From Actinokineospora xionganensis (GTDB lineage Bacteria > Actinomycetota > Actinomycetes > Mycobacteriales > Pseudonocardiaceae): a stretch of DNA of 64,000 nt. A program made the translations under genes and the position numbers. Positions within the stretch are counted from its first letter, which is position 1, and every line of letters begins with the position of its first letter. Below, in pieces: positions 1-64,000 of the stretch. The notes under the pieces were generated by a model. The model made no database searches and was not told the origin of the DNA. It saw only the letters and a program-made list of their open reading frames with translations. The stretch covers positions 124,001-188,000 of the forward strand of contig NZ_JABVED010000009.1 in the NCBI RefSeq assembly GCF_014323725.1, written 5' to 3'.

Positions 1-80
1 CCTGCGGCGGCAGCTTCGACCGCGCCACGGGCAACTACCGCGACAACGTCATCGCCTACGCGACCCCGAAGTCAGGCTGA
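1..80 (+). CDS. class F sortase, C-terminal end only
   Basis: Only the last 25 codons are inside the window; reading begins in frame at base 3. The visible residues start CGGSFDRATGNYRDNVIAYA and match the end of actinobacterial class F sortases, where the catalytic cysteine lies in a TLxTCGG motif and the catalytic arginine follows about 12 residues later (the R of YRDN). The first visible residue is therefore probably the catalytic Cys itself. Sortases of this kind are membrane-anchored and act outside the cell as transpeptidases; which substrate this one handles cannot be seen. The stop overlaps the stop of the convergent acyltransferase gene by a few bases. Confidence 0.75.
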   Translation, partial: CGGSFDRATGNYRDNVIAYATPKSG

Positions 81-941
81 CAGCGCCGGGTGCGGTCGGA
101 CCGGCCGCACCCGCCTGCGCTGCGCGGGCACCGTGACCCGGCCGAGGGCCGAGTTCACCGCCGCCTCGGCCAGCGCCGCGAGTTCGCGGCGGTCGGCCGC
201 GCGGCCGGGGGCGATCTCGTCGAGCACCTGGACCTGCAGCACCAGCCCGCGCAGCCGCGCCACCCGCAGCACCGAGTCGATGATCGTCTCGTCGCCGATG
301 AACGCGGGGGCGGTGGTCTCGCGGCCGTCGGCCATCAGGAACCGCAGCGCGATCGGGCGCACCGGCACACCGCCGTCGATGGCCGCCTGGAACACCGCGG
401 GCCGGAACCGGCCGACCCCCTGGCCGCACCACGTCGTCCCTTCCGGACACACGTAGACCAGCGACCCCGACCGGAGAGTGTCCGAAAGGGACGTCATCGT
501 CGTGGGCAGCGCGCGGAGGTTTTCCCGTTCCAGGAACACAGTTCCCGCGGCGGCGACGACCCGGCCGAGGACCGGCCATGAGCGGATGTCGAGTTTGGCC
601 AACGCGCGCATCGGACGGATCGCGTTCACCGCGGCGATGTCCAACCAGGACACATGGTTGGTCGCCACCAGGGCACCGCGTCGCTGGTCGGCCCGCAGGT
701 CGCCGCTGATCTGCAGCCGAACCCCGAAAGCCCCCAGCAGGGAACGGAAAATCGCCTTCGCGACCAGCTCCCGGCCCGCGCGGCCGATGACCGGCAGCAG
801 CGGGACCGCGAGCACGCTGCCCAGCAGCACCGCCGCGGCCCCGGCCAGCCGGGCCACGACCCGGGCCCGGCCGACGGTCGGCTCGCCACCGGTCAGACAG
901 GACGGGCCGCACGGCGACGTCGGCATCCAGGCGTGGGCCAT
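72..941 (-). CDS. lysophospholipid acyltransferase (PlsC family, OlsA-like)
   Basis: A 289-residue 1-acylglycerol-phosphate acyltransferase-type protein. It has the HX4D catalytic box (H96, D101 within NHVSWLD) and the PEGT motif at about residues 166-169, with a probable N-terminal membrane segment at about 28-50. The chosen ATG at 941 begins two bases after the stop of the upstream GNAT gene, so the two are almost certainly co-translated. PlsC proteins esterify lysolipids at the membrane. Next to an OlsB-like N-acyltransferase, the likely role is the second acylation of an ornithine-type lipid (OlsA). The same pair stands beside fixA/fixB in M. tuberculosis (Rv3026c/Rv3027c), so another acyl lipid remains possible. 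Confidence 0.8.
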   Translation of the reverse strand: MAHAWMPTSPCGPSCLTGGEPTVGRARVVARLAGAAAVLLGSVLAVPLLPVIGRAGRELVAKAIFRSLLGAFGVRLQISGDLRADQRRGALVATNHVSWLDIAAVNAIRPMRALAKLDIRSWPVLGRVVAAAGTVFLERENLRALPTTMTSLSDTLRSGSLVYVCPEGTTWCGQGVGRFRPAVFQAAIDGGVPVRPIALRFLMADGRETTAPAFIGDETIIDSVLRVARLRGLVLQVQVLDEIAPGRAADRRELAALAEAAVNSALGRVTVPAQRRRVRPVRPHPALSA

Positions 942-943
942 CG

Positions 944-1696
944 CTACTCCCCGAGGAAGAACTTCAGGTACCGCTGGTCGATGTGCTCGAGGCCGAGCAG
1001 CACGAAGAAGTCGGCGACACCGAAGTCGGCGTCGTGCGCGGGCGGGCCGCACACCCAGGCGCCCAGGCGCAAGTAGCCCTTGAGCAGCGGCGGCATGACC
1101 GTGCGCGCGGGCGCGCCGACCGAGTCGACGTCCCAGGCGTTCAGCGGCTGGACCCGGTAGCGCTCGTCGGCGTAGTGCTTGGCGCGCACGGTGTTCCACA
1201 CGCCCGCGGCGAGGGTTCCGCCGTCGGTCAGCGGGACCGACGCGCAGCCCGCCAGCCAGCTTTTGCCGGAGAGCAGCATGTACCGAGCGATGCCCGCCCA
1301 CACCAGACTCACCACGGCGCCGTTGCGGTGGTCGGCGTGCACACAGGACCGTCCGGTCTCGACAAGGCCGTCGCGCATCCCGGCGAGCGCGGAGAGGTCG
1401 AACTCCGTCTGCGAGTAGAGGCCGCCCGCCCGCGCGGCGCCATCCGGCGACAGCATCCGGTACGTGCCGACGATTTCGCCGGTCGTGTCCTCACGGACGA
1501 TCAGGTGGTCGCAGAACTCGTCGAACCGGTCCACGTCGAGACCGGGTTCGGGGGTCCGCAGGGTCGCGCCCATCTCCTCGGCGAAGACCTGGTGGCGAAG
1601 TCGCTGCGCGGCGCGCACTTCGGCGCCATCGTTGGCCACCAGAAGCGAGTAGCGAGCGGTACCGGTCTCTGGGGTGCTCACCAGCACGTGGGTCAT
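944..1696 (-). CDS. GNAT-fold N-acyltransferase, OlsB-like
   Basis: A 250-residue member of the Acetyltransf_5/OlsB group, recognisable from RLRHQVFAEEMGA near the N-terminus, the central ETGRSCVHADHRNG segment and the C-terminal PPLLKGYLRLGAWVCG stretch. OlsB enzymes transfer a 3-hydroxyacyl chain from ACP to the alpha-amino group of ornithine, giving lyso-ornithine lipid; the adjacent PlsC gene would supply the second acyl chain. The ATG at 1696 fits the family start. The substrate is inferred from the gene pair and not from any residue. The protein could instead acylate another amine. Confidence 0.7.
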   Translation of the reverse strand: MTHVLVSTPETGTARYSLLVANDGAEVRAAQRLRHQVFAEEMGATLRTPEPGLDVDRFDEFCDHLIVREDTTGEIVGTYRMLSPDGAARAGGLYSQTEFDLSALAGMRDGLVETGRSCVHADHRNGAVVSLVWAGIARYMLLSGKSWLAGCASVPLTDGGTLAAGVWNTVRAKHYADERYRVQPLNAWDVDSVGAPARTVMPPLLKGYLRLGAWVCGPPAHDADFGVADFFVLLGLEHIDQRYLKFFLGE

Positions 1697-1791
1697 ATCT
1701 GTTTTCTACGGACCGCACGGCAACCGTCACCGGCCCATTCCCGTAACCGGCCGGTGGAAAGTCAGTGAATTGCCAGTGCCGGGACAAAGAG

Positions 1792-1824
1792 TTCGGGGCG
1801 GCTCCCACTGGGAACCGCCCCGAA
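1792..1824 (-). terminator. hairpin terminator downstream of etfBA
   Basis: A perfect 10-bp stem (1792-1801 with 1815-1824, GC-rich core) continues past one mismatch into a 4-bp inner stem with a 3-nt loop. It begins 18 bases past the etfA stop codon. There is no long U tract, as is usual for actinobacterial terminators. Confidence 0.75.
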
Positions 1825-1841
1825 TTCGATCTTGATTTGGC

Positions 1842-2825
1842 TCAGCCCTTGCGCTTGCCGACCTCTTCGGTCAGCTGCGGAGCCACGGCGAACAGGTCGC
1901 CGACGACACCGAAGTCGGCGATCTCGAAGATCGGCGCCTCGGCGTCCTTGTTGACCGCGACGATGGTCTTCGAGGTCTGCATGCCCGCGCGGTGCTGGAT
2001 CGCGCCAGAGATGCCGAGCGCGACGTACAGCTGCGGGGAGACCGTCTTACCGGTCTGACCGACCTGGAACTGCGGCGGGTAGTAGCCCGAGTCGACCGCG
2101 GCACGCGAGGCGCCGACAGCCGCGCCGAACGCGTCCGCCAGCTTCTCCACGACCTCGAACTGCTCGGCCGAACCGACACCGCGGCCACCGGAGACGACAA
2201 CCGACGCCTCGGTGAGCTCGGGGCGGTCGCCGCCGACGATCGGCTCCTGGCCGGTGATGCGGGCCGACTTGGCCGCGTCGGCCGCGGGAACGTCCACGGC
2301 CTCCTCGGCCGCGGCGCCCTGCGCCTGCTCGGCCTCGAGGCCACCGGGGCGCACCGAGACGATCGGCGTGCCCTTGTTGGACTTCGACTTGACGACGAAC
2401 GCGCCACCGAAGATGGACTGCACGGCGACAACAACAGCGCCGTCGCCGGAACCTGCTGTGTTTTCAATGCCGATGGCGTCGACCAGCAGGCCGGAACCGG
2501 TGCGGGCGGCGAGCCGACCCGCGATCTCCTTGCCGTCGGCCGTGGCGGCGACGAGGACGGCCGCGGGGGCCGCCTTCTCCACCAGGGCCGCGAGCACGTC
2601 GACCTTCGGGGTGACCAGGTAGCCGGTGGCGTCGTCGGACTCGGCGACGTAGACCTTCGCCGCGCCGTAGGCCGCCAGGGACTCCTTGAGCTTGGCCGCC
2701 GTGCCGGGCGAGCCCACCACTACGGCCGACGGCTCGCCGATCTGGCGGGCCGCGGTCAGCAGCTCGAAGGTGACCTTCTTGATCTCGCCGTCGACGTGGT
2801 CGACGAGGACCAGAACTTCGGACAT
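1842..2825 (-). CDS. etfA: electron transfer flavoprotein alpha subunit (FixB)
   Basis: A 327-residue ETF alpha chain. The N-terminal half starts [17 protein letters not shown]. The C-terminal FAD domain carries [10 protein letters not shown], a variable middle, then [27 protein letters not shown] and [23 protein letters not shown], the conserved FAD-binding segments. With EtfB it forms the heterodimer that carries electrons from acyl-CoA and related dehydrogenases to the ETF:quinone oxidoreductase. It lies 23 bases downstream of etfB in the same operon, and a hairpin terminator follows. In M. tuberculosis the pair is Rv3028c/Rv3029c, in the same neighbourhood. Confidence 0.95.
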
Positions 2826-2848
2826 GGGGTTTCCTCCTTCGCTGCTTG

Positions 2849-3634
2849 TCAGATGAGCTTCTGGGCGATGAGGTACTCGGCGATCTTGACGCCGCCGTCA
2901 CCCTCGTCGGAGACCCGCTGGCCCGCCGCGCGCGGGGGCTTCGGGGCCGCCTCGAGCACGGAGGACGAGGCGTTGGCCAGGCCCACCTCGCCCGCGTCGA
3001 TGCCGAGGTCGGCGACGGTGAACGTCTCGACCGGCTTCTTCTTCGCGGCCATGATGCCCTTGAACGACGGGTACCGCGGCTCGTTGATCTTCTCGCCGAC
3101 GCTGACCACGGCGGGCAGGGAGGCCTCGAGGTGCGTGATGCCCTCGTCGGTCTCGCGCTCGACCTTGATCGACGCGCCCTCGATGGTGACCTTGCGGGCG
3201 TGGGTGAGCTGCGGGTAGCCCAGCAGCTCGGCGAGGATCGCCGGGACGGCGCCGGAGCGGCCGTCCGTGGCCTCGTTTCCGGCGATGACGAGGTCGACGC
3301 CGTCGACCTTGCCGATCGCGGCGGCGATGACCTTGGAGGTCTGCAAGACGCACGAGCCGTGCAGAGCCGGGTCCGAGACGTGCACGGCCTTGTCCGCACC
3401 CATGGAGAGGGCCTTGCGGATGGCTTCGGTCGCACGGTCGGGGCCGACGCTGAGCACGGTGACCTCGCCGCCCTGCGCCTCCTTGATCAGCAGCGCTTCC
3501 TCGACGGCGCGCTCGTTGATCTCGTCGAGCACCGCGTCGGCGGACTCACGATCCAGCGTGTGGTCGGAGTCGGAGAGCTTGCGCTCCGAGTAGGTGTCTG
3601 GCACCTGCTTGACCAGGACAACGATGTTTGGCAT
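2849..3634 (-). CDS. etfB: electron transfer flavoprotein beta subunit (FixA)
   Basis: A 261-residue ETF beta chain beginning MPNIVVLVKQVPDTYSERKL, with the family signatures VLSVGPDRATEAIRKALSMGADKAVHV and GNEATDGRSGAVPAILAELLGYPQLTHA (AMP/nucleotide-binding region). The ATG at 3634 is preceded by AGGAGG about 14 bases upstream; a longer reading frame exists but its extra N-terminus does not look like the family. First gene of the etfBA operon. Its promoter must lie in the 3635-3889 gap shared with the divergent degV gene. Confidence 0.95.
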   Translation of the reverse strand: MPNIVVLVKQVPDTYSERKLSDSDHTLDRESADAVLDEINERAVEEALLIKEAQGGEVTVLSVGPDRATEAIRKALSMGADKAVHVSDPALHGSCVLQTSKVIAAAIGKVDGVDLVIAGNEATDGRSGAVPAILAELLGYPQLTHARKVTIEGASIKVERETDEGITHLEASLPAVVSVGEKINEPRYPSFKGIMAAKKKPVETFTVADLGIDAGEVGLANASSSVLEAAPKPPRAAGQRVSDEGDGGVKIAEYLIAQKLI

Positions 3635-3889
3635 GGGTCTTCTTCGACCTCCTGGGTACGAGCACCGTGTGTTCGCCGCCGACCGGCAGCGCGCCGCCTT
3701 GAATTCTCGTGCGGTTCGGCTGACCTTGCCATGCGGGTCGGCCGCTTGACACGGTGGCCTTGGCCACGCCGATGTTACTCGCCAGTAGCTGAGGTGCAAG
3801 GCGCAACGCCTCCGGCGGGGCCGTGACAGTGCTCACCACGTGGCCCGCCCGGCGGTGATACGCACGTCGATGCGCTGGTCTGAACGGGT

Positions 3890-3895
3890 TATTGT
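3890..3895 (+). promoter_or_regulatory. probable -10 box of a leaderless degV promoter
   Basis: TATTGT lies 7 bases before the ATG at 3903 and there is no Shine-Dalgarno sequence. This spacing would put the transcription start on or next to the start codon, as in the leaderless mRNAs that are common in actinobacteria. Confidence 0.45.
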
Positions 3896-3902
3896 CCTAG
3901 GA

Positions 3903-4739
3903 ATGAGGGTTGCCGTGATCACGGACTCAACCGCCTGCCTGCCCGCCGAGATGGCCGCGCAGTGGCGGTTGACTGTCGTTCCGGTACAAATCCGGATCGA
4001 CGGACACCTCGATCTCGAGAGCCGGGTTCCACGAAAGATGCTGATCGACGCGCTGCGGGCGGGCCGCGACGTGTCGACCGAGCCACCGGACCCGGCAGCG
4101 CTGTTCTGGGCCTACCAGGCCGCCGCGGCCGACGGGTGCGACGCGATCGTGTCCGTCCACATCTCCGGCGACCTGTCCCAGACCTACGCGCACGCGAAGC
4201 AGGCCGCCGAGCGCGCGTCCATCCCCGTGCATGTCGTCGACTCCCGAACCACGGGAATGTCCCTTGGGTACGCGGCGACGACAGCGGCCCGGGTGGCGGC
4301 GGCGGGCGGCGACCCCACCCGGATCATCGACGCGCTCAACCGCAGGCTCGCCGACTGCTCCGAACTGCTCTATGTGGACACCCTGGAGTTCCTGCGCCGC
4401 GGTGGGCGCATCGGCGTGACCGCGAGCCTCATCGGCTCCGCGCTGTCGCTCAAGCCGCTGCTGGCCATGAAGGACGGTGAGGTGGCACCGCTGGAGAAGG
4501 TCCTCGGCGGTGGCCGAGCGGTGCGCAAGCTCATCGACACGGCGGTCCGCCGGATCGACGGCCGGGCGGTCGACCTGGCCGTGGGGCACGTGGGCGCGCC
4601 GGAACAGGCTCAGGCGATGCTCGACGCCCTGCTGCCGCGGGTTCCCCAGGCGCGGCAGTCCGTGATCATCGAGGGCAGCTCCGCCCTGGCGGTCCACTTG
4701 GGCCCCGGCGCGCTGAACATCTCCATCTCGCCGGTATAG
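3903..4739 (+). CDS. DegV family fatty-acid-binding protein
   Basis: 278 residues starting MRVAVITDSTACLP, the DegV signature (VITDSTADL-type). Further family landmarks are VPVQIRIDG, ISGDLSQTYAHAKQAA, VHVVDSRTTGMSLG, and the GGRIGVTASLIGSALSLKPLLAMKDGEV segment of the C-terminal domain. DegV/FakB-type proteins bind a fatty acid between two domains; in firmicutes FakB presents it to the kinase FakA. No FakA partner is visible here. The start was set at 3903 because the upstream extension has no family resemblance and a -10-like box ends just before it. Divergent from etfBA and absent from this position in M. tuberculosis as remembered. Confidence 0.85.
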   Translation: MRVAVITDSTACLPAEMAAQWRLTVVPVQIRIDGHLDLESRVPRKMLIDALRAGRDVSTEPPDPAALFWAYQAAAADGCDAIVSVHISGDLSQTYAHAKQAAERASIPVHVVDSRTTGMSLGYAATTAARVAAAGGDPTRIIDALNRRLADCSELLYVDTLEFLRRGGRIGVTASLIGSALSLKPLLAMKDGEVAPLEKVLGGGRAVRKLIDTAVRRIDGRAVDLAVGHVGAPEQAQAMLDALLPRVPQARQSVIIEGSSALAVHLGPGALNISISPV

Positions 4740-4749
4740 GTCCACCAAA

Positions 4750-4789
4750 ACATGAAGACCACCTTCCGGGGGAAAGGTGGTCTTCATGT
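4750..4789. terminator. strong bidirectional hairpin terminator
   Basis: A perfect 16-bp inverted repeat (4750-4765 with 4774-4789) around an 8-nt loop. It sits between the convergent ends of degV and the DUF397 fusion gene, so it can stop transcription from both sides. Confidence 0.8.
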
Positions 4790-4839
4790 TCGTGATGAAC
4801 AGGGCGCGCTGTCATCACGCACGCGCGGCGACGTGGGGG

Positions 4840-5439
4840 TCAGGCCGTCGCGGGAAGCCATTTCGCTCGACCGGGCGCGGTGGGCACCCAGCAGCCCGCG
4901 GCCGAGGTCTCGGTGCGGTGGCGCGTGAAGGCGCCGGGTGTGCGGTCGTCGGGCAGCGCGAGCAGGTCGCGCAGGATGTCGGTGGCCCAGCCTGCGCGCT
5001 GCCACAGCACCTCGGTCGGGTTGAGCACGTCCGCGGCGTCGGCGGGCAGCCGCGACGCGATCGCGTTGTCCTCGGCGTGCAGCCGGATGACGTCGATGAC
5101 GTTGTGGTGGGCGCGCACGCCGACGACGGCGGCGATCTCACCGCGCGCGTCCCTCGGGTGCAGGAAGTCGAAGCCGCGGGCCACGAGCCTGCGCAGGTAG
5201 GTCTCGGCGGTCGGCATCCGCAGCACGCCGCCGCGCAGAGCGCTGGTGAAGGACCGGATGACCTGCCCGGAGAAGACCAGAGCCGGACCGTCGGGGCTCT
5301 TGGAGTCGCGGATCGCGGTGCGACCGTCGGAGACCGGCGAAACCTCCACACAGTTTCCTACCGCGCCACTCCGGCTGCCCTTGCGCCAGTCGGCGCCGGT
5401 CACCAGTGCTGCTGACATTCCGTTGCGAATCACGGTCAT
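4840..5439 (-). CDS. DUF397 domain fused to an uncharacterised C-terminal domain
   Basis: 199 residues. Residues about 17-73 are a DUF397 domain (WRKGSRSGAVGNCVEV and AIRDSKSPDGPALVF). The frame continues without a stop into a second region from M75 that contains GFDFLHPRDARGEI and VLWQRAGWATDILRDLLALPDD, which I do not recognise. DUF397 proteins are normally about 55-80 residues, so this is unusually long. A separate gene starting at 5217 (125 residues) is possible, but there is no convincing ribosome site there. The ATG at 5439 follows GGGAGG. The gene lies downstream of, and on the same strand as, an XRE/DUF5753 regulator, the usual DUF397 partner. DUF397 proteins are thought to modulate or antagonise such regulators; the second domain's role is unknown. 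Confidence 0.65.
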   Translation of the reverse strand: MTVIRNGMSAALVTGADWRKGSRSGAVGNCVEVSPVSDGRTAIRDSKSPDGPALVFSGQVIRSFTSALRGGVLRMPTAETYLRRLVARGFDFLHPRDARGEIAAVVGVRAHHNVIDVIRLHAEDNAIASRLPADAADVLNPTEVLWQRAGWATDILRDLLALPDDRTPGAFTRHRTETSAAGCWVPTAPGRAKWLPATA

Positions 5440-5472
5440 CGCGACCCCGCCTCCCGACGTCATCCTCACGTT

Positions 5473-5544
5473 GCAGATGCACGTGCATTTGAACGTGACG
5501 ACGGTAACACGATCACCCGCCCACGCAAATGCACGTGCATCTGC
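5473..5544. promoter_or_regulatory. pair of 19-bp inverted palindromic sites, probable operator
   Basis: Positions 5473-5491 and 5526-5544 are exact reverse complements over 19 bp. Each contains the 12-bp palindrome ATGCACGTGCAT (5477-5488 and 5529-5540). Their centres are 52 bp apart, about five helical turns, so both sites face the same side of the helix. They lie between the end of the XRE regulator gene and the start of the DUF397 fusion gene, directly upstream of the latter. An operator for that promoter is the simplest reading. The binding protein is not known; the neighbouring XRE regulator is the obvious candidate. Confidence 0.65.
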
Positions 5545-5600
5545 CGGAGTCGTTCGGCGGTCGAATCGGAGCGGCGAGCGGTCGGCTCAGTTTCGCCCGG

Positions 5601-6476
5601 TCAGATCTCGGCGCGGCGCTTGATCAGCGTCTGACGGGTCTGGTTCGGCGTCTCGGCGTCGACGGCGAGCCGGTCGATCACCCGGCTGTAGGTCTCGATC
5701 TCCTCGCGACGGTCCAGGTAGACCGCGCCGCCGAGGTGTTCGATGTAGACCAGGTCAGGCAGTTCCGGCTCGGTGAACCGCAGCATCGTGAACGAGCTCT
5801 CCGCGGCGTAGCCGGACAGCGCGTAGGGCACGACCTGCAGGCTGATGTTGGGCAGCCGGGTGACTTCGAGCAGGTGGTCGATCTGGTCGCGCAGCACCCG
5901 CGGGCCGCCGATGGGCCGGTGCAGCACGGACTCGTCGATGACCGCCCACAGCTTCGGCGCGTCGGTGCGGTGGAGCACCTTCTGCCGAGACAGACGCAGA
6001 GCGACCCGGCGCTCGGTCTCGTCGGTGCTCAGCTCGGGGCGGCCGTGGCTGGCGAGCACCCTGGTGTACTCCTCGGTCTGCAGCAGACCGGGGACGAACT
6101 GCAGCTCACAGGTCTGGATACGCGAAGCCGACTCCTCCAGGCCAACGTAGTCGGTGAACCACGTCGGCATGAGGTCGCTGTAGCGGTGCCACCAGCCGGG
6201 CTCGTTCGACTGCCGGACCAGGGCGATGAACTGGTCGCGTTCGTCCTTGTCGGTGACGCCGTACATGGACAGCAGGTCCTCGACGTCGCGCTCCTTGAAG
6301 CCGACGCGGCCCAGTTCCATCCGGCTGATCTTCGACTCGGAGCCGCGGATCTGGTAGCCCGCCTTGCCCCGGCTGATCTCGGCTTTCTCACGGAGTTTGC
6401 GGAGTTGGGAGCCCAGCACGATCCTGCGCGCGGTCGGGCCGCCAGTCTGCCCACCGTCGTTGCGGCCGTCGGCCAC
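5601..6476 (-). CDS. XRE-family transcriptional regulator with DUF5753 domain
   Basis: 291 residues from a GTG start that has AAGGGA six bases upstream. A helix-turn-helix domain covers about residues 22-77 (LGSQLRKLREKAEISRGKAG then SESKISRMELGR). The rest is the DUF5753 region, marked by GLLQTEEYTRVL and by ALRLSRQKVLHRTDAP. These actinomycete regulators commonly pair with DUF397 proteins in developmental or metabolic control circuits. Here the DUF397 fusion gene lies just downstream and a DUF574 methyltransferase is divergent upstream. The ligand is unknown. Confidence 0.9.
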   Translation of the reverse strand: MADGRNDGGQTGGPTARRIVLGSQLRKLREKAEISRGKAGYQIRGSESKISRMELGRVGFKERDVEDLLSMYGVTDKDERDQFIALVRQSNEPGWWHRYSDLMPTWFTDYVGLEESASRIQTCELQFVPGLLQTEEYTRVLASHGRPELSTDETERRVALRLSRQKVLHRTDAPKLWAVIDESVLHRPIGGPRVLRDQIDHLLEVTRLPNISLQVVPYALSGYAAESSFTMLRFTEPELPDLVYIEHLGGAVYLDRREEIETYSRVIDRLAVDAETPNQTRQTLIKRRAEI

Positions 6477-6611
6477 GCTCAGTCCCTTTCCGACTCGAAC
6501 TCTTCGCTGGAATGCGGCCCCTACCTGGCCGCACTCTTGCCAACACCCCTAAGGTGAGGTTACCCCTCGACTCCGCACCGTCCATGATCCACGACGCTCT
6601 GTGAGGAAAGC

Positions 6612-7448
6612 ATGTCCACCGACGCCCAGCAGACCGAACGTGATGTGCCTGTCTACATTGACACCAGCAAGGCAAGCATCGCGAGAGTCTACGACGCGTT
6701 CCTCAATGGCAAGGACAACTACGAGATCGACCGCGAGGTGTTCCGCCGCGTCAAGGCGGTCGCCCCCGAAGCGGCCCAGCTCGCGTACGACAACCGTGCC
6801 TTCCTGATCCGCGCGACCCGGTTCATCGCGAACCAGACCGGGATCAAGCAGTACCTCGACCTCGGCTCCGGCCTCCCGACCGCGGAGAACACCCACCAGG
6901 TGGCCCAGCGGATCGAGCCCGACTCCGTGGTCGTCTACGTCGACAACGACCCGGTGGTGCTGGCCCACGGCCGCGCGCTGCTCGAGGAGAACGACCAGAC
7001 GCACTTCATCGCCGAGGACATCTTCGAACCGGAGCGCATCCTCGAGAACGAGACGGTGCGCAGCCACCTCAACTTCGACGAGCCGATCGCCCTGTTCCAG
7101 ATGGGCACGATCCACCACTACGACGGCGAGCGCTCCCCCGCCGACATCATGAAGACCTACATCGACGCGCTGCCCTCAGGCTCGTTCGTCGGCATCAGCC
7201 ACTTCCTCGACCCGCAGACCGCCGAGCACAGCGCACTGGCGCGGCGGATGGAGGAGGTGTTCCTGCACAGCCCCATGGGCACCGGTCTCTTCCGCACGCA
7301 GAAGGAGATCGAGGGCATGTTCCCGGGCCTGGACATGGTCCACCCGGGGGTCTCGCTGTGCGCGACCTGGTGGCCGGACGGTCCGCAGATCAAGCCGCTC
7401 GACCAGGTCCAGTACTGCATCGCGGGTGGCGTGGGCCGCAAGCCCTGA
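6612..7448 (+). CDS. SAM-dependent methyltransferase, DUF574 family
   Basis: 278 residues, closely matching the actinomycete S-adenosyl methyltransferase family PF04672 (DUF574). It opens with the typical DTSKASIARVYDAFLNGKDNYEIDREV and has the SAM-binding region YLDLGSGLPTAENTHQ followed by VVYVDNDPVVLAHGRALL. A GAGGAAAGC ribosome site precedes the ATG at 6612. Members are abundant in actinomycetes, very often beside XRE/DUF5753 regulators as here, but their methyl acceptor is generally unknown. It is divergent from the regulator with a 135-bp gap that should hold both promoters. Confidence 0.85.
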   Translation: MSTDAQQTERDVPVYIDTSKASIARVYDAFLNGKDNYEIDREVFRRVKAVAPEAAQLAYDNRAFLIRATRFIANQTGIKQYLDLGSGLPTAENTHQVAQRIEPDSVVVYVDNDPVVLAHGRALLEENDQTHFIAEDIFEPERILENETVRSHLNFDEPIALFQMGTIHHYDGERSPADIMKTYIDALPSGSFVGISHFLDPQTAEHSALARRMEEVFLHSPMGTGLFRTQKEIEGMFPGLDMVHPGVSLCATWWPDGPQIKPLDQVQYCIAGGVGRKP

Positions 7449-7474
7449 TCCGTACTGGCTGGTAGGCCATCGGC

Positions 7475-7480
7475 TACGGT
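7475..7480 (+). promoter_or_regulatory. probable -10 box for a leaderless transcript
   Basis: TACGGT sits 6 bases before the GTG at 7487 and there is no Shine-Dalgarno sequence. The same spacing and even the same six-base spacer (GCCAGC) recur at the cysteine leader ORF (19135-19147). Confidence 0.45.
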
Positions 7481-7486
7481 GCCAGC

Positions 7487-8251
7487 GTGTCCACCGATCC
7501 CGTAGCCCCGACGGCCGACCCGCTCCCGCTGACCGGCGAGCGCACGGTGCCGGGCATCCCGCTGGAAAACTACTGGTTCCGGCGACACGAGGTCGCGTAT
7601 CTCGACCTCGCGAAGCACTGCGCGGACGCGGTGGTCCTGGAGGCCGGGTGTGGTGAGGGCTATGGGGCCGACCTGCTCGCGGGTCACGCCCGGCTCGTCG
7701 TGGGGCTCGACTACGACCAGCTGACGGCCGCGCATGTGGCCAAGGCGTACCCGTCGGTGCGCACGCTGCGGGGCAACCTCGCGGCGCTGCCGCTGCGGTC
7801 GGACTCGGTGGACGTGGTGGCGAACCTGCAGGTCATCGAGCACCTGTGGGACCAGGAAGGCTTCCTGCGCGAGTGCCGTCGGGTGCTGCGCCCCGGCGGC
7901 AGGCTGCTGATCACCACGCCGAACCGGATCACCTTCTCCCCCGGTCGCGACACCCCGCTCAACCCATTCCACACCCGCGAGCTGTCGGGCGCCGAGATGG
8001 CGGACCTGCTGGTCGACGCGGGGTTCGAGGTCGAGTTCCTCGGCGGCGTGCACCACGGCCCACGGCTGCGCGAACTGGACGCGGCACTGGGCGGGTCGAT
8101 CATCGACGCGCAGATCGAGGTCGCCGTGTCAGGCGAACCGTGGTCCGACGAGCTGATGGCCGCGGTGACGTCGGTGCGCGCGGAGGACTTCGAGATCACC
8201 ACCTCGGACATCGACGCCAGCCTCGACCTGGTCGGGATCGCGCGCGCATGA
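7487..8251 (+). CDS. class I SAM-dependent methyltransferase, MGLP-locus type (Rv3030-like)
   Basis: 254 residues. Rossmann-fold motif I is VLEAGCGEGYGADLLA, followed by the acidic end of strand 2 (VVGLDYDQ). A later ADLLVDAGFEVEFLGG segment is typical of Methyltransf_11/25 enzymes. It is the first gene of a set with a GH57 enzyme and a GT4 glycosyltransferase, the order of Rv3030-Rv3031-Rv3032. In mycobacteria that set is tied to 6-O-methylglucose lipopolysaccharide, where this enzyme is a proposed sugar O-methyltransferase. The stop overlaps the next start (ATGA). The acceptor sugar is inferred from context only. Confidence 0.8.
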   Translation: MSTDPVAPTADPLPLTGERTVPGIPLENYWFRRHEVAYLDLAKHCADAVVLEAGCGEGYGADLLAGHARLVVGLDYDQLTAAHVAKAYPSVRTLRGNLAALPLRSDSVDVVANLQVIEHLWDQEGFLRECRRVLRPGGRLLITTPNRITFSPGRDTPLNPFHTRELSGAEMADLLVDAGFEVEFLGGVHHGPRLRELDAALGGSIIDAQIEVAVSGEPWSDELMAAVTSVRAEDFEITTSDIDASLDLVGIARA

Positions 8252-9768
8252 ACAAAGAACCGATAGGCAGCTTCGCGCTCGTCCTGCACAGCCACCTGCC
8301 CTGGCTGCCGCACCACGGCACGTGGCCGGTCGGCGAGGAGTGGCTCTACCAGGCGTGGGCCCACTCGTACCTGCCGATCGTGGACCTGGCCCGGCGCTTC
8401 GCCGCCGAGGGCAAGCGCGACATGTTCACCCTGGGCGTCACCCCGGTGCTGGCCGCGCAGCTCGACGATCCGTATTCACTGCGCGGGGTGCACGACTGGC
8501 TGGGCAACTGGAACCTGCGGGCGCAGTACGCGGGCGTCCGCTGGCAGAGCGCGGACCCGTTGCTGCGTGAGGTCGCCGCGGCCGAGTTCCGGGCGTCCGC
8601 GGCGGCGCTGACCGAGTTCGAGACGCACTGGAGTAGCGGGTTTTCGCCGATTTTGCGGACCCTGGTCGGCAGCGGCGTGATCGAGCTGATCGGCGGCCCG
8701 GCAACTCACCCGTTCCAGCCGCTTCTCGACCCGCGACTGCGCGCGTTCGCCCTGCGCGCTGGGCTCGACGACACCGAGGCACGGATCGGGCACCGACCCG
8801 AGGGCATCTGGGCGCCGGAGTGCGGTTACGCGCCGGGAATGGAGACCGGGTACGCGGCGGCGGGTGTCCGGCGGTTCCTGGTCGACGGTCCGGCGCTGCA
8901 CGGCGACACCTCGGCCGCGCGCACGGTGGGCGACTCCGACGTCGTGTGCTTCGGGCGCGATCTGGAGGTCACCTACCGAGTCTGGTCGCCCAAGGCGAGC
9001 TACCCGGGCGACCCGGCCTACCGCGACTTCCACACCTACGACCACCCGTCGGGGCTGAAGCCGTCGCGGGTGACCGGGCGCAACGTCGAGCCCGGGGACA
9101 AGCGGCCCTACGAGCCCGCGCTGGCCGCCCAGGCGATCGAGCGGCACGTCACCGACTTCGTCGACACCGTCGTGCGGCGGCTGACGGACCTGCGTGAGCA
9201 GCACGGCAATCCGGGTCTGGTTGTGTCCGCGTACGACACGGAGCTGTACGGGCACTGGTGGCACGAGGGCCCGGTCTGGCTGGAGAAGGTGCTGCGGGCG
9301 CTGCCCGAGGCCGGAGTTCGAGTCACCACGCTGCGCGGCGCGCTCGACGCCGGGCACCTCGGCGGGCGGGTCGACCTGCCCGCGTCGTCGTGGGGTTCGG
9401 GCAAGGACTGGCGGGTGTGGGACGGCGAGCAGGTCGCCGACCTCGTGCACGCGGGGGCGGAGTTGCAGCGCGACCTGCTCGACCTCGTCGATAAGCACTC
9501 GGTTGATGATCGAGACCCGGTTATGGACCAGGTGGTGCGGGAAGCCCTCTTGGCCCTGTCCAGCGACTGGGCCTTCATGGTCACCAAGGACTCGGCGGCC
9601 GATTACGCTCGGCGTCGGGCCAAGGTGCACGGCGAGCGCTACGCGGAGCTGGCGAGCCTAATTCGCGCGGGTGCGCGCGACCGCGCGTCACAGCGGGCCG
9701 CCGAGCTCGTCTCCGAGGACGGGCCCTTCGCCGGACTCGATGCACGCCGGCTGGGTACTGACGAGTAG
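8248..9768 (+). CDS. GH57 family alpha-glucan enzyme (branching-enzyme type, Rv3031-like)
   Basis: 506 residues. GH57 region 1 is HSHLP (residues 14-18). The proposed nucleophile is E191 in GIWAPECGYAPG, and the acid/base is D330 in SAYDTELYGHWW; these match the Glu/Asp pair of Thermococcus-type GH57 branching enzymes. A C-terminal domain follows. GH57 branching enzymes cut an alpha-1,4 chain and rejoin it as an alpha-1,6 branch. In mycobacteria the homologue (Rv3031) lies in the MGLP locus. The start was taken at the ATGA overlap with the methyltransferase; longer upstream reading in this frame is out-of-frame shadow of that gene. Cytosolic, no signal peptide. Confidence 0.88.
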   Translation: MNKEPIGSFALVLHSHLPWLPHHGTWPVGEEWLYQAWAHSYLPIVDLARRFAAEGKRDMFTLGVTPVLAAQLDDPYSLRGVHDWLGNWNLRAQYAGVRWQSADPLLREVAAAEFRASAAALTEFETHWSSGFSPILRTLVGSGVIELIGGPATHPFQPLLDPRLRAFALRAGLDDTEARIGHRPEGIWAPECGYAPGMETGYAAAGVRRFLVDGPALHGDTSAARTVGDSDVVCFGRDLEVTYRVWSPKASYPGDPAYRDFHTYDHPSGLKPSRVTGRNVEPGDKRPYEPALAAQAIERHVTDFVDTVVRRLTDLREQHGNPGLVVSAYDTELYGHWWHEGPVWLEKVLRALPEAGVRVTTLRGALDAGHLGGRVDLPASSWGSGKDWRVWDGEQVADLVHAGAELQRDLLDLVDKHSVDDRDPVMDQVVREALLALSSDWAFMVTKDSAADYARRRAKVHGERYAELASLIRAGARDRASQRAAELVSEDGPFAGLDARRLGTDE

Positions 9769-9800
9769 GGTTTCGAGACCCGAAAGCGAGGATTCGCTCG

Positions 9801-11054
9801 ATGCGCGTGCTGATGCTGTCCTGGGAGTACCCCCCTGTCGTTGTCGGGGGGCTCGGCAGGCATGTGCACGCGATCGCCCGACACCTCAGCGACCTGGGAC
9901 ATGAGGTCGTCGTGCTGTGCAGGCACGAGGCGGGAACCGACGCCGCGACGCACCCGACCGAGGACGACGTCCACGACGGTGTCCGGGTCATCCGGGTCGC
10001 CGAGGACCCCACGCACCTGGTGTTCGAGAAGGACCTGGTCGCCTGGACCCTGGCCATGGGCCACGCGATGATCCGCGCGGGCCTGTCCCTGATCGACGGC
10101 TGGCGCCCCGACGTCGTGCACGCCCACGACTGGCTGGTCACCCACCCGGCCATCGCGCTCGCCGAGCAGGCGAAGGCGCCGCTGGTGTCGACCGTGCACG
10201 CCACCGAGGCGGGCAGGCACAGCGGCTGGCTGTCCCAGCCACTCAACCAGCAAATTCACTCGGTCGAGTGGTGGCTGGCCAACCGCTCGGACGCCCTGAT
10301 CACGTGCTCGTCGGCCATGCGGGCCGAGGTGTCGCACCTGTTCGAGGTCGACCCGGAGACCATCACGGTCATCCACAACGGCATCGAGCCGCGCAGTTGG
10401 CGGGTCCCGCCCGCGGCCATCCGCGAGGCGCGCGTCTCACACAGCCCCGCGAACGCTCCGCTGCTGCTGTTCTTCGGCAGGCTCGAATGGGAGAAGGGCG
10501 TCCAGGACCTGATCGGCGCGCTGCCGAGGATCCGCCGCACCCACCCGGGCACGCGGCTGGTGGTGGCGGGCCGCGGCACGTACGCGAAGCAACTGGAAGA
10601 ACTGGCCCGCAAACTCCGCGTCCGGCGCGCGATCGACTTCGCGGGCCACATGTCGGACCGCGAACTCGGCTCGACCTTGGCGGCGGCGGACGCGGTGGTA
10701 CTGCCCAGCCGGTACGAGCCCTTCGGAATCGTGGCTCTGGAAGCGGCGGCGGCGGGGGCTCCGCTGGTGTCGTCGACGGCAGGCGGGCTGGGTGAGGTCG
10801 TGGTCGACGGGGAGACCGGGCTGTCGTTCACCCCGGGCGACATGGACGGCATCGCGACAGCGGTTCGGCGGGTGTTGGACGATCCGGCCAGCGCCAAGCG
10901 ACGGGCCCGGATGGCCAAGGCGCGACTGGCGGTGGACTTCGACTGGAATCGGATCGCCGAGCAGACGGCGGAGGTCTACGCCCGCGCCGAGACGGCGGCA
11001 CCGAGACAGCTCGGCAGGCCAAAGATCGCCAGCGGCAACGCTTTCATCATCTGA
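9801..11054 (+). CDS. GT4 family glycosyltransferase, alpha-1,4-glucosyltransferase type (Rv3032-like)
   Basis: 417 residues with two Rossmann domains. The N-terminal one starts MRVLMLSWEYPPVVVGGLGRH (glycogen-synthase-like GGL loop). The C-terminal GT4 nucleotide-sugar site includes FFGRLEWEKGVQDLI and SRYEPFGIVALEA. Together with the GH57 and methyltransferase genes it reproduces Rv3030-3032; Rv3032 is the main alpha-1,4-glucosyltransferase assigned to MGLP and contributes to glycogen. It sits 32 bases after the GH57 stop, with a GCGAGGA ribosome-like site. A large hairpin terminator follows immediately. Confidence 0.9.
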   Translation: MRVLMLSWEYPPVVVGGLGRHVHAIARHLSDLGHEVVVLCRHEAGTDAATHPTEDDVHDGVRVIRVAEDPTHLVFEKDLVAWTLAMGHAMIRAGLSLIDGWRPDVVHAHDWLVTHPAIALAEQAKAPLVSTVHATEAGRHSGWLSQPLNQQIHSVEWWLANRSDALITCSSAMRAEVSHLFEVDPETITVIHNGIEPRSWRVPPAAIREARVSHSPANAPLLLFFGRLEWEKGVQDLIGALPRIRRTHPGTRLVVAGRGTYAKQLEELARKLRVRRAIDFAGHMSDRELGSTLAAADAVVLPSRYEPFGIVALEAAAAGAPLVSSTAGGLGEVVVDGETGLSFTPGDMDGIATAVRRVLDDPASAKRRARMAKARLAVDFDWNRIAEQTAEVYARAETAAPRQLGRPKIASGNAFII

Positions 11055-11057
11055 CCC

Positions 11058-11130
11058 CGCGAGTCCCCACTTCCCGACAGTGAGTTCTCACTTGAACTGA
11101 GGACTCATTGTCGGGAGGTGGGGACTCGCG
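11058..11130. terminator. long bidirectional hairpin after the GT4 gene
   Basis: A 73-bp near-perfect inverted repeat between two convergent genes. The outer arms 11058-11070 and 11118-11130 match over 13 bp and pairing continues inward with few mismatches to a small loop near 11091-11097. The sequence TGACCCCGCGAGTC, which begins with the stop codon itself, occurs again at the end of the rhodanese gene (20240). Confidence 0.8.
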
Positions 11131-11136
11131 AGTGGG

Positions 11137-11892
11137 TCAGGTGGACTCGAGGGACTTTTGGAGGGCTTTGCGGGCCTTGCGGTCCATGTCCTCGACGGCG
11201 GCGCGGCGGGCGGCGTCGGCTTCGTAGGCGGTGAGGCGGCTCTTGACCACCTTCGCGGGCATTCCCGCCGCGATGGCGTAGTCCGGGATCTCCCCCCGGA
11301 CAACCGCGTGGGCTCCGATGACACAGCCTCGGCCGATGCGAGTGCCCTTGGTGACCGTGACCTTCGTGCAGATCCACGTGTCCGGCCCGATTCGCACCGG
11401 AGACTTCACGATTCCCTGGTCCTTGATCGGCTGGTGGATATCGGCGGTGACGTGGTCGAAGTCGCAGATGTAGACCCAGTCCGCCACCAGGGCGGCCTCG
11501 CCGAACTCGACGTCCAGGTAGCAGTTCACGACGTTCTGCCTGCCGAACACGACCTTGTCGCCGATCCGCATCGAGCCCTCGTGGCAGCGAATGGCGTTGC
11601 CGTCGCCGATGTGGACCCAGCGGCCGATTTCCAGCCTGCCGAAGCCTGGTCGGGCGTGGATCTCGACGTCCTTGCCGAGGAACACCATGCCGCGCAGGAC
11701 GATGTGGGGGTTGGCCAGGCGAAACTTCAGCAGGCGGTAGTACCGGACCAGGTACCAGGGCGTGTACGCCCGGTTGCGCAGCACCCAGCGCAGGGAGTCC
11801 CTGGTCAGGAAGCGTGCCTGGGCGGGGTCGCGGTGGGCGCGCGACCAGAATCGCAGTCGATCGGACACGGGCGAGCCCCACATGGACGTCAT
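11137..11892 (-). CDS. left-handed beta-helix (hexapeptide) acyltransferase, Rv3034c-like
   Basis: 251 residues. The central part is built of hexapeptide repeats (for example RIGDKVVFGRQNVVNC, VRIGPDTWICTKVTVTKGTRIGRGCVIGAHAVVRGEI) and ends in the typical AAGMPAKVVKSR. These are the marks of a trimeric LbH O-acetyltransferase. In M. tuberculosis Rv3034c occupies the equivalent place and is a candidate for acetylating the MGLP reducing end. Two ATG codons near 11883-11892 are possible starts; the upstream one was taken, though neither has a clear ribosome site. Only 49 bases separate it from the divergent nucleoside hydrolase gene. Confidence 0.8.
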   Translation of the reverse strand: MTSMWGSPVSDRLRFWSRAHRDPAQARFLTRDSLRWVLRNRAYTPWYLVRYYRLLKFRLANPHIVLRGMVFLGKDVEIHARPGFGRLEIGRWVHIGDGNAIRCHEGSMRIGDKVVFGRQNVVNCYLDVEFGEAALVADWVYICDFDHVTADIHQPIKDQGIVKSPVRIGPDTWICTKVTVTKGTRIGRGCVIGAHAVVRGEIPDYAIAAGMPAKVVKSRLTAYEADAARRAAVEDMDRKARKALQKSLEST

Positions 11893-11941
11893 GGACGAAA
11901 ACGTTAACCCAGCAGTAGGGCGGCGGTGGCAGGGTGGTCGT

Positions 11942-12883
11942 ATGCCTCGCCTGATCATCGACACGGACCCCGGCGTCGACGACGCCTTCGCCCTCTGTCT
12001 GGCCGCCCGCTCGCCCGAGGTGGACCTGCTGGCGGTGACGACGGTGTTCGGCAACGTGAGCCTGGAATCGACGACCCGCAACGCGCTGCGGCTGATGGCG
12101 CTGTGCGGCCGTGAGGACGTCCCCGTTGCCGCCGGGGCCGCTCGGCCCTTGGTGCATCCGCAGGCGGCTGAGGGGAAGGCCGCGCACGGGGAGGACGGGC
12201 TCTCTGGTGGAGCGGACCTGCTGCCCGCACGCACCCGGGGTGCGGAACCGGTGGGCGCGGTGGAGTTGATGGCACGGGTGCTGCGGGCCTCGCCGACCCC
12301 GGTGACGATCGTCCCGATCGGGCCGCTGACGAACATCGCCCTGCTGCTGGCCACCCACCCGGAACTCGCTCCCCGAATCGAGCGGCTGGTCATCATGGGC
12401 GGCGGGCTGGCGGGTGGGAACGCGACCTCGGCCGCCGAATTCAACATCTGGTCGGACCCGGAGGCGGCTCGGCGGGTGTTGGTGGAGGAGTCCGTCCCGA
12501 CCGTGTTGGTCCCGATGGATCTGACGTATCGGTGCCGGGTCGACGCGGATTGGCTTTCGCGGCTGGCCGCTTCGGGGCCGCTTGGGGCGACCCTTACGGC
12601 ACTGACCGGCTCATATCGGGCGCACTACAGCGAGTTGATGAACTTCGACGGCATGGTGATTCACGATGCCGTGGCGGTGGCGGAGGCTGTTTGTCCGGGG
12701 ATTTTGCGGACTGAGCGGCTTCCCGTTCGGGTTGAGACGGCGTTTGGGCCTGCTCGGGGGGCGACGTTGGCTGATCGGCGGTTGACTCAGTACAACGACA
12801 CGACTTCTGCTCGTGCGATCGATGTCGCTGTGGATGCCGAGTTGGCGTCGTTGCGGGAGTTCATCCTGCTCGGGCTTTCCTGA
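11942..12883 (+). CDS. inosine/uridine-preferring nucleoside hydrolase
   Basis: 313 residues with the family hallmark DTDPGVDDA at the N-terminus (calcium and ribose binding), VTTVFGN, the middle IGPLTNIALLL and MGGG segments, NIWSDPEAA, and the C-terminal HDAVAVA carrying the last metal-binding Asp. These enzymes hydrolyse ribonucleosides to ribose and base in salvage. It interrupts the mycobacterial-like order. The last 250 bases use many T- and G-ending codons (GCT, GTT, TTG), a weaker GC3 than neighbouring genes; this could be local drift or recombination. Confidence 0.92.
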   Translation: MPRLIIDTDPGVDDAFALCLAARSPEVDLLAVTTVFGNVSLESTTRNALRLMALCGREDVPVAAGAARPLVHPQAAEGKAAHGEDGLSGGADLLPARTRGAEPVGAVELMARVLRASPTPVTIVPIGPLTNIALLLATHPELAPRIERLVIMGGGLAGGNATSAAEFNIWSDPEAARRVLVEESVPTVLVPMDLTYRCRVDADWLSRLAASGPLGATLTALTGSYRAHYSELMNFDGMVIHDAVAVAEAVCPGILRTERLPVRVETAFGPARGATLADRRLTQYNDTTSARAIDVAVDAELASLREFILLGLS

Positions 12884-12962
12884 CGTTTCTGCGGGGTGCC
12901 TGTCCTGGCCCGTTGCGTTTCGGGGTGCTCGCGTTCTCTGGGCGTGGGCCGCGGCTTGTTGA

Positions 12963-14129
12963 TTAAGTTCTTTGTGCTTCACAGACGATCGCTACCGGCG
13001 AGCGGCCGGTTCTGGTGAGGACCACTGAGGCTTCGTTGGGGCCCTTGAGTTTCAGCCTCGGCCGCAATGCGTTCGGGTCGATGTCCAGGCCCCGTACCAG
13101 GATTTCCAGGCGTCCGATGCCACGTTTGGACAGGGTGGCGCGCAAGGTCTTCTCGCTGTACTTGCCGTGTTCGAGTACGTGGAAAGCACGGATTCCCGGT
13201 GGGGGTTCCGGGCCGGTGAGGTAGGCGATTCGTTCGTCGAGTTGGCTTAGGCGGTGGGCGGCGGCGTAGTGGCGGACCAAGCCTGCCCGCACCACCGCGC
13301 CGTCGGGGTCGACGATCCACTCGCCGACCTCGGTCACCGGGCAGGTGTCGTCTTGACGGTCGGTGACTGTCCATTCTGAACCGTCCGAGCGCAGGACCGT
13401 GGCTCGTCTGCGGGCTTCCGTTGCCAGGCCTCCGGTCCAGAGGCACGCCTCACGGACAGCTCCGTCGAGGGAGACGACTTCGACCTCATCCGCCCATGGC
13501 ACGTCGTCGAAGTCGATGCCGGGGGCGCATTTCACGGCCAGGTCTCGGCCTCGGTACGTCTCGGCGAGAGTTCCCAGGGGCGGCGCGAAGTCCTCTGGTC
13601 GCCAGCGGCGCCTGCCGGACGAGTCGCGGCGGCCTGGGTCCGCCAGGACTGCCATGTCCTTGGTGACGGGCACCAAGGCGTCGGCGCGGGCCAGGATTGC
13701 GTTGGGGCGCTTGAGGTTGTGGCGGGCCATGGCCAGACGGACCGGGTCCAGGTCCGAGCCGACACACCTCGCCGCCACCTCGGAGACCGCCGCGAGGTCC
13801 ACGCCGACCGAGCACGTCACGTCGTGGACGTCGCGGCCGGCAAGCCTGCGGGCGCGGTGTCGGGCGACGGGGGTCGGGGTGGCCTGCTGCAGTGCGGCGT
13901 CGGTGAACAGCCAGTCGGCCGGGTCGTCCACTTTGGACACAGCCTTGCGGCGCAACAGAACGGTTTCCAGCAGTGCGGGGGCGCGGTCACCGGCCAGGGT
14001 GCGCGCTTTGGCGACGTCGGCCAGGTAGGTCGCGGGGGTCAGCGGCAGCCGATCGATCTCGGCTGCCGCCGCCGCTCCTTGCGGCGACCGCAGGAACGCC
14101 ACGTCGCCGAGGGTGAATCCGTAGCCCAC
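12963..14129 (-). CDS. methyltransferase-like protein with THUMP-like C-terminal domain (Rv3037c-like)
   Basis: 388 residues. A Rossmann methyltransferase core has a TCSVGVDLAAV motif I and a GSDLDPVRLAMARHN acidic strand-2 motif, with LADPGRR in the motif IV position. The last 80 residues (GIRAFHVLEHGKYSEKTLRATLSKRGIGRLEILVRG) match the THUMP-like domain of the Rv3037c group. In mycobacteria this gene is the last of the Rv3041c-Rv3037c run, as here. Both nucleic-acid methylation and a role in MGLP have been suggested for the group. The GTG start immediately follows the TGA of the upstream gene with no gap. Confidence 0.8.
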   Translation of the reverse strand: MGYGFTLGDVAFLRSPQGAAAAAEIDRLPLTPATYLADVAKARTLAGDRAPALLETVLLRRKAVSKVDDPADWLFTDAALQQATPTPVARHRARRLAGRDVHDVTCSVGVDLAAVSEVAARCVGSDLDPVRLAMARHNLKRPNAILARADALVPVTKDMAVLADPGRRDSSGRRRWRPEDFAPPLGTLAETYRGRDLAVKCAPGIDFDDVPWADEVEVVSLDGAVREACLWTGGLATEARRRATVLRSDGSEWTVTDRQDDTCPVTEVGEWIVDPDGAVVRAGLVRHYAAAHRLSQLDERIAYLTGPEPPPGIRAFHVLEHGKYSEKTLRATLSKRGIGRLEILVRGLDIDPNALRPRLKLKGPNEASVVLTRTGRSPVAIVCEAQRT

Positions 14130-15086
14130 TCAGTTCGGCTTGCGGCCGCTGATGAGCACGTTGTAGAACAGCTCGCGCGGCAGGACCTTGCGCAGCACGC
14201 GCTCGTCGAGCCACGACAGGCGCTGCCAGGTCTTGAAGGCGAACATGCCCCAGCCGAAGCCGAGCTTCTCGCGCGGCACCGCGGCCTCGAAGGTGCGCAC
14301 CGGCCAGCCGAACAGGGCCGCGGCGAACTCCTCGGTGACCGCGCGGACCTCGACCATGCCCGCGGCGCGCGCCTGGGTCTCCAGTTCCGCCGGGTCGAAG
14401 GTGTGGATGTCGACCACGGCCTCCAGCGCGGCGGCGCGGGAGGACTCGTCGAGTTCCTCCTGCGGCCTGCGCCACGAGCTCAGCGCGCCCAGCTTGGTGA
14501 TGTTGGTGGTGAGCCACCAGGTGGCCTGGCCCAGCTTGCGGGCGTAGCGGTCGCCGATCTTGGTCGGCTCGCCCGCGAAGACGAACCGGCCGCCCGGCTT
14601 GAGCACCCGCTGGATCTCGCTGAACGCCGCCGGGATGTCGGGGATGTGGTGCAGCACGGCGTGGCCGATGACCAGGTCGAAGCTGTTGTCCTCATACGGG
14701 ATGCGCTCGGCGTCGGCGACTCGGCCGTCGACGTCTAGGCCCAGGCTCCTCGCGTTGCGCAGGGCAACCTCGACCATGCCGGGCGAGAGGTCGGTGACCG
14801 ACCCCTTCTTGATGACGCCGCCCTGCATGAGGTTCAGCAGGAAGAAGCCGGTGCCGCTGCCCAGCTCCATCGCCGTCTCGTACGGCCATTCCTGGTCGCC
14901 CGCGACGGCCTTGAACCGGCCGGTGGCGTAGTCGATGCAGCGCTCGTCGTACGAGATCGACCACTTCTCGTCGTAGGAGCCCGCTTCCCAGTCGTGGTAC
15001 AGCACGTTCGCGAGCTTGGGGTCGGAGAACGCGGCCTCGACCTGCGCGGCGGTGGCGTGCGGGTTCGGCGTCGGATCAGCGGCCAT
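14130..15086 (-). CDS. class I SAM-dependent methyltransferase (Rv3038c-like)
   Basis: 318 residues. Motif I is AMELGSGTGFFLLNL, strand 2 VTDLSPGMVEVALRNA, motif II DNSFDLVIGHAVLHHIPDI and motif III RVLKPGGRFVFAGEP, a complete Methyltransf_11 set. About 130 further residues form a helical C-terminal region without a name. The start lies 11 bases inside the end of the enoyl-CoA hydratase gene, so the two are translationally coupled. Order and neighbours match Rv3038c. The methyl acceptor is unknown. Confidence 0.88.
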   Translation of the reverse strand: MAADPTPNPHATAAQVEAAFSDPKLANVLYHDWEAGSYDEKWSISYDERCIDYATGRFKAVAGDQEWPYETAMELGSGTGFFLLNLMQGGVIKKGSVTDLSPGMVEVALRNARSLGLDVDGRVADAERIPYEDNSFDLVIGHAVLHHIPDIPAAFSEIQRVLKPGGRFVFAGEPTKIGDRYARKLGQATWWLTTNITKLGALSSWRRPQEELDESSRAAALEAVVDIHTFDPAELETQARAAGMVEVRAVTEEFAAALFGWPVRTFEAAVPREKLGFGWGMFAFKTWQRLSWLDERVLRKVLPRELFYNVLISGRKPN

Positions 15087-15855
15087 GGAACTCCGCCTTT
15101 CCGGGCCCGTTCTCGATGAACGACTTCAGGCCCGTGTCGCGGTCCTCGGTCGCGAACAGCGCCGCGAAGAGGTTGGTCTCCAGCTTCAGGCCGCTGGCGA
15201 GGTCGTTGTCGAGACCGCCGTCGATCGCGGCCTTGGCGGCGGCGAGCGCCCTGGAGGCACCAGTGGTGAACTGGCGGGCCCAGCGCTTGGCGGCCTCGTA
15301 GACGTCGTCGGGGGCGACGACCTCGTCGACCATGCCGAGCGTGAGCGCCTCCTCGGCCTTGACGAAGCGGCCGGTGTAGACGAGGTCCTTGGTCTTGCTC
15401 GGGCCGATCAACCGGGCCAGCCGCTGCGTGCCGCCTGCGCCGGGGATGATCCCGAGCAGGATCTCCGGCTGGCCGACCTTGGCGTTGTCGCCCGCGATGC
15501 GGCGGTCGCAGCACAGGGCGAGCTCGAAGCCGCCGCCGAGGGCGAAGCCGGTGATGGCCGCGACGGTCGGCTTGGGCAGCTCCGCGATCGCGGTGAGCGA
15601 CCCGGTCAGCTCGGGGGCGTAGTCGGCGATGTCGGTGTACGACATCTCCGCGAACTCCTTGACGTCCGCGCCCGCCGCGAACACCTTCGGGCCGCCGTAG
15701 ACGATGACCGCCTTGACGTCGTCGCGCTCCCGGGCCTCCTGCGCGACCTCGCGCAGTTCGGCCTGGAGTTGGCGGTTGATGGCGTTCATCGGCGGCCGGT
15801 CGAGCCGGATGGTCCCGATGCCGTCCTCGACCTCAAGCCGAACGAACTCACCCAC
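15076..15855 (-). CDS. enoyl-CoA hydratase/isomerase (EchA17-like)
   Basis: 259 residues of the crotonase family. The oxyanion-hole segments are FAAGADVKEFAEM and GFALGGGFELALCCDRRIAG. The region PEILLGIIPGAGGTQRL carries the catalytic Glu of hydratases, with G-x-x-P-G-A-G-G-T as in true enoyl-CoA hydratases. It would hydrate 2-enoyl-CoA in beta-oxidation. A GTG start at 15855 has AGGAGG eight bases upstream. Part of a four-gene minus-strand run (ABC ATPase, this gene, two methyltransferases) that follows Rv3041c-Rv3037c. Confidence 0.9.
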   Translation of the reverse strand: MGEFVRLEVEDGIGTIRLDRPPMNAINRQLQAELREVAQEARERDDVKAVIVYGGPKVFAAGADVKEFAEMSYTDIADYAPELTGSLTAIAELPKPTVAAITGFALGGGFELALCCDRRIAGDNAKVGQPEILLGIIPGAGGTQRLARLIGPSKTKDLVYTGRFVKAEEALTLGMVDEVVAPDDVYEAAKRWARQFTTGASRALAAAKAAIDGGLDNDLASGLKLETNLFAALFATEDRDTGLKSFIENGPGKAEFHGR

Positions 15856-15915
15856 GGCGATGTCCTCCTACCGGTCCGATACCACGTCGTCGAAGGTTAC
15901 CTGTCAGTACGAAAC

Positions 15916-16743
15916 TCAGCTGCGGCGGCGGGCGAAGTACCGGTCGCCGGAGCGCTCCAGTTCGAGGTCCTGGCCGAACGCGGCAGACAGGTTCTCGCTG
16001 GTCAGCACGTCTTCGATCAAGCCCTGGGCGACTACGCCACCCGCGGAGAGCAGCAGCAGGTGGGTGAAGCCGGGCGGGACCTCTTCGACGTGGTGGGTGA
16101 CCAGGACGGTCGCCGGGGCGTCGGGGTCCATCGCCAGTTCCGAGAGGCGCGCGACCAGGTCTTCGCGGCCGCCGAGGTCGAGGCCCGCGGCGGGCTCGTC
16201 GAGCAGAAGCAGCTCGGGGTCGGTCATCAGGGCGCGGGCGATCAGGGCGCGCTTGCGCTCGCCCTCGGACAGCGTGCCGAAGGTGCGGTCGGCGAGGTGG
16301 GCGATGCCCATGGACTTGAGCAGCTCACCGGCGCGGCCGGTGTCGAGCTGGTCGTACTTCTCGCGCCAGCGGCCGAGGACGGCGTAGCCTGCGCTGACGA
16401 CGACGTCGAGCACCTTCTCCTCGGCGGGCACGCGGCCCGCGAGCGCGGCGGAGCAGAAGCCGATGCGGGTGCGCAGTTCGAAGACGTCGACCTTGCCCAG
16501 GCGCTCGCCGAGCACGTGCACGGCGCCCGTCGTCGGGTGCAACTCGGCACCCGCCATGCGCAGCAGCGTGGTCTTGCCCGCGCCGTTGCTGCCCAGGATC
16601 ACCCAGCGCTCATCGAGCTCGACGTTCCAGTTCACCCCTTTGAGGAGATCCGTGGTGCCGCGACGGACGCCGACGTCCGTCATGTGCACAACCAGGTCGT
16701 CGGGAGCGGTGCTGACGTCAGTGTGCGGGGTCACGGCGGCCAT
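15916..16743 (-). CDS. ABC transporter ATP-binding protein (ModF/Uup-like single domain, Rv3041c-like)
   Basis: 275 residues with Walker A GSNGAGKTT (51-59), signature TLSEGERKRALIARAL, Walker B LLLLDEPAAGLDL and the switch His in VTHHVEEV. The DLLKGVNWNVELDERWVILGSNG opening is typical of the ABC ATPases related to the molybdate/iron type that occur without a permease next door. No transmembrane partner is encoded nearby, so transported substrate, if any, is unknown. First gene of the minus-strand operon; start chosen at the first plausible Met, with AAAGG upstream. Confidence 0.85.
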   Translation of the reverse strand: MAAVTPHTDVSTAPDDLVVHMTDVGVRRGTTDLLKGVNWNVELDERWVILGSNGAGKTTLLRMAGAELHPTTGAVHVLGERLGKVDVFELRTRIGFCSAALAGRVPAEEKVLDVVVSAGYAVLGRWREKYDQLDTGRAGELLKSMGIAHLADRTFGTLSEGERKRALIARALMTDPELLLLDEPAAGLDLGGREDLVARLSELAMDPDAPATVLVTHHVEEVPPGFTHLLLLSAGGVVAQGLIEDVLTSENLSAAFGQDLELERSGDRYFARRRS

Positions 16744-16815
16744 TCTGCCTTTGCCGCGACACGGCCGGGGCTGTCGGGGTCGGGCATTGTCGGCCCCGTG
16801 CGCCAGGATGGAGGG

Positions 16816-18933
16816 GTGACGCACTCCGAGCCACGTCTGCTGCCCGGTCATCCCTACCCGCTCGGCGCGCACCCGGAGGCAGGCGGAGTGCGCTTCGCGG
16901 TGACGTCGTCGATCGCCGACGCCGTCGAGTTGTGCCTGATCAACGAGGGTGGCGTCGAGCGCCGGATCGAGCTGGCGGAGCGCACGTTCGGGGTCTGGCA
17001 CGGGACTGTGCCAGGGGTCACACCCGGGCAGCGGTACGGCTACCGCGTGCACGGCCCGTACGAGCCCGCGCGGGGGCTGCGCTGCAATCCGGCGAAGCTG
17101 CTCGTCGACCCGTACGCGCGCCGGATCACCGGAACGATCACCGACCTGGGCGCCACCCGCGGCTACCGGGGCGACCCGATGACCGGGCCGCCGTCGCGGA
17201 TCGACTCGCTCGGCTCCGTCCCCCTATCGGTGGTCACCTCCCTGGGTGGTCCCGACACCGGGCGGCGGCCGGACGTGCCGTTCGAGGAGACGGTGATCTA
17301 TGAGCTGCACGTGCGCGGGTTCACCAAGCTGCACCCGGACATTCCGAAGGAACAGCGCGGGACGTACCTGGGGCTGGCGCACCCGGCGGTGATCGAGTAC
17401 CTGCTGCGGCTCGGCGTGACGGCGGTCGAGTTGCTTCCCGTGCACAGTTTCGCCGACGAGCCGCTGCTGCTGCGGACGGGCAGGCACAACTACTGGGGCT
17501 ATGCCAGCTTGGGATTCCTCGCTCCGCACGCGGCGTACGCGTCGCGCCGCGGCAAGGAGGTCGAGGAGTTCCGGACCATGGTCGCGGCGCTGCACGCGGC
17601 GGGCATCGAGGTCATTCTCGACGTCGTCTACAACCACACCTGCGAGGGCGGCGCGGCGGGCCCGACGGTGTCGCTGCGCGGGCTCGACGCCCCGGCGTAC
17701 TACGTCCTGAACTCCGACGGGCACGACGTCGACCTCACCGGGTGCGGCAACACGATCGACGCCGGGTCGCCGACCGCGGTGCGGCTGATCACCGACTCGA
17801 TGCGGTACTTCGCCACGGAGATGGGGGTCGACGGGTTCCGCATCGACCTGGCCAGCGTCCTCGGCAGGCCGCACGGCGGCGCGTTCCACCCGGACGCGCC
17901 GCTGCTGACGGCGATCACCACGGACCCGGTGCTGGCCAACCGGAAGCTGATCGCGGAGCCGTGGGACGCCACCGGCGACGGCTACCGGGTCGGCGGTTTC
18001 GGGGTCAACTGGGCGGAGTGGAACGGCCGCTTCCGCGACGGCACCCGCGACTTCTGGCGCGGCGCCACCGGGCTGCGTGACGTCGCCTACCGGCTGTCGG
18101 GGTCCTCCGACCTGTACTCCGCGAACGGGCGGCGGCCGTGGGCGTCGGTCAACTTCGTCACCGCCCACGACGGCTTCACCCTGCGCGACCTGGTGTCGTA
18201 CAACCACAAGCACAACAACGAGAACGGCGAACACGGCGCGGACGGCACCGACGACAACCGGTCGTGGAACTGCGGGGTGGAGGGCGAGACGCAGGACCAG
18301 GCGGTGCTGGAACTGCGCGACAGGCAGGCGCGCAACATCCTGAGCACGCTCCTGCTGTCCACCGGGACCCCGATGCTCACCGCGGGCGACGAGCGGTGGC
18401 GCACGCAGCACGGCAACAACAACCCGTACTGCCTGGACAACCACACGTCCTGGCTCGACTGGTCCGCGACCCCCCGCGGCGAGGACCTGCTGGCGTTCAC
18501 CCGCCACCTGATGTCGCTGCGCGCCAACTCCCCGGCCCTGCGTCAACCGGAGTTCTTCGACGGCAGGCCCACCAGGTCCGGCGAGCCGGACCTGGTCTGG
18601 TTCCGCCCCGACGGCAACCCGATGACCGACGACGACTGGTTCGACGAATCGCGGCGCACCTTGGGAATGTGGATCGACGGCTCGGAATGCCTCTCCCGCA
18701 CCCGCGAGGGCGACGTCGTCCCCGACGACTCCTGGCTGCTGCTGCTGCACGCCGGGCAAGACCCGATCGACTTCACCCTGCCCCCGGCGCGCTACGGCGA
18801 GCGGTTCGTCCCGACCCTGGACACCCGCACCCAACGCGGCGCACCGGACGACTCGACCCCCTGCGCCCCGGGCGACAAGGTGCACCTCACCGGCCGGATG
18901 ACCCTGCTGATGCGGGCGCCCAGGTCGACCTGA
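16816..18933 (+). CDS. glgX: glycogen debranching enzyme GlgX
   Basis: 705 residues: an N-terminal CBM48 domain (LGAHPEAGGVRFAVTSS, RYGYRVHGPYEPARGLRCNPAKLLVDPYA), then a GH13 catalytic barrel with catalytic D344 (GFRIDLA), E381 (LIAEPWD) and H451-D452 (TAHDGF), and a C-terminal beta domain. The length and LVDPYARRI signature are those of GlgX/isoamylase-type enzymes, which hydrolyse alpha-1,6 branches, mainly the short limit-dextrin branches left by GlgP. The GTG at 16816 was chosen because upstream in-frame sequence is the antisense of the ABC and hydratase genes. It works with glgP at 28631. Confidence 0.95.
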   Translation: MTHSEPRLLPGHPYPLGAHPEAGGVRFAVTSSIADAVELCLINEGGVERRIELAERTFGVWHGTVPGVTPGQRYGYRVHGPYEPARGLRCNPAKLLVDPYARRITGTITDLGATRGYRGDPMTGPPSRIDSLGSVPLSVVTSLGGPDTGRRPDVPFEETVIYELHVRGFTKLHPDIPKEQRGTYLGLAHPAVIEYLLRLGVTAVELLPVHSFADEPLLLRTGRHNYWGYASLGFLAPHAAYASRRGKEVEEFRTMVAALHAAGIEVILDVVYNHTCEGGAAGPTVSLRGLDAPAYYVLNSDGHDVDLTGCGNTIDAGSPTAVRLITDSMRYFATEMGVDGFRIDLASVLGRPHGGAFHPDAPLLTAITTDPVLANRKLIAEPWDATGDGYRVGGFGVNWAEWNGRFRDGTRDFWRGATGLRDVAYRLSGSSDLYSANGRRPWASVNFVTAHDGFTLRDLVSYNHKHNNENGEHGADGTDDNRSWNCGVEGETQDQAVLELRDRQARNILSTLLLSTGTPMLTAGDERWRTQHGNNNPYCLDNHTSWLDWSATPRGEDLLAFTRHLMSLRANSPALRQPEFFDGRPTRSGEPDLVWFRPDGNPMTDDDWFDESRRTLGMWIDGSECLSRTREGDVVPDDSWLLLLHAGQDPIDFTLPPARYGERFVPTLDTRTQRGAPDDSTPCAPGDKVHLTGRMTLLMRAPRST

Positions 18934-19050
18934 CCGCGCATTTCAACCAAGCGTCCGAGCGGACCACAACAAACCCCCACCCACCACTGGGGGGCTGCCC
19001 CTGGCCAGTCTATCGGTGGCGGCGGCGCGCAAGGAGGTGTGCGCGCAGGC

Positions 19051-19080
19051 TGTGGACAACAGGCCGTCACCTGTGGATCA
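19051..19080 (-). promoter_or_regulatory. two DnaA-box-like nonamers
   Basis: In the gap after glgX, 19051-19059 read on the minus strand is TTGTCCACA, the preferred DnaA box of high-GC actinobacteria. A second site at 19072-19080 differs at one position from TTATCCACA. The two are 21 bp apart, two helical turns, and in the same orientation. This may be a DnaA-binding spot or chance; the rest of 18934-19134 shows nothing else I can name. Confidence 0.3.
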
Positions 19081-19146
19081 CGGTGCCCTCCGAGTCCAAG
19101 TTCCACGACGTGGGAGCCGGTACCGCGACCAGCCCACCGTGCCAGC

Positions 19147-19248
19147 ATGGGCGGCATGACCGGGTCGCACCTGTGGCGTGACCGCGCGATCGACCTCCAG
19201 TTGGTGGCCTCGTGCGGCTGTACCGCCACGCGGCCCGCCTTTCCCTGA
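19147..19248 (+). CDS. short cysteine-containing leader peptide upstream of cysteine dioxygenase
   Basis: A 33-codon ORF with no annotated-size neighbour, starting ATG at 19147 (or 19156) and ending 62 bases before the cysteine dioxygenase gene. The core WRDRAIDLQLVASCGC resembles the family of actinobacterial leader peptides placed before sulfur-metabolism genes (R-x-x-x-x-DL-x-x-V-x-S...C) and ends in a Cys-Gly-Cys pair. A -10-like CACCGT sits six bases before the ATG with the spacer GCCAGC, so the transcript is probably leaderless. Known mycobacterial polycysteine leaders attenuate downstream genes according to cysteine supply. The same role here is inferred. Confidence 0.55.
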   Translation: MGGMTGSHLWRDRAIDLQLVASCGCTATRPAFP

Positions 19249-19310
19249 TCAAACACCCCGGCGGTGCCGCGTTTCGCTGTCCTCACCCGACACGAACTCA
19301 GGAGCACCGC

Positions 19311-19850
19311 ATGCCGGCCCTTGCCGATCTCGACATCCATCCCCGTCTCGACTCCCCCACGCTGCGCGGCCTCATCGCCCCGCGACGTCCCGTATGGACG
19401 CCCGCCGAACTGCGCCAGCTGACCGCGTCCGCGGTCAACCGCCTGTCCGTCCCGCTGCTCGACGTCGTGCGCTTCTCCAGCCCGCAGCGCTGGTGGGCGC
19501 GGGTCGCGGTCACCGACGAGATCGAGTTGTGGCTGCTGTCGTGGCTGCCCGGCCAGGGCACGGCGCCGCACGACCACGGGGGCGCGACCGGGTCGTTCTC
19601 CGTGCTCTCGGGGGCACTCGCCGAGACGTTCCGCTACCCGGCGGGTCCCATCCGCAACGCGTTGCACCGCGCGGGTTCCAGCGTCGCCTTCGGTGCGGGA
19701 CGGGCCCACCAGGTGGAGAATGTCGGCAGCCGGATGGCGGCGAGCGTGCACGCCTACTCGCCGCCGCTGGTGCCCACCCGGGAGTATCGGAGTCTGCGCG
19801 AGGTCCCCGAAACCATCCCGTCCCTTCCGGCGCAGCGGGACCACCGATGA
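19311..19850 (+). CDS. cysteine dioxygenase family protein
   Basis: 179 residues with a cupin fold typical of bacterial type I cysteine dioxygenases. The iron ligands are H87 and H89 (PHDHGGATGSF) and H133 (AHQVENVG). It oxidises the thiol of cysteine (or a related thiol acid such as 3-mercaptopropionate) to a sulfinate. AGGAGC precedes the ATG at 19311. Its end overlaps the rhodanese start by four bases, and a short cysteine-bearing leader ORF lies upstream, so expression is plausibly tied to cysteine level. Confidence 0.88.
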   Translation: MPALADLDIHPRLDSPTLRGLIAPRRPVWTPAELRQLTASAVNRLSVPLLDVVRFSSPQRWWARVAVTDEIELWLLSWLPGQGTAPHDHGGATGSFSVLSGALAETFRYPAGPIRNALHRAGSSVAFGAGRAHQVENVGSRMAASVHAYSPPLVPTREYRSLREVPETIPSLPAQRDHR

Positions 19851-20242
19851 GTGCCATCGACGACGAACTCGCCCGGGCCAGGGCCGACCTGGACCGGGTC
19901 GACCCGGTGACAGCGGAACGCCTGCGGCAGGAGGGCGCCCTGTTCGTCGACATCCGCCCGGTCGCCAACCGCGCCGAGGAGGGCGAGATCCCCGGGTCTG
20001 TCCCGATCGAGCGAATCCACCTGGAGTGGCGGCTCGACCCGCACGGTGAGCACCGGATCGCGGGCTTCAGCGAAGACACCACCGTGATCGTCCTGTGCAA
20101 CGAGGGCTACGCCTCGTCCCTCGCCGCCCGCGACCTCAAACGCCTGGGCCTGCGCAACGCCACCGACCTGATCGGCGGCTACCGCGCCTGGCACGCAGCA
20201 GGCCTCCCCACCCACGACGGCGGCACCCCCGCGATCCCCTGA
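19847..20242 (+). CDS. single-domain rhodanese-like sulfurtransferase
   Basis: 131 residues forming one rhodanese domain. The active-site loop carries C84 in VLCNEGYASS, preceded by FVDIRP and IPGSVPIER, and followed by GLRNATDLIGGYRAW. It moves a persulfide sulfur to an acceptor. The ATGA overlap with the cysteine dioxygenase gene indicates a common cysteine-sulfur oxidation function; dioxygenase-rhodanese pairings and fusions are known in bacteria. Confidence 0.88.
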   Translation: MSAIDDELARARADLDRVDPVTAERLRQEGALFVDIRPVANRAEEGEIPGSVPIERIHLEWRLDPHGEHRIAGFSEDTTVIVLCNEGYASSLAARDLKRLGLRNATDLIGGYRAWHAAGLPTHDGGTPAIP

Positions 20243-20254
20243 CCCCGCGAGTCG

Positions 20255-20347
20255 CTGTGACACATGGCGCCGATACCCAGCCCTGCTCGGTCGCGGTGAC
20301 CATCAAGGCGACCGAGCCGCGCCGCCGAAGGCGGCGCCATGTCACAG
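20255..20347. terminator. branched hairpin between rhodanese gene and trpF
   Basis: Outer arms CTGTGA.CATGGCGCC (20255-20271) and GGCGCCATG.TCACAG (about 20332-20347) pair with a single bulge. Inside the loop is a second perfect 9-bp stem (20286-20294 with 20308-20316). It probably ends the dioxygenase-rhodanese transcript. The outer right arm ends only 6 bases before the trpF start, so it could also influence trpF expression. Confidence 0.6.
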
Positions 20348-20353
20348 TAGGGC

Positions 20354-20959
20354 ATGTTCGTGAAGGTCTGTGGGTTGCGCACGGTGGCCGATGTCGACAC
20401 GGCGGTCGAGGCCGGGGCGGATGCCATCGGGTTCGTGTTCGCCGAGCGAAGCGTGCGCCGGGTCGACCCCGAACTGGCCGCGCGCCTTGCCGCCCGCGTC
20501 CCCGACGACGTGCTCACCGTCGGGGTCTTCAGCGACGTGTCGGCCACCGCGGCGGGCGAGATCGCCGTCGCCGCCGGTCTGCGGGCGGTCCAGCTGCACG
20601 GCGACTACCCGCACACCGCCTTCGCCGACCTCGCGGGCGTCCCGGTCCAGCTCATCCGGGCGACCGCGCTGAAGCCGACGACCGACGTCGAGGTCGGGGC
20701 GTTCGGCGAGGACATGCTGCTGCTCGACTCGCCGGTCGCGGGCTCGGGCGAGCGATGGGACCTCGCCACCCTCGACGGGGCCTGGCCGCAGGGGAAGTGG
20801 ATCCTCGCGGGCGGACTCGACCCGGCCAACGTGGGCACCGCCATCGCCGCGTCGCGCCCCTGGGGTGTCGACGTGTCCAGCGGGGTCGAGTCGAGCCGCG
20901 GGGTGAAGGACCAGGGCCTGATCCGGGACTTCGTCAGGGCGGCCCGCTCCGCGACCTGA
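20354..20959 (+). CDS. trpF: phosphoribosylanthranilate isomerase
   Basis: 201 residues of the TrpF (beta/alpha)8 family: the opening FVKVCGLR carries the general base C6, the matching acid is D125 in LLLDSPVAGSG, and the phosphate-binding loops are LAGGLDPANV and GVDVSSGVESSRGVKD. It isomerises N-(5'-phosphoribosyl)anthranilate in tryptophan synthesis. Most actinobacteria lack trpF because bifunctional PriA does this step, so a free-standing trpF away from other trp genes is notable. The ATG at 20354 stands 6 bases after a hairpin and no clear ribosome site is visible. Confidence 0.9.
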   Translation: MFVKVCGLRTVADVDTAVEAGADAIGFVFAERSVRRVDPELAARLAARVPDDVLTVGVFSDVSATAAGEIAVAAGLRAVQLHGDYPHTAFADLAGVPVQLIRATALKPTTDVEVGAFGEDMLLLDSPVAGSGERWDLATLDGAWPQGKWILAGGLDPANVGTAIAASRPWGVDVSSGVESSRGVKDQGLIRDFVRAARSAT

Positions 20960-20996
20960 CACGGAACCGGTCGCGGCCGGGTAGCGTCTGCCTATC

Positions 20997-22151
20997 GTGC
21001 GGTTACTTCGAGTGGTCTCCGGTCCCGTGTTCCTTTCGGTGTTCGTCACCGGGGTGGTCGTCGCGGTTCTCGAGCGATCGGTGGCCCAGGTCGCGCTGGG
21101 GCTGGCGGGCGCGGTGGCCGGGCACCTCATCGGTCTTCTCTCGCTCCAACTGGGACTGCTGCTCGGCGCCATCGCCCTCCGGGCCCGCGTGCACCGGGTC
21201 GTGATCGGGATCGGCGCCCGCCTGAAGGACTGGACGACGCCGAGGCGGGTTGTCGTGCTGCGTGCGGTGCCGGTGTTCCTGTCGGTGTCGGTGGGTCCTG
21301 GGATCGCTCCCGCCCGCAAACGTATGTGGGGCGCCGCGCTGTGTTCGATGGCCGCTGGTGTGGCTGCCGCGGTCGTGGTCGGGTTCAACGCCCTCGCCGC
21401 GCCTTCCGGCTTCCGGCTGGGCCTCGCGGTTGCCTGCGTGATCACGGTGGGGCATGCCTTCATCCCGCGGAAGACCGCGACGTCCACCTCCACCGGTTGG
21501 CTGGTCTTCAAGCTCCCGGCCCTCACCGGTGTCCGCGCCCAGCAGCTGGATGCCGCTCCGCTGGTGGGCCAGACCGTCGACGCCGCCCAGGAGGGCAAGC
21601 TCGACCTCGCCGCCGAACTGGCGGCAAGGCTGCGCGACGAATACCCGGCGCTGCGCACGGCGACGGCGGCGCGGGTCCTGGTGCTGCAAGCCCAGGGCCG
21701 CTACGCCGAGGCGATGATGGTGGCGATGACGATCGTCGAGGACCGCGACCAGACGCCCGCCGAAGCCGCGGTGGCGTTCGCCGCCTTGGGCGGGTTGGCG
21801 TGCGCCACGGTGGAAGCCGGTCAGCTCGACGCGGAGATCGGACTGGGCACGGCGGCCAAGGCCATCGAGAACGCGGTGACCCTCGGATACCCCGAGCACA
21901 AGCTGAACGGCACCCGTGCCCTGCACGAACTGTTGTCGGGCAACACCAGCCGCGCGATCTCCCTGGCCCGCCTGGCGGCGGAATCCGGCGACGACCGCCT
22001 GGGCCGGGCCGACGACCTCGCGACCCTGGCCCGCGCGCACATGACCGCGGGCGACAACCGCTCAGCGCGCACCGCGTTGGCCGAGGCGGAGAAGCTGGTC
22101 CCGTGGTGGCCGCGCGTGGCGGTCCTGCGCAGCCGCCTCGACATCGCCTGA
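20997..22151 (+). CDS. membrane protein with C-terminal TPR-like repeats, function unknown
   Basis: 384 residues from a GTG. The first 170 hold about four hydrophobic segments (roughly 8-30, 38-60, 110-132, 138-155). The remaining soluble half is alpha-helical with TPR-like units (AAELAARLRDEYPAL..ARVLVLQAQGRYAEAMMVAM, DDLATLARAHMTAGDNRSARTALAEAEKL). The segment VHRVVIGIGARL resembles the fold around M50 site-2 proteases, but no HExxH is present (GHLIG stands there), so proteolysis is not supported. A TAGCGT -10-like box ends nine bases before the start. Possible scaffold or degenerate M50 protein. Confidence 0.6.
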   Translation: MRLLRVVSGPVFLSVFVTGVVVAVLERSVAQVALGLAGAVAGHLIGLLSLQLGLLLGAIALRARVHRVVIGIGARLKDWTTPRRVVVLRAVPVFLSVSVGPGIAPARKRMWGAALCSMAAGVAAAVVVGFNALAAPSGFRLGLAVACVITVGHAFIPRKTATSTSTGWLVFKLPALTGVRAQQLDAAPLVGQTVDAAQEGKLDLAAELAARLRDEYPALRTATAARVLVLQAQGRYAEAMMVAMTIVEDRDQTPAEAAVAFAALGGLACATVEAGQLDAEIGLGTAAKAIENAVTLGYPEHKLNGTRALHELLSGNTSRAISLARLAAESGDDRLGRADDLATLARAHMTAGDNRSARTALAEAEKLVPWWPRVAVLRSRLDIA

Positions 22152-22178
22152 TCTCTCCCAGTGAGGTGAACCCGCCGG

Positions 22179-22637
22179 TCAGGGACGCGAAGTCCGGCGC
22201 GACCGGACCCGGGTGAGGACGGCTCCGACCACCAGACCGAAAGCCACATGGTCGGCTACCTGAGGCAACACCGGCAGCTCCCTGATCCGCGGAAACCGGC
22301 GCCCGACCAGGCCCAGGTCCAGCGCCGCGATGGCGAGACCCGCCACCGCGCCCGCCGCCGTGGTGTGCCGACTCGGCAGGGTCGCGGCGAGGGCGGTCGC
22401 CCAGCCCAGGGACAAGGCCGTGTGGGCGACGGCAGCTCCGGCGAGCAGGCGTCCGCGGCGGGTTTCGTTCGGCAGGAGCAGGGAGCCCGCGGCGCGGGTG
22501 GCCGCCAACGGGTCCTGGCCCGCGACGATCGCCCACGCGGTCGAAGGAGCCCCGCTCAGCACCCCGGCCACGGCGCCCGCGAGCAGGCCGTCGCGGAGTG
22601 CGCCGCGGGAGGGGTGGCGAGGATCGTGCGGGTCCAC
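22179..22637 (-). CDS. small integral membrane protein at the end of the siderophore operon
   Basis: 152 residues from a GTG that lies 17 bases after the stop of the decarboxylase gene. Four hydrophobic stretches (around 15-35, 58-82, 90-107, 125-143) and a basic tail. No family recognised. It stands where vibrioferrin-type operons would be expected to supply transport functions but is far too short for an MFS exporter. It may be an accessory subunit or unrelated. Only 27 bases separate it from the convergent TPR membrane gene. Confidence 0.6.
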   Translation of the reverse strand: MDPHDPRHPSRGALRDGLLAGAVAGVLSGAPSTAWAIVAGQDPLAATRAAGSLLLPNETRRGRLLAGAAVAHTALSLGWATALAATLPSRHTTAAGAVAGLAIAALDLGLVGRRFPRIRELPVLPQVADHVAFGLVVGAVLTRVRSRRTSRP

Positions 22638-22654
22638 GGTGTCAGTGTCGCACT

Positions 22655-23866
22655 TCAGCAGTCGCCGACGTGGGTGACGGCGGGGCGGTCGTGCATCAGG
22701 AACTCGACATGGCTGATGTTCTGCGCGTACGCGCCAGCCAGCGCGAACACCACTTTGTCGCCGATCCGCACCCGGCCCGCCCGGACCGAGCGCGCCAGCA
22801 CGTCCTTCGGGGTGCACAGTTGACCGACGAAGGTGATCGCGTCGTCGGGGCCGCAGCCGGGGCGGTCCCACGGGCGGTCCCAACGCCGCACCGGCAGCAC
22901 CGCGAGCGGCTGGTCGTGGCCCTTCGCGGCCGGTGTGCGCAGGTGGTGCGTCCCGCCCGCGCAGATGGCGAACCATTCCCCGTGGCTCCGCTTGATATCC
23001 AACACTTCCGTTGCGTACCAACCGGAGTAGGCGCTCACCGCGCGGCCCGGCTCGATCCGCACCACGGGGCCCTCAGGGAGCGCGCTCAGGTGCCTGGCGT
23101 ACTCGGCCCAGTCGAAGACCCGTTCGGGCCGGACGTAGTCGACGTTCATCCCGCCGCCGATGTTGACCTCGGCGAGCGGAAGCCCGTGCCTGCGCGCGTA
23201 ATCGATGGCCCAGTGATGGATGGCGGCGCCCTGTGCGGCGCAGGGCTCAGGGTCCGACCCGCTCGCCAGGTGGGCGTGGATCCCGACGAACTCGATGCCG
23301 CGCGACGATTCCAGCGACGCCGCACAGGTGTCCGCTTCGGCCGGGTCCATGCCGAACGGGCTCGGGCGGCCCCCCATGGTCAGCACCCCGACGGCACCGC
23401 CGGTCGGCAGGTTCACTCGAAGCAGCACCCGCGCTCGGGTGCCCAGTTCCCTCGCCAGCACATCAAGCCTGCGCAGTTCGTTCAGGCTTTCCACGTGGAA
23501 CCGCTCCACCCGCGCGTGCAGCGCGGCGGTGAGTTCGGTGTCGGTCTTCCCTGGACCGCCGAAGGCGAGCGGGACGTCCGGGGCCATCTGCCGCACATGC
23601 GCCAGTTCCCCGCCGCTGGCCACCTCCAGGCCGTCGACATGCCGGGCGATCACCCGCAGCAGCCCCGGGTCGGGGTTCGCCTTCACGGCGTGGATCAGCT
23701 CCACGGACCCGAGCGCGGCCCGGATCGCCCCCGCATGGGCGTCGAGGTGCTCCAGGTCGTAGACGTAGGTAGGGGACCCGTCGAGCCCCCGGACCGCCTC
23801 CGTGACCCGAGCGGTCAGGGGCGTGCCCGCGGGCGCGAGGACTGCGGCGGGAAGGACAGTCGTCAA
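22655..23866 (-). CDS. type III-fold PLP-dependent decarboxylase, siderophore type (PvsE/SbnH-like)
   Basis: 403 residues of the ornithine/diaminopimelate decarboxylase fold III. The PLP lysine is K62 in IHAVKANPDPGLL. Other marks are the Gly-rich phosphate loop VNIGGGMNVDY, the EPGR motif at VRIEPGRAVSAYSGWY, and the C-terminal QLCTPKDVLAR with the second-subunit Cys and Asp. NIS siderophore operons use such enzymes to decarboxylate an amino acid unit (PvsE acts on the serine-derived part of vibrioferrin). The best start is the TTG at 23866, with AAAGGAAA six bases upstream, 11 bases after the previous stop. Fourth gene of the operon. Confidence 0.85.
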   Translation of the reverse strand: MTTVLPAAVLAPAGTPLTARVTEAVRGLDGSPTYVYDLEHLDAHAGAIRAALGSVELIHAVKANPDPGLLRVIARHVDGLEVASGGELAHVRQMAPDVPLAFGGPGKTDTELTAALHARVERFHVESLNELRRLDVLARELGTRARVLLRVNLPTGGAVGVLTMGGRPSPFGMDPAEADTCAASLESSRGIEFVGIHAHLASGSDPEPCAAQGAAIHHWAIDYARRHGLPLAEVNIGGGMNVDYVRPERVFDWAEYARHLSALPEGPVVRIEPGRAVSAYSGWYATEVLDIKRSHGEWFAICAGGTHHLRTPAAKGHDQPLAVLPVRRWDRPWDRPGCGPDDAITFVGQLCTPKDVLARSVRAGRVRIGDKVVFALAGAYAQNISHVEFLMHDRPAVTHVGDC

Positions 23867-23877
23867 CGGGTTTCCTT

Positions 23878-25635
23878 TCAGAGAAGCCGGCCGATCGGGT
23901 TGGGAAAGGGGACGTAACCCGCCTGCCGGTCGGCTTGGCGCTCCCACCGCACGAGCAGGTTCGTCTTGGCGGGCAACGGAAGCCCGGTCAACAGCGCCCG
24001 CAGCCGCGGCGGATGGCCCAAGGTCTGGCTCACCCCGGCCACGGTGTCGCCGAGATCGGACCACAGCCGGTCCTCGAACCGGCACATCCCCGGCGCGGAC
24101 TCGTGCACGAGATCGGCGAGGGCGCCCGCGAACTCGGTCAGGTGGTTGACGAAAAGGCAGTAGGCGATCCGGTTCCACGCGCGTTCGTCGTCGTAGGCCA
24201 CGGCTCGGGCGACGTCGGCGGGCAGCGCGGCGAGGGTGTCCAGGTGCCGGTCGGCGAGAAGTTTCGTGCCTTCAAGGTCACGGGCGAGCACGCGCACCGG
24301 CAGGTTGTCCGGGCCGAGCACGACCAGCACGTTCTGCGGGTGCGGTTCGAGCACGACACCGTGTTCGGCCCACAGGCTCAGCACCGGCGCGACGAGCAGG
24401 GTCGTGTAGCGGTGCCACCACCGCAGCGCCCACCCCTCGACATCCGGGTCCGCCGCCAGGTCGGCCAGTCGCGTCCGAGTCCCCGCAGGGTCGCGGTGTT
24501 CGGCGGCGAGCGCGCCCGCGAGGTGCACCTGGCCGCGGAGGTTCTCGCCCAGGCCGCCGCGCACGATGGTGCCGAATCCCTCCAGCAGCGCGTGCCGCCC
24601 CCGCTCGTCGCCGTAGCGGGTGGGGAGGTCGACAGTGCGCGCGGCGGGCTCGGGCAGGAACCCGAATCCCGGGTGTTCGCGCGTCACGTGCGCGCACGGT
24701 CCGGCCAGCAGCCGGGTGAGTTCGACCGCGCCCGCGAGTTCGTAATCGGCGTTCTTGCGCAGACAGTTGGTGATCCGCACGTTGAGGCTGGTCTTGAGGA
24801 ACAGGTCGGTTTCGGGCTGGTAGAGCGTGCGGACGCTGGCCGTCGGATGGAACTGGGGGCCCGTCTCGCCGAGGTCGCGCAGCGCGCCCGCCGCCATCGC
24901 CGTGCGCAGGACGGGCCCCGCGGCATCGTCGGCGGACATCAGCGCGAACTGCCACGGGTGCACCGCGAGCGCGCGGAATCCTTCTGGCACAGGCAAGTCC
25001 GCGGTCCGCGCGTGGCCGTCGAAGCCCACGTCGTCCATGACGTGGTCGCGAACGAGTTCCGCGGGTGCGGCCAGCCAACGCAGCGGGAACGCCGACCGCG
25101 CCTCGGGGGCGTAACGGCGCCACTGCGCGGAGCCGCCGGACCGCGACTTCGGCGTCGGGTGGCGGGGATGCCCGGCCAGCAAGGACTGTTCGGAGTCGAG
25201 GTAGGCGCCCGCGGCTCCCGGCACCGGCCGGTCGGCGGACTTCGGCCGGGTGCGCAGGAGGTCATCGAGCGCGTCACGGCTGGCCGCGACCTGCCCGGCG
25301 AACTCGTCGTTCCCGTGACCGGTGCGCAGCGTGAGTTCGGCGTCGATCAGGGCGGCAAGTTCGTCGGCGCCGCACGACCGCCACCCGCCGTCGGCTTGCT
25401 CGGCCTGGACGGGCCCGGTGAAGCGGTGGGCCGCGACGGTTGACGCGCGCCGCAGCCGAGCCCGCAGCGTGTTGCCGGTGTGTGGCAGGTGCACCACGAG
25501 GAAGCGGTCGACGATCCCCGTCCGCCGTTCGGGTCCGGCGACTTCCCGGACCAGGCAGCCGAGAATCGTGTGGGCGGTCAGCAGATCAGCGGTGTCGACG
25601 CTCAGACCCGCCGCGGCGGTGGTCGAGGCGGTCAA
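23878..25635 (-). CDS. IucA/IucC-type NIS siderophore synthetase (PvsD-like)
   Basis: 585 residues. Family marks: SLLAGHPRHPTPKSRSG (ATP-binding His/Lys region), ALAVHPWQF, HPTASVRTLYQPETDLFLKTSLNVRITNCLRKN, and EPHPQNVLVVLGPDNLPVRVLARDLEG in the FhuF-like part. NIS synthetases adenylate a carboxylate of citrate or another acid and join it to an amine or alcohol. The TTG at 25635 was chosen: GGAG stands six bases upstream and it starts two bases past the preceding gene's stop; sequence further upstream in this frame is shadow. One of two NIS synthetases in the operon, as in pvs clusters. Confidence 0.9.
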   Translation of the reverse strand: MTASTTAAAGLSVDTADLLTAHTILGCLVREVAGPERRTGIVDRFLVVHLPHTGNTLRARLRRASTVAAHRFTGPVQAEQADGGWRSCGADELAALIDAELTLRTGHGNDEFAGQVAASRDALDDLLRTRPKSADRPVPGAAGAYLDSEQSLLAGHPRHPTPKSRSGGSAQWRRYAPEARSAFPLRWLAAPAELVRDHVMDDVGFDGHARTADLPVPEGFRALAVHPWQFALMSADDAAGPVLRTAMAAGALRDLGETGPQFHPTASVRTLYQPETDLFLKTSLNVRITNCLRKNADYELAGAVELTRLLAGPCAHVTREHPGFGFLPEPAARTVDLPTRYGDERGRHALLEGFGTIVRGGLGENLRGQVHLAGALAAEHRDPAGTRTRLADLAADPDVEGWALRWWHRYTTLLVAPVLSLWAEHGVVLEPHPQNVLVVLGPDNLPVRVLARDLEGTKLLADRHLDTLAALPADVARAVAYDDERAWNRIAYCLFVNHLTEFAGALADLVHESAPGMCRFEDRLWSDLGDTVAGVSQTLGHPPRLRALLTGLPLPAKTNLLVRWERQADRQAGYVPFPNPIGRLL

Positions 25636-25637
25636 GA

Positions 25638-27311
25638 TCAGCTCCTGGGGCGCAGATAGTTCGGGCCGGCGTGGCGGTAGTGCTTGTTGATGTCCGTGCA
25701 GCCGAGGCGGTGCTTGGGCAGCAGGGTCCCGGCGGTGACCATCGCCTTGACCGGTAAGTGTTCCGCCTCCAGCACCCGCCTGCGCACCGCGTCGGCTGCC
25801 GCGACGGACCTGGCGTCGGCCACGTCGGTCCAGCGGAGGAGCGCCTGCTCGATCCTGGTCCGCAGCAAGGCGAACAGCCGCGCCCGGCGCGCCAGGTCGT
25901 CGCCCGCGTGCTCGACGATCAGCGCGCCCGCGCACAGGTGCAGGGTGATCGTGATGAACATGTCGGCGAGGTCGTCATCGCCGGTGACGCTCATCCGCTG
26001 GTCGGCGAACGAGTCCGGCGTCACAGGCAAGCCGAGCGCTGCGGAGAGGCGCGTGCAGTCGATTCGCGCGCCGTCGTCGTCCTTGTAGACCAGGCGAAGC
26101 CAGGGATCGCCGCCTGCCATGGCGACGGTGATGTTCTGCTGGTGCGCCTCCAGCGCGACGCCGTAGCGGACCCACAGTGCGACATGCCAGTCGAGCAGGA
26201 GGGTCAGGTACGTGTCGAGCCAGGCCTCGGTGTCGCCGCCGGTGTGCCGGGCCGCGAACGTGTCGAGCAGTGTGGCGCCGGGACGCGCCGGGTCTTCGGC
26301 GAGCAGCGCGGCGACCGGTGCGAGGGTGTCGCTCGCGAGGTCGGCGGGATAGCGCCGGACCAGCACGGCGAGCAGGTCGTCGGCGCTGTCGAGCCAGACG
26401 GACTCATCGGCGAGCAGAATCCGCTCGCGCAGCGCGGGTTCGCGGTCCAGGATCGCCCGCAGCAGCCGGTGCACGGTGTCGCCGTCGGCCAGGGTGCCCG
26501 CCTTGATGGTGCGGCGGTTGCGTTTGCCGAGTGTCGCGGTCGCCATCGGCAGTTTGAGATGGACGCCGGGCTCATCGATGAGCGCGACCGTGCGGGTCGA
26601 CAGCGTCGGTGTCGCGAGCAGCGCCCCGTCCAGGTTCGCTGTCAACGGATGCACCGGCACCGCGAGCCGACCAGGGGCCGCTTCGGGCCACCAGTCCGGG
26701 AGACCGGCGGCCAGCGACGGGGAGAGCCGCACCGAGTCGCGGGGGACGATGGTCCAGCCGATCTTGAGGTCCGGCAGGAACTCCGGGGCGTAGCGGCGCA
26801 GGTCGGCCTCGTCGAGACCCCAGCGGCAGCGGCCCGTCGGGTGCACGGGGTGGTCGCGCAGCGCGGCCACCGACTCGTGGTGCAGAAGCTCGCGAAACCC
26901 CACGGCACCCGACTCGGCCCGGATCTTGGCGTACAACTCGGGGCGCGCGGTCTCGTGCAGCCGCACGACGGCAAGCGTTTGCGCGCACTCTTCGACGAAG
27001 TCCGCCCAGCCCTGTTCCGCCTCCGGGTCGTCCGCGGGCGCGAGTGCGACCAACACCTGGGCGAGCGTGTCGAGCACCTGCCCGGCGACGACGGCCGAAG
27101 GATGCGCGAGTCGGTACTCGGCCAGGAATCCGTCCGGTGCGACCGGCAGGCGCACCTCCCGATTCCCCGGCAGCGGCGCGCACCACCAGGGCCCGGTCCA
27201 GTCGTGGTCGCCCGGCCGCTCACCGAGCGCTCCCCGCTCGGCCAGACCGAGGTGGTCCTCGCGCAGCAGCGCGTCCAGCACGCGACGCAGCAAATCGGCC
27301 TCGACGGTCAC
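25638..27311 (-). CDS. IucA/IucC-type NIS siderophore synthetase (PvsB-like)
   Basis: 557 residues. Recognisable elements are HPTGRCRWGLDEADLRRYAPEF, VPVHPLTANLDGALL, KLPMATATLGKRNRRTIKAGT (the substrate/ATP segment where most members have T-S-x-R-T), and ALEAHQQNITVAM. The C-terminal part is the FhuF-like domain, ending KHRLGCTDINKHYRHAGPNYLRPR. It condenses a polycarboxylate with an amine or alcohol. The GTG start overlaps the stop of the ATP-grasp gene by four bases (GTGA). The two synthetases differ clearly from each other and so should catalyse different couplings. Confidence 0.9.
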   Translation of the reverse strand: MTVEADLLRRVLDALLREDHLGLAERGALGERPGDHDWTGPWWCAPLPGNREVRLPVAPDGFLAEYRLAHPSAVVAGQVLDTLAQVLVALAPADDPEAEQGWADFVEECAQTLAVVRLHETARPELYAKIRAESGAVGFRELLHHESVAALRDHPVHPTGRCRWGLDEADLRRYAPEFLPDLKIGWTIVPRDSVRLSPSLAAGLPDWWPEAAPGRLAVPVHPLTANLDGALLATPTLSTRTVALIDEPGVHLKLPMATATLGKRNRRTIKAGTLADGDTVHRLLRAILDREPALRERILLADESVWLDSADDLLAVLVRRYPADLASDTLAPVAALLAEDPARPGATLLDTFAARHTGGDTEAWLDTYLTLLLDWHVALWVRYGVALEAHQQNITVAMAGGDPWLRLVYKDDDGARIDCTRLSAALGLPVTPDSFADQRMSVTGDDDLADMFITITLHLCAGALIVEHAGDDLARRARLFALLRTRIEQALLRWTDVADARSVAAADAVRRRVLEAEHLPVKAMVTAGTLLPKHRLGCTDINKHYRHAGPNYLRPRS

Positions 27312-28534
27312 GCCGCCGCCACGGGTTCGATCACCCATCGGCGCTCAGCCAGGAACCCGTCGACCACAGTGTCCACTATGGAGCGATCCGGGCCGATCGC
27401 GTGCACCGCGGCGAGGTAGTCCCGGTTCGTCCCGTGCAAATCCGCCGTGACGCCGACCTCGCGCATCCGCCGGTGCCCCAGCCGGACCCCGTCGACGGTG
27501 AACTCCTGGTCCGCGGGCGCCTCGACCAGGACACCCGCCCGGTCCGCCCGCACGTAGTCCACCCTGGCGTGCCGCGGCAGCCGCACCGGATCGGGCAGCC
27601 CGGCGGGCAGCCGCTGCCCCTGGTGCAGCCGGATCAGCTCGGCGAACAGGTCGACGCCGAGCAGGTCGGCGCAGATCAGGTCCATGGTGTCGCCGATCAG
27701 CCGGTAGTTGACCTCCACGATCCGCGCCCGGTCGCCGTCGATGACGAACTCCGTGTGGCACGCCCCGAGGCCCACCCCGAGCGCGGCGAGTTGAGCCCGC
27801 AGGTGCGCCTCGACAGCGGGCGGCAGCCGCGGGTCCCAGTCGAGCCGGGTCTCGGCGAAGTGCGGGGGCGGGCCGAGGGTCGTCCGCCAGGAACCGAAGT
27901 GGTACAGCGATTCCCCGTCGCCGAGCGTCTCGTAGGTGCGCACGTCGCCCGCCAGATACTCCTCGACGACCAGCGTCGCCGCGGGCCTGCGGGCCCGGAT
28001 CTCGGCGACCCTCGCTGTCAGCTCGGCGAGGTCGGCCACGAGCAGCGCGTCCTCGCTGGCCACCCCTTCCCGCGGCTTGACCACCGCGGGAAACGGCACC
28101 GCCAAACCATCCACACAGGACATTCCGGGATCGAGCTGGGCGCACCGCACGACATCCAGCCCGGCCGCGGCCAGGACCGCCCGGGTGAGCGCCTTGTTCT
28201 TGCAGCGCACCGCCGCCGCCCACGGCTTCGCGGGCAGCCCGAGGAGTTCGGCGGCGAGCGCGGTCGCGGCCTGCAGGTGGTCGCTGTTACTCATCAGCGC
28301 CGAGGGCGCCCCGAACCGGGGCGCCAGGTCGTGTACCCGGGCGGCGACCGCGCCCGCGTCGCGGACATCCGCCTCGACCACGACCGGAGGACAGTCGAGA
28401 TCGCGGTACGCCTCGCGGTGCCGGTCGGCGCGGTCGGTCAGGACCACGGTCTCCAGCCCGAGCCGCGCGGACGCCGGGAGCAGCCCGTGGGTGACCGCGT
28501 CGGTCGGGATGAGCGCGGTGAGGTAGAGCCGCAA
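27308..28534 (-). CDS. ATP-grasp ligase of the siderophore operon (PvsA-like)
   Basis: 408 residues. ATP-grasp layout: N-terminal preATP domain (MRLYLTALIPTDAVTHGLLPASARLGLETVVLTD), then KNKALTRAVLAAAGL, FPAVVKPREGVASEDALLV (nucleotide Lys), LVVEEYLAGDVRTYETL, and the metal-binding FVIDGDRARIVEVNYRLIGD. Such carboxylate-amine ligases add an amino acid to the siderophore skeleton (alanine in vibrioferrin, by PvsA). First gene of the operon; the best start is the TTG at 28534 with GGGGGG upstream. An iron box lies 22 bases further upstream. Confidence 0.85.
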   Translation of the reverse strand: MRLYLTALIPTDAVTHGLLPASARLGLETVVLTDRADRHREAYRDLDCPPVVVEADVRDAGAVAARVHDLAPRFGAPSALMSNSDHLQAATALAAELLGLPAKPWAAAVRCKNKALTRAVLAAAGLDVVRCAQLDPGMSCVDGLAVPFPAVVKPREGVASEDALLVADLAELTARVAEIRARRPAATLVVEEYLAGDVRTYETLGDGESLYHFGSWRTTLGPPPHFAETRLDWDPRLPPAVEAHLRAQLAALGVGLGACHTEFVIDGDRARIVEVNYRLIGDTMDLICADLLGVDLFAELIRLHQGQRLPAGLPDPVRLPRHARVDYVRADRAGVLVEAPADQEFTVDGVRLGHRRMREVGVTADLHGTNRDYLAAVHAIGPDRSIVDTVVDGFLAERRWVIEPVAAA

Positions 28535-28556
28535 CGGTGCCCCCCGAGATCGACGG

Positions 28557-28598
28557 TTAGGTTAGCTATACCTAACGATCTTCCCGGGGCAAGGTCAA
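28557..28598 (-). promoter_or_regulatory. DtxR/IdeR iron box and -35 of the siderophore operon
   Basis: 28557-28575 reads TTAGGTTAGCTATACCTAA and agrees with the 19-bp DtxR/IdeR consensus at 16 positions, including both six-base outer arms. On the minus strand a -35-like TTGACC lies at 28593-28598, which places the box over the -10 region. Iron-loaded repressor bound here would block the operon, so the five genes should be switched on under iron limitation. Confidence 0.85.
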
Positions 28599-28630
28599 GC
28601 TGACGGCCCGATACAGCCCGATCGGGTCGC

Positions 28631-31162
28631 TCAGGCGAGCACGACCTTGCCCAGTTCCGCGTGTGTGGCGAGCAAACCGTGCTTGGGCAGCACCCGCGCC
28701 GTGACCCCGAGCGCGCCCGCGTGCGGAAGCGAGATCTCCGCCGAATACCGGCCCGACCCGATCGGCCGCATAGTGGCGGTCACCACGTCGCTCAGGTCGT
28801 CGGCGTCGCTGACCCGGCCGACCACCGCCTGCACCTCGACGTCGTTCGGGTCGAGCCCAGCCAGGTCGACCGAGGCCTGAACCTGGACCCGGTCGCCGAT
28901 CACCGGCATCTGCCCCTCGTCGAGCGACAGCTCGCAGCTGGTGACCCGGATGTGCGGCCAGGAACCGGAGAGCCGACGGCGGTACTCCGCGAGGTCCTTG
29001 GCGGCCCGGAAGCCGTCGGACTGCGCGAGCACCCCCGCGGTGGCGGCGGGCGCGTAGTGCGCCTCGACGTACTCGCGGACCATGCGTGAGGCCTGCACCT
29101 GCGGGCCGAGCGACATCAGGGTGTGGCGCACCATCGCCATCCAGCGGCTGGGCACCCCGCCCTGGTCGCGGTCGTAGTACAGCGGCGCGACCTGCGACCC
29201 GAGCAGCTCATAGAGCGCGGCCGCCTCCAGGTCGTCGCGGCGGACCGGGTCGGTGACACCGTCGGCGGTGGGGATGGCCCAGCCGTTGCTGCCGTCGTAG
29301 AACTCGTCCCACCAACCGTCCCGAATGGACAGGTTGAGGCCGCCGTTCAGCGCCGCCTTCATGCCGGAGGTGCCACACGCCTCCAGCGGGCGCATCGGGT
29401 TGTTCAGCCAGACATCGCAGCCCCAGTACAGGTACCGGGCCATCGACATGTCGTAGTCGGGCAGGAAAACGATGCGGTGGCGGACCCCGGCGTCGTCGGC
29501 GAAGCGGACGATCTGCTGGATCAGCGCCTTGCCGCCGTCGTCGGCCGGGTGCGACTTGCCCGCCACGACCAACTGCACCGGGCGGTCCGGGTGCAGCAGC
29601 AGTGCCCGCAGCCGCTCCGGGTCGCGGAGCATGAGGGTGAGCCGCTTGTACGTGGGCACCCGGCGGGCGAAGCCGACGGTCAGCACGTCCGGGTCGAAGA
29701 CCGAGTCGGTCCAGTTCAGTTCGAGCGCCGACGCGCCGCGCTGCAGCCAGGCCGCGCGCACCCGCCTGCGGACCTCGCCGACGAGCCGCTCACGCAGCCC
29801 GCACCGCAGCTTCCACAGTTCGGCGTCGCTCATCGACTCGATGACCGACGACGGGTCCTCCTCGTCGAACGCCGAAGCCATCTCCCGCGCGGCCCACGTG
29901 GGACCGTGGACACCGTTGGTGACCGACGAGATCGGCACCTCGTCGGTGTCGAAGCCCGGCCACAGGCCGCCGAACATGGACCGGCTCACCGCACCGTGGA
30001 GCTTGGACACGCCGTTGGCCCGCTGCGCGAGCCGAAGACCCATGTGGGCCATGTTGAACATGCCCGCGTTCTCCTCCGCGCCGAGCGCGAGGATGCGGCG
30101 GAGATCGATCCCGGGAAGCAGGGACTCGTCGCCGAAGTAGTGCTGCACGAGATCGATCGGGAACCGGTCGATACCCGCGGGGACGGGGGTGTGCGTGGTG
30201 AACACCGTCCCCGCGCGAACCGCGGACAGCGCCTGGTCTACATCGAGGTTGTGCCCGGAGACCAGTTCGCGGACACGCTCCAGGCCGAGGAATCCCGCGT
30301 GGCCCTCGTTGGTGTGGAACACCTCGGGCTGCGGGGTGCCGGTCAGCTCGCAGTAGGTGCGCACGGCCCGGACGCCGCCGATGCCCGCGAGGATCTCCTG
30401 GCGGATCCGGTGGTCCTGGTCGCCGCCGTAGAGCCGGTCGGTGACCCCGCGAAGATCGTCGGAGTTCTCCTCGATGTCCGAATCGAGAAGCAGCAGCGGC
30501 ACCCGGCCGACCTGCGCCTTCCAGATCCGGGCCCGCAGGATGCGCCCGCCCGGCATCGCGACGTGCACGAGGATGGGCGCCCCGGACGGCTCGGCGAGCG
30601 GCTCCAGCGGCAGGCCGCTGGGGTCGATGACCGGGTAGTGCTCGACCTGCCAGCCGTCGAGGGAGAGCGACTGGCGGAAGTAGCCGGAGCGGTAGAGCAG
30701 GCCGACACCGATCAGCGGCACGCCGAGGTCCGACGCGGCTTTGAGGTGGTCACCGGCCAGCACGCCCAGCCCGCCGGAGTAGTTCGGCAGCGCCTCGGTG
30801 ACGCCGAACTCCATCGAGAAGTAGGCGATGGCCGCGGGGAATCTCGTCCCGTCGACCTCCAGGGCGCGGTTCTGGTACCAGCGCGGCGCCTGCATGTACT
30901 GGCGCAGGTCCTCGGAGATCTCCCGGACGCGGCTGAGGAACTCCTCGTCGCCCGCGAGCCGTTCGAGCCGCTCCGCGGGCACCTGGGCGAGCAGGTGCAG
31001 CGGGTCCCCGCCGACGCGCTGCCAGATGTCCTGGTCGACGGCGGCGAAGAGATCCTGGGTGGGCGGGTGCCACGTCCAGCGCAGGTTCGTGGCAAGCGTG
31101 CCGAGATCGGCAAGCTGCTCGGGAAGACCGGCACGGACGGTGAATCGGCGTACGGCTCTCAC
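28631..31162 (-). CDS. glgP: alpha-glucan (glycogen) phosphorylase, GT35
   Basis: 843 residues of the short bacterial/archaeal GT35 type (M. tuberculosis Rv1328 is of similar size). The N-terminal part is LPEQLADLGTLATNLRWTWHP (DUF3417), followed by IAYFSMEFGVTEALPNYSGGLGVLAGDHLKAASDLG. PLP binds to the Lys of RPLEACGTSGMKAALNGGLNLS. It releases glucose-1-phosphate from alpha-1,4 chains in the cytosol. The GTG at 31162 was chosen because the upstream frame has no family match. It is divergent from glgE across a 296-bp gap, the same arrangement as Rv1327c/Rv1328. Confidence 0.93.
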   Translation of the reverse strand: MRAVRRFTVRAGLPEQLADLGTLATNLRWTWHPPTQDLFAAVDQDIWQRVGGDPLHLLAQVPAERLERLAGDEEFLSRVREISEDLRQYMQAPRWYQNRALEVDGTRFPAAIAYFSMEFGVTEALPNYSGGLGVLAGDHLKAASDLGVPLIGVGLLYRSGYFRQSLSLDGWQVEHYPVIDPSGLPLEPLAEPSGAPILVHVAMPGGRILRARIWKAQVGRVPLLLLDSDIEENSDDLRGVTDRLYGGDQDHRIRQEILAGIGGVRAVRTYCELTGTPQPEVFHTNEGHAGFLGLERVRELVSGHNLDVDQALSAVRAGTVFTTHTPVPAGIDRFPIDLVQHYFGDESLLPGIDLRRILALGAEENAGMFNMAHMGLRLAQRANGVSKLHGAVSRSMFGGLWPGFDTDEVPISSVTNGVHGPTWAAREMASAFDEEDPSSVIESMSDAELWKLRCGLRERLVGEVRRRVRAAWLQRGASALELNWTDSVFDPDVLTVGFARRVPTYKRLTLMLRDPERLRALLLHPDRPVQLVVAGKSHPADDGGKALIQQIVRFADDAGVRHRIVFLPDYDMSMARYLYWGCDVWLNNPMRPLEACGTSGMKAALNGGLNLSIRDGWWDEFYDGSNGWAIPTADGVTDPVRRDDLEAAALYELLGSQVAPLYYDRDQGGVPSRWMAMVRHTLMSLGPQVQASRMVREYVEAHYAPAATAGVLAQSDGFRAAKDLAEYRRRLSGSWPHIRVTSCELSLDEGQMPVIGDRVQVQASVDLAGLDPNDVEVQAVVGRVSDADDLSDVVTATMRPIGSGRYSAEISLPHAGALGVTARVLPKHGLLATHAELGKVVLA

Positions 31163-31458
31163 GGAGCACGACACTAGCGGCCAGACTGGATCGAGCAAGC
31201 CACCAGTGGTGGCCCACTCGGTGACGGCCCGTGCCCACAAGGCCCATGACCAGCGCCGACGCCCCATCAGCGGCCGTCACCACCGGCGAAACATCGCCAG
31301 TATCCGACCGGCGCCCAAGGGGACCGTGACGCGGGCCGACCACGGTTACCCACCAAACCGCACCATGACAAGCCAGGTGACCACCCCTTTGAATTTCGGG
31401 GAGGCGGACAGGCAAGGCAGACTAGGAAGCAGGACCCGCGACGAGAGGAGCCGAACCG
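31163..31458. other. divergent promoter region of glgP and glgE
   Basis: A 296-bp gap that must hold promoters for both genes. The only clear structure is the short palindrome CCACCA-G-TGGTGG at 31200-31212 upstream of glgP, a possible operator. GAGAGGAGCC at 31444-31453 is the glgE ribosome site. No gene is visible here. Confidence 0.4.
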
Positions 31459-33409
<1,951 letters not shown>

Positions 33410-33420
<11 letters not shown>

Positions 33421-33826
33421 CCTTCGGGCGGGTCCCGCTGCACTGCCGGTCGCCCGCGACGATCAGGCCGCCGATCAGCGGGAACATCCAGCCGGGCGAC
33501 GCGGGCAGCAGCGACACCGCCACGACGCCCCAGGCCGCCAGGCCCCAGCCGAAGGCGGCGGGGACGCGGTGGCCCTGATTCGCCGACCAGACGACCAGCG
33601 CGCCGAACAGCAGCAGCGGCGCGGCGAAGCTGCCGGGGGTGAGCCAGAAGGCCTCCGCCACGGGTAACCGTTCGGGCGTCGGCTTGAGTGTCACGGCGTT
33701 CCACCAGCCGAGCGAGAACACCTCCGACCAGGCCGAACCGCGGGAGAACGGGGTGGCGACCAGATGGAAAGCGCTGCCCGCGATGGCGACCCAGCCCGCC
33801 ACGCGGGTAATGTTTACGTTGTTCAC
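33410..33826 (-). CDS. small four-helix membrane protein, possibly DUF6463-like
   Basis: 138 residues from a GTG, with four hydrophobic segments (about 6-24, 52-72, 78-102, 106-122). The opening [19 protein letters not shown] and [14 protein letters not shown] resemble small actinomycete membrane proteins often divergent from TetR genes (DUF6463-like, from memory). It is divergent from a tetR gene; the start codon lies inside one of two similar palindromes, so it is almost surely the regulator's target. Upstream in-frame sequence overlaps tetR antisense and was excluded. Confidence 0.6.
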
Positions 33827-33851
33827 ATGGAGGATGTTAACGATGTCAACA
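33811..33851. promoter_or_regulatory. two similar TetR-type operators over both start codons
   Basis: 33811-33827 (TGTTTACGTTGTTCACA) and 33835-33851 (TGTTAACGATGTCAACA) share the pattern TGTTnAC-N3-GTnnACA; the second is the better palindrome. Their centres are 24 bp apart. The first covers the GTG of the membrane-protein gene and the second covers the ATG of tetR, so one protein could shut both genes. Confidence 0.6.
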
Positions 33852-34427
33852 TCGGCTGGCAAGCCATACCACCACGGCGATCTGAGACGCGCGCTGATCA
33901 CCGCCGCCCGCGAACTGGTCCGCGAGACCGGACCGGCGAAACTCACCCTGCGCGGGGTCGCCGCACGCGCCGAGGTGTCCCCGGCCGCGCCCTACCGGCA
34001 CTTCGCCGACCGCGACGCGCTGCTCGCGGGCGTGGCCGAAGAGGGCTTCGCCGAACTGGCCGAAGCCATGACACCGAAGGAGCCGAGCCTCGACGCGCTG
34101 CACCAGGTCGGCGCCGCGTACCTCAAGTTCGCCCTGCGCGAGCCGCAGCTCTACCGGCTCATGTTCGGCCCGGTCGACCGCGCCGCGCACCCCGGGCTCG
34201 CCGCGGCGGAGCGCCGCCTCACCGAGATCTTCGGCGAGGCGCTGCGAAAAGCCCAGATCGCGGGAGTCGTCCAGCCGCAAGATCCCGAAGACGTCATGCT
34301 GACCATACGGTGCGTGATGCACGGCCTGACATCGCTCGTGGTGGACGGCCAGATCGCCACCGAGCAGGCCGCCGACGCCGCCAGACGGGTGATGTCCGTC
34401 GTCGACCGGGGCCTGCTTCCGCGCTGA
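33843..34427 (+). CDS. TetR/AcrR family regulator with WHG-type C-terminal domain
   Basis: 194 residues. TetR helix-turn-helix at about 10-55: HHGDLRRALITAARELVRETGPAKLTLRGVAARAEVSPAAPYRHFADRDALLAGVAEEGF. The effector domain contains GAAYLKFALREPQLYRLMFGP, as in the WHG (TetR_C_13) group. The ATG at 33843 has GGAGG nine bases upstream; an earlier ATG at 33834 lies within that ribosome site. Likely represses itself and the divergent membrane gene through the overlapping palindromes. treS starts 50 bases downstream on the same strand, so read-through could link it to trehalose metabolism. Confidence 0.85.
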   Translation: MSTSAGKPYHHGDLRRALITAARELVRETGPAKLTLRGVAARAEVSPAAPYRHFADRDALLAGVAEEGFAELAEAMTPKEPSLDALHQVGAAYLKFALREPQLYRLMFGPVDRAAHPGLAAAERRLTEIFGEALRKAQIAGVVQPQDPEDVMLTIRCVMHGLTSLVVDGQIATEQAADAARRVMSVVDRGLLPR

Positions 34428-34477
34428 CCGCGTGGTACGCATGAACAAACCGCCAACACAACGAGGGCGACTACGAG

Positions 34478-36282
<1,805 letters not shown>

Positions 36283-36286
<4 letters not shown>

Positions 36287-37617
36287 GCACCCGTCCCCTG
36301 CACGCCGTCGAGTCCCTGGCCGGGGACCTGCGCGCCTGGCTGCCCGCCCAGCGCTGGTTCGCGGCGAAGGGCACCGACCTGACCGACGTCTTCGTCGAGC
36401 GCGCGGTGATGCTGGCCGACGGCGACCCGGCGCTGGTGCACGCACTGATCGACGCCGACGGCGAGCGCTACCAACTGCTCATCGGAGTCCGCGACGACCC
36501 GCCCGAGCACCTGCACCACTGCGTGATCGGCAGGCTCGGCGAGTCCTACGCCTACGACGCCACCCAGGACGGTGAGCTGATGGCCGGGCTGCTCGCCCTG
36601 CTCGACGCCGGGGCCGACCATGGCGGCATCCACTGGACCAAGGAGCCCGACGTCGAGCTGGTCACGGGGCTGCGCGCGCGGCCGATCGGCGTCGAGCAGA
36701 GCAACACCTCGATCGTGTTCGGCTACCACTACATCCTCAAGCTGTTCCGCCGTCCCGGCCCGCGGCCAAACCGCGACGTCGAGCTGCACCGGGCGCTGCA
36801 CCGGGTGGGCAGCGCACAGATCGCCGACCCGATCGCGGTCGTCGAGGACGACGAGCTGGTGTTCGGGTTCGCCCAGCGCTACCTGGCCGACGCCGCCGAG
36901 GGGTGGGCGACGGCCACGGCCAGCGTCCGCGACCTGCTGGCCGAGGGCGACCTGCACGCGGGCGAGGTCGGCGGCGACTTCGCGGGCGAGTCCTCTCGGC
37001 TCGGCATGGCGGTGGCCCAGGTCCACGCGGACCTGGCCGCGACCATGGGCACGGAGGTGGTCAGCCCCGACCGGCTCACGGAGGCCGTGGAGGTGATGCA
37101 CGGCAGGCTCGACGCCGTCACCGCCGAGGTTCCCGAGCTGGCCGAGTTCGAGCCGATGCTGCGCGCGGCCTTCGACGCCGTCCGCCATCTGCGCGAGAGC
37201 CAGCCGATCCAGCAGATCCACGGGGACCTGCACCTGGGCCAGGTGCTGCGCACGGCCACCGGCTGGGTGCTGATCGATTTCGAGGGCGAGCCCGCCGCGC
37301 TGGCGACCGACCGGGCGAAGACCAGGTCACCGCTGCGCGACGTCGCGGGCATGCTGAGGTCCTTCGATTACGCCGCGTTCGCCCTGCTCGGGGCCGACGA
37401 CGACCACCAGCGGACCACCCGGGCGACCGAGTGGAGCGACCGCAATCGTGCGTCTTTCTGCGAGGGCTACGCCTCGGTGGCCGGGGCCGACCCGCGCGAC
37501 CAGGCGGTGCTCCTGCGGGCGTTCGAGCTGGACAAAGCCGTCTACGAGGTGGCCTACGAACACCGCAACCGGCCCGACTGGGTGCGGGTACCACTGACCG
37601 CATTGCGCCGAACTTGA
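36283..37617 (+). CDS. mak: maltokinase
   Basis: 444 residues of the Pep2/Mak aminoglycoside-kinase-like fold. An N-terminal cap ([11 protein letters not shown], typical of maltokinases) is followed by the kinase core with [12 protein letters not shown] (catalytic D315) and LIDFEGEP (metal-binding D332). It makes maltose-1-phosphate from maltose and ATP for GlgE. It starts at a TTG that overlaps the treS stop (TTGA). A TnpB-type insertion element begins directly after its stop codon, separating it from the glgB unit with which it is commonly linked. Confidence 0.93.
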
Positions 37618-37679
37618 CTTCCTCCCCGCCGCAAGGCCGGGGATTCCAAGAGCGACTACCGCACGAGGAGATAGTCGCT
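37618..37679 (-). ncRNA. possible 3' part of the TnpB guide RNA (omega RNA)
   Basis: TnpB elements make an RNA from the end of tnpB through the right end. Here two stems fit that pattern: an exact 8-bp stem 37651-37658/37672-37679 overlapping the tnpB stop, and the terminal hairpin at 37624-37642. Minus-strand bases beyond 37618, inside maltokinase, would be the guide. Inferred from structure only, and the protein gene is frameshifted. Confidence 0.35.
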
Positions 37680-38847
37680 TTGAGGTTCACGGTTCGTGGG
37701 CTCACCCAACGGCGGGCCTCCCCGTGCGGTCACGGCATGCCCTGCCGCGATTCGAATATTCAGCGCCGCGTTCACATCGGCGTTGCAGGCGAAACCACAG
37801 GACCGGCACCGGAAGACGGCTTGGCTCTCGCGCGCCTCCCGATCCACGACCCCGCACGCCGAACAACGCTGACTGGTGAAACGCGAATCGACCTTCACCA
37901 CCCGCTCCGGAGCCTTCTGCCCCAGCCGAGTCACGAGCAGGCCCCACCCATTGACCAGTGCCCCGGTTCAGGCCCGTCTTCTGCCGCACACCCCGACCGG
38001 GTGCCTCGACCGTGACCTTCGCCGATCGGGTCATGTTGGCGATCTTGAGGTCCTCCACCGCGATCACATCGAACTCCCGGGCCAGACGGGTGCTGGTCTT
38101 CTCCACCCAGTCCTTGCGCCGGTCGGCCTCGCGGGCCATGAGCTTCGCTATCGCAGTCTTGACCTTGCCGCGCCGGCTGGAACCGCGTTGGGCCCGGGCA
38201 AGCTTGCGTTTCAGCCGTAAGAGCCGAGCCATTTCGGCACCGCGCAACGCCGGTACAGACAGCAGTTCCCCGGTGGACAACGCGGCCGAAATCACGACAC
38301 CGCGATCCACACCCACCACCGCACCCGTGCCCGGTCCGGCGATGGGTTCAGGCACCGCGGTAAACGCCACGTGCCAACGACCCGCCCGGTCCCGGGTGAC
38401 GCGGTAGGACTTCACCCCGTAGGGGATCGCGCGCGACCAGCGGAACCGTACCCAACCGACCTTCGGGATCCGCACCTCACCGACCTTGCGCGAAACACGG
38501 CGCACATCGCCTGCCGTGACCGCCACGATCCGGAAGCCCTCGCTCCGTCCGCGCTTTCGCCAAGTGGGCCGCCGGTGGGTTCGGCCGAAGAAGTTCGCCA
38601 TGGCCTGGTCGAAGTCCTTCAACGCCTGCTGCTGAACAATCACCGACCCGGCCGCCAACCACGGGTTCGCTGCCCGAGCTTGCGTCAACTGGCGGCACTG
38701 CTCGGTGTACCCAGGCGCCGCCCTGCGATCCGGTCGCCAATGCGCGTGCTGCTCCACGGCTAGATTCCACACGTATCGGGCATGTGCGCAGTGCTCCAGC
38801 AGCGCCCGCTCCTGCGCGGGAGTCGGCTGAAGACGGAACCTGGGCAT
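37656..38847 (-). pseudogene. tnpB: tnpB, RNA-guided nuclease of IS605 type, with one frameshift
   Basis: The reading frame starts ATG at 38847 (MPRFRLQPTPAQERALLEHC, a standard TnpB opening). It carries RuvC residues D181 (VVGVDRGV) and E265 (IAVEDLKI) and runs to TGLNRG. At about 37959 the frame breaks; the next frame supplies NGWGLLVTRLGQKAPERVVKV, the zinc finger CSACG..CRSCG and the third RuvC Asp in CNADVNAALNI. Restoring the usual family spacing (one more residue) needs two lost bases. All catalytic and zinc residues remain, so this is recent decay, a sequence error, or less likely recoding. Confidence 0.8.
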
Positions 38848-39062
38848 GCCGAGCAACCTACCGATCACCACCGACAAACCCTGGGACGAAGGTGAGACCA
38901 CTGCTCGGGCCGCCCAGGTCATGGCCCCTGCGGGAGGCGATTCCTCTCCAGCGGGGACACCTCGGCATTCAAGAGAGCTCCTCGTGAGGTTTCGGCGGGA
39001 CCCGAACGTGGCTAACCTGATCGACAAGGCGTGATGCGACGACCAGGATCGAGGTGGCCTGC

Positions 39063-39491
39063 ATGCGGATCTCCGATGTGTTGCGTGTCAAAGGTGCGAA
39101 GGTGGCCACGGTCGATCCTGGGACGTCGGTGGCCGGGCTGATCAGAGCGCTGGCCGAGCACAACGTCGGCGCCCTCGTGGTGGTCGACGCCGACTCGGTC
39201 GTCGGGATCGTCTCCGAGCGCGACATCGTGCGCAGGCTCGATGAGCGCGGCGGCGATCTGCTGAACGCGACCGTGGCTGACATCATGACTATGGACGTGT
39301 TCACCTGTGGTCCGGAGGAGAGCGTCGACGCCCTCGCCGAGACCATGACCGACCGCCGGATCCGCCACATGCCAGTGGTGGTCGAGGGCAAGCTCGTCGG
39401 CATCGTCAGCATCGGCGACGTCGTGAAGACCCGCATCAGCCAGTTGGAGACCGCCCGCGACCAGCTCCAGTCCTACATAGCCCAAGGGTGA
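39063..39491 (+). CDS. two-CBS-domain protein
   Basis: 142 residues made of a CBS pair: [42 protein letters not shown] / [13 protein letters not shown] and [52 protein letters not shown]. Such stand-alone pairs bind adenine nucleotides or SAM and act as energy sensors. GAGGTGG five bases before the ATG at 39063 favours this start over the GTG at 39054. It ends four bases before glgB, so the two genes should be co-translated, suggesting regulation of glucan branching by nucleotide level. Confidence 0.9.
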
Positions 39492-39495
39492 CCTT

Positions 39496-41646
39496 TTGGC
39501 TTCAGAGATCGAGCGCCTTCTCGCAGGCGCGCACCACGATCCCCATTCGGTGCTAGGCGTCCATCCGGACCCGAGCAGACCAGGAGGGGCGGTGGTGCGG
39601 ACACTGCGTCCGCACGCCACCGCCGTGACCGCCCTGGTCGGGCCGGACAGACACGACCTGGCGGAGATCGCGGAAGGGCTGTTCGAGTCCGAGCTGCCCG
39701 CGCTGCCCGACGAGTACCGGCTCGAGATCGGCTATGGCGAGGACACGCGCGTCGTGGACGACCCGTACCGCTGGCTGCCCACCCTCGGCGAACTGGACCT
39801 CCACCTGTTCGGCGAGGGCAGGCACGAGCGGCTGTGGGAGATCCTCGGCGCGCACCCGCGCTCCTACGACACCCCGCTCGGCACGGTCACCGGCACCTCG
39901 TTCGCGGTGTGGGCGCCGACCGCGCGCGGGGTGCGGGTGTGTGGCGACTTCGACGGCTGGGACGGCCGGGCGACGCCGATGCGCTCGCTGGGCTCCTCCG
40001 GCGTGTGGGAGCTGTTCATTCCCGGGGTCGAGCCCGGCACGCGCTACAAGTTCCGCATCCACGGCGCGGACGGGGCGTGGCACGAGAAGGCCGACCCGAT
40101 GGCCTTCGCCACGGAGCTCCCGCCCGCGACCGCGTCCGTGGTGTCCACATCGGACTATGAGTGGACCGACGCGGACTGGCTGGCGACCCGGGACGCCACC
40201 GACTGGAGCGCGGCGCCGATGAGCGTCTACGAGGTGCACCTCGGCTCATGGCGTCAGGGCTTGAACTACCGCGATCTCGCCGTGCACCTCGGCGACTACC
40301 TCGTCGAGCACAACTTCACCCATGTGGAGCTGCTGCCGGTGGCCGAGCACCCGTTCGGCGGGTCCTGGGGCTACCAGGTCACCTCGTACTACGCGCCGAC
40401 CGCCAGGTTCGGCACCCCCGACGAGTTCCGCCACTTCGTCGACGAACTGCACAAGCGCGGCATCGGCGTGCTGGTCGACTGGGTGCCCGCGCACTTCCCG
40501 CGCGACATCTGGGCGCTCGCCCGGTTCGACGGCGGTCCCCTCTACGAACACAGCGACCCACGCCGCGGCGAGCAGCCCGACTGGGGCACGCTGGTGTTCG
40601 ACTTCGGCCGCCCCGAGGTCCGCAATTTCCTCGTGGCCAACGCGCTGTACTGGATCGAGGAGTTCCACATCGACGGCCTGCGGGTCGACGCGGTGGCCTC
40701 GATGCTCTACCTCGACTACTCGCGCAAGGACGGTGAGTGGCTGCCCAACATCCACGGCGGCCGGGAGAACCTCGACGCGGTGAAGTTCCTGCAGGAGCTC
40801 AACGCGACCGTCTACAAGCACCACCCCGGCACCTTGATGATCGCCGAGGAGTCCACCGCGTGGCCGGGCGTGACCAGGCCGACGCACCTGGGCGGGCTCG
40901 GGTTCGGGTTCAAGTGGAACATGGGGTGGATGAACGACACGCTGCGCTACATCGGGCACGACCCGGTGCACCGCGCGTTCCACCACAACGAGATGACGTT
41001 CTCGCTGATGTACGCGTGGAGCGAGAACTTCGTCCTGCCGCTGTCGCACGACGAGGTCGTGCACGGCAAGGGTTCACTGTGGACCCGGATGCCCGGCGAC
41101 GACTGGAACAAGGCCGCGGGCCTGCGCGCGCTGCTGGCCTACATGTGGGCGCACCCGGGCAAGCAGCTGCTGTTCATGGGCTGCGAGTTCGGCCAGGTCC
41201 GCGAGTGGTCGGAAAACCGCTCCCTGGACTGGGAGCTGACCGGCGAGCGGCTGCACGGCGGCGTGCAGGCCCTGGTGTCCGACATGAACGCCGTCTACCG
41301 CGACCAGCCCGCGCTCTACGCCGACGACACCCGGCCCGAAGGCTTCTCGTGGATCGATGCCAACGACTCGGCGGGCAACGTGCTCAGCTTCGCCCGCCGC
41401 TGCGGTGAACACGAGCTGGTGTGCGTCGCGAACTTCTCCGGCGCACCCCACCACGACTACCGCGTCGGCATGCCGCGCGCGGGCCGGTGGCGCGAAGTGC
41501 TCAACACCGACGCCACCGGATACGGCGGCTCCGGCGTCGGCAACCACGGCGGCGTCGAGGCCACGGCGACACCCTGGCACGGCCGTCCGGCGTCGGCGGT
41601 CCTGCAGCTCCCGCCGCAGGGCGTCGTCTGGTTCACACCCGAGTAG
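39496..41646 (+). CDS. glgB: 1,4-alpha-glucan branching enzyme, GH13_9
   Basis: 716 residues from a TTG start four bases after the CBS gene. An N-terminal N1 module ([24 protein letters not shown]) is followed by a CBM48 module ([25 protein letters not shown]) and the catalytic barrel with D398 ([16 protein letters not shown]), E451 ([10 protein letters not shown]) and D519 ([11 protein letters not shown]), then a C-terminal beta domain. It forms alpha-1,6 branches in the glucan made by GlgE. M. tuberculosis glgB (Rv1326c) is likewise beside glgE. No signal peptide. Confidence 0.96.
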
Positions 41647-41691
41647 CCGGTTCATCGTTCGCCTGGTGCGCGGCTCAGGCACACTGGGCTG

Positions 41692-43101
41692 GTGCGCCTG
41701 CCCATCGCTGTTGGTCGACCCGTTCCGGTGCTGTTGGCATTGGCTCTGGCCGCGACGGTCACGGCGTGCACGAGCGCGATCCCGGGAAAGGCCACCAGCC
41801 AGGGTTCCGTGGTCTCCCGAGAGGACCCGAACCAGCCGGGCGGGGTCGATCCGTCCTTCGTGGAGAACACCGACAACGGTGAGATCGACCGGCTCGCCGC
41901 GACGGTGATCACCGATGTGCGGACCTACTGGACCGAGCAGTTCCCGAAGACGTTCGGCGAGGAGTTCAACGACCTCAAGGGCGGCTATTTCTCCGTCGAC
42001 ACCGCCGACGCCGACAGCGACGCGCCACCGTGCGCGGACAAGGCCGACGAGGTGGAGGGCAACGCCTTCTACTGCCCGACAGCCGACGTCATCGCCTGGG
42101 ACCGGGCCGCGCTGCTGCCGGTGCTGCGCGACCGGTTCGGCGAGGCGGCGGTGATGCTGGTGCTCGCCCACGAGATGGGCCACGCGGTGCAGAACCGCAC
42201 GGGCGTCGGCCTCGACGCGCGCAAGGCGAACCCGAGCAAGTTCCCGACGATCCTGATCGAGGCGATGGCCGACTGCTACGCCGGTTCGTTCGTCCGCTGG
42301 GTCGCCGACGGCAAGGCCAAGCACCTGAACATCGCCAAGGAGCGGCTGGACTCGGCGCTGGAGTCGCTCATCAGCTTCCGCGACCCGATCGGCACCGAGC
42401 AGACCGACCGCGGCGCGCACGGCGACGCCTTCGACCGGGTGTCGGCGTTCCAGGACGGCTACGAGAAGGGCGTCGACCTGTGCGCCAAGATGACGGTCGA
42501 CAACCGCACGTTCACCCTGAGCGGGTTCATCGACGCCGGTGACCAGGCGCGCGGCGGGAACCTGCGGTTCGACCAGATCGTGCAGTCGATCTCGCCCGGG
42601 CTCAACACGTACTTCTCCACCCTGATGACCAAGTCGGGCAAGACCTGGGTCGAGCCGAAGATCACGACGGTCGACGACGCGCCCGAGTGCGGGGGCGGCG
42701 AGCAGGGGCCCGTCGCGTTCTGCGGGGACGGCGGGGCCCTGGAGATGGACGGCAAGAAGGAGCTGCCGGAGATCCACATCGAGATCGGCGACTACGCGAC
42801 CGGCGCGCTGCTCGCGAGCCGCTACGGGCTGGCCGCGCTCGCCGCGGCGGGCAAGCCCGTGGAGGGGCCCGACGCCCAGCGCTCGGCGGTGTGCCTGGCC
42901 GGGTCGTTCACCGGGTCCCTGTTCAGCGCGGAGCAGCGCTTCCTGTCCCCCGGCGATCTCGACGAGGCCATCCAGGTACTCCTCGACTACGACTACGCCG
43001 CCCGCGACGCCAAGGGCGACGCGATCGACGCGGGCTTCGACCGGGTGATCGCCTTCCGCGAAGGCTTCACCGGAGGCGGCGAGAAGTGCGGCCTGAGCTG
43101 A
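41692..43101 (+). CDS. putative zinc metallopeptidase lipoprotein, neutral zinc peptidase family
   Basis: 469 residues from a GTG. Lipoprotein signal with a lipobox ending in C26 (TVTAC), so anchored outside the membrane. The HExxH zinc motif is H160-H164 (LAHEMGHAVQ), with E190 in IEAMADCYAGS as likely third ligand. The pattern YWTEQF..AFYCP..IAWDR..AHEMGHAVQ..ADCYAGS is that of the YpfJ-type neutral zinc metallopeptidase family (PF04228). An unusual C-terminal half (from about 270) repeats a similar GFDRVIAFREGF ending. A -10-like CACACT lies six bases before the start. Followed by a paralogue at 43208. Confidence 0.85.
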   Translation: MRLPIAVGRPVPVLLALALAATVTACTSAIPGKATSQGSVVSREDPNQPGGVDPSFVENTDNGEIDRLAATVITDVRTYWTEQFPKTFGEEFNDLKGGYFSVDTADADSDAPPCADKADEVEGNAFYCPTADVIAWDRAALLPVLRDRFGEAAVMLVLAHEMGHAVQNRTGVGLDARKANPSKFPTILIEAMADCYAGSFVRWVADGKAKHLNIAKERLDSALESLISFRDPIGTEQTDRGAHGDAFDRVSAFQDGYEKGVDLCAKMTVDNRTFTLSGFIDAGDQARGGNLRFDQIVQSISPGLNTYFSTLMTKSGKTWVEPKITTVDDAPECGGGEQGPVAFCGDGGALEMDGKKELPEIHIEIGDYATGALLASRYGLAALAAAGKPVEGPDAQRSAVCLAGSFTGSLFSAEQRFLSPGDLDEAIQVLLDYDYAARDAKGDAIDAGFDRVIAFREGFTGGGEKCGLS

Positions 43102-43207
43102 AAAGGGCGGATCACCGCACGGTGGTTCGGACTCGGCAGTAGGGTGCAGCCAGGATGGACTGCCAGGTCCCCGGGGCCGGCGCGAGTTGAAGTGTGGGGA
43201 ATGACGG

Positions 43208-44671
43208 GTGCGTATCAGAGTCGCGTTGGCGCTCACCGCCGCGGTGATCATGGCAGCTCAGGTCGGCGGCTGCGCGGGCAAGCCGATCACCGGCAAGGCA
43301 CGCGCCGTCGGTGAGATCGACGCGGGCACCGCGGCGGGCATCCCGATCGACAACAGCCGCCCCAGCGGACCGAAGCAGGGCGTCGAGGACGCGAAGTTCC
43401 CGGTGGAGAACGCCGACAACGGCGAGATGGACCGCCTGGCGATGAACGCCGTGAGCGACATCTACGACTACTGGGCCGAGAAGATGCCCGCCGAGTTCGA
43501 GGGTCAGAAGTTCGAGCCGCTGCACCGACTGGTGTCCTACGACTCCAACGGCAAGCCCGTGAAGGTCTGCAACACCTCGACGGCGAAGCTGGTCAACGCC
43601 TTCTACTGCAGCCTCGACGACAGCGTGGCGTGGGACCGCGGTGTGCTGCTGCCGATGCTGGACAAGCAGTTCGGGCCGATGTCGGTGGTGACGGTGCTCG
43701 CCCACGAGATGGGCCACGCCGTGCAGTTCCGCCTGGGCGCGAAGAGCAACGTCAACCGAAGCACGCCGACGATCATCAAGGAACAGCAGGCCGACTGCTA
43801 CACCGGTTCGTTCTTCCGGCACGTCGCCGAGGGCAAGGCCAAGCACTTCGACATCAACGTGGGCGACGGCCTCAACCAGGTCCTCGCCACGATGTTCTTC
43901 ATCCGCGACCCGGCGGGCGAGTCGGCGAACAAGCAGGGCGCCCACGGTCTGGCCTTCGACCGCGTCTTCGCGTTCCAGGCGGGCTTCACCGAGGGCCCGC
44001 GCCGCTGCGCGAAGATGAACCAGGACGAGATCAACAGCCGCATCGCCGAGAAGGAACGCGACCCGCAGGACAAGCAAGCAGGCGGCCAGGTCGAGATCAG
44101 CGACAAGCGGATCATGACCAAGCTCGAGGAGAGCCTCGCCGAGGCGTTCAAGCGCACCGGCGCCGCGATGCCGAAGATCAAGGACAACGGCGCCACGTGC
44201 GCCGACGGCTCGTCCACCCCGCCCGCGACCTACTGCCCGGACGAGAACATCGTCGCCATCGATCTCGCCGCGCTGAAGAAGATCGCGACGCCGCCCAAGC
44301 GCGGCGAACCCGGCCTCGACACCGGCATCGGCGACTTCGCGGCGTTCGCTGAGATCGCCTCCCGGTACTCGCTGGCGATCCAGAAGTCGGTGGGCGCGTC
44401 GCTCGAGGGCGACAAGGCGGGCCTGCGCACCGCCTGCCTGACCGGGGCGTGGGCGGCCTTCACCGTCGACAAGACACCCAACGACGGCGACGAGAAACTC
44501 CACATCGCGGTGGGCGACCTCGACGAGGCGGTGGCCGAACTGCTGCTGGAGAAGAGCCTCATCGCCGCCGACGCCAAGGGCAAGCACGTCCCCTCCGGCT
44601 TCGCCCGGGTGGAAGCCTTCCGCGTCGGCTACTTCGACGGCGACAAGGGCTGCGCCAACCAGTTCAGCTGA
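43208..44671 (+). CDS. second zinc metallopeptidase lipoprotein, paralogue of the preceding gene
   Basis: 487 residues from a GTG, with a lipoprotein signal ending at C22 (QVGGC) followed by AGKPITGKA, similar to the first paralogue's TSAIPGKAT. HEMGH is at 166-170 with EQQADCYTGS after it. The two proteins align along their full length (ENADNGEMDRLA..YDYW, NAFYCSLDDSVAWDR, AHGLAFDRVFAFQAGF), so this is a tandem duplication that has since diverged, most in the region 280-330. Both keep the zinc site and so are probably active. A clean hairpin terminator follows. Confidence 0.85.
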   Translation: MRIRVALALTAAVIMAAQVGGCAGKPITGKARAVGEIDAGTAAGIPIDNSRPSGPKQGVEDAKFPVENADNGEMDRLAMNAVSDIYDYWAEKMPAEFEGQKFEPLHRLVSYDSNGKPVKVCNTSTAKLVNAFYCSLDDSVAWDRGVLLPMLDKQFGPMSVVTVLAHEMGHAVQFRLGAKSNVNRSTPTIIKEQQADCYTGSFFRHVAEGKAKHFDINVGDGLNQVLATMFFIRDPAGESANKQGAHGLAFDRVFAFQAGFTEGPRRCAKMNQDEINSRIAEKERDPQDKQAGGQVEISDKRIMTKLEESLAEAFKRTGAAMPKIKDNGATCADGSSTPPATYCPDENIVAIDLAALKKIATPPKRGEPGLDTGIGDFAAFAEIASRYSLAIQKSVGASLEGDKAGLRTACLTGAWAAFTVDKTPNDGDEKLHIAVGDLDEAVAELLLEKSLIAADAKGKHVPSGFARVEAFRVGYFDGDKGCANQFS

Positions 44672-44681
44672 CCCGACGCTT

Positions 44682-44725
44682 CGCGAACGGCCTGCCGGTG
44701 ATCCGCACCGGCAGGCCGTTTCGCG
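44682..44725 (+). terminator. hairpin terminator after the metallopeptidase pair
   Basis: Arms 44682-44700 and 44706-44725 pair over 19 bp with one bulged base and a 5-nt loop, followed by TTTCGG. Confidence 0.85.
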
Positions 44726-44889
44726 TTTCGGTGCCGCGAGCAGAATCTGACCACATCTTGTATGAAGATGTCCATTATTCCGAGTTTTCAGTCATCTCTT
44801 GACAGCACCGCCCCAAGGTCGACAAAGTCGGGGCCGTCCCTACCGCCGCGAGCCGAGCGCGAAACACGTGACTGAGGAGTGGTGCCCCC

Positions 44890-46269
44890 ATGCCCGAAAT
44901 GCCCCCTGTCTCCCGACGATCGCTCCTTGGCGGCCTGGCCGCGGGCGGCGCGCTCACCGCGCTGGGCGGCGCCGCGCAGGCGCAGGGCGCGGCGGAACCG
45001 GCCCGCGAGCGCGGTCAGACCACGATGATCGGCACGCCCTTCGAGCCGCACCGCACGGTGCGGGTCGGCGTGATCGGGCTCGGCAACCGCGGCATGGGGA
45101 TGCTCAGCGGCTGGGCGGCCGTGCCCGGCTGTGTCGTGACAGCGGTGTGCGACGTGCGCGCGGACCGCGCCACCCGCGCCGCCGACCGGCTCGTGGCGTT
45201 GGGCAAGCCGCGCCCAGCCGAGGTCACTTCCTTCCAGCGCCTGGTGGACCGCGACGACGTGGACTTCGTCTACATCGCCACGCCCTGGGAATTCCACTAC
45301 ACACAAGGGAAAGCGGCGCTGGTCGCGGGCAAGCACGTCGGCGTCGAACTGCCGATCGCCACCGAGACCGCGCAGCTGTGGGACCTCGTCAACACCTCGG
45401 AGATCACCCGCAAGCACCTGTTGCTGATGGAGAACTGCAGCTACGGGCGCAACGAGTTGGCGATGCTCAAGATGGCCCACCAGGGACGCTTCGGCGAGAT
45501 CACCAACGGACACGGCGGCTACCTGCACGACCTGCGCTCGCTGCTGTTCTCCGACACGTACTACACCGACGCCTGGCGGCGGAAGTGGCACACGCGCAGC
45601 GTCGCGAGCCTCTACCCGATGCACGGCCTGGCACCCATCGCGGCCTGCATGGACATCAACCGCGGCGACCGCATGACCACCCTGCGCGCGACAGCGACCG
45701 CCCCACGCGGCCTCGCCGACTACCGCGAACGCCACATCCCCAAGTCCCACCCGTCCTGGAACGAGACCTACGTCAACGGCGACCTGATCACCTGCCTGAT
45801 CGGCACCGAACACGGCCGGATAATCCGCGCTGAACACGATGTCAGCTCGCCACGGCCGTACAGCCGCATCAACAGCCTGGCGGGCACCCGCGGCATCGTC
45901 GAGGACTACCCGGCCCGCGTCTACCTCGAACCAGAGCACGGCAACCACGCCTGGCAGGACTTCCGCCCGTACCGCGACACCCACGACCACTGGCTGTGGA
46001 AGAAGATCGGCGACGACGCGGCCAACAACGGCGGCCACGGCGGGATGGACTACGTCCTGCAGTGGCGAATCGTGCAGCAGATGCGGGCGGGCTTGGTCCC
46101 CGACATCGACGTCTACGACTCGGCGGCGTGGTGCGCGGCCATCCCGCTGAGTGCGGTGTCGCTGCGGGCAGGCGGCAGGCCGGTGGGTGTCCCGGACTTC
46201 ACCCGAGGGCTCTGGTCCCGCCCCCGCGCGGGTCTTGATTCGCAACCGTCGGAAATGCCACCGGTGTAG
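44890..46269 (+). CDS. Tat-exported Gfo/Idh/MocA oxidoreductase, GH109-like
   Basis: 459 residues. A twin-arginine signal (SRRSLLGGLAAGGALTALGG, residues about 8-27) is followed by a Rossmann NAD-binding site VGVIGLGNRGMG, FVYIATPWEFHYTQGKAAL (EKP-like site reads ELPIA here) and a C-terminal NGGHGGMDYVLQW motif typical of GH109. GH109 enzymes hydrolyse alpha-N-acetylgalactosaminides by an NAD-dependent redox mechanism and are exported folded with the cofactor. The actual glycoside is not known; related exported family members may act on other sugars. The region upstream (44755-44810) is comparatively AT-rich and likely holds the promoter. Confidence 0.8.
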   Translation: MPEMPPVSRRSLLGGLAAGGALTALGGAAQAQGAAEPARERGQTTMIGTPFEPHRTVRVGVIGLGNRGMGMLSGWAAVPGCVVTAVCDVRADRATRAADRLVALGKPRPAEVTSFQRLVDRDDVDFVYIATPWEFHYTQGKAALVAGKHVGVELPIATETAQLWDLVNTSEITRKHLLLMENCSYGRNELAMLKMAHQGRFGEITNGHGGYLHDLRSLLFSDTYYTDAWRRKWHTRSVASLYPMHGLAPIAACMDINRGDRMTTLRATATAPRGLADYRERHIPKSHPSWNETYVNGDLITCLIGTEHGRIIRAEHDVSSPRPYSRINSLAGTRGIVEDYPARVYLEPEHGNHAWQDFRPYRDTHDHWLWKKIGDDAANNGGHGGMDYVLQWRIVQQMRAGLVPDIDVYDSAAWCAAIPLSAVSLRAGGRPVGVPDFTRGLWSRPRAGLDSQPSEMPPV

Positions 46270-46272
46270 ACG

Positions 46273-46311
46273 AAAAGCGCCGGTCGGGTGGATGAACCCG
46301 ACCGGCGCTTT
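46273..46311. terminator. bidirectional hairpin terminator
   Basis: A perfect 16-bp stem (46274-46289 with 46296-46311) with a 6-nt loop, flanked by A and T runs, between two convergent genes. Confidence 0.9.
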
Positions 46312-46327
46312 CGCATGTCTTCAGCGG

Positions 46328-47287
46328 CTAGTAGAGCGCGCTGGCCAGATCCCGTCGGGCCTTCATCACGCGAGGGTCGTCCGCCGGGAACAGGTCGAAC
46401 AGCGACACCAAGTGCGTCCGCGCCTTGTCCCGGTCGTCCCCCGCCGTCCGCCGAACCGTGTTGATCAGCCGAGCGAAGGCCTGCTCCGCCTGCTGGCCTG
46501 CCAGTTCCAGGTCCGCCGCCGCCACCTGTGCGTCCACGTCGTCCGGGGACATGTCCGCCCGGACGATCACCGACGGGTCGTGGGACTCCGTGCGCGCCAG
46601 GAACTTGACCTGGGCGAGTGCCGCCTTGGCCTCCTCGTTCGCCGGTTCGGCGTCGAGGATCGACTGGTAGCCGGCTTCCGCGGCCGCGTAGTCGCCCTGT
46701 TCGAAAGCCCGTTCGGCGACGAGGAAACGCTCATCCTCGGGTTCCGGCTCGGGGGCCGACGCCTCGGGGGCGCCTTCCTCGGCGGCGCGGATGGCGGGCA
46801 TGCGGTCGCGCAGGGCGTCCAGGAGGCCGCCGATCCACTGGCGCAGGCGCGGCTCCGGGGGCACCTCGGCGAAGGCTTCCACCGGCTGGCCGGCGGCGAT
46901 GGCGATGACCATCGGCACCGACTGCGCGCCGAAGAGCTGGGCCACCCGGGGGCTGGCGTCGACATCGACCTTCGCCAGGCGCCAGGCGCCGTTGGATTCG
47001 GCGACAAGCCGGTCGAGCAGGGCGACGAGCTGCTCCGACGGCACCGACCAACTGGCGTGCAGGGCGACGACGACGGGGACTTCCATCGACCGTTCGACGA
47101 CGTCGTTCTGGAACGTCGCCTCGGTCACCTGGGAGGTGAACGCGCCACCCGCCGCCGCGGCGGCGGGGGCGCCTGCCTGCGGAGCCCTGGTGGTGGCGTC
47201 CGCTCTGGCCTTGAGTGCGGAAAGGTCGACGGCCCTGGAGAGGGCGGCCGACAGAGCTGCGGTCTGGCGTGGATCAGGCCTGGTCAC
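46328..47287 (-). CDS. thioredoxin-fold TPR protein, CnoX/YbbN-like (Rv1324-like)
   Basis: 319 residues. An N-terminal thioredoxin domain (about 47-160: VTEATFQNDVVERSMEVPVVVALHASW, KVDVDASPRVAQLFGAQSVPMVIAI) is followed by TPR-like helices (AERAFEQGDYAAAEAGYQSILDAEPANEEAKAALAQV). The CxxC motif is replaced: residues 81-84 read SVPS, so thiol-disulfide exchange through the usual pair is not possible. CnoX-type proteins act as chaperedoxins; this one would keep only the holdase or binding role. GTG start with AGGA upstream. Rv1324 holds the same position near glgB in M. tuberculosis. Confidence 0.82.
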   Translation of the reverse strand: MTRPDPRQTAALSAALSRAVDLSALKARADATTRAPQAGAPAAAAAGGAFTSQVTEATFQNDVVERSMEVPVVVALHASWSVPSEQLVALLDRLVAESNGAWRLAKVDVDASPRVAQLFGAQSVPMVIAIAAGQPVEAFAEVPPEPRLRQWIGGLLDALRDRMPAIRAAEEGAPEASAPEPEPEDERFLVAERAFEQGDYAAAEAGYQSILDAEPANEEAKAALAQVKFLARTESHDPSVIVRADMSPDDVDAQVAAADLELAGQQAEQAFARLINTVRRTAGDDRDKARTHLVSLFDLFPADDPRVMKARRDLASALY

Positions 47288-47333
47288 GTTCTTATCCTGG
47301 CATGGGTGTCTTGGCGGCGTCCGCGCCACACCC

Positions 47334-48206
47334 CTAGCTCCCGGCCATCTCGGCCAACGCGGTCTCCGGCGCTAGCCCCATCGGGTTGACCCGCATCGCC
47401 TCGTTCTGCCTGGTGATCCGCAGTGACAGCGGTGCGAGCAGCTCCACCAGCCGGGTCGTGCCCTGCTCGCCGAGCTGTGTCCACGGCGTGGACGCCGCCT
47501 CGTCGGTGAGCGCCTCGACGGTCTCCCGCAGGTCCCGGCCGTCGGCGGTCAGCCCGCTGTCGTCGATCAGGTCGCGTTCGCGCAGGCGGTCCTCGGCGGC
47601 GGTCCACTCGTCCTGGGGCCAGTTGCGGGCCTTGCGCATGTACTCCGGGGTCATCCCGTTGTCGGCGGCGAAGAGGACCAGCGTCTCGCACGGGTCGAGG
47701 CCCGCGGTGATGAGCGCGGCGACATGGCCGTCGCCGCGGGACTCGCGCAGGGTCGTCGCGGCCTGCCACAGCGCCAGGTGCGGCTCCTCGGGCAGGTCGA
47801 GCGCGGCGTTGGCGGCGGCGAGCGCGCGGCCCGCCGTCGGCGCCCAGCCCGCCGCGGTACGCGCGAGGTCGGCCGCCTCGGCGATCTCCGGGCCGGACAC
47901 GGCCGCGCCCAGCATCCGGCGCAGCGCGCCGTCCACGCCTGTGAGCCGGGTGCGCAGGAACTCCTCGGGGGACGCGACCGTCCACGCGTCGGGCAGCGCC
48001 CGCTCCACCAGCGACGGGTGGAAGTTGTAGAACAGGCTCGTCACCAGCCACGCGGGCGCGGCGCCGAGCGGCGCGGCCCGCATTCCGAAGTAGCCCATCC
48101 ACCGGCCCTTGCAGCCGAGCGCGTCGGCCGCGGCGATCGACTCGGGGCTGAAGTAGGTGACGGCGTGGTACGGCTCGAAGCACTGCCACAGTCGGCGCGG
48201 GTCCAT
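47334..48206 (-). CDS. SCO6745 family protein (helical, function unknown)
   Basis: 290 residues. The opening LWQCFEPYHAVTYFSPESIAAADALGCKGRWMGYFGMRAAPLG and the C-terminal MRVNPMG match a widely conserved actinobacterial group (SCO6745 family) that has no assigned function; a winged-helix-like region was noted in some members. Mostly helical, no signal or membrane segment. It lies 46 bases upstream of the thioredoxin-fold gene on the same strand and may share its transcript. Confidence 0.75.
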   Translation of the reverse strand: MDPRRLWQCFEPYHAVTYFSPESIAAADALGCKGRWMGYFGMRAAPLGAAPAWLVTSLFYNFHPSLVERALPDAWTVASPEEFLRTRLTGVDGALRRMLGAAVSGPEIAEAADLARTAAGWAPTAGRALAAANAALDLPEEPHLALWQAATTLRESRGDGHVAALITAGLDPCETLVLFAADNGMTPEYMRKARNWPQDEWTAAEDRLRERDLIDDSGLTADGRDLRETVEALTDEAASTPWTQLGEQGTTRLVELLAPLSLRITRQNEAMRVNPMGLAPETALAEMAGS

Positions 48207-48216
48207 GGCGCCGATC

Positions 48217-48525
48217 CTAGGAGGTCCCAGCGTCCGCCAAATACTGCTCGACCCTTTCGACCTTCGCCGTGAGCTGCCCGACGTGACCGGGGCGGATGTC
48301 GGCCTTGAGCACGAGCCCGACCCGCGGGTACTTCGCGAGCAGGACGTCGGTGGCGCGCTTGACCACGGCCATCACCTCGTCCCACTCCCCCTCGATGGTG
48401 GTGAACATGGCCGAGGTCTCGTTGGGCAGCCCGGACTCGCGGACCACCCGCACGGCCTCGGCGACGGCCTCGCCCACGTTCTCGGATTCCCCGCCGAGCG
48501 GGCTGACACTGAAGGCGACGAGCAC
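48217..48525 (-). CDS. MTH1187/YkoF-like thiamine-binding protein (DUF77)
   Basis: 102 residues matching the DUF77 family: [10 protein letters not shown] near the start, [28 protein letters not shown] and [17 protein letters not shown]. Structures of this family bind thiamine or related ligands at the subunit interface; physiological role uncertain. The GTG start has AGGAGTG upstream. It is 10 bases upstream of the SCO6745-type gene and divergent from dinB. Confidence 0.85.
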
Positions 48526-48569
48526 GGTTCACTCCTGTCGTTCGGCGACTTGCCAGGCACACTAGCCAG

Positions 48570-49613
48570 GTGGTCTCCGACCGCTGGGTCCTGCACGTGG
48601 ACCTCGACCAGTTCATCGCCGCGGTCGAGGTCCTCCGCAGGCCTGAGCTGCGCGGACTTCCCGTGGTCGTGGGCGGGCAGGGCGATCCCACGCGGCGGGC
48701 GGTGGTGGCGACGGCGTCCTATGAGGCGCGCGCGTTCGGCGTCCGGTCCGGCATCCCGCTGAAGCTGGCGGTCAAGCGCTGCCCACAGGCGGTGTTCCTG
48801 CCGAGCGATCCAGCGGCGTACACGGCGGCCTCGGCGGAGGTCATGGCCGCGCTGCGCGAGTTCGACGCAGTGGTCGAGGTGCTGGGGTGGGACGAGGCGT
48901 TCCTCGGGGTCACCACGGCCGACCCGGTGACCCTGGCCCGCGAGATCCACGACGTGGTGCTCGACCGGACCCGGCTGCACTGCTCGGTGGGCATCGGCGA
49001 CAACAAGCTGCGGGCCAAGCTCGCCACCGACTTCGGCAAACCCCAGGGCGTCTTCCTGCTCACCGCCGAGAACTGGTTCGAGGTGATGGGCGAGCGCCCG
49101 ACCGACGCGCTGTGGGGCATCGGCGCCAAGACCGCCCGCAAGCTGACCGAACTCGGTCTGACGACGGTCGCGGACCTGGCTGCCGCCGACCCGGACACGC
49201 TGGCCGTGCGGATGGGCCCGACGATCGGCCCGTGGCTGCGCACACTCGGCCTGGGCGCCGGGTCCACGGAGGTCTCGGGCGAGCCATACGTGCCGCGGTC
49301 GCACAGCCACGAGACGACGTTCCAGGAGAACCTCACCGACGTCGAGGACATGCGCGCGGCGGTGGTCGAGCTGACCGGGCGGCTCATGGCCGAGGTGAAC
49401 GCCGACGGCAGGCCGGTGATCCGGGTCGGGGTGAAGGCGCGGTTCGCCCCGTTCTTCACCCAGACCCGCAGCCTCACCCTCGCGGGCCCGACCACCGACC
49501 AGGCCGACATCGAGGCCGCGGCCCTGGTCGCCCTGGAGCGGTTCGAGCTGGACAGGCCGGTGCGGCTGCTCGGCGTGCGGGCCGAGTTCACGCCGCCACC
49601 GGAGGGCTACTGA
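48570..49613 (+). CDS. dinB: DNA polymerase IV (Y family)
   Basis: 347 residues. Catalytic carboxylates: D11 and D13 in VDLDQFIAAVE, and D108-E109 in LGWDEAFLG (usually S-x-DEAYLD). Then the HhH region LWGIGAKTARKLTELGL and the little-finger domain. It lacks an obvious C-terminal beta-clamp peptide, as in mycobacterial DinP of similar length. It performs error-prone bypass synthesis. A -10-like CACACT lies six bases before the GTG start, which suggests a leaderless mRNA; no LexA box was found in the short gap to the divergent gene. Confidence 0.93.
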   Translation: MVSDRWVLHVDLDQFIAAVEVLRRPELRGLPVVVGGQGDPTRRAVVATASYEARAFGVRSGIPLKLAVKRCPQAVFLPSDPAAYTAASAEVMAALREFDAVVEVLGWDEAFLGVTTADPVTLAREIHDVVLDRTRLHCSVGIGDNKLRAKLATDFGKPQGVFLLTAENWFEVMGERPTDALWGIGAKTARKLTELGLTTVADLAAADPDTLAVRMGPTIGPWLRTLGLGAGSTEVSGEPYVPRSHSHETTFQENLTDVEDMRAAVVELTGRLMAEVNADGRPVIRVGVKARFAPFFTQTRSLTLAGPTTDQADIEAAALVALERFELDRPVRLLGVRAEFTPPPEGY

Positions 49614-49649
49614 GGGCGGCGAGCGGTTCCCGGCTGGTAACTTCTGGCC

Positions 49650-50153
49650 ATGAGCCCCCGCTCCCTGCCGTTCGATCCCATCGCCCGAGCTGCGGATTTG
49701 TGGCAGGAGCGGATCGGCGACGCCAAGACCATGGCCGCCGTCACCAGCGTCATGCGAGTCCAGCAGATCCTCCAGTCCGCTGTGGACGGAGCGCTCAAGC
49801 CGCACGGGCTGACCTTCGCCCGCTACGAGGCCCTGGTGCTGCTGACGTTCTCCCGCAAGGGCAGCCTCCCGATGCGGGTGATGGGCGAGCGGCTGCAACT
49901 GCACCCGACCAGCGTCACCAACATCGTCGACCGGCTCGAGGCCGACGGCCTGGTCAAGCGCACCCCGCACCCCACCGACCGCCGCACCACGCTGGCTGAG
50001 ATCACCGAGGCGGGCCGTGAGCGGCAGGCGCAGGCCACCGCCGCGGTCACCACCGTGGACTTCGGGCTCAAGGGTCTGACCGAGCGCCAGACCGCGCAGC
50101 TCACGGACCTGCTGGCGAAGGTCCGCAAGGCCGCGGGCGACTTCCAGGATTAA
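49650..50153 (+). CDS. MarR family transcriptional regulator
   Basis: 167 residues with the winged helix of MarR: TFARYEALVLLTFSRKGSLPMRVMGERLQLHPTSVTNIVDRLEADGLVKRTPHPTDRRTTLAEITEAGRE. Helices at both ends form the dimer. It lies 36 bases downstream of dinB and 74 bases upstream of a membrane hydrolase gene on the same strand. Ligand and targets are not visible. Confidence 0.92.
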   Translation: MSPRSLPFDPIARAADLWQERIGDAKTMAAVTSVMRVQQILQSAVDGALKPHGLTFARYEALVLLTFSRKGSLPMRVMGERLQLHPTSVTNIVDRLEADGLVKRTPHPTDRRTTLAEITEAGRERQAQATAAVTTVDFGLKGLTERQTAQLTDLLAKVRKAAGDFQD

Positions 50154-50227
50154 TCGCAGGTCACCACAGGTAACAGACACCGCACTCTCCGGCGACTCCC
50201 TTAGACAGGCTCGCTGCGGAGGCGGAT

Positions 50228-51937
50228 ATGTCGACGATCGAGATTCGCGTGCACGGCATCGGTGACCACGACTACTACAGCGCGCTGGGCAGGCCCGCGG
50301 TCATGTCGTCCAACGACCGCGCCGACGTCGTACCGCCGCCGATCGTGCCCGCGCACGAGCTGAGACTGGTCAACTGGTCGCGGTCCTCACGCAAGCTGTC
50401 CGGCGGCCTGCTGTGGTACCTCGCGTTCCCGTTCACCCTGGCCAACGCCGCGGGCAACATGGGACCTGCCGACGGGGCGTGGGTGAAGCGACTGCTGCGA
50501 GCCTCGGTCACGGCGGTCGGGGTGCTGTTGTCGGTCGCCGCCGCGGCCTGGCTGATCGTTTTCGCGGAAACCGTGCTCAAGGTCGTCCCGGCCCCCGACG
50601 ACACCCGGACATTCGCCCGAGTGATCTCGTTCGGCATCCCGTGCGCCCTGGCCGCGACCATGGTCGTCCGGGCGAAGTGGCGCGGACTGGGCATCCGGCG
50701 AGTCGTGCTGTGGCTCAACGTGCTCGCGGTGGTCGGGTTCGGCACCTGGGTCGCGCTGACCCTGCCCGCACAGCGGCTCTACGCCGGCTGGCCATCGCGC
50801 GACATCTGTCCGCAACGTGGGGCCGTCCAGTGCTCCTTGCCTGAGGAGCGCCTGGACGCGATGGCGGCGATCGTCGCGGTGACGACTGTCGCCACGTTGC
50901 TGATAGTCGTGCTGCTGATGGTGCTGCGGCTGTTCACCGACGCCAAAGCGAGCGTCGCCGGTGCGGCGGCGCTGCTGGCCGTCGCCATGGTCTCCACGCA
51001 CGCGTTCAGCGCGGTGCTGCGGATGGGGATCGACTGGATCTCCGCGTGGGCGTCCCCGGTGGCCTCGGGCAGGCTCGACACCCTCACCGCCTGGGACCGG
51101 GCGCTCATGGCCTACTACGACAAGGGCACGGTGGTGTCGTCACGGCTGGACTACATCGCGGTGTTCGGTGTCATGGCCGCCGCCGCCCTGGTCGCGGCCG
51201 CGGTGGTCGCGATTCGAGTCAAGCGGCAGGAGCCGCCGCGCACCCTGGTGGACACCGTGACGGCCAGGCTCGGGTTGATCCTGCTCGGGACGCTCGTGTT
51301 CGCGGTCGCGTTCTCCGCCCCACTCGTCGCTGCCCGGGAATGGCTGCTGACCGGCGGACCGGGTGAGGTGGCCGTGCGGTTGATCCACGTGCTGACCGTG
51401 GCCACCGTCCTCGCGGTCTTCCTGCGCCACCGCCTGCCCGCGCTGAGCAGGGTGATGGGCCGGTTCGCCGACATCGTCGGGTTCTGGCCGGTGGAACACC
51501 ATCCACTGGGCGGTGTCTCCTACCGCAAGTCGACCCTCGCCGGAGTCGCCCACGCGGTGGGTGACGCGGAGCGGGTCGTGCTCGTCGGGCACAGCCAGGG
51601 ATCGGTCGTCTGCGCGTGGTGGCTGGCGAAACACGACGGACCTCTACCAAGGGTGAGCCTGGTCACCTGCGGCTCACCGCTGCACTCGCTCTACCGGACG
51701 TACTTTCCCTGCCACTTCACCGAAGCGTTCTTCGCCACCGTGGTCGAGCGAAGCCCCGACTGGAAGAACTTCTGGCGGCCAACCGACCCGATCGCCAGTC
51801 CACTCCCCGAAGCGGACAACACCGAACTCGACGATCCACTGGCCTTGGGCCACAGCGACTACTGGATCGACCAGGCGCAGACGACCTGGATCAGCGAGCG
51901 GCTGCTAGCCGAGCTGGCGGACGCGGACGGGGTCTAG
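50228..51937 (+). CDS. membrane protein with alpha/beta-hydrolase fold split by a membrane domain
   Basis: 569 residues. The N-terminus IEIRVHGIGDHD (HGIG at 9-12) looks like the oxyanion-hole segment of a lipase/hydrolase. The nucleophile elbow VLVGHSQGSVVC comes only at S456, with a later SHSDYW-type segment (GHSDYWID, about 535-542) that could give the His. Between them lie about eight hydrophobic segments (85-115, 130-150, 155-178, 215-240, 243-265, 310-332, 347-368, 385-405). So the hydrolase halves seem to be brought together around a membrane domain. Substrate unknown. Confidence 0.65.
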   Translation: MSTIEIRVHGIGDHDYYSALGRPAVMSSNDRADVVPPPIVPAHELRLVNWSRSSRKLSGGLLWYLAFPFTLANAAGNMGPADGAWVKRLLRASVTAVGVLLSVAAAAWLIVFAETVLKVVPAPDDTRTFARVISFGIPCALAATMVVRAKWRGLGIRRVVLWLNVLAVVGFGTWVALTLPAQRLYAGWPSRDICPQRGAVQCSLPEERLDAMAAIVAVTTVATLLIVVLLMVLRLFTDAKASVAGAAALLAVAMVSTHAFSAVLRMGIDWISAWASPVASGRLDTLTAWDRALMAYYDKGTVVSSRLDYIAVFGVMAAAALVAAAVVAIRVKRQEPPRTLVDTVTARLGLILLGTLVFAVAFSAPLVAAREWLLTGGPGEVAVRLIHVLTVATVLAVFLRHRLPALSRVMGRFADIVGFWPVEHHPLGGVSYRKSTLAGVAHAVGDAERVVLVGHSQGSVVCAWWLAKHDGPLPRVSLVTCGSPLHSLYRTYFPCHFTEAFFATVVERSPDWKNFWRPTDPIASPLPEADNTELDDPLALGHSDYWIDQAQTTWISERLLAELADADGV

Positions 51938-52228
51938 CTTGCCGGTGCGCAGCGCCCAGCGCTCGAAGACGATGGTGGCCAGCGGCGGGATACTGGACAC
52001 GAGGGCCCACACCGTCGTCCACCGGTTCCACCGCTGCTCGCGCGCGGTGAAGGCCACGACGACGATGTAGGCGACGAAGACCGCGCCGTGGATCGGGCCG
52101 AAGACCTTGACCCCGAACTCGCCGAGGTCGGTCGCGTACTTGAAGAACATGCCGATCAGGAGACCGACCCAGGAGACGGCTTCAGCGAGAGCGACGATGC
52201 GCAAACGGCCTGCGGGGGTGTCGAACAT
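51905..52228 (-). CDS. DUF3817 domain integral membrane protein
   Basis: 107 residues with three hydrophobic segments. The sequence LRIVALAEAVSWVGLLIGMFFKY..FGPIHGAVFVAYIVVVAFTAR..TTVWALVSSIPPLATIVFERWA is the DUF3817 pattern; function unknown. The ATG at 52228 was taken instead of the upstream extension. The last 33 bases overlap the convergent membrane hydrolase gene. Confidence 0.85.
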   Translation of the reverse strand: MFDTPAGRLRIVALAEAVSWVGLLIGMFFKYATDLGEFGVKVFGPIHGAVFVAYIVVVAFTAREQRWNRWTTVWALVSSIPPLATIVFERWALRTGKLDPVRVRQLG

Positions 52229-52282
52229 GGCTCCAGTGTGGAGCGTGAGCGCGCTCACGCGCCCGCCGGGTGGGCGGTGAGG

Positions 52283-53332
52283 TCAGCTGTCCTCCCAGGT
52301 GAACACCTTGCTCGCGATGAACCCGACGACGAGGGTGAACCCGACGAGCACCGCGCACGGCACCAGCAGCGCCGAGGCGTCCTGGCCGCGGACCAGGAAG
52401 TCCATCATCCCGTCGTTCATGTGCCGCAGTGGGAAGGCCTTCGACACGCTCTGCAGCCACGGCGGCGCGGCGTCGATCGGGAAGAACGTGCCGGACAGGA
52501 AAGCCATGGGCAGCACGACGATGTTGGCCGCGCCGGTGGCGGCCTCCTCGGTCTTGCAGAACGCGCCGATGAGCATGCCGATGGCGAAGAAGGCCAGGAC
52601 TCCCAGCAGGAACACGGGAATCGAGAGCCACCACGTGCCGGACAGCCGCAAGCCGAAGATGGGAAGCAGGGCCACACCGACGAACACCAGCGCTTGGACG
52701 AACGCGACGGCGATCGTCACGGTCAGCCGCGAGCTGAGCACGGTCGACGGTGTGATGGGCGCCAGCCGCAGCCTTCGCAGCACCTGCTTGCGGCGCCAGT
52801 TGACCATCGTCAGCGCCGCGCCGAAGACCGCGGTGACCGCGATGCCCCACGACATGATTCCCGGTGTCAGGTACTGGATCGGCTTGAGTGAGGCGTCTTC
52901 GACCTGTTCCGCCGCGAACGCGAAGCGCGGCGGCTGACCGCTCGCCCGCACGTTGAGTTCCTGTGTGACACCGGCCACGAGACCGCGGACGATCCCCGCG
53001 CGGGACTGGTCGCTCGCGGCGAAGCGCAGTCGGACGGTGTCTCCAGTGGCTTCGACGAGACCGGGGAGGTCGCCGTCGCGCACCTTCCGCACGCCCACCT
53101 CGACCGAGTCGAACCGCTCCAGCTCCACCGCTCCGGTCTGTTCGAGCGCGGCGAGGACCGGGCCGTCGCCGACCGCGCCGATCTTGATCTTCTCCGCGCC
53201 CGCGTCGCGGAACAGCAGGCCGAAGATCACCAGGAACATCAGGGGGAAGATGAACGAGAAGAACAGGGTTGCCTTGTCCCGGAAGAACCCTTTGGCCATG
53301 GCCTTCGACAGGCTGGTGAACGCGCCGCTCAT
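52283..53332 (-). CDS. ABC-2 type exporter permease
   Basis: 349 residues. An N-terminal TM (FFSFIFPLMFLVIFGLLF), a large extracytoplasmic loop (about 45-170) and five more TMs (around 178, 220, 255, 285, 325) make the ABC2_membrane_3 layout. LTPGIMSWGIAVTAVFGAALTMVNWRRKQVLRRLRLAPI is typical. Its start overlaps the ATPase gene stop by four bases. Together they form an efflux transporter, of the kind annotated for drugs or lipids; substrate unknown. Confidence 0.9.
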   Translation of the reverse strand: MSGAFTSLSKAMAKGFFRDKATLFFSFIFPLMFLVIFGLLFRDAGAEKIKIGAVGDGPVLAALEQTGAVELERFDSVEVGVRKVRDGDLPGLVEATGDTVRLRFAASDQSRAGIVRGLVAGVTQELNVRASGQPPRFAFAAEQVEDASLKPIQYLTPGIMSWGIAVTAVFGAALTMVNWRRKQVLRRLRLAPITPSTVLSSRLTVTIAVAFVQALVFVGVALLPIFGLRLSGTWWLSIPVFLLGVLAFFAIGMLIGAFCKTEEAATGAANIVVLPMAFLSGTFFPIDAAPPWLQSVSKAFPLRHMNDGMMDFLVRGQDASALLVPCAVLVGFTLVVGFIASKVFTWEDS

Positions 53333-54240
53333 GCTCGGTACTCCCGCCCGGTCAGGTCGAGGAAGACGTCCTCGAGCGTGGCGGTCCGCACCTGCAGGCC
53401 GTCGAGGGTGCCGCGTTCGGCAAGGGTGGAGAGCACGGGAGCCGGGGTGCGGGTGGAGATCGTGAGCGAGACCTCGTCGGCGTGGACGTCGTCCGCGCCC
53501 GCGATGGCCCTGGCATCCTCAAGGGACAGTGAGCCCCGTTCGAGGATCACGTGCGTCGGCGCGTCCAGGCCGCGCACGAGCGTGGCGGGCGGGTCCATGG
53601 CGAGGATGCGCCCGTGGTCCATGATCGCGACGCGGTCGCAGAGGATCTCGGCCTCGTCGAGGTAGTGCGTGGTGTAGACGATGGTCTTGCCGCGCTCCTG
53701 GATCGCGCGAAGCACGTCCCACAGGTTCCGCCGCGCCTGCGGGTCGAGGGCGGCGGTGGGCTCGTCAAGGAAGACGACGTCGGGGTCGTGGACGAGCGCG
53801 CAGGCGATCGAGAGGCGCTGGCGCTGGCCGCCGGACAGCTTGTCCTCGCGGGTGTCGGCCTTGTCGGTCAGGCCGACGAGGTCGAGCATCTCCCCCGCGG
53901 TCTTCGCGTCGATTCCGTAAAGCGAGGCGAAGGTCTCCAGCTGCTCGCGCGCGGTCAGCTTCTCGAAGAAGGCCGACGCCTGCAGCTGCACGCCGATACG
54001 CGGAAGCAGCGCGACGTTGCGTGGGAACGGGTTCTCACCGAGCAGGCGCACGCTCCCGCCGTCGGGCACGCGCAGGCCCTCGACGATCTCCAGCGTGGTC
54101 GTCTTGCCCGCGCCGTTCGGACCTAGGATCCCGAAGAACTCACCCTCGGCGACAGTGAAAGACACACCGTCGACGGCTTTGAGTTCCCCATAGGCCTTGT
54201 GGATGTCCTCGACCACTATCGCGGGCGGGGTGAGAGTCAT
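53329..54240 (-). CDS. ABC exporter ATP-binding protein
   Basis: 303 residues: Walker A GPNGAGKTT (40-48), signature KLSGGQRQRLSIACAL, Walker B DVVFLDEPTAALDP, switch VYTTHYLDEAE, and a C-terminal extension typical of DrrA/CcmA-like ATPases. Pairs with the ABC-2 permease encoded downstream. Start at the ATG 54240; an upstream Met is possible, but the family starts about here. Confidence 0.92.
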   Translation of the reverse strand: MTLTPPAIVVEDIHKAYGELKAVDGVSFTVAEGEFFGILGPNGAGKTTTLEIVEGLRVPDGGSVRLLGENPFPRNVALLPRIGVQLQASAFFEKLTAREQLETFASLYGIDAKTAGEMLDLVGLTDKADTREDKLSGGQRQRLSIACALVHDPDVVFLDEPTAALDPQARRNLWDVLRAIQERGKTIVYTTHYLDEAEILCDRVAIMDHGRILAMDPPATLVRGLDAPTHVILERGSLSLEDARAIAGADDVHADEVSLTISTRTPAPVLSTLAERGTLDGLQVRTATLEDVFLDLTGREYRA

Positions 54241-54310
54241 ACGCGCAAACGTAGTCACGAAGACACAGTCGTGTGGTCGGGAGCGCGCTGTTTGGGCCGG
54301 ATGGACCCGC

Positions 54311-55279
54311 CTATGTGGACGCCTGGACGCTCTCGATCAAGGAGTCGGCGGCGGAGTAGGGGTCGACCTCGCCCGCCATCACCCGCTTCGCCAGCCCTTC
54401 GAGGGCGTCGCCGTGCACGTCGGCCAGTTTCGCGCGCAGCGATTCGACCGCGATGGCTTCGATCTCGGTGCGGGCGCGGACCGCGCGGCGTTCTTCGAGC
54501 TCGCCGTGCTCGGCCATCCAGGTTCGGTGGGTGTCGATCGCCGCGACCACGTCGGTGATGCCCTCCAGGCGGGCGGCGACGGTCTTGACGATCGGCTGAC
54601 GCCAGCTCGCGCCACGGATCTCCCGGCGCCCCAACGAGATCATGTACTTCAGCTCGCGGACGGTGGTGTCGGCGCCGTCGCGGTCGGCCTTGTTGACGAC
54701 GAAGACGTCGGCGATCTCGAGGATGCCCGCTTTCGCCGCCTGGATGCCGTCGCCCATGCCGGGGGCGAGCAGGACGATCGTGGTGTCGGCGAGCGCCACG
54801 ACCTCCACCTCGGACTGGCCGACGCCGACGGTCTCGATGAGGACGACGTCGAACCCGGCCGCGTCGAGCACCCGCAGCGCCTGCGGGGTCGCCCACGCCA
54901 TGCCGCCGAGGTGGCCGCGGGTGGCCATGGAGCGGATGAACACATCCGGGTCGGTCGCGTGTTCCTGCATCCGGATGCGGTCGCCCAGCAGGGCTCCGCC
55001 GGAGAACGGCGACGACGGGTCGATCGCGAGCACACCCACCCGCTTGCCCTGCGCGCGGTAGGCCGCGACGAGGGCCGAGGTGGTCGTGGACTTGCCGACA
55101 CCCGGCGACCCGGTGAGCCCGATGACCTGGGCCCGCCCGCCGAGGGGCGCCAGCGCCGCGGCCACCTCACGCAGCTGCGGGCTGGCGTCCTCGACGAGAG
55201 AGATGAGCCTGGCGACCGCGCGCGGCTCACGCCGCCGCGCACGGTCGACAAGATCTGCTACCTCGACCTGACGGGCCAA
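54311..55279 (-). CDS. meaB: methylmalonyl-CoA mutase-associated GTPase MeaB
   Basis: 322 residues of the MeaB/ArgK G3E family: P-loop GLTGSPGVGKSTT (about 54-66), VLAIDPSSPFSGGALLGDRIRM, RGHLGG, VLIETVGVGQSEVEV and the NKAD base motif. It guards and loads adenosylcobalamin-dependent methylmalonyl-CoA mutase. It starts at a TTG two bases after the thiolase stop and is probably co-transcribed. The mutase genes themselves are not in the window; a methylmalonyl-CoA epimerase is encoded nearby. Confidence 0.93.
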   Translation of the reverse strand: MARQVEVADLVDRARRREPRAVARLISLVEDASPQLREVAAALAPLGGRAQVIGLTGSPGVGKSTTTSALVAAYRAQGKRVGVLAIDPSSPFSGGALLGDRIRMQEHATDPDVFIRSMATRGHLGGMAWATPQALRVLDAAGFDVVLIETVGVGQSEVEVVALADTTIVLLAPGMGDGIQAAKAGILEIADVFVVNKADRDGADTTVRELKYMISLGRREIRGASWRQPIVKTVAARLEGITDVVAAIDTHRTWMAEHGELEERRAVRARTEIEAIAVESLRAKLADVHGDALEGLAKRVMAGEVDPYSAADSLIESVQAST

Positions 55280-55281
55280 GC

Positions 55282-56469
55282 TCAGGCCTTGGGCACGGAG
55301 ATGATCAGGGCGTCGCCCTGGCCACCGCCGCCACACAGGGCCGCCGCGCCGACACCGCCGCCACGACGCTTGAGCTCGTAGGCCAGGTGTACGACGAGAC
55401 GGGCGCCGGAAGCGCCGATCGGGTGGCCCAGCGCGATGGCGCCGCCGTTGACGTTGACGATGTCCTCGGAGACGCCCAGCTTCTTGGTGGAGACGACGCC
55501 GACCGCGGCGAACGCCTCGTTGATCTCGATCAGGTCGAGGTCTGCGGCCTCGATGCCCTGCTTGGCCAGCGCGGCGTTGATGGCGTTGGACGGCTGCTCG
55601 TGCAGGCTCGCGTCCGGGCCCGCCACGACGCCGTGGGCGCCGATCTCGGCGATCCAGGACAGGCCCAGCTCCTCGGCCTTGGCCTTGCTCATCACGACCA
55701 CAGCGGCGGCGCCGTCGGAGATCTGCGAGGCCGAGCCCGCGGTGATGGTGCCGTCGCTGGCGAACGCCGGGCGCAGCTTGCCCAGGCTCTCGACGGTGGT
55801 CTCGCCGCGCACACCTTCGTCGGTGTCGAAGACGATCGGGTCGCCCTTGCGCTGCGGGATGGTGACCGGGGCGATCTCGTCGGCGAACACGCCGTCGGCG
55901 ATGGCCTTGGCCGCCTTCTGGTGCGAGGCCGCGGAGAACGCGTCCTGCTCCTCACGGGTGAGGTCGTAGCGGGCGTTCACCTTCTCGGTGGAGACACCCA
56001 TGGCGACCTGGTCGAACGCGCAGAACAGGCCGTCGTAGGCCATGTGGTCCTGCAGCGTGACGTCGCCGTACTTGAAGCCGGAACGGGACTTCGGCAGCAG
56101 GTGCGGCGCCTGGGTCATGGACTCCTGGCCACCGGCGACGATGATGTCGAACTCGCCCGCGCGGATCAGCTGGTCGGCCAGCGCGATCGCGTCGAGGCCG
56201 GACAGGCAGACCTTGTTGATGGTCAGCGCGGGGACGTTCATCGGGATGCCCGCGGCGACGGCGGCCTGACGGGCCGGGATCTGGCCCGCGCCCGCGGTGA
56301 GCACCTGGCCCATGATCGTGTACTGCACCTGCTCGGGCTTCACGCCCGCCTTCTCCAGGGCGGCCTTGATGGCGACCCCGCCGAGCTGCGCTCCGCTGAA
56401 GTCCTTCAGCGAGCCGAGCAGGCGACCGATCGGGGTGCGGGCCCCCGCGACGATGACGGTTCCGGACAC
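55282..56469 (-). CDS. acetyl-CoA C-acetyltransferase (FadA4-like thiolase)
   Basis: 395 residues with thiolase active sites: C88 in [20 protein letters not shown], the histidine of [16 protein letters not shown] and the second cysteine in [11 protein letters not shown]. It condenses or cleaves acetoacetyl-CoA and longer 3-ketoacyl-CoA. The GTG at 56469 has GAGGAG upstream; sequence before it is not conserved. It is divergent from the epimerase gene, the same relation as Rv1323/Rv1322A. Confidence 0.93.
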
Positions 56470-56566
56470 AGCGGTCTCCTCAGCGTGCGAACGTGCGTTA
56501 ACTCGGACCTTACTCGCGCAGAACCGCTTCGCCATGTGCCTGTGTGAGTAGCCGCACAGCAAATAG

Positions 56567-56594
56567 TTACCGATGGGTAGGAACGGCGTATCTT
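56567..56594 (+). promoter_or_regulatory. promoter of the epimerase gene, probably leaderless
   Basis: A -10 TATCTT (56589-56594) lies six bases before the ATG at 56601, with TTACCG at 56567-56572 as a -35 (16-bp spacing). No ribosome site precedes the ATG. Confidence 0.55.
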
Positions 56595-56600
56595 CTGTCT

Positions 56601-57047
56601 ATGACCGATGCCCTGAAGCCTCACGTCGTCGCAATCGACCACGTCGGGATCGCCGTTCCCGACCTCGACGCGGCTATCGCGTTCTACCGCGAGAACTTCG
56701 GCCTCGAGTCGGTCCACGAGGAGACGAACGAGGAGCAGGGCGTCCGCGAGGCCATGCTCCGGGTCCCCGGCGACACCACCGGCCCGGCCATCCAGCTGCT
56801 GGCCCCGCTCAACGAGCGGTCGACGATCGCGAAGTTCATCGGCCGCAGCGGCCCCGGCCTGCAGCAGCTGGCCTACCGCGTCGTCGACGTCGAGGCCACC
56901 GCCGACGCCCTGCGCGCGAAGGGCCTGCGTCTGCTCTACGACAAGCCCAAGCGCGGGACGTCGAACAGCCGGGTGAACTTCGTGCACCCGAAGGACGCGG
57001 GCGGCGTGCTCGTGGAACTCGTCGAGCCCGCCGCCGACACGCACTAG
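56601..57047 (+). CDS. methylmalonyl-CoA epimerase
   Basis: 148 residues of the glyoxalase/VOC fold. IDHVGIAVPDLDAAIAFY carries the first metal ligand H14. Then QLLAPLNERSTIAKFIGRSGPGLQQLAYRV has the second, and GVLVELVEP the last Glu. It epimerises (S)- to (R)-methylmalonyl-CoA for the B12-dependent mutase, in line with meaB two genes away. The short ATG at 56601 was preferred because the upstream promoter box ends just before it. Confidence 0.93.
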   Translation: MTDALKPHVVAIDHVGIAVPDLDAAIAFYRENFGLESVHEETNEEQGVREAMLRVPGDTTGPAIQLLAPLNERSTIAKFIGRSGPGLQQLAYRVVDVEATADALRAKGLRLLYDKPKRGTSNSRVNFVHPKDAGGVLVELVEPAADTH

Positions 57048-57149
57048 CCGCGTTCACGCGCGGATTGCCTCTGTGGCAACGATCCCGCGATCGTGCTTCC
57101 TTCAGGTGGAATCACGGCGCGAGGGCGATGCGTGGGCCGGTGCGCGCAC

Positions 57150-57155
57150 TAGCTT
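57150..57155 (+). promoter_or_regulatory. probable -10 box of a leaderless XRE regulator gene
   Basis: TAGCTT lies exactly six bases before the ATG at 57162, the same geometry as the epimerase promoter. No Shine-Dalgarno sequence is present. Confidence 0.45.
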
Positions 57156-57161
57156 GCGTTC

Positions 57162-58016
57162 ATGACATTGGTTCGGGACGCGTCGGTCCGCGCACGCGAA
57201 CTCGGGGCGGCGCTGAAGGCGGCGCGGTCGAAGGTCGGGTTCCACGGCAACGAGATCGCCGAGCGGCTGGGCTGGTCGACGAGCAAGGTCTCTCGGATGG
57301 AGACGGGCGACCGGGCATGCGGCAAGCTCGACGTCGCCACCTATCTCGCCTACTGCGGAGTGGTCGGCGACGAGCTCGCCCGGTTGATCGACATGGCCGA
57401 GGAACCGGATTCCGGACTGTGGTCGCAGGGCCTCGACGAGCACGTCGGCGACGACCTGCGCACGCTGGTCATGCTGGAATCGAGCGCGCGGACAGCGCAC
57501 AACTACGAACCGCTCGCCATCCCCGGCCTGACCCAGACCGAGGGGTACATCAGGGCGCTGTTCCGTGCGGGCGGCATGGTGTCGCAGGAGGCGTTCGACA
57601 GCCTGGTCTATGCCCGCCTGCGCAGGCAGCGCGTGCTTGACCGTGACGACGCGCCCGACTTCCACTTCTTCGTGCACGAGAACGCGCTGCGTACCCAGGT
57701 GGGCGGACCGCGAGTGATGCACGAGCAGATGCTGCACCTGCTCCTGTTGGGCACGCAGCCGAACTGCCGAATCCGTGTCGCGCCCAGGGGCGTCGAACCC
57801 CGGACCGGCTTCGTCGGACCGTTCGCCTGCTACGAGCAGGCCGAATACCGATCAGTCGTGTACGTGGAGCAGCTTGGCGCGAGCACGTTCCTCGACGGCC
57901 CGCCGGTCGAGATGTATCAGCGGGTGCTCGCGTCACTCGCCACCGACGCGCTGAGTGAGGAAGAATCGCGGTCGCTGCTTGCCAGGTTGGCAAGCGACTA
58001 CGACCGCCCGGGGTGA
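57162..58016 (+). CDS. XRE-family regulator with DUF5753 domain
   Basis: 284 residues. HTH at about 12-65 (LGAALKAARSKVGFHGNEIAERLGWSTSKVSRMETGDRACGKLDVATYLAYCG). The DUF5753 part shows IPGLTQTEGYIRALFRAGG, ARLRRQRVLDRDDAPDFHFFVHENALR and VYVEQLGASTFLDGPPVEMY. Second member of this family in the window (the other is at 5601) and differing in sequence. A short DUF397 gene follows eight bases downstream, making the standard pair. Confidence 0.9.
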   Translation: MTLVRDASVRARELGAALKAARSKVGFHGNEIAERLGWSTSKVSRMETGDRACGKLDVATYLAYCGVVGDELARLIDMAEEPDSGLWSQGLDEHVGDDLRTLVMLESSARTAHNYEPLAIPGLTQTEGYIRALFRAGGMVSQEAFDSLVYARLRRQRVLDRDDAPDFHFFVHENALRTQVGGPRVMHEQMLHLLLLGTQPNCRIRVAPRGVEPRTGFVGPFACYEQAEYRSVVYVEQLGASTFLDGPPVEMYQRVLASLATDALSEEESRSLLARLASDYDRPG

Positions 58017-58023
58017 TCATCGC

Positions 58024-58188
58024 GTGCAGTGGCGCAAGAGCAGTTTCAGCGGCGGCGACGGCCAGGGTAACTGCGTCGAGGTCGCCTGGCCCGCGCCACA
58101 GGTGGCCGTGCGGGATTCCAAGGCCCCGCACGGCCGAACCCTCGCCTTCAGCCGCTCACGCTGGAGGGTCTTCCTCGCCCGCGTCTGA
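58024..58188 (+). CDS. DUF397 domain protein
   Basis: 54 residues from a GTG: WRKSSFSGGDGQGNCVEVAW, then VAVRDSKAPHGRTLAFSRSRWRVFLARV, a complete small DUF397 protein. Seven bases separate it from the regulator's stop. In actinomycetes these small proteins pair with the XRE/DUF5753 regulator upstream and probably modulate it. It contrasts with the oversized fusion version at 4840. Confidence 0.85.
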   Translation: MQWRKSSFSGGDGQGNCVEVAWPAPQVAVRDSKAPHGRTLAFSRSRWRVFLARV

Positions 58189-58230
58189 CGCGCGAGTGTT
58201 GGCGCGGGCACCCCTGGGCGACGCGACGCG

Positions 58231-58548
58231 CTAACCGAGCAGGGCAGCCACGTTGGCTTTGTCCGCGCCGAGCGTGACGTAGAGCTGGGCCCAGGCCCGG
58301 TCGGTCTCGGTGGCGGGCGCGTTGTCGCAGAACTGCTTCTTGCCGTTGGCGGTGTAGTACTTGAGCAGCGCCAAGGTCTCGTCGGTGCGGCGCAGAGCGT
58401 CGTCGGTGTAGCGCGGGCCGGGTGGGGCGGGCTGGTGCTTGATGCAGGCAGGTTCGCCTTGCCCCTCGTCGTCGAATCTCGGGCCCGGGTCCGGGGGCGA
58501 CGAGCACGCGGTGAGGGCCAGCAGCAGGGCGATCAGGATCTTGCGCAT
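58231..58548 (-). CDS. small putative lipoprotein
   Basis: 105 residues. Lipobox ALTAC with C15 after a short hydrophobic signal (KILIALLLALTAC). The remainder (DDEGQGEPACIKHQP, RRTDETLALLKYYTANGKKQFCDNAP) has two or three cysteines and no family I recognise. It lies seven bases downstream of the NicO transporter gene on the same strand and probably ends that operon. Confidence 0.65.
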   Translation of the reverse strand: MRKILIALLLALTACSSPPDPGPRFDDEGQGEPACIKHQPAPPGPRYTDDALRRTDETLALLKYYTANGKKQFCDNAPATETDRAWAQLYVTLGADKANVAALLG

Positions 58549-58555
58549 GTCGGTC

Positions 58556-60268
58556 CTATCCGAGTCCGGTGGCCGCGCGCACGGCGAGGCCGATGCCGAC
58601 GATCAGCACGAGGGTCGCGGTGAGCACGGGGATGAGGGCGGTGACCCGCCAAGCCCTGGCGCGCAGGTTCTCCAGGCGCTGGAGACGATCGCGCATGCGC
58701 ACGAGGAGCACGCCGACAAGGGTGAGCGTGCCCGCCATGCCGAGGCCGTAGCCGAGGACAAGCAGAACGCCGAACCAGGTGCGGCCCAGGGCGACCGCGC
58801 CGAGCAGGACGACCAGGGCGGACGGGCTGGGCACGAGCCCGCCCGCGACACCCATGCCGATCAACCCCGCCCGACGGACCCCGTGTCCGTGTCCGTGTCC
58901 ATGCCCGTGCCCATGCCCATGACCGTGACCGTGGCCGTGGCCGTGGCCGTGGCCGTGGCCGTGGCCGTGGCCCAGTCCATGCACGTGACCGTGTCCATGT
59001 CCATGTCCATGACCGGCCGTGGCTCCGAGCCCAGGTTCGGACGCGACTCCCGGCCCATGTCCGTGGGCGTCTCCAAGCCCGGGCCCGACTCCGGGCGCAT
59101 CCGCGTGGCCGTGGCCAGGCGCGGGTTCGCGATCGAGCACCTGCCCGAGGCCGACACCCTGCTCGTCACCGCGAGGATGGCCGAGCCGATGTTTGCCACC
59201 CCCCGCGGGGACCGGTGCGCCCGCCCCGACCAGTACTGGCATGTCGATCAGCTGGGTCACCGGTTCCCTCCGATGCCGAAGGGCCGAGCGGAGCAGCGCG
59301 GCGCCGATGCCCGCGACCAACAGCCCGCTGATCACGCCGAGCACCGCCAGCACGCCCTCCCCCGCGATCGCGCTCGAAGCGCTGATCACCAGGCCCAAGA
59401 TGAGCACGCCTGCCGTGTGCGTGATCGTGACCGTGGCCCCCACCAGCACCGCGTCCCGCGTGGTCCCCTGCCTGCCCGCCAGATACGCGGCGATCACCGT
59501 CTTCCCGTGCCCGGGCAGCGCCGCGTGCGAAGCTCCCAGCACCAGCGAAAGCACCACTGCCAACAGCCCCACCAGCGGCGTGAGCTCCTTGCTTCCCGCG
59601 ATGTCGGTGAACCATCCGGTCATGCCCGCCACCGCCGAGCCGAACCACCCGGAGCCGGACGCCATACCCGCCACACCGGAACCGGAGGAGCCCGGTTGGA
59701 CCCGCAGCGTCGCCGCGCGCACATCCAATGGGTCGGAGAGCAAATCGTCGGGGTAGGCACGCAACTCGTCGCTGATGGTCGCGGAAGGCACCGGGGACTC
59801 ACTCAACGCCACGCCTTCACCGCGCGCGGTGAGCTCGTGCCAGCCGACGCGGTCGTCGCGGAAGGAATCCCGGACGTCGACCGTGGCCGAGCCGCTCAAG
59901 TCGACCGCGGCGCTGAGTTCACACGTCACCCTGGTCGTCGCCAGCCCCGCCTCGCCGGGCCGGAACTCCCTCGACGCGCGGGACACGCGCCAGGAGACCG
60001 CGTCCCCGTCCACCGACAGCGCGATCGCGTCCCGCAAGGCAGCGCACTGTTCGCCCGCGTAGCCCGCGGAGTCGATCTCGGCCCGCTCCTGAAGGGTCGG
60101 GATCTCGGCCAGGTCGACCACGGCTCGAAGGTCGATCCGGTCGGGGTGCAGGGTCAACCCGTTGTAGTGGTTGACGGTGAAGTTGCCGAGCGGATGGGCG
60201 ACCGCGCTCCCCGGCGCCGCGACCAGCGCGCCGAGGCCGATCATCAGGACCGTGACCAGCCGTTTCAC
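58556..60268 (-). CDS. NicO/RcnA-type metal transporter with extracytoplasmic domain and Gly-His tract
   Basis: 570 residues. A signal peptide (to about 24) is followed by an extracytoplasmic domain beginning HPLGNFTVNHYNGLTLHPDRI (about 25-200). A NicO-type membrane domain follows, with LGASHAALPGHGKTVIAAYLAGRQG (metal-binding H and the HAxxPGHGK signature) and GLVPSPSALVVLLGAVALGR near the C-terminus. Between them is a loop with a Gly-His repeat (about 419-463, some 22 His). Such proteins move nickel or cobalt. The GTG start overlaps the TPR gene stop by four bases. Third gene of a DUF4331-TPR-NicO operon. Confidence 0.82.
   Translation of the reverse strand: MKRLVTVLMIGLGALVAAPGSAVAHPLGNFTVNHYNGLTLHPDRIDLRAVVDLAEIPTLQERAEIDSAGYAGEQCAALRDAIALSVDGDAVSWRVSRASREFRPGEAGLATTRVTCELSAAVDLSGSATVDVRDSFRDDRVGWHELTARGEGVALSESPVPSATISDELRAYPDDLLSDPLDVRAATLRVQPGSSGSGVAGMASGSGWFGSAVAGMTGWFTDIAGSKELTPLVGLLAVVLSLVLGASHAALPGHGKTVIAAYLAGRQGTTRDAVLVGATVTITHTAGVLILGLVISASSAIAGEGVLAVLGVISGLLVAGIGAALLRSALRHRREPVTQLIDMPVLVGAGAPVPAGGGKHRLGHPRGDEQGVGLGQVLDREPAPGHGHADAPGVGPGLGDAHGHGPGVASEPGLGATAGHGHGHGHGHVHGLGHGHGHGHGHGHGHGHGHGHGHGHGHGHGHGVRRAGLIGMGVAGGLVPSPSALVVLLGAVALGRTWFGVLLVLGYGLGMAGTLTLVGVLLVRMRDRLQRLENLRARAWRVTALIPVLTATLVLIVGIGLAVRAATGLG
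58882..59013. repeat. in-frame hexanucleotide repeat coding for Gly-His
   Basis: Degenerate 6-bp units coding (on the minus strand) Gly-His; the purest part is seven exact copies of GTGGCC at 58931-58972. Flanking units have drifted (CCATGT, CCGTGT), so the tract is probably old at the edges and unstable in the centre. A change of unit number keeps the frame. Confidence 0.9.
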
Positions 60269-61560
60269 TTGCCCGCCCGGATGGTCTCAAGCGTCTGCCG
60301 CGCGGTCGCGGCGTCGGCGACGGAGAAATGGGGATTGATCGACAGGGCCTGTTCCAGTGCCGTGGCGGCCTCCGCCTGCCTGCCCAGGCTGTGCAGGATC
60401 ATGCCGCGATGGAAGGCCAGGCCCGCGTTGCGCCAGCCAAGCGCGCCCGCGCGGTCGGCGAAGGTCAGGGCCTCCGCGTCGCGGCCGTTGAGGTGCAGGG
60501 CCCACGCCATCGCGTCGGCGACGAGGACCTGGTGCCGCCTGCCCCATTCGGCTTCGGCGAGTCGAAGCGCGGTGGTCACGTCACCCCGGTCGGCGGCGAT
60601 CACGGAACCGTCGAGGTCGTCGGTGGCGCCCGCGGCCTCGGCGAGCGCGCGCTGGGCGTCGAGCACGGTGAACTGCGCCGCCGCTTCCTCGGGGCGGCCC
60701 GCGGCGGTCAGCAGCAGCGCGTAGTCGTGGAGGTGTTCGGGCAGTGGGGCGCGACTGACCACGTCGCGGTAGCCGGCGAGCGCGTCGTCGGTCTGGCCGC
60801 GCGCGGCGGCGACCTTCGCCCGGCCGCGGAGCAGCGAGACGTCGCGTGGGTCGGCCCGCAGCCCGTCCTCGTAGTGCCGAGCGGCGCCGTCGAGGTCGCC
60901 GGTGTCGAAGGCCAGCTCACCGAGTTGGTAGTCGCAGAACGCGCCGCAGCCGTCGGCTCGGGCACGTTCGAGCGCGGCGCGGGCCTCGTCGACCTGGCCG
61001 CGGAGTTCGAGGTCGTAGGCGGCACGGGTGAAGGAGGCGACCCCGGGTTTGAGGTCGAGCATGCGCTGGACCGCGTCGGTGGCGGCCTCGGCGTCGCCGA
61101 GTTGGGTGTAGGCGTCGGCCAGCACGCCGTAGACCTCCGCGGTGTCCGGTGCGACGGCTCTGGCCTTCTCACCCCACTGCCGGGCGGCGGTGAAGTCGTG
61201 TCTGGCGTTGGCCAGCGCGCCCAGCCCGATCAGCGCCTCGGCGTTGCGCTCCGGCCGCAGCGCCAGCGACTTCTCCAGCGCGCCCTGCGCCTTGGGGTAG
61301 TAGTTCGGGTCCGCGCGCACCCTGGCCTGCTCGACGTAGGCGATGCCGAGCCGCGCCCAGGCGTCCGGGTCGTTCGGGACGCGGCGCAGCTTGGCCTGAG
61401 CCGCGTCGACCGCGCGGTCCAGTGCGGACAGACTCGGCGCCGACGCGGTCGGCACGGCGGGGCGGGCGAACAGGGTCGAGGCGCTCGCGGCGAGCACGGC
61501 GACGCCGGCGACGATCACCGCCACGGCGAAGATCCGCCTGCGCCCGGGTGTGGAAGACAT
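60265..61560 (-). CDS. membrane-anchored TPR protein
   Basis: 431 residues. N-terminal TM (about 9-29, FAVAVIVAGVAVLAASAST) and about ten TPR-like units, e.g. PDAWARLGIAYVEQARVRADPNYYPKAQGALEKSLALRP, AEVYGVLADAYTQLGDAEAATDAVQRMLDLKP, and GMILHSLGRQAEAATALEQALSINPH. Acts presumably outside the membrane as a scaffold. The start has GGAGG at a normal spacing. Lies between the DUF4331 gene and NicO in a single operon. Binding partner unknown. Confidence 0.8.
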   Translation of the reverse strand: MSSTPGRRRIFAVAVIVAGVAVLAASASTLFARPAVPTASAPSLSALDRAVDAAQAKLRRVPNDPDAWARLGIAYVEQARVRADPNYYPKAQGALEKSLALRPERNAEALIGLGALANARHDFTAARQWGEKARAVAPDTAEVYGVLADAYTQLGDAEAATDAVQRMLDLKPGVASFTRAAYDLELRGQVDEARAALERARADGCGAFCDYQLGELAFDTGDLDGAARHYEDGLRADPRDVSLLRGRAKVAAARGQTDDALAGYRDVVSRAPLPEHLHDYALLLTAAGRPEEAAAQFTVLDAQRALAEAAGATDDLDGSVIAADRGDVTTALRLAEAEWGRRHQVLVADAMAWALHLNGRDAEALTFADRAGALGWRNAGLAFHRGMILHSLGRQAEAATALEQALSINPHFSVADAATARQTLETIRAGK

Positions 61561-61624
61561 GCGGGAAACCTCCGGGGAACGCGGACCCCCGGGCGCACGC
61601 CACGTGCGCCCGGGGTGTCTCCGA

Positions 61625-63211
61625 CTAGGCGAACGCGGGCGCGGACTCGGGCCTGCGCCGGTACAGCGCGACACCCGAGCCGATCAGCACTGCCGCGAGA
61701 AGGCCGCCCAGCAGCGGCTGGCTCGGCGGCAAAGTGGACCAGAACGGCGGCGGGACCATGGAGGAGCCGCCGGACGAGGTCTGGTTCACCGAGGTGTTGC
61801 CCGGCAGCGCGACATACGGGAACGACGCGCCGAAGGGCTTGTCGTTCGCGTCGACCTTGTCGCCCGCCGCCAGCGCCGGGACGATCCCGGACACCGCGGC
61901 GCCCTCGACCGCCTGCACGGCGATGTCGACGACGTCGTCGGTGAGCCTGCGGCCGTTCGGGAAGCCCTGCAGGTCCCCCGCGAGCACACCGAGCCGGTTC
62001 GGGTCGGCGGCGGGCGGGATACCCACGTTGAGGCGCAACTGCTCGGACGGGGCGAACTTGTTCGGGTCGACGTCGGCGTTGTTCAACTGGGAGTTGAGGT
62101 CGGCCTGGATCGGCCCGCCCGCCTTCGTGGTGATCCCGGTCAGGAAGATCTCCACCAGGTCGTCACGCGGGGTCGGAGGTGCGGGCAGCCCGTAGATCGC
62201 CTCGATCAGCTTGGGCAGCTCCGGGTCGGTGACCCGGTTGACCAGGTCCGGGATGTTGCGGTCCTGGTCGGGGGTCAGCGAGTTGAACTTGTCCTTGAGC
62301 CCGGCGGGCACGACGACCTCGTTGACCAGTGGGTTCCCCAGGCGCGAGACCTGGACGAACGGCCCGAACGCCTGCTGCTCACCCGGCTTGAGCTTGATCG
62401 ACTTGCGCTCGGTGTCGCTCCAGACGCCGATGACCGGGTTGCGGCCCGCGTCGCCGTTGAGCACCACTGAGGACTTGGGGACCTGCAGCGCGATGGTGTT
62501 CACGCTGAAGCCGGCGAGGGTGTCCTGCCCGACCTCGGAAAGGTTCCCGCCGTAGAGCAGGTCGAACACGCGCAGGTCGAGGAAGAACGAGTCGTCGGCC
62601 TGCCCGACGTAGCTCTTGCCGCCACCGGGAACGTCGGTGATGGCCTGGTCCCGCAGCGTGCCGTAGTCCGGCATGGAGGCGGCACCGGTGTTGGACGGCG
62701 CGACCTTGCCGTTCTTGATCAGCGTCTTGGCGTGGCCGTGCTTGTTCACCACTTCGAGCGTGTAGGTCTGGCGGAACAACAGGTTCTCGTCGTCGAGCGA
62801 GGTGACGGGCCCGTTGTTGTAGAGGAACGTGGACTTCCCGCGGCGGTCGTCGGTGCGGAAGGTCCACCGGTAGGTGACGTCTGGCTTCGCGTCACCGTCG
62901 CTGTCGATGTTGATGTCGTGGCGGGCGTCGGTCGCCCACGGGTAGAAGTTCGGTCCGCCGTTCGGTTCCTGGAACGGGTACCAGTTGGCGATCAGGGTGA
63001 CGGTGTCCGGGTTGTCGGGGCTGACGAACGCGTAGACGTCGGTGTTGTCCACCGGTGGGTCTGCCGCGATCAGCGGCGCTTCCCGGTGGCTCGAGGCGAC
63101 GGCGGGGCCGGGCGCGAGCCCGACCAGGACGCCCGTGAGCACCGTGCTGCCTGCCGCGATCAACGCGACCGCCACCCGTCGTCGGCGACGGGTGGGTGGG
63201 GGTGCTGACAT
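61625..63211 (-). CDS. DUF4331 family exported protein
   Basis: 528 residues. Signal peptide (about 12-40), then SSHREAPLIAADPPVDNTDVYAFVSPDNPDTVTLIANW, the DUF4331 opening, followed by the repeated beta-rich body and DSFFLDLRVFDLL. The C-terminus has a TM (LLGGLLAAVLIGSGVALYRRR) and so it is membrane-anchored outside. DUF4331 proteins have no defined enzymatic role. First gene of the operon with the TPR and NicO genes. An AT-rich stretch at 63300-63350 probably holds the promoter. Confidence 0.88.
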   Translation of the reverse strand: MSAPPPTRRRRRVAVALIAAGSTVLTGVLVGLAPGPAVASSHREAPLIAADPPVDNTDVYAFVSPDNPDTVTLIANWYPFQEPNGGPNFYPWATDARHDINIDSDGDAKPDVTYRWTFRTDDRRGKSTFLYNNGPVTSLDDENLLFRQTYTLEVVNKHGHAKTLIKNGKVAPSNTGAASMPDYGTLRDQAITDVPGGGKSYVGQADDSFFLDLRVFDLLYGGNLSEVGQDTLAGFSVNTIALQVPKSSVVLNGDAGRNPVIGVWSDTERKSIKLKPGEQQAFGPFVQVSRLGNPLVNEVVVPAGLKDKFNSLTPDQDRNIPDLVNRVTDPELPKLIEAIYGLPAPPTPRDDLVEIFLTGITTKAGGPIQADLNSQLNNADVDPNKFAPSEQLRLNVGIPPAADPNRLGVLAGDLQGFPNGRRLTDDVVDIAVQAVEGAAVSGIVPALAAGDKVDANDKPFGASFPYVALPGNTSVNQTSSGGSSMVPPPFWSTLPPSQPLLGGLLAAVLIGSGVALYRRRPESAPAFA

Positions 63212-63344
63212 GCTTCATCCCTTCATCGAATTGCGGCCCGACTCGCGCACGCGCGAACGGGACTTCTGCAATTCGGAGCCGGTCGTGATCGAGTTCACTA
63301 CCCGACTGGATGAATTCTTGTCGCACATCAATAGCGATAACGAT

Positions 63345-64000
63345 TTAGCGAATTCCGTTCATCAACTTCCGGACAGCGGGCGTCAGCAGGGCCATGACCA
63401 CGCCCAACACGATCGCGCCCGCACCGAGCAGACCGAAGTACGTGGGCTCCGAATCCTTCGAGTAGTACTCAGCCAGTGCTCCGGCGACCGACGTGCCCAG
63501 CGCGACCGACAAGAAAAACAGCGCCACCATCTGCGCGCCGTAGGCCTTCGGGGCGAGCTTCGTCGACAGTGACAGACCGACCGGGGACAGGCACATCTCG
63601 CCGAGCACGAAGATCACCAACACCAGCACCACGAGCAACGGGTTGATCACCTTCGGGCCCTCGATGAAGCCCAGCGACGCCATCACCAGGAACGCCACGC
63701 CCATCGCGGCGACGCCGAGGGCGAACTTGACCGGCGTCGACGGCTGCCGCGAGCCCAGCCGCACCCACAGTGCGGCGAAGACCGGGGCCAGGAGCACCAC
63801 GAACAGGGGCTCCACGGAGGCGAACCACGACGGCGGGATCTCGAAGCCCATGAGGTTCAGGTCGACCCGGGTCTCGGCGTAGATCGCCAGCACCGTGAAC
63901 TGCTGCTGGAACAGCGCCCAGAAGCCGAAGCTGACCAGGAACATCGGAATGAACGCGACGACCCGCTGCCGCTCGACACCGTCGACCTTGCGGCTGGTCA
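63345..64000 (-). CDS. POT/PTR family peptide transporter, C-terminal part
   Basis: The gene runs off the right edge; the last 218 codons are visible. Membrane segments and the motif GFWALFQQQFTVLAIYAETRVD, LGEMCLSPVGLSLSTKLAP and YGAQMVALFFLSVALGTSVAG are typical of bacterial proton-dependent oligopeptide transporters (DtpT type). It takes up di- and tripeptides with protons. Confidence 0.85.
   Translation of the reverse strand, partial: TSRKVDGVERQRVVAFIPMFLVSFGFWALFQQQFTVLAIYAETRVDLNLMGFEIPPSWFASVEPLFVVLLAPVFAALWVRLGSRQPSTPVKFALGVAAMGVAFLVMASLGFIEGPKVINPLLVVLVLVIFVLGEMCLSPVGLSLSTKLAPKAYGAQMVALFFLSVALGTSVAGALAEYYSKDSEPTYFGLLGAGAIVLGVVMALLTPAVRKLMNGIR

Follow-up and report, generated by a model that had tools for sequence, protein, structure and literature searches.

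Which siderophore pathway is encoded by an operon of the actinomycete Actinokineospora xionganensis that contains two NIS synthetase genes? The operon spans positions 22179-28598 of the window (the whole 64,000-nucleotide stretch of DNA that was analyzed), where it is tightly packed on the minus strand. An earlier note had described it as an ATP-grasp gene, two IucA/IucC genes, and a gene for a fold III PLP decarboxylase, and all four genes were indeed found in this order of transcription, with a small open reading frame (ORF) at the end. The features are listed below; all start codons in the operon are predictions.

28557..28575, no strand assigned: DtxR/IdeR-like operator box TTAGGTTAGCTATACCTAA, 22 nt upstream of the start codon of the ATP-grasp gene
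27308..28534, minus strand: ATP-grasp ligase, ortholog of PvsA-position proteins by homology; TTG start with GGGGGG upstream
25638..27311, minus strand: NIS synthetase 1 (NIS1), IucA/IucC and FhuF domains, PvsB-position ortholog; GTG start; IucA_IucC 2.7e-25 (Pfam)
23878..25635, minus strand: NIS synthetase 2 (NIS2), IucA/IucC and FhuF domains, PvsD/AcsD-type; TTG start; IucA_IucC 1.1e-48 (Pfam)
22655..23866, minus strand: fold III PLP decarboxylase, PvsE-position homolog; TTG start; Orn_Arg_deC_N 2.1e-28 (Pfam)
22179..22637, minus strand: small ORF, 17 nt beyond the end of the decarboxylase gene; its 152-aa product looks hydrophobic on inspection
20997..22151, plus strand: flanking TPR-like gene, named by eye, with no Pfam family in the Pfam scan

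By their coordinates, the ATP-grasp and NIS1 genes overlap by 4 nt, while the gaps between NIS1 and NIS2 and between NIS2 and the decarboxylase gene measure 2 and 11 nt, respectively. On the other side from the TPR-like gene, the operon is flanked by genes for alpha-glucan phosphorylase (glgP) and GlgE, as identified with Pfam. The small ORF, which matches nothing in Pfam or NCBIfam, is possibly co-transcribed with the operon and probably lies outside the siderophore pathway. Relatives of it occur in 4 of 60 other genomes, including one of the same genus (G007, 66%) in which a close ATP-grasp ortholog is absent. Since it has no family match and also occurs without the operon, we rejected it as a candidate for the missing exporter.

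As stand-ins for the Vibrio parahaemolyticus sequences, we used pvs-like operons of Vibrio fortis, Pantoea, and Cupriavidus; the four proteins are 30 to 46% identical to those of these three operons. These reference operons were named by gene position and annotation, the ATP-grasp protein of Pantoea being the only one annotated as PvsA. Since the Pfam match of the ATP-grasp protein is below threshold (19.6 bits versus a cut-off of 27), its naming rests on homology. It is 33 to 40% identical to the PvsA-position proteins of Cupriavidus, Pantoea, and V. fortis, and 53 columns of an 18-row alignment are invariant across the actinobacterial and Gram-negative rows. The sole match to a solved structure in the PDB was to the L-amino acid ligase 3vot (7e-11). 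On the evidence of this alignment, the protein is probably an ortholog of PvsA, as expected in a vibrioferrin-type operon.

The genome, rated 99.83% complete, encodes only two PF04183 proteins. The nearest solved structure to NIS2 is AcsD (1.2e-61), with DesD matching much more weakly (2.5e-5), and the nearest to NIS1 is 7cbb (3.2e-10); by themselves, these matches would leave achromobactin and staphyloferrin B possible. The best NCBIfam model for NIS1 is SbnC, at 61.8 bits versus a cut-off of 700. We therefore rely for pathway kinship on a tree of 43 proteins from the window, 8 of 20 actinobacterial loci (the other 12 were omitted), one Rhodococcus plasmid, and references (23 proteins from 10 plasmid records). 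In this tree, 10 actinobacterial NIS1 and three PvsB-position proteins form one clade with a support of 100/99, whose sister consists of staphyloferrin-B-like and achromobactin-like proteins (Agrobacterium, Methylocystis, and Sodalis). By this phylogeny, the pathway kinship of NIS1 is settled, and it belongs to the PvsB clade. NIS2 shares a clade (96/96) with PvsD-position and AcsD-like proteins, with no split by pathway. Also inside the actinobacterial NIS2 group is one Streptomyces protein whose locus has two synthetases and lacks an annotated ATP-grasp gene, which argues against one single pathway for that group. Whether the synthetases best match another characterized pathway, a point on which the earlier note had made its proposal depend, can thus be answered in the negative for NIS1 from the tree, while NIS2 is ambiguous, with a PvsD/AcsD-like clade and AcsD as its nearest structure.

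The decarboxylase is 42 to 46% identical to PvsE-position proteins, and its nearest solved structure is 6knh (9e-70), with 6knk also among its best solved relatives; both are structures of SbnH. In a 15-row tree, two SbnH-like rows stand apart, and an AcsE-like row is not separated from the PvsE-position rows. The last of the four genes is thus predicted to encode a PvsE-type fold III PLP decarboxylase, although neither NIS2 nor the decarboxylase separates pvs from achromobactin. Six of the 20 actinobacterial loci have no decarboxylase gene beside the synthetases; we rejected the idea that decarboxylation was lost in part of the family, since all six genomes have a 52 to 59% match elsewhere and the step need not be lost. 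Encoding proteins of the PvsA, PvsB, PvsD/AcsD, and PvsE types in the same sequence as pvs, the operon is vibrioferrin-like, as had been proposed.

The DtxR/IdeR box that the earlier note had placed before the first gene was confirmed as well. It has three mismatches to a hand-entered consensus, and nine sites of this type (three mismatches at most) occur in the 6.8-Mb genome, compared with none in a backwards-read control. We then scanned the upstream regions of the best 80 of at least 582 relatives of the ATP-grasp protein, 79 of which were usable (one was too short); when a binding-protein gene preceded the operon, we scanned the region before that gene. A box was present before 27 of these 79 operons at up to three mismatches, leaving 52 without one, and before 36 at up to four. 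With 50 shuffled palindromes as a control, there were no hits at three mismatches and at most one of the 79 regions was hit at four. Of the Fe-dependent repressor domains in the genome, one scores above the cut-off and two fall short of it. The box, together with a DtxR-family repressor whose domain lies at 60484-60663 of contig C45 of the host genome, suggests that the operon belongs to a DtxR/IdeR regulon and is probably controlled by iron.

We wondered how widespread such operons might be. Searching 61 genomes, including the host, for the ATP-grasp protein returned matches in 34 (E ≤ 1e-3), with clear full-length orthologs in three: the host, a congeneric genome (G014, 83%), and G023 (66%). 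The other matches listed, at 24 to 41%, belong to the ATP-grasp superfamily. When NIS2 was searched in 394 genomes of the class, 127 had a match at E ≤ 1e-3, many of these being other NIS types. A contig-wide scan for ATP-grasp relatives yielded at least 591 pattern-matched stretches, at least 582 of which were confirmed, and the best 80 were kept. These 80 are all in actinomycetes, their hosts including Lentzea (with the highest ATP-grasp identity, 70%), Arthrobacter, Sinomonas, Pseudonocardia, Amycolatopsis, Micromonospora, Streptomyces, and Kitasatospora. Among them, 78 have ATP-grasp and NIS1 genes, 73 also have NIS2, and 71 also have the decarboxylase gene in order. An MFS gene lies between the synthetase genes, which is the pvsABCDE order, in 32 of the 73 and is absent there in 41. 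Seven do not have NIS2 in order. In five of them (L117, L148, L149, L152, and L160), the contig ends within 3 kb of the ATP-grasp gene; one (L098) has all four genes and failed only the distance rule, and one (L102) has the ATP-grasp gene alone. With at least 582 relatives of the ATP-grasp protein, and the four genes in order in 71 of the best 80, the rarity in actinomycetes that the earlier note had implied has to be abandoned: judged by gene content, vibrioferrin-type operons are common in these bacteria.

No PvsC-type exporter is encoded in the operon, and a PvsC-type query found no match at E ≤ 1e-3 in the genomes of the host and G014. The same query gave 1e-82 or better in all three genomes chosen as carriers and only weak matches in G023 and G253. 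Since 41 of the 73 relatives with both synthetase genes in order also have no MFS gene there, we did not use the absence of pvsC against operon membership. A Pfam scan that covered 28 of the window's ORFs, which are part of the total, revealed no siderophore uptake gene. In the host genome, the sole match to the siderophore-binding protein of Rhodococcus is weak (28%) and lies at a box-bearing ABC locus, which makes it a lead.

The operon is found beside glgP in two of 16 genomes of the genus, those of the host and G014, where the four proteins are open-framed and conserved (83 to 93%). In nine of the other 14, the end of glgP and the TPR-like gene are no more than 1.5 kb apart and no operon gene intervenes; for the other five, the TPR-like gene was not seen in the stretch examined, and two of these five stretches end at a contig edge. 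The operon is thus an islet between the TPR-like gene and glgP, for which either horizontal gain or repeated loss could account.

The pvs operon of V. parahaemolyticus, which is under a Fur box, shares with the operon described here the order of ATP-grasp, NIS, NIS, and decarboxylase genes and predicted iron control. It differs in having a pvsC exporter gene and a Fur box where the operon here has a DtxR-like one. In the part of a review available to us, pvsABCDE is the vibrioferrin operon of that species (PMC5577590). Plasmid-borne operons of Rhodococcus, Cupriavidus, Pantoea, and V. fortis have the same gene order too, plus an MFS gene that separates the two synthetase genes. The Rhodococcus plasmids pRB29 and pRWAY01 resemble our locus in gene order, in the four proteins (60 to 67% identity), and in a box with three mismatches; unlike our locus, they have the intervening MFS gene and, downstream, genes for an aldolase/citrate-lyase and a siderophore-binding protein. 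In another actinomycete, Streptomyces avermitilis, avsABCD (SAVERM7320-7323) is called vibrioferrin-like, for a polyhydroxycarboxylate siderophore, in the accessible portion of a report from 2022 (PMC9394381). It has three siderophore synthetase components followed by a diaminopimelate-decarboxylase-like gene, a likeness in gene order and names alone. These findings show that the operon is a real and well-conserved one of the vibrioferrin type, a kind already in print for actinomycetes through avsABCD.

Other literature bears on actinomycetes to varying degrees, each source being cited from the portion available. An antiSMASH region of Streptomyces tunisialbus has vibrioferrin as its nearest cluster, at 18% (PMC7385001), and a report on Streptomyces sp. 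GQFP, one of our best 80 loci (L118), cites a vibrioferrin paper for siderophore clusters (PMC9022529). An actinomycete of the genus Glutamicibacter is reported to secrete an alpha-hydroxycarboxylate siderophore, as judged from a color test on CAS plates, and the same type is stated for Streptomyces sp. S073, with no structure or gene cluster given for either strain (PMC12093950). The available portions of five further papers contain nothing on an actinobacterial pvs-like operon (PMC7824959, PMC4431377, PMC13388484, PMC9989332, and PMC11219617). Among the papers listed in our literature searches, we found none that links an operon of this type to a product that was isolated and structurally solved.

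Taken together, these findings make it very probable that this is an iron-repressed operon of the vibrioferrin (pvs) kind, whose product would be vibrioferrin or a close analogue, i.e., a hydroxycarboxylate siderophore built from citrate and 2-oxoglutarate. In iron-replete cells, the box would be occupied by a DtxR/IdeR repressor and would be freed upon iron starvation. AcsD joins citrate to L-serine, and NIS2 would likewise activate citrate with ATP and join it to L-serine. The PLP enzyme would then remove the seryl carboxylate, leaving an ethanolamine unit, the ATP-grasp ligase would add an amino acid (alanine in vibrioferrin), and NIS1 would add 2-oxoglutarate or a similar dicarboxylate. 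Since primary metabolism supplies these building blocks, no precursor genes would be needed. For export, the cell would have to rely on some transporter that is not closely orthologous to PvsC. This scheme differs from that of a review which, in its available part, proposes serine decarboxylation by PvsE, amide bond formation by PvsB and PvsD, and ester formation by PvsA (PMC5577590), proposed functions that are repeated in the available part of a second review (PMC6836290). We prefer a citrate-serine ester made first by NIS2 because of the kinship of NIS2 to AcsD, an order that leans on AcsD biochemistry.

As a rival explanation, the same enzyme classes might make a citrate siderophore that is specific to this clade and is not vibrioferrin, with another amino acid, amine, or dicarboxylate, which overlaps with our favored explanation and is a possibility of some weight, though the less probable outcome. 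Substrate choice of NIS enzymes can shift within types, and the substrates here may differ from those of the Gram-negative pathway since identity is only 30 to 46%; moreover, in the trees, the NIS1 proteins and the decarboxylases of actinobacteria each group in a clade of their own. Against this, gene set and order are conserved, and the operon has no additional gene for precursor supply that matches a known family. A broader idea, that the actinobacterial pvs-like clade makes a distinct, undescribed citrate-based siderophore in place of vibrioferrin and that the operon, on moving into a housekeeping locus in this genus, left PvsC behind and came to use an unrelated export route, is more doubtful still, and we put it forward tentatively. 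That the operon is dead, or an exporter-less remnant from which a secreted siderophore is no longer made, is improbable. The PvsC-type query that succeeds in three carrier genomes does fail in the host and G014; however, all four genes have open reading frames, which G014 conserves, an MFS gene is equally missing from 41 of the 73 relatives among the best 80 of at least 582, and a box precedes the operon.

An achromobactin- or staphyloferrin-B-type pathway is largely refuted and very improbable. Besides the structural matches of NIS2 to AcsD and of the decarboxylase to 6knh/6knk, and the far subthreshold SbnC match of NIS1, there are likenesses in gene content: the achromobactin-like (Sodalis and Thalassospira) and staphyloferrin-B-like (Agrobacterium and Methylocystis) loci, whose pathway names were assigned from gene content, also encode IucA/IucC synthetases, and three of these four stretches have an annotated type III PLP enzyme. 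However, all four stretches have diamino-acid genes and no annotated ATP-grasp gene, and their loci have three synthetases, the third of which is truncated in Thalassospira where the stretch ends. A genome with two PF04183 proteins, which here come with an ATP-grasp ligase, is at odds with pathways that need three synthetases, and NIS1 lies outside the clade of those pathways. Desferrioxamine loci are a frequent NIS type in actinomycetes, yet such an assignment is refuted by gene content and has virtually no chance of being correct: the operon has two synthetases and an ATP-grasp ligase but lacks both a monooxygenase and an acyltransferase, and NIS2 matches DesD far more weakly than AcsD. Gene content, the number of synthetases, and the clade of NIS1 were our grounds for rejecting all three assignments.

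Vibrioferrin-type siderophore biosynthesis, which was described from marine Gram-negatives, is thus, by gene content, a common actinobacterial trait, and the isolation of a single product would annotate a large family at once.

The small ORF behind the decarboxylase gene and two further gene groups of the window are listed here.

22179-22637, minus strand: small ORF of unknown family, 17 nt downstream of the decarboxylase gene
28631-37617: alpha-glucan genes adjoining the pvs-like operon (phosphorylase, GlgE and maltokinase, from a Pfam scan of part of the ORFs there)
41692-44671: two putative neutral zinc metallopeptidase genes in succession, perhaps a tandem duplication

The small ORF has a relative (66%) at C1:28762-29157 of G007, a genome of the same genus that itself has no pvs-like operon.

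Within family f31, the decarboxylase gene does not always adjoin the synthetase genes. In six of its genomes (L062, L065, L068, L070, L071, and L072), ATP-grasp, NIS1, and NIS2 stand together with no adjoining decarboxylase gene, and all six show a decarboxylase match (52-59%) at another place; in G198 and G379, also of f31, the gene is still in the operon position. On the Micromonospora tarensis contig L102, the ATP-grasp gene is present and no synthetase match was found in the 9 kb behind it; the operon may be broken, or the assembly may be at fault.

A candidate uptake locus lies elsewhere in the genome carrying the window (G000). Its binding protein is the sole match there (28%) to the siderophore-binding protein encoded beside the Rhodococcus pvs-like operon.

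C12:220250-222077 (L080): ABC ATPase and siderophore-binding protein genes, with a DtxR-like box

Judged by gene content on either side of 119501-126999, contig C56 of the same genome holds a second siderophore locus (L084 and L085, about 101984-134750), which includes:

NRPS, about 3600 aa long
chorismate-binding and AMP-binding enzymes
MFS protein, binding protein, two FecCD permeases, and ABC ATPase

In the genome-wide scan, three DtxR-like boxes lie close to the start of this NRPS locus and one more lies upstream of a ferritin-like gene.
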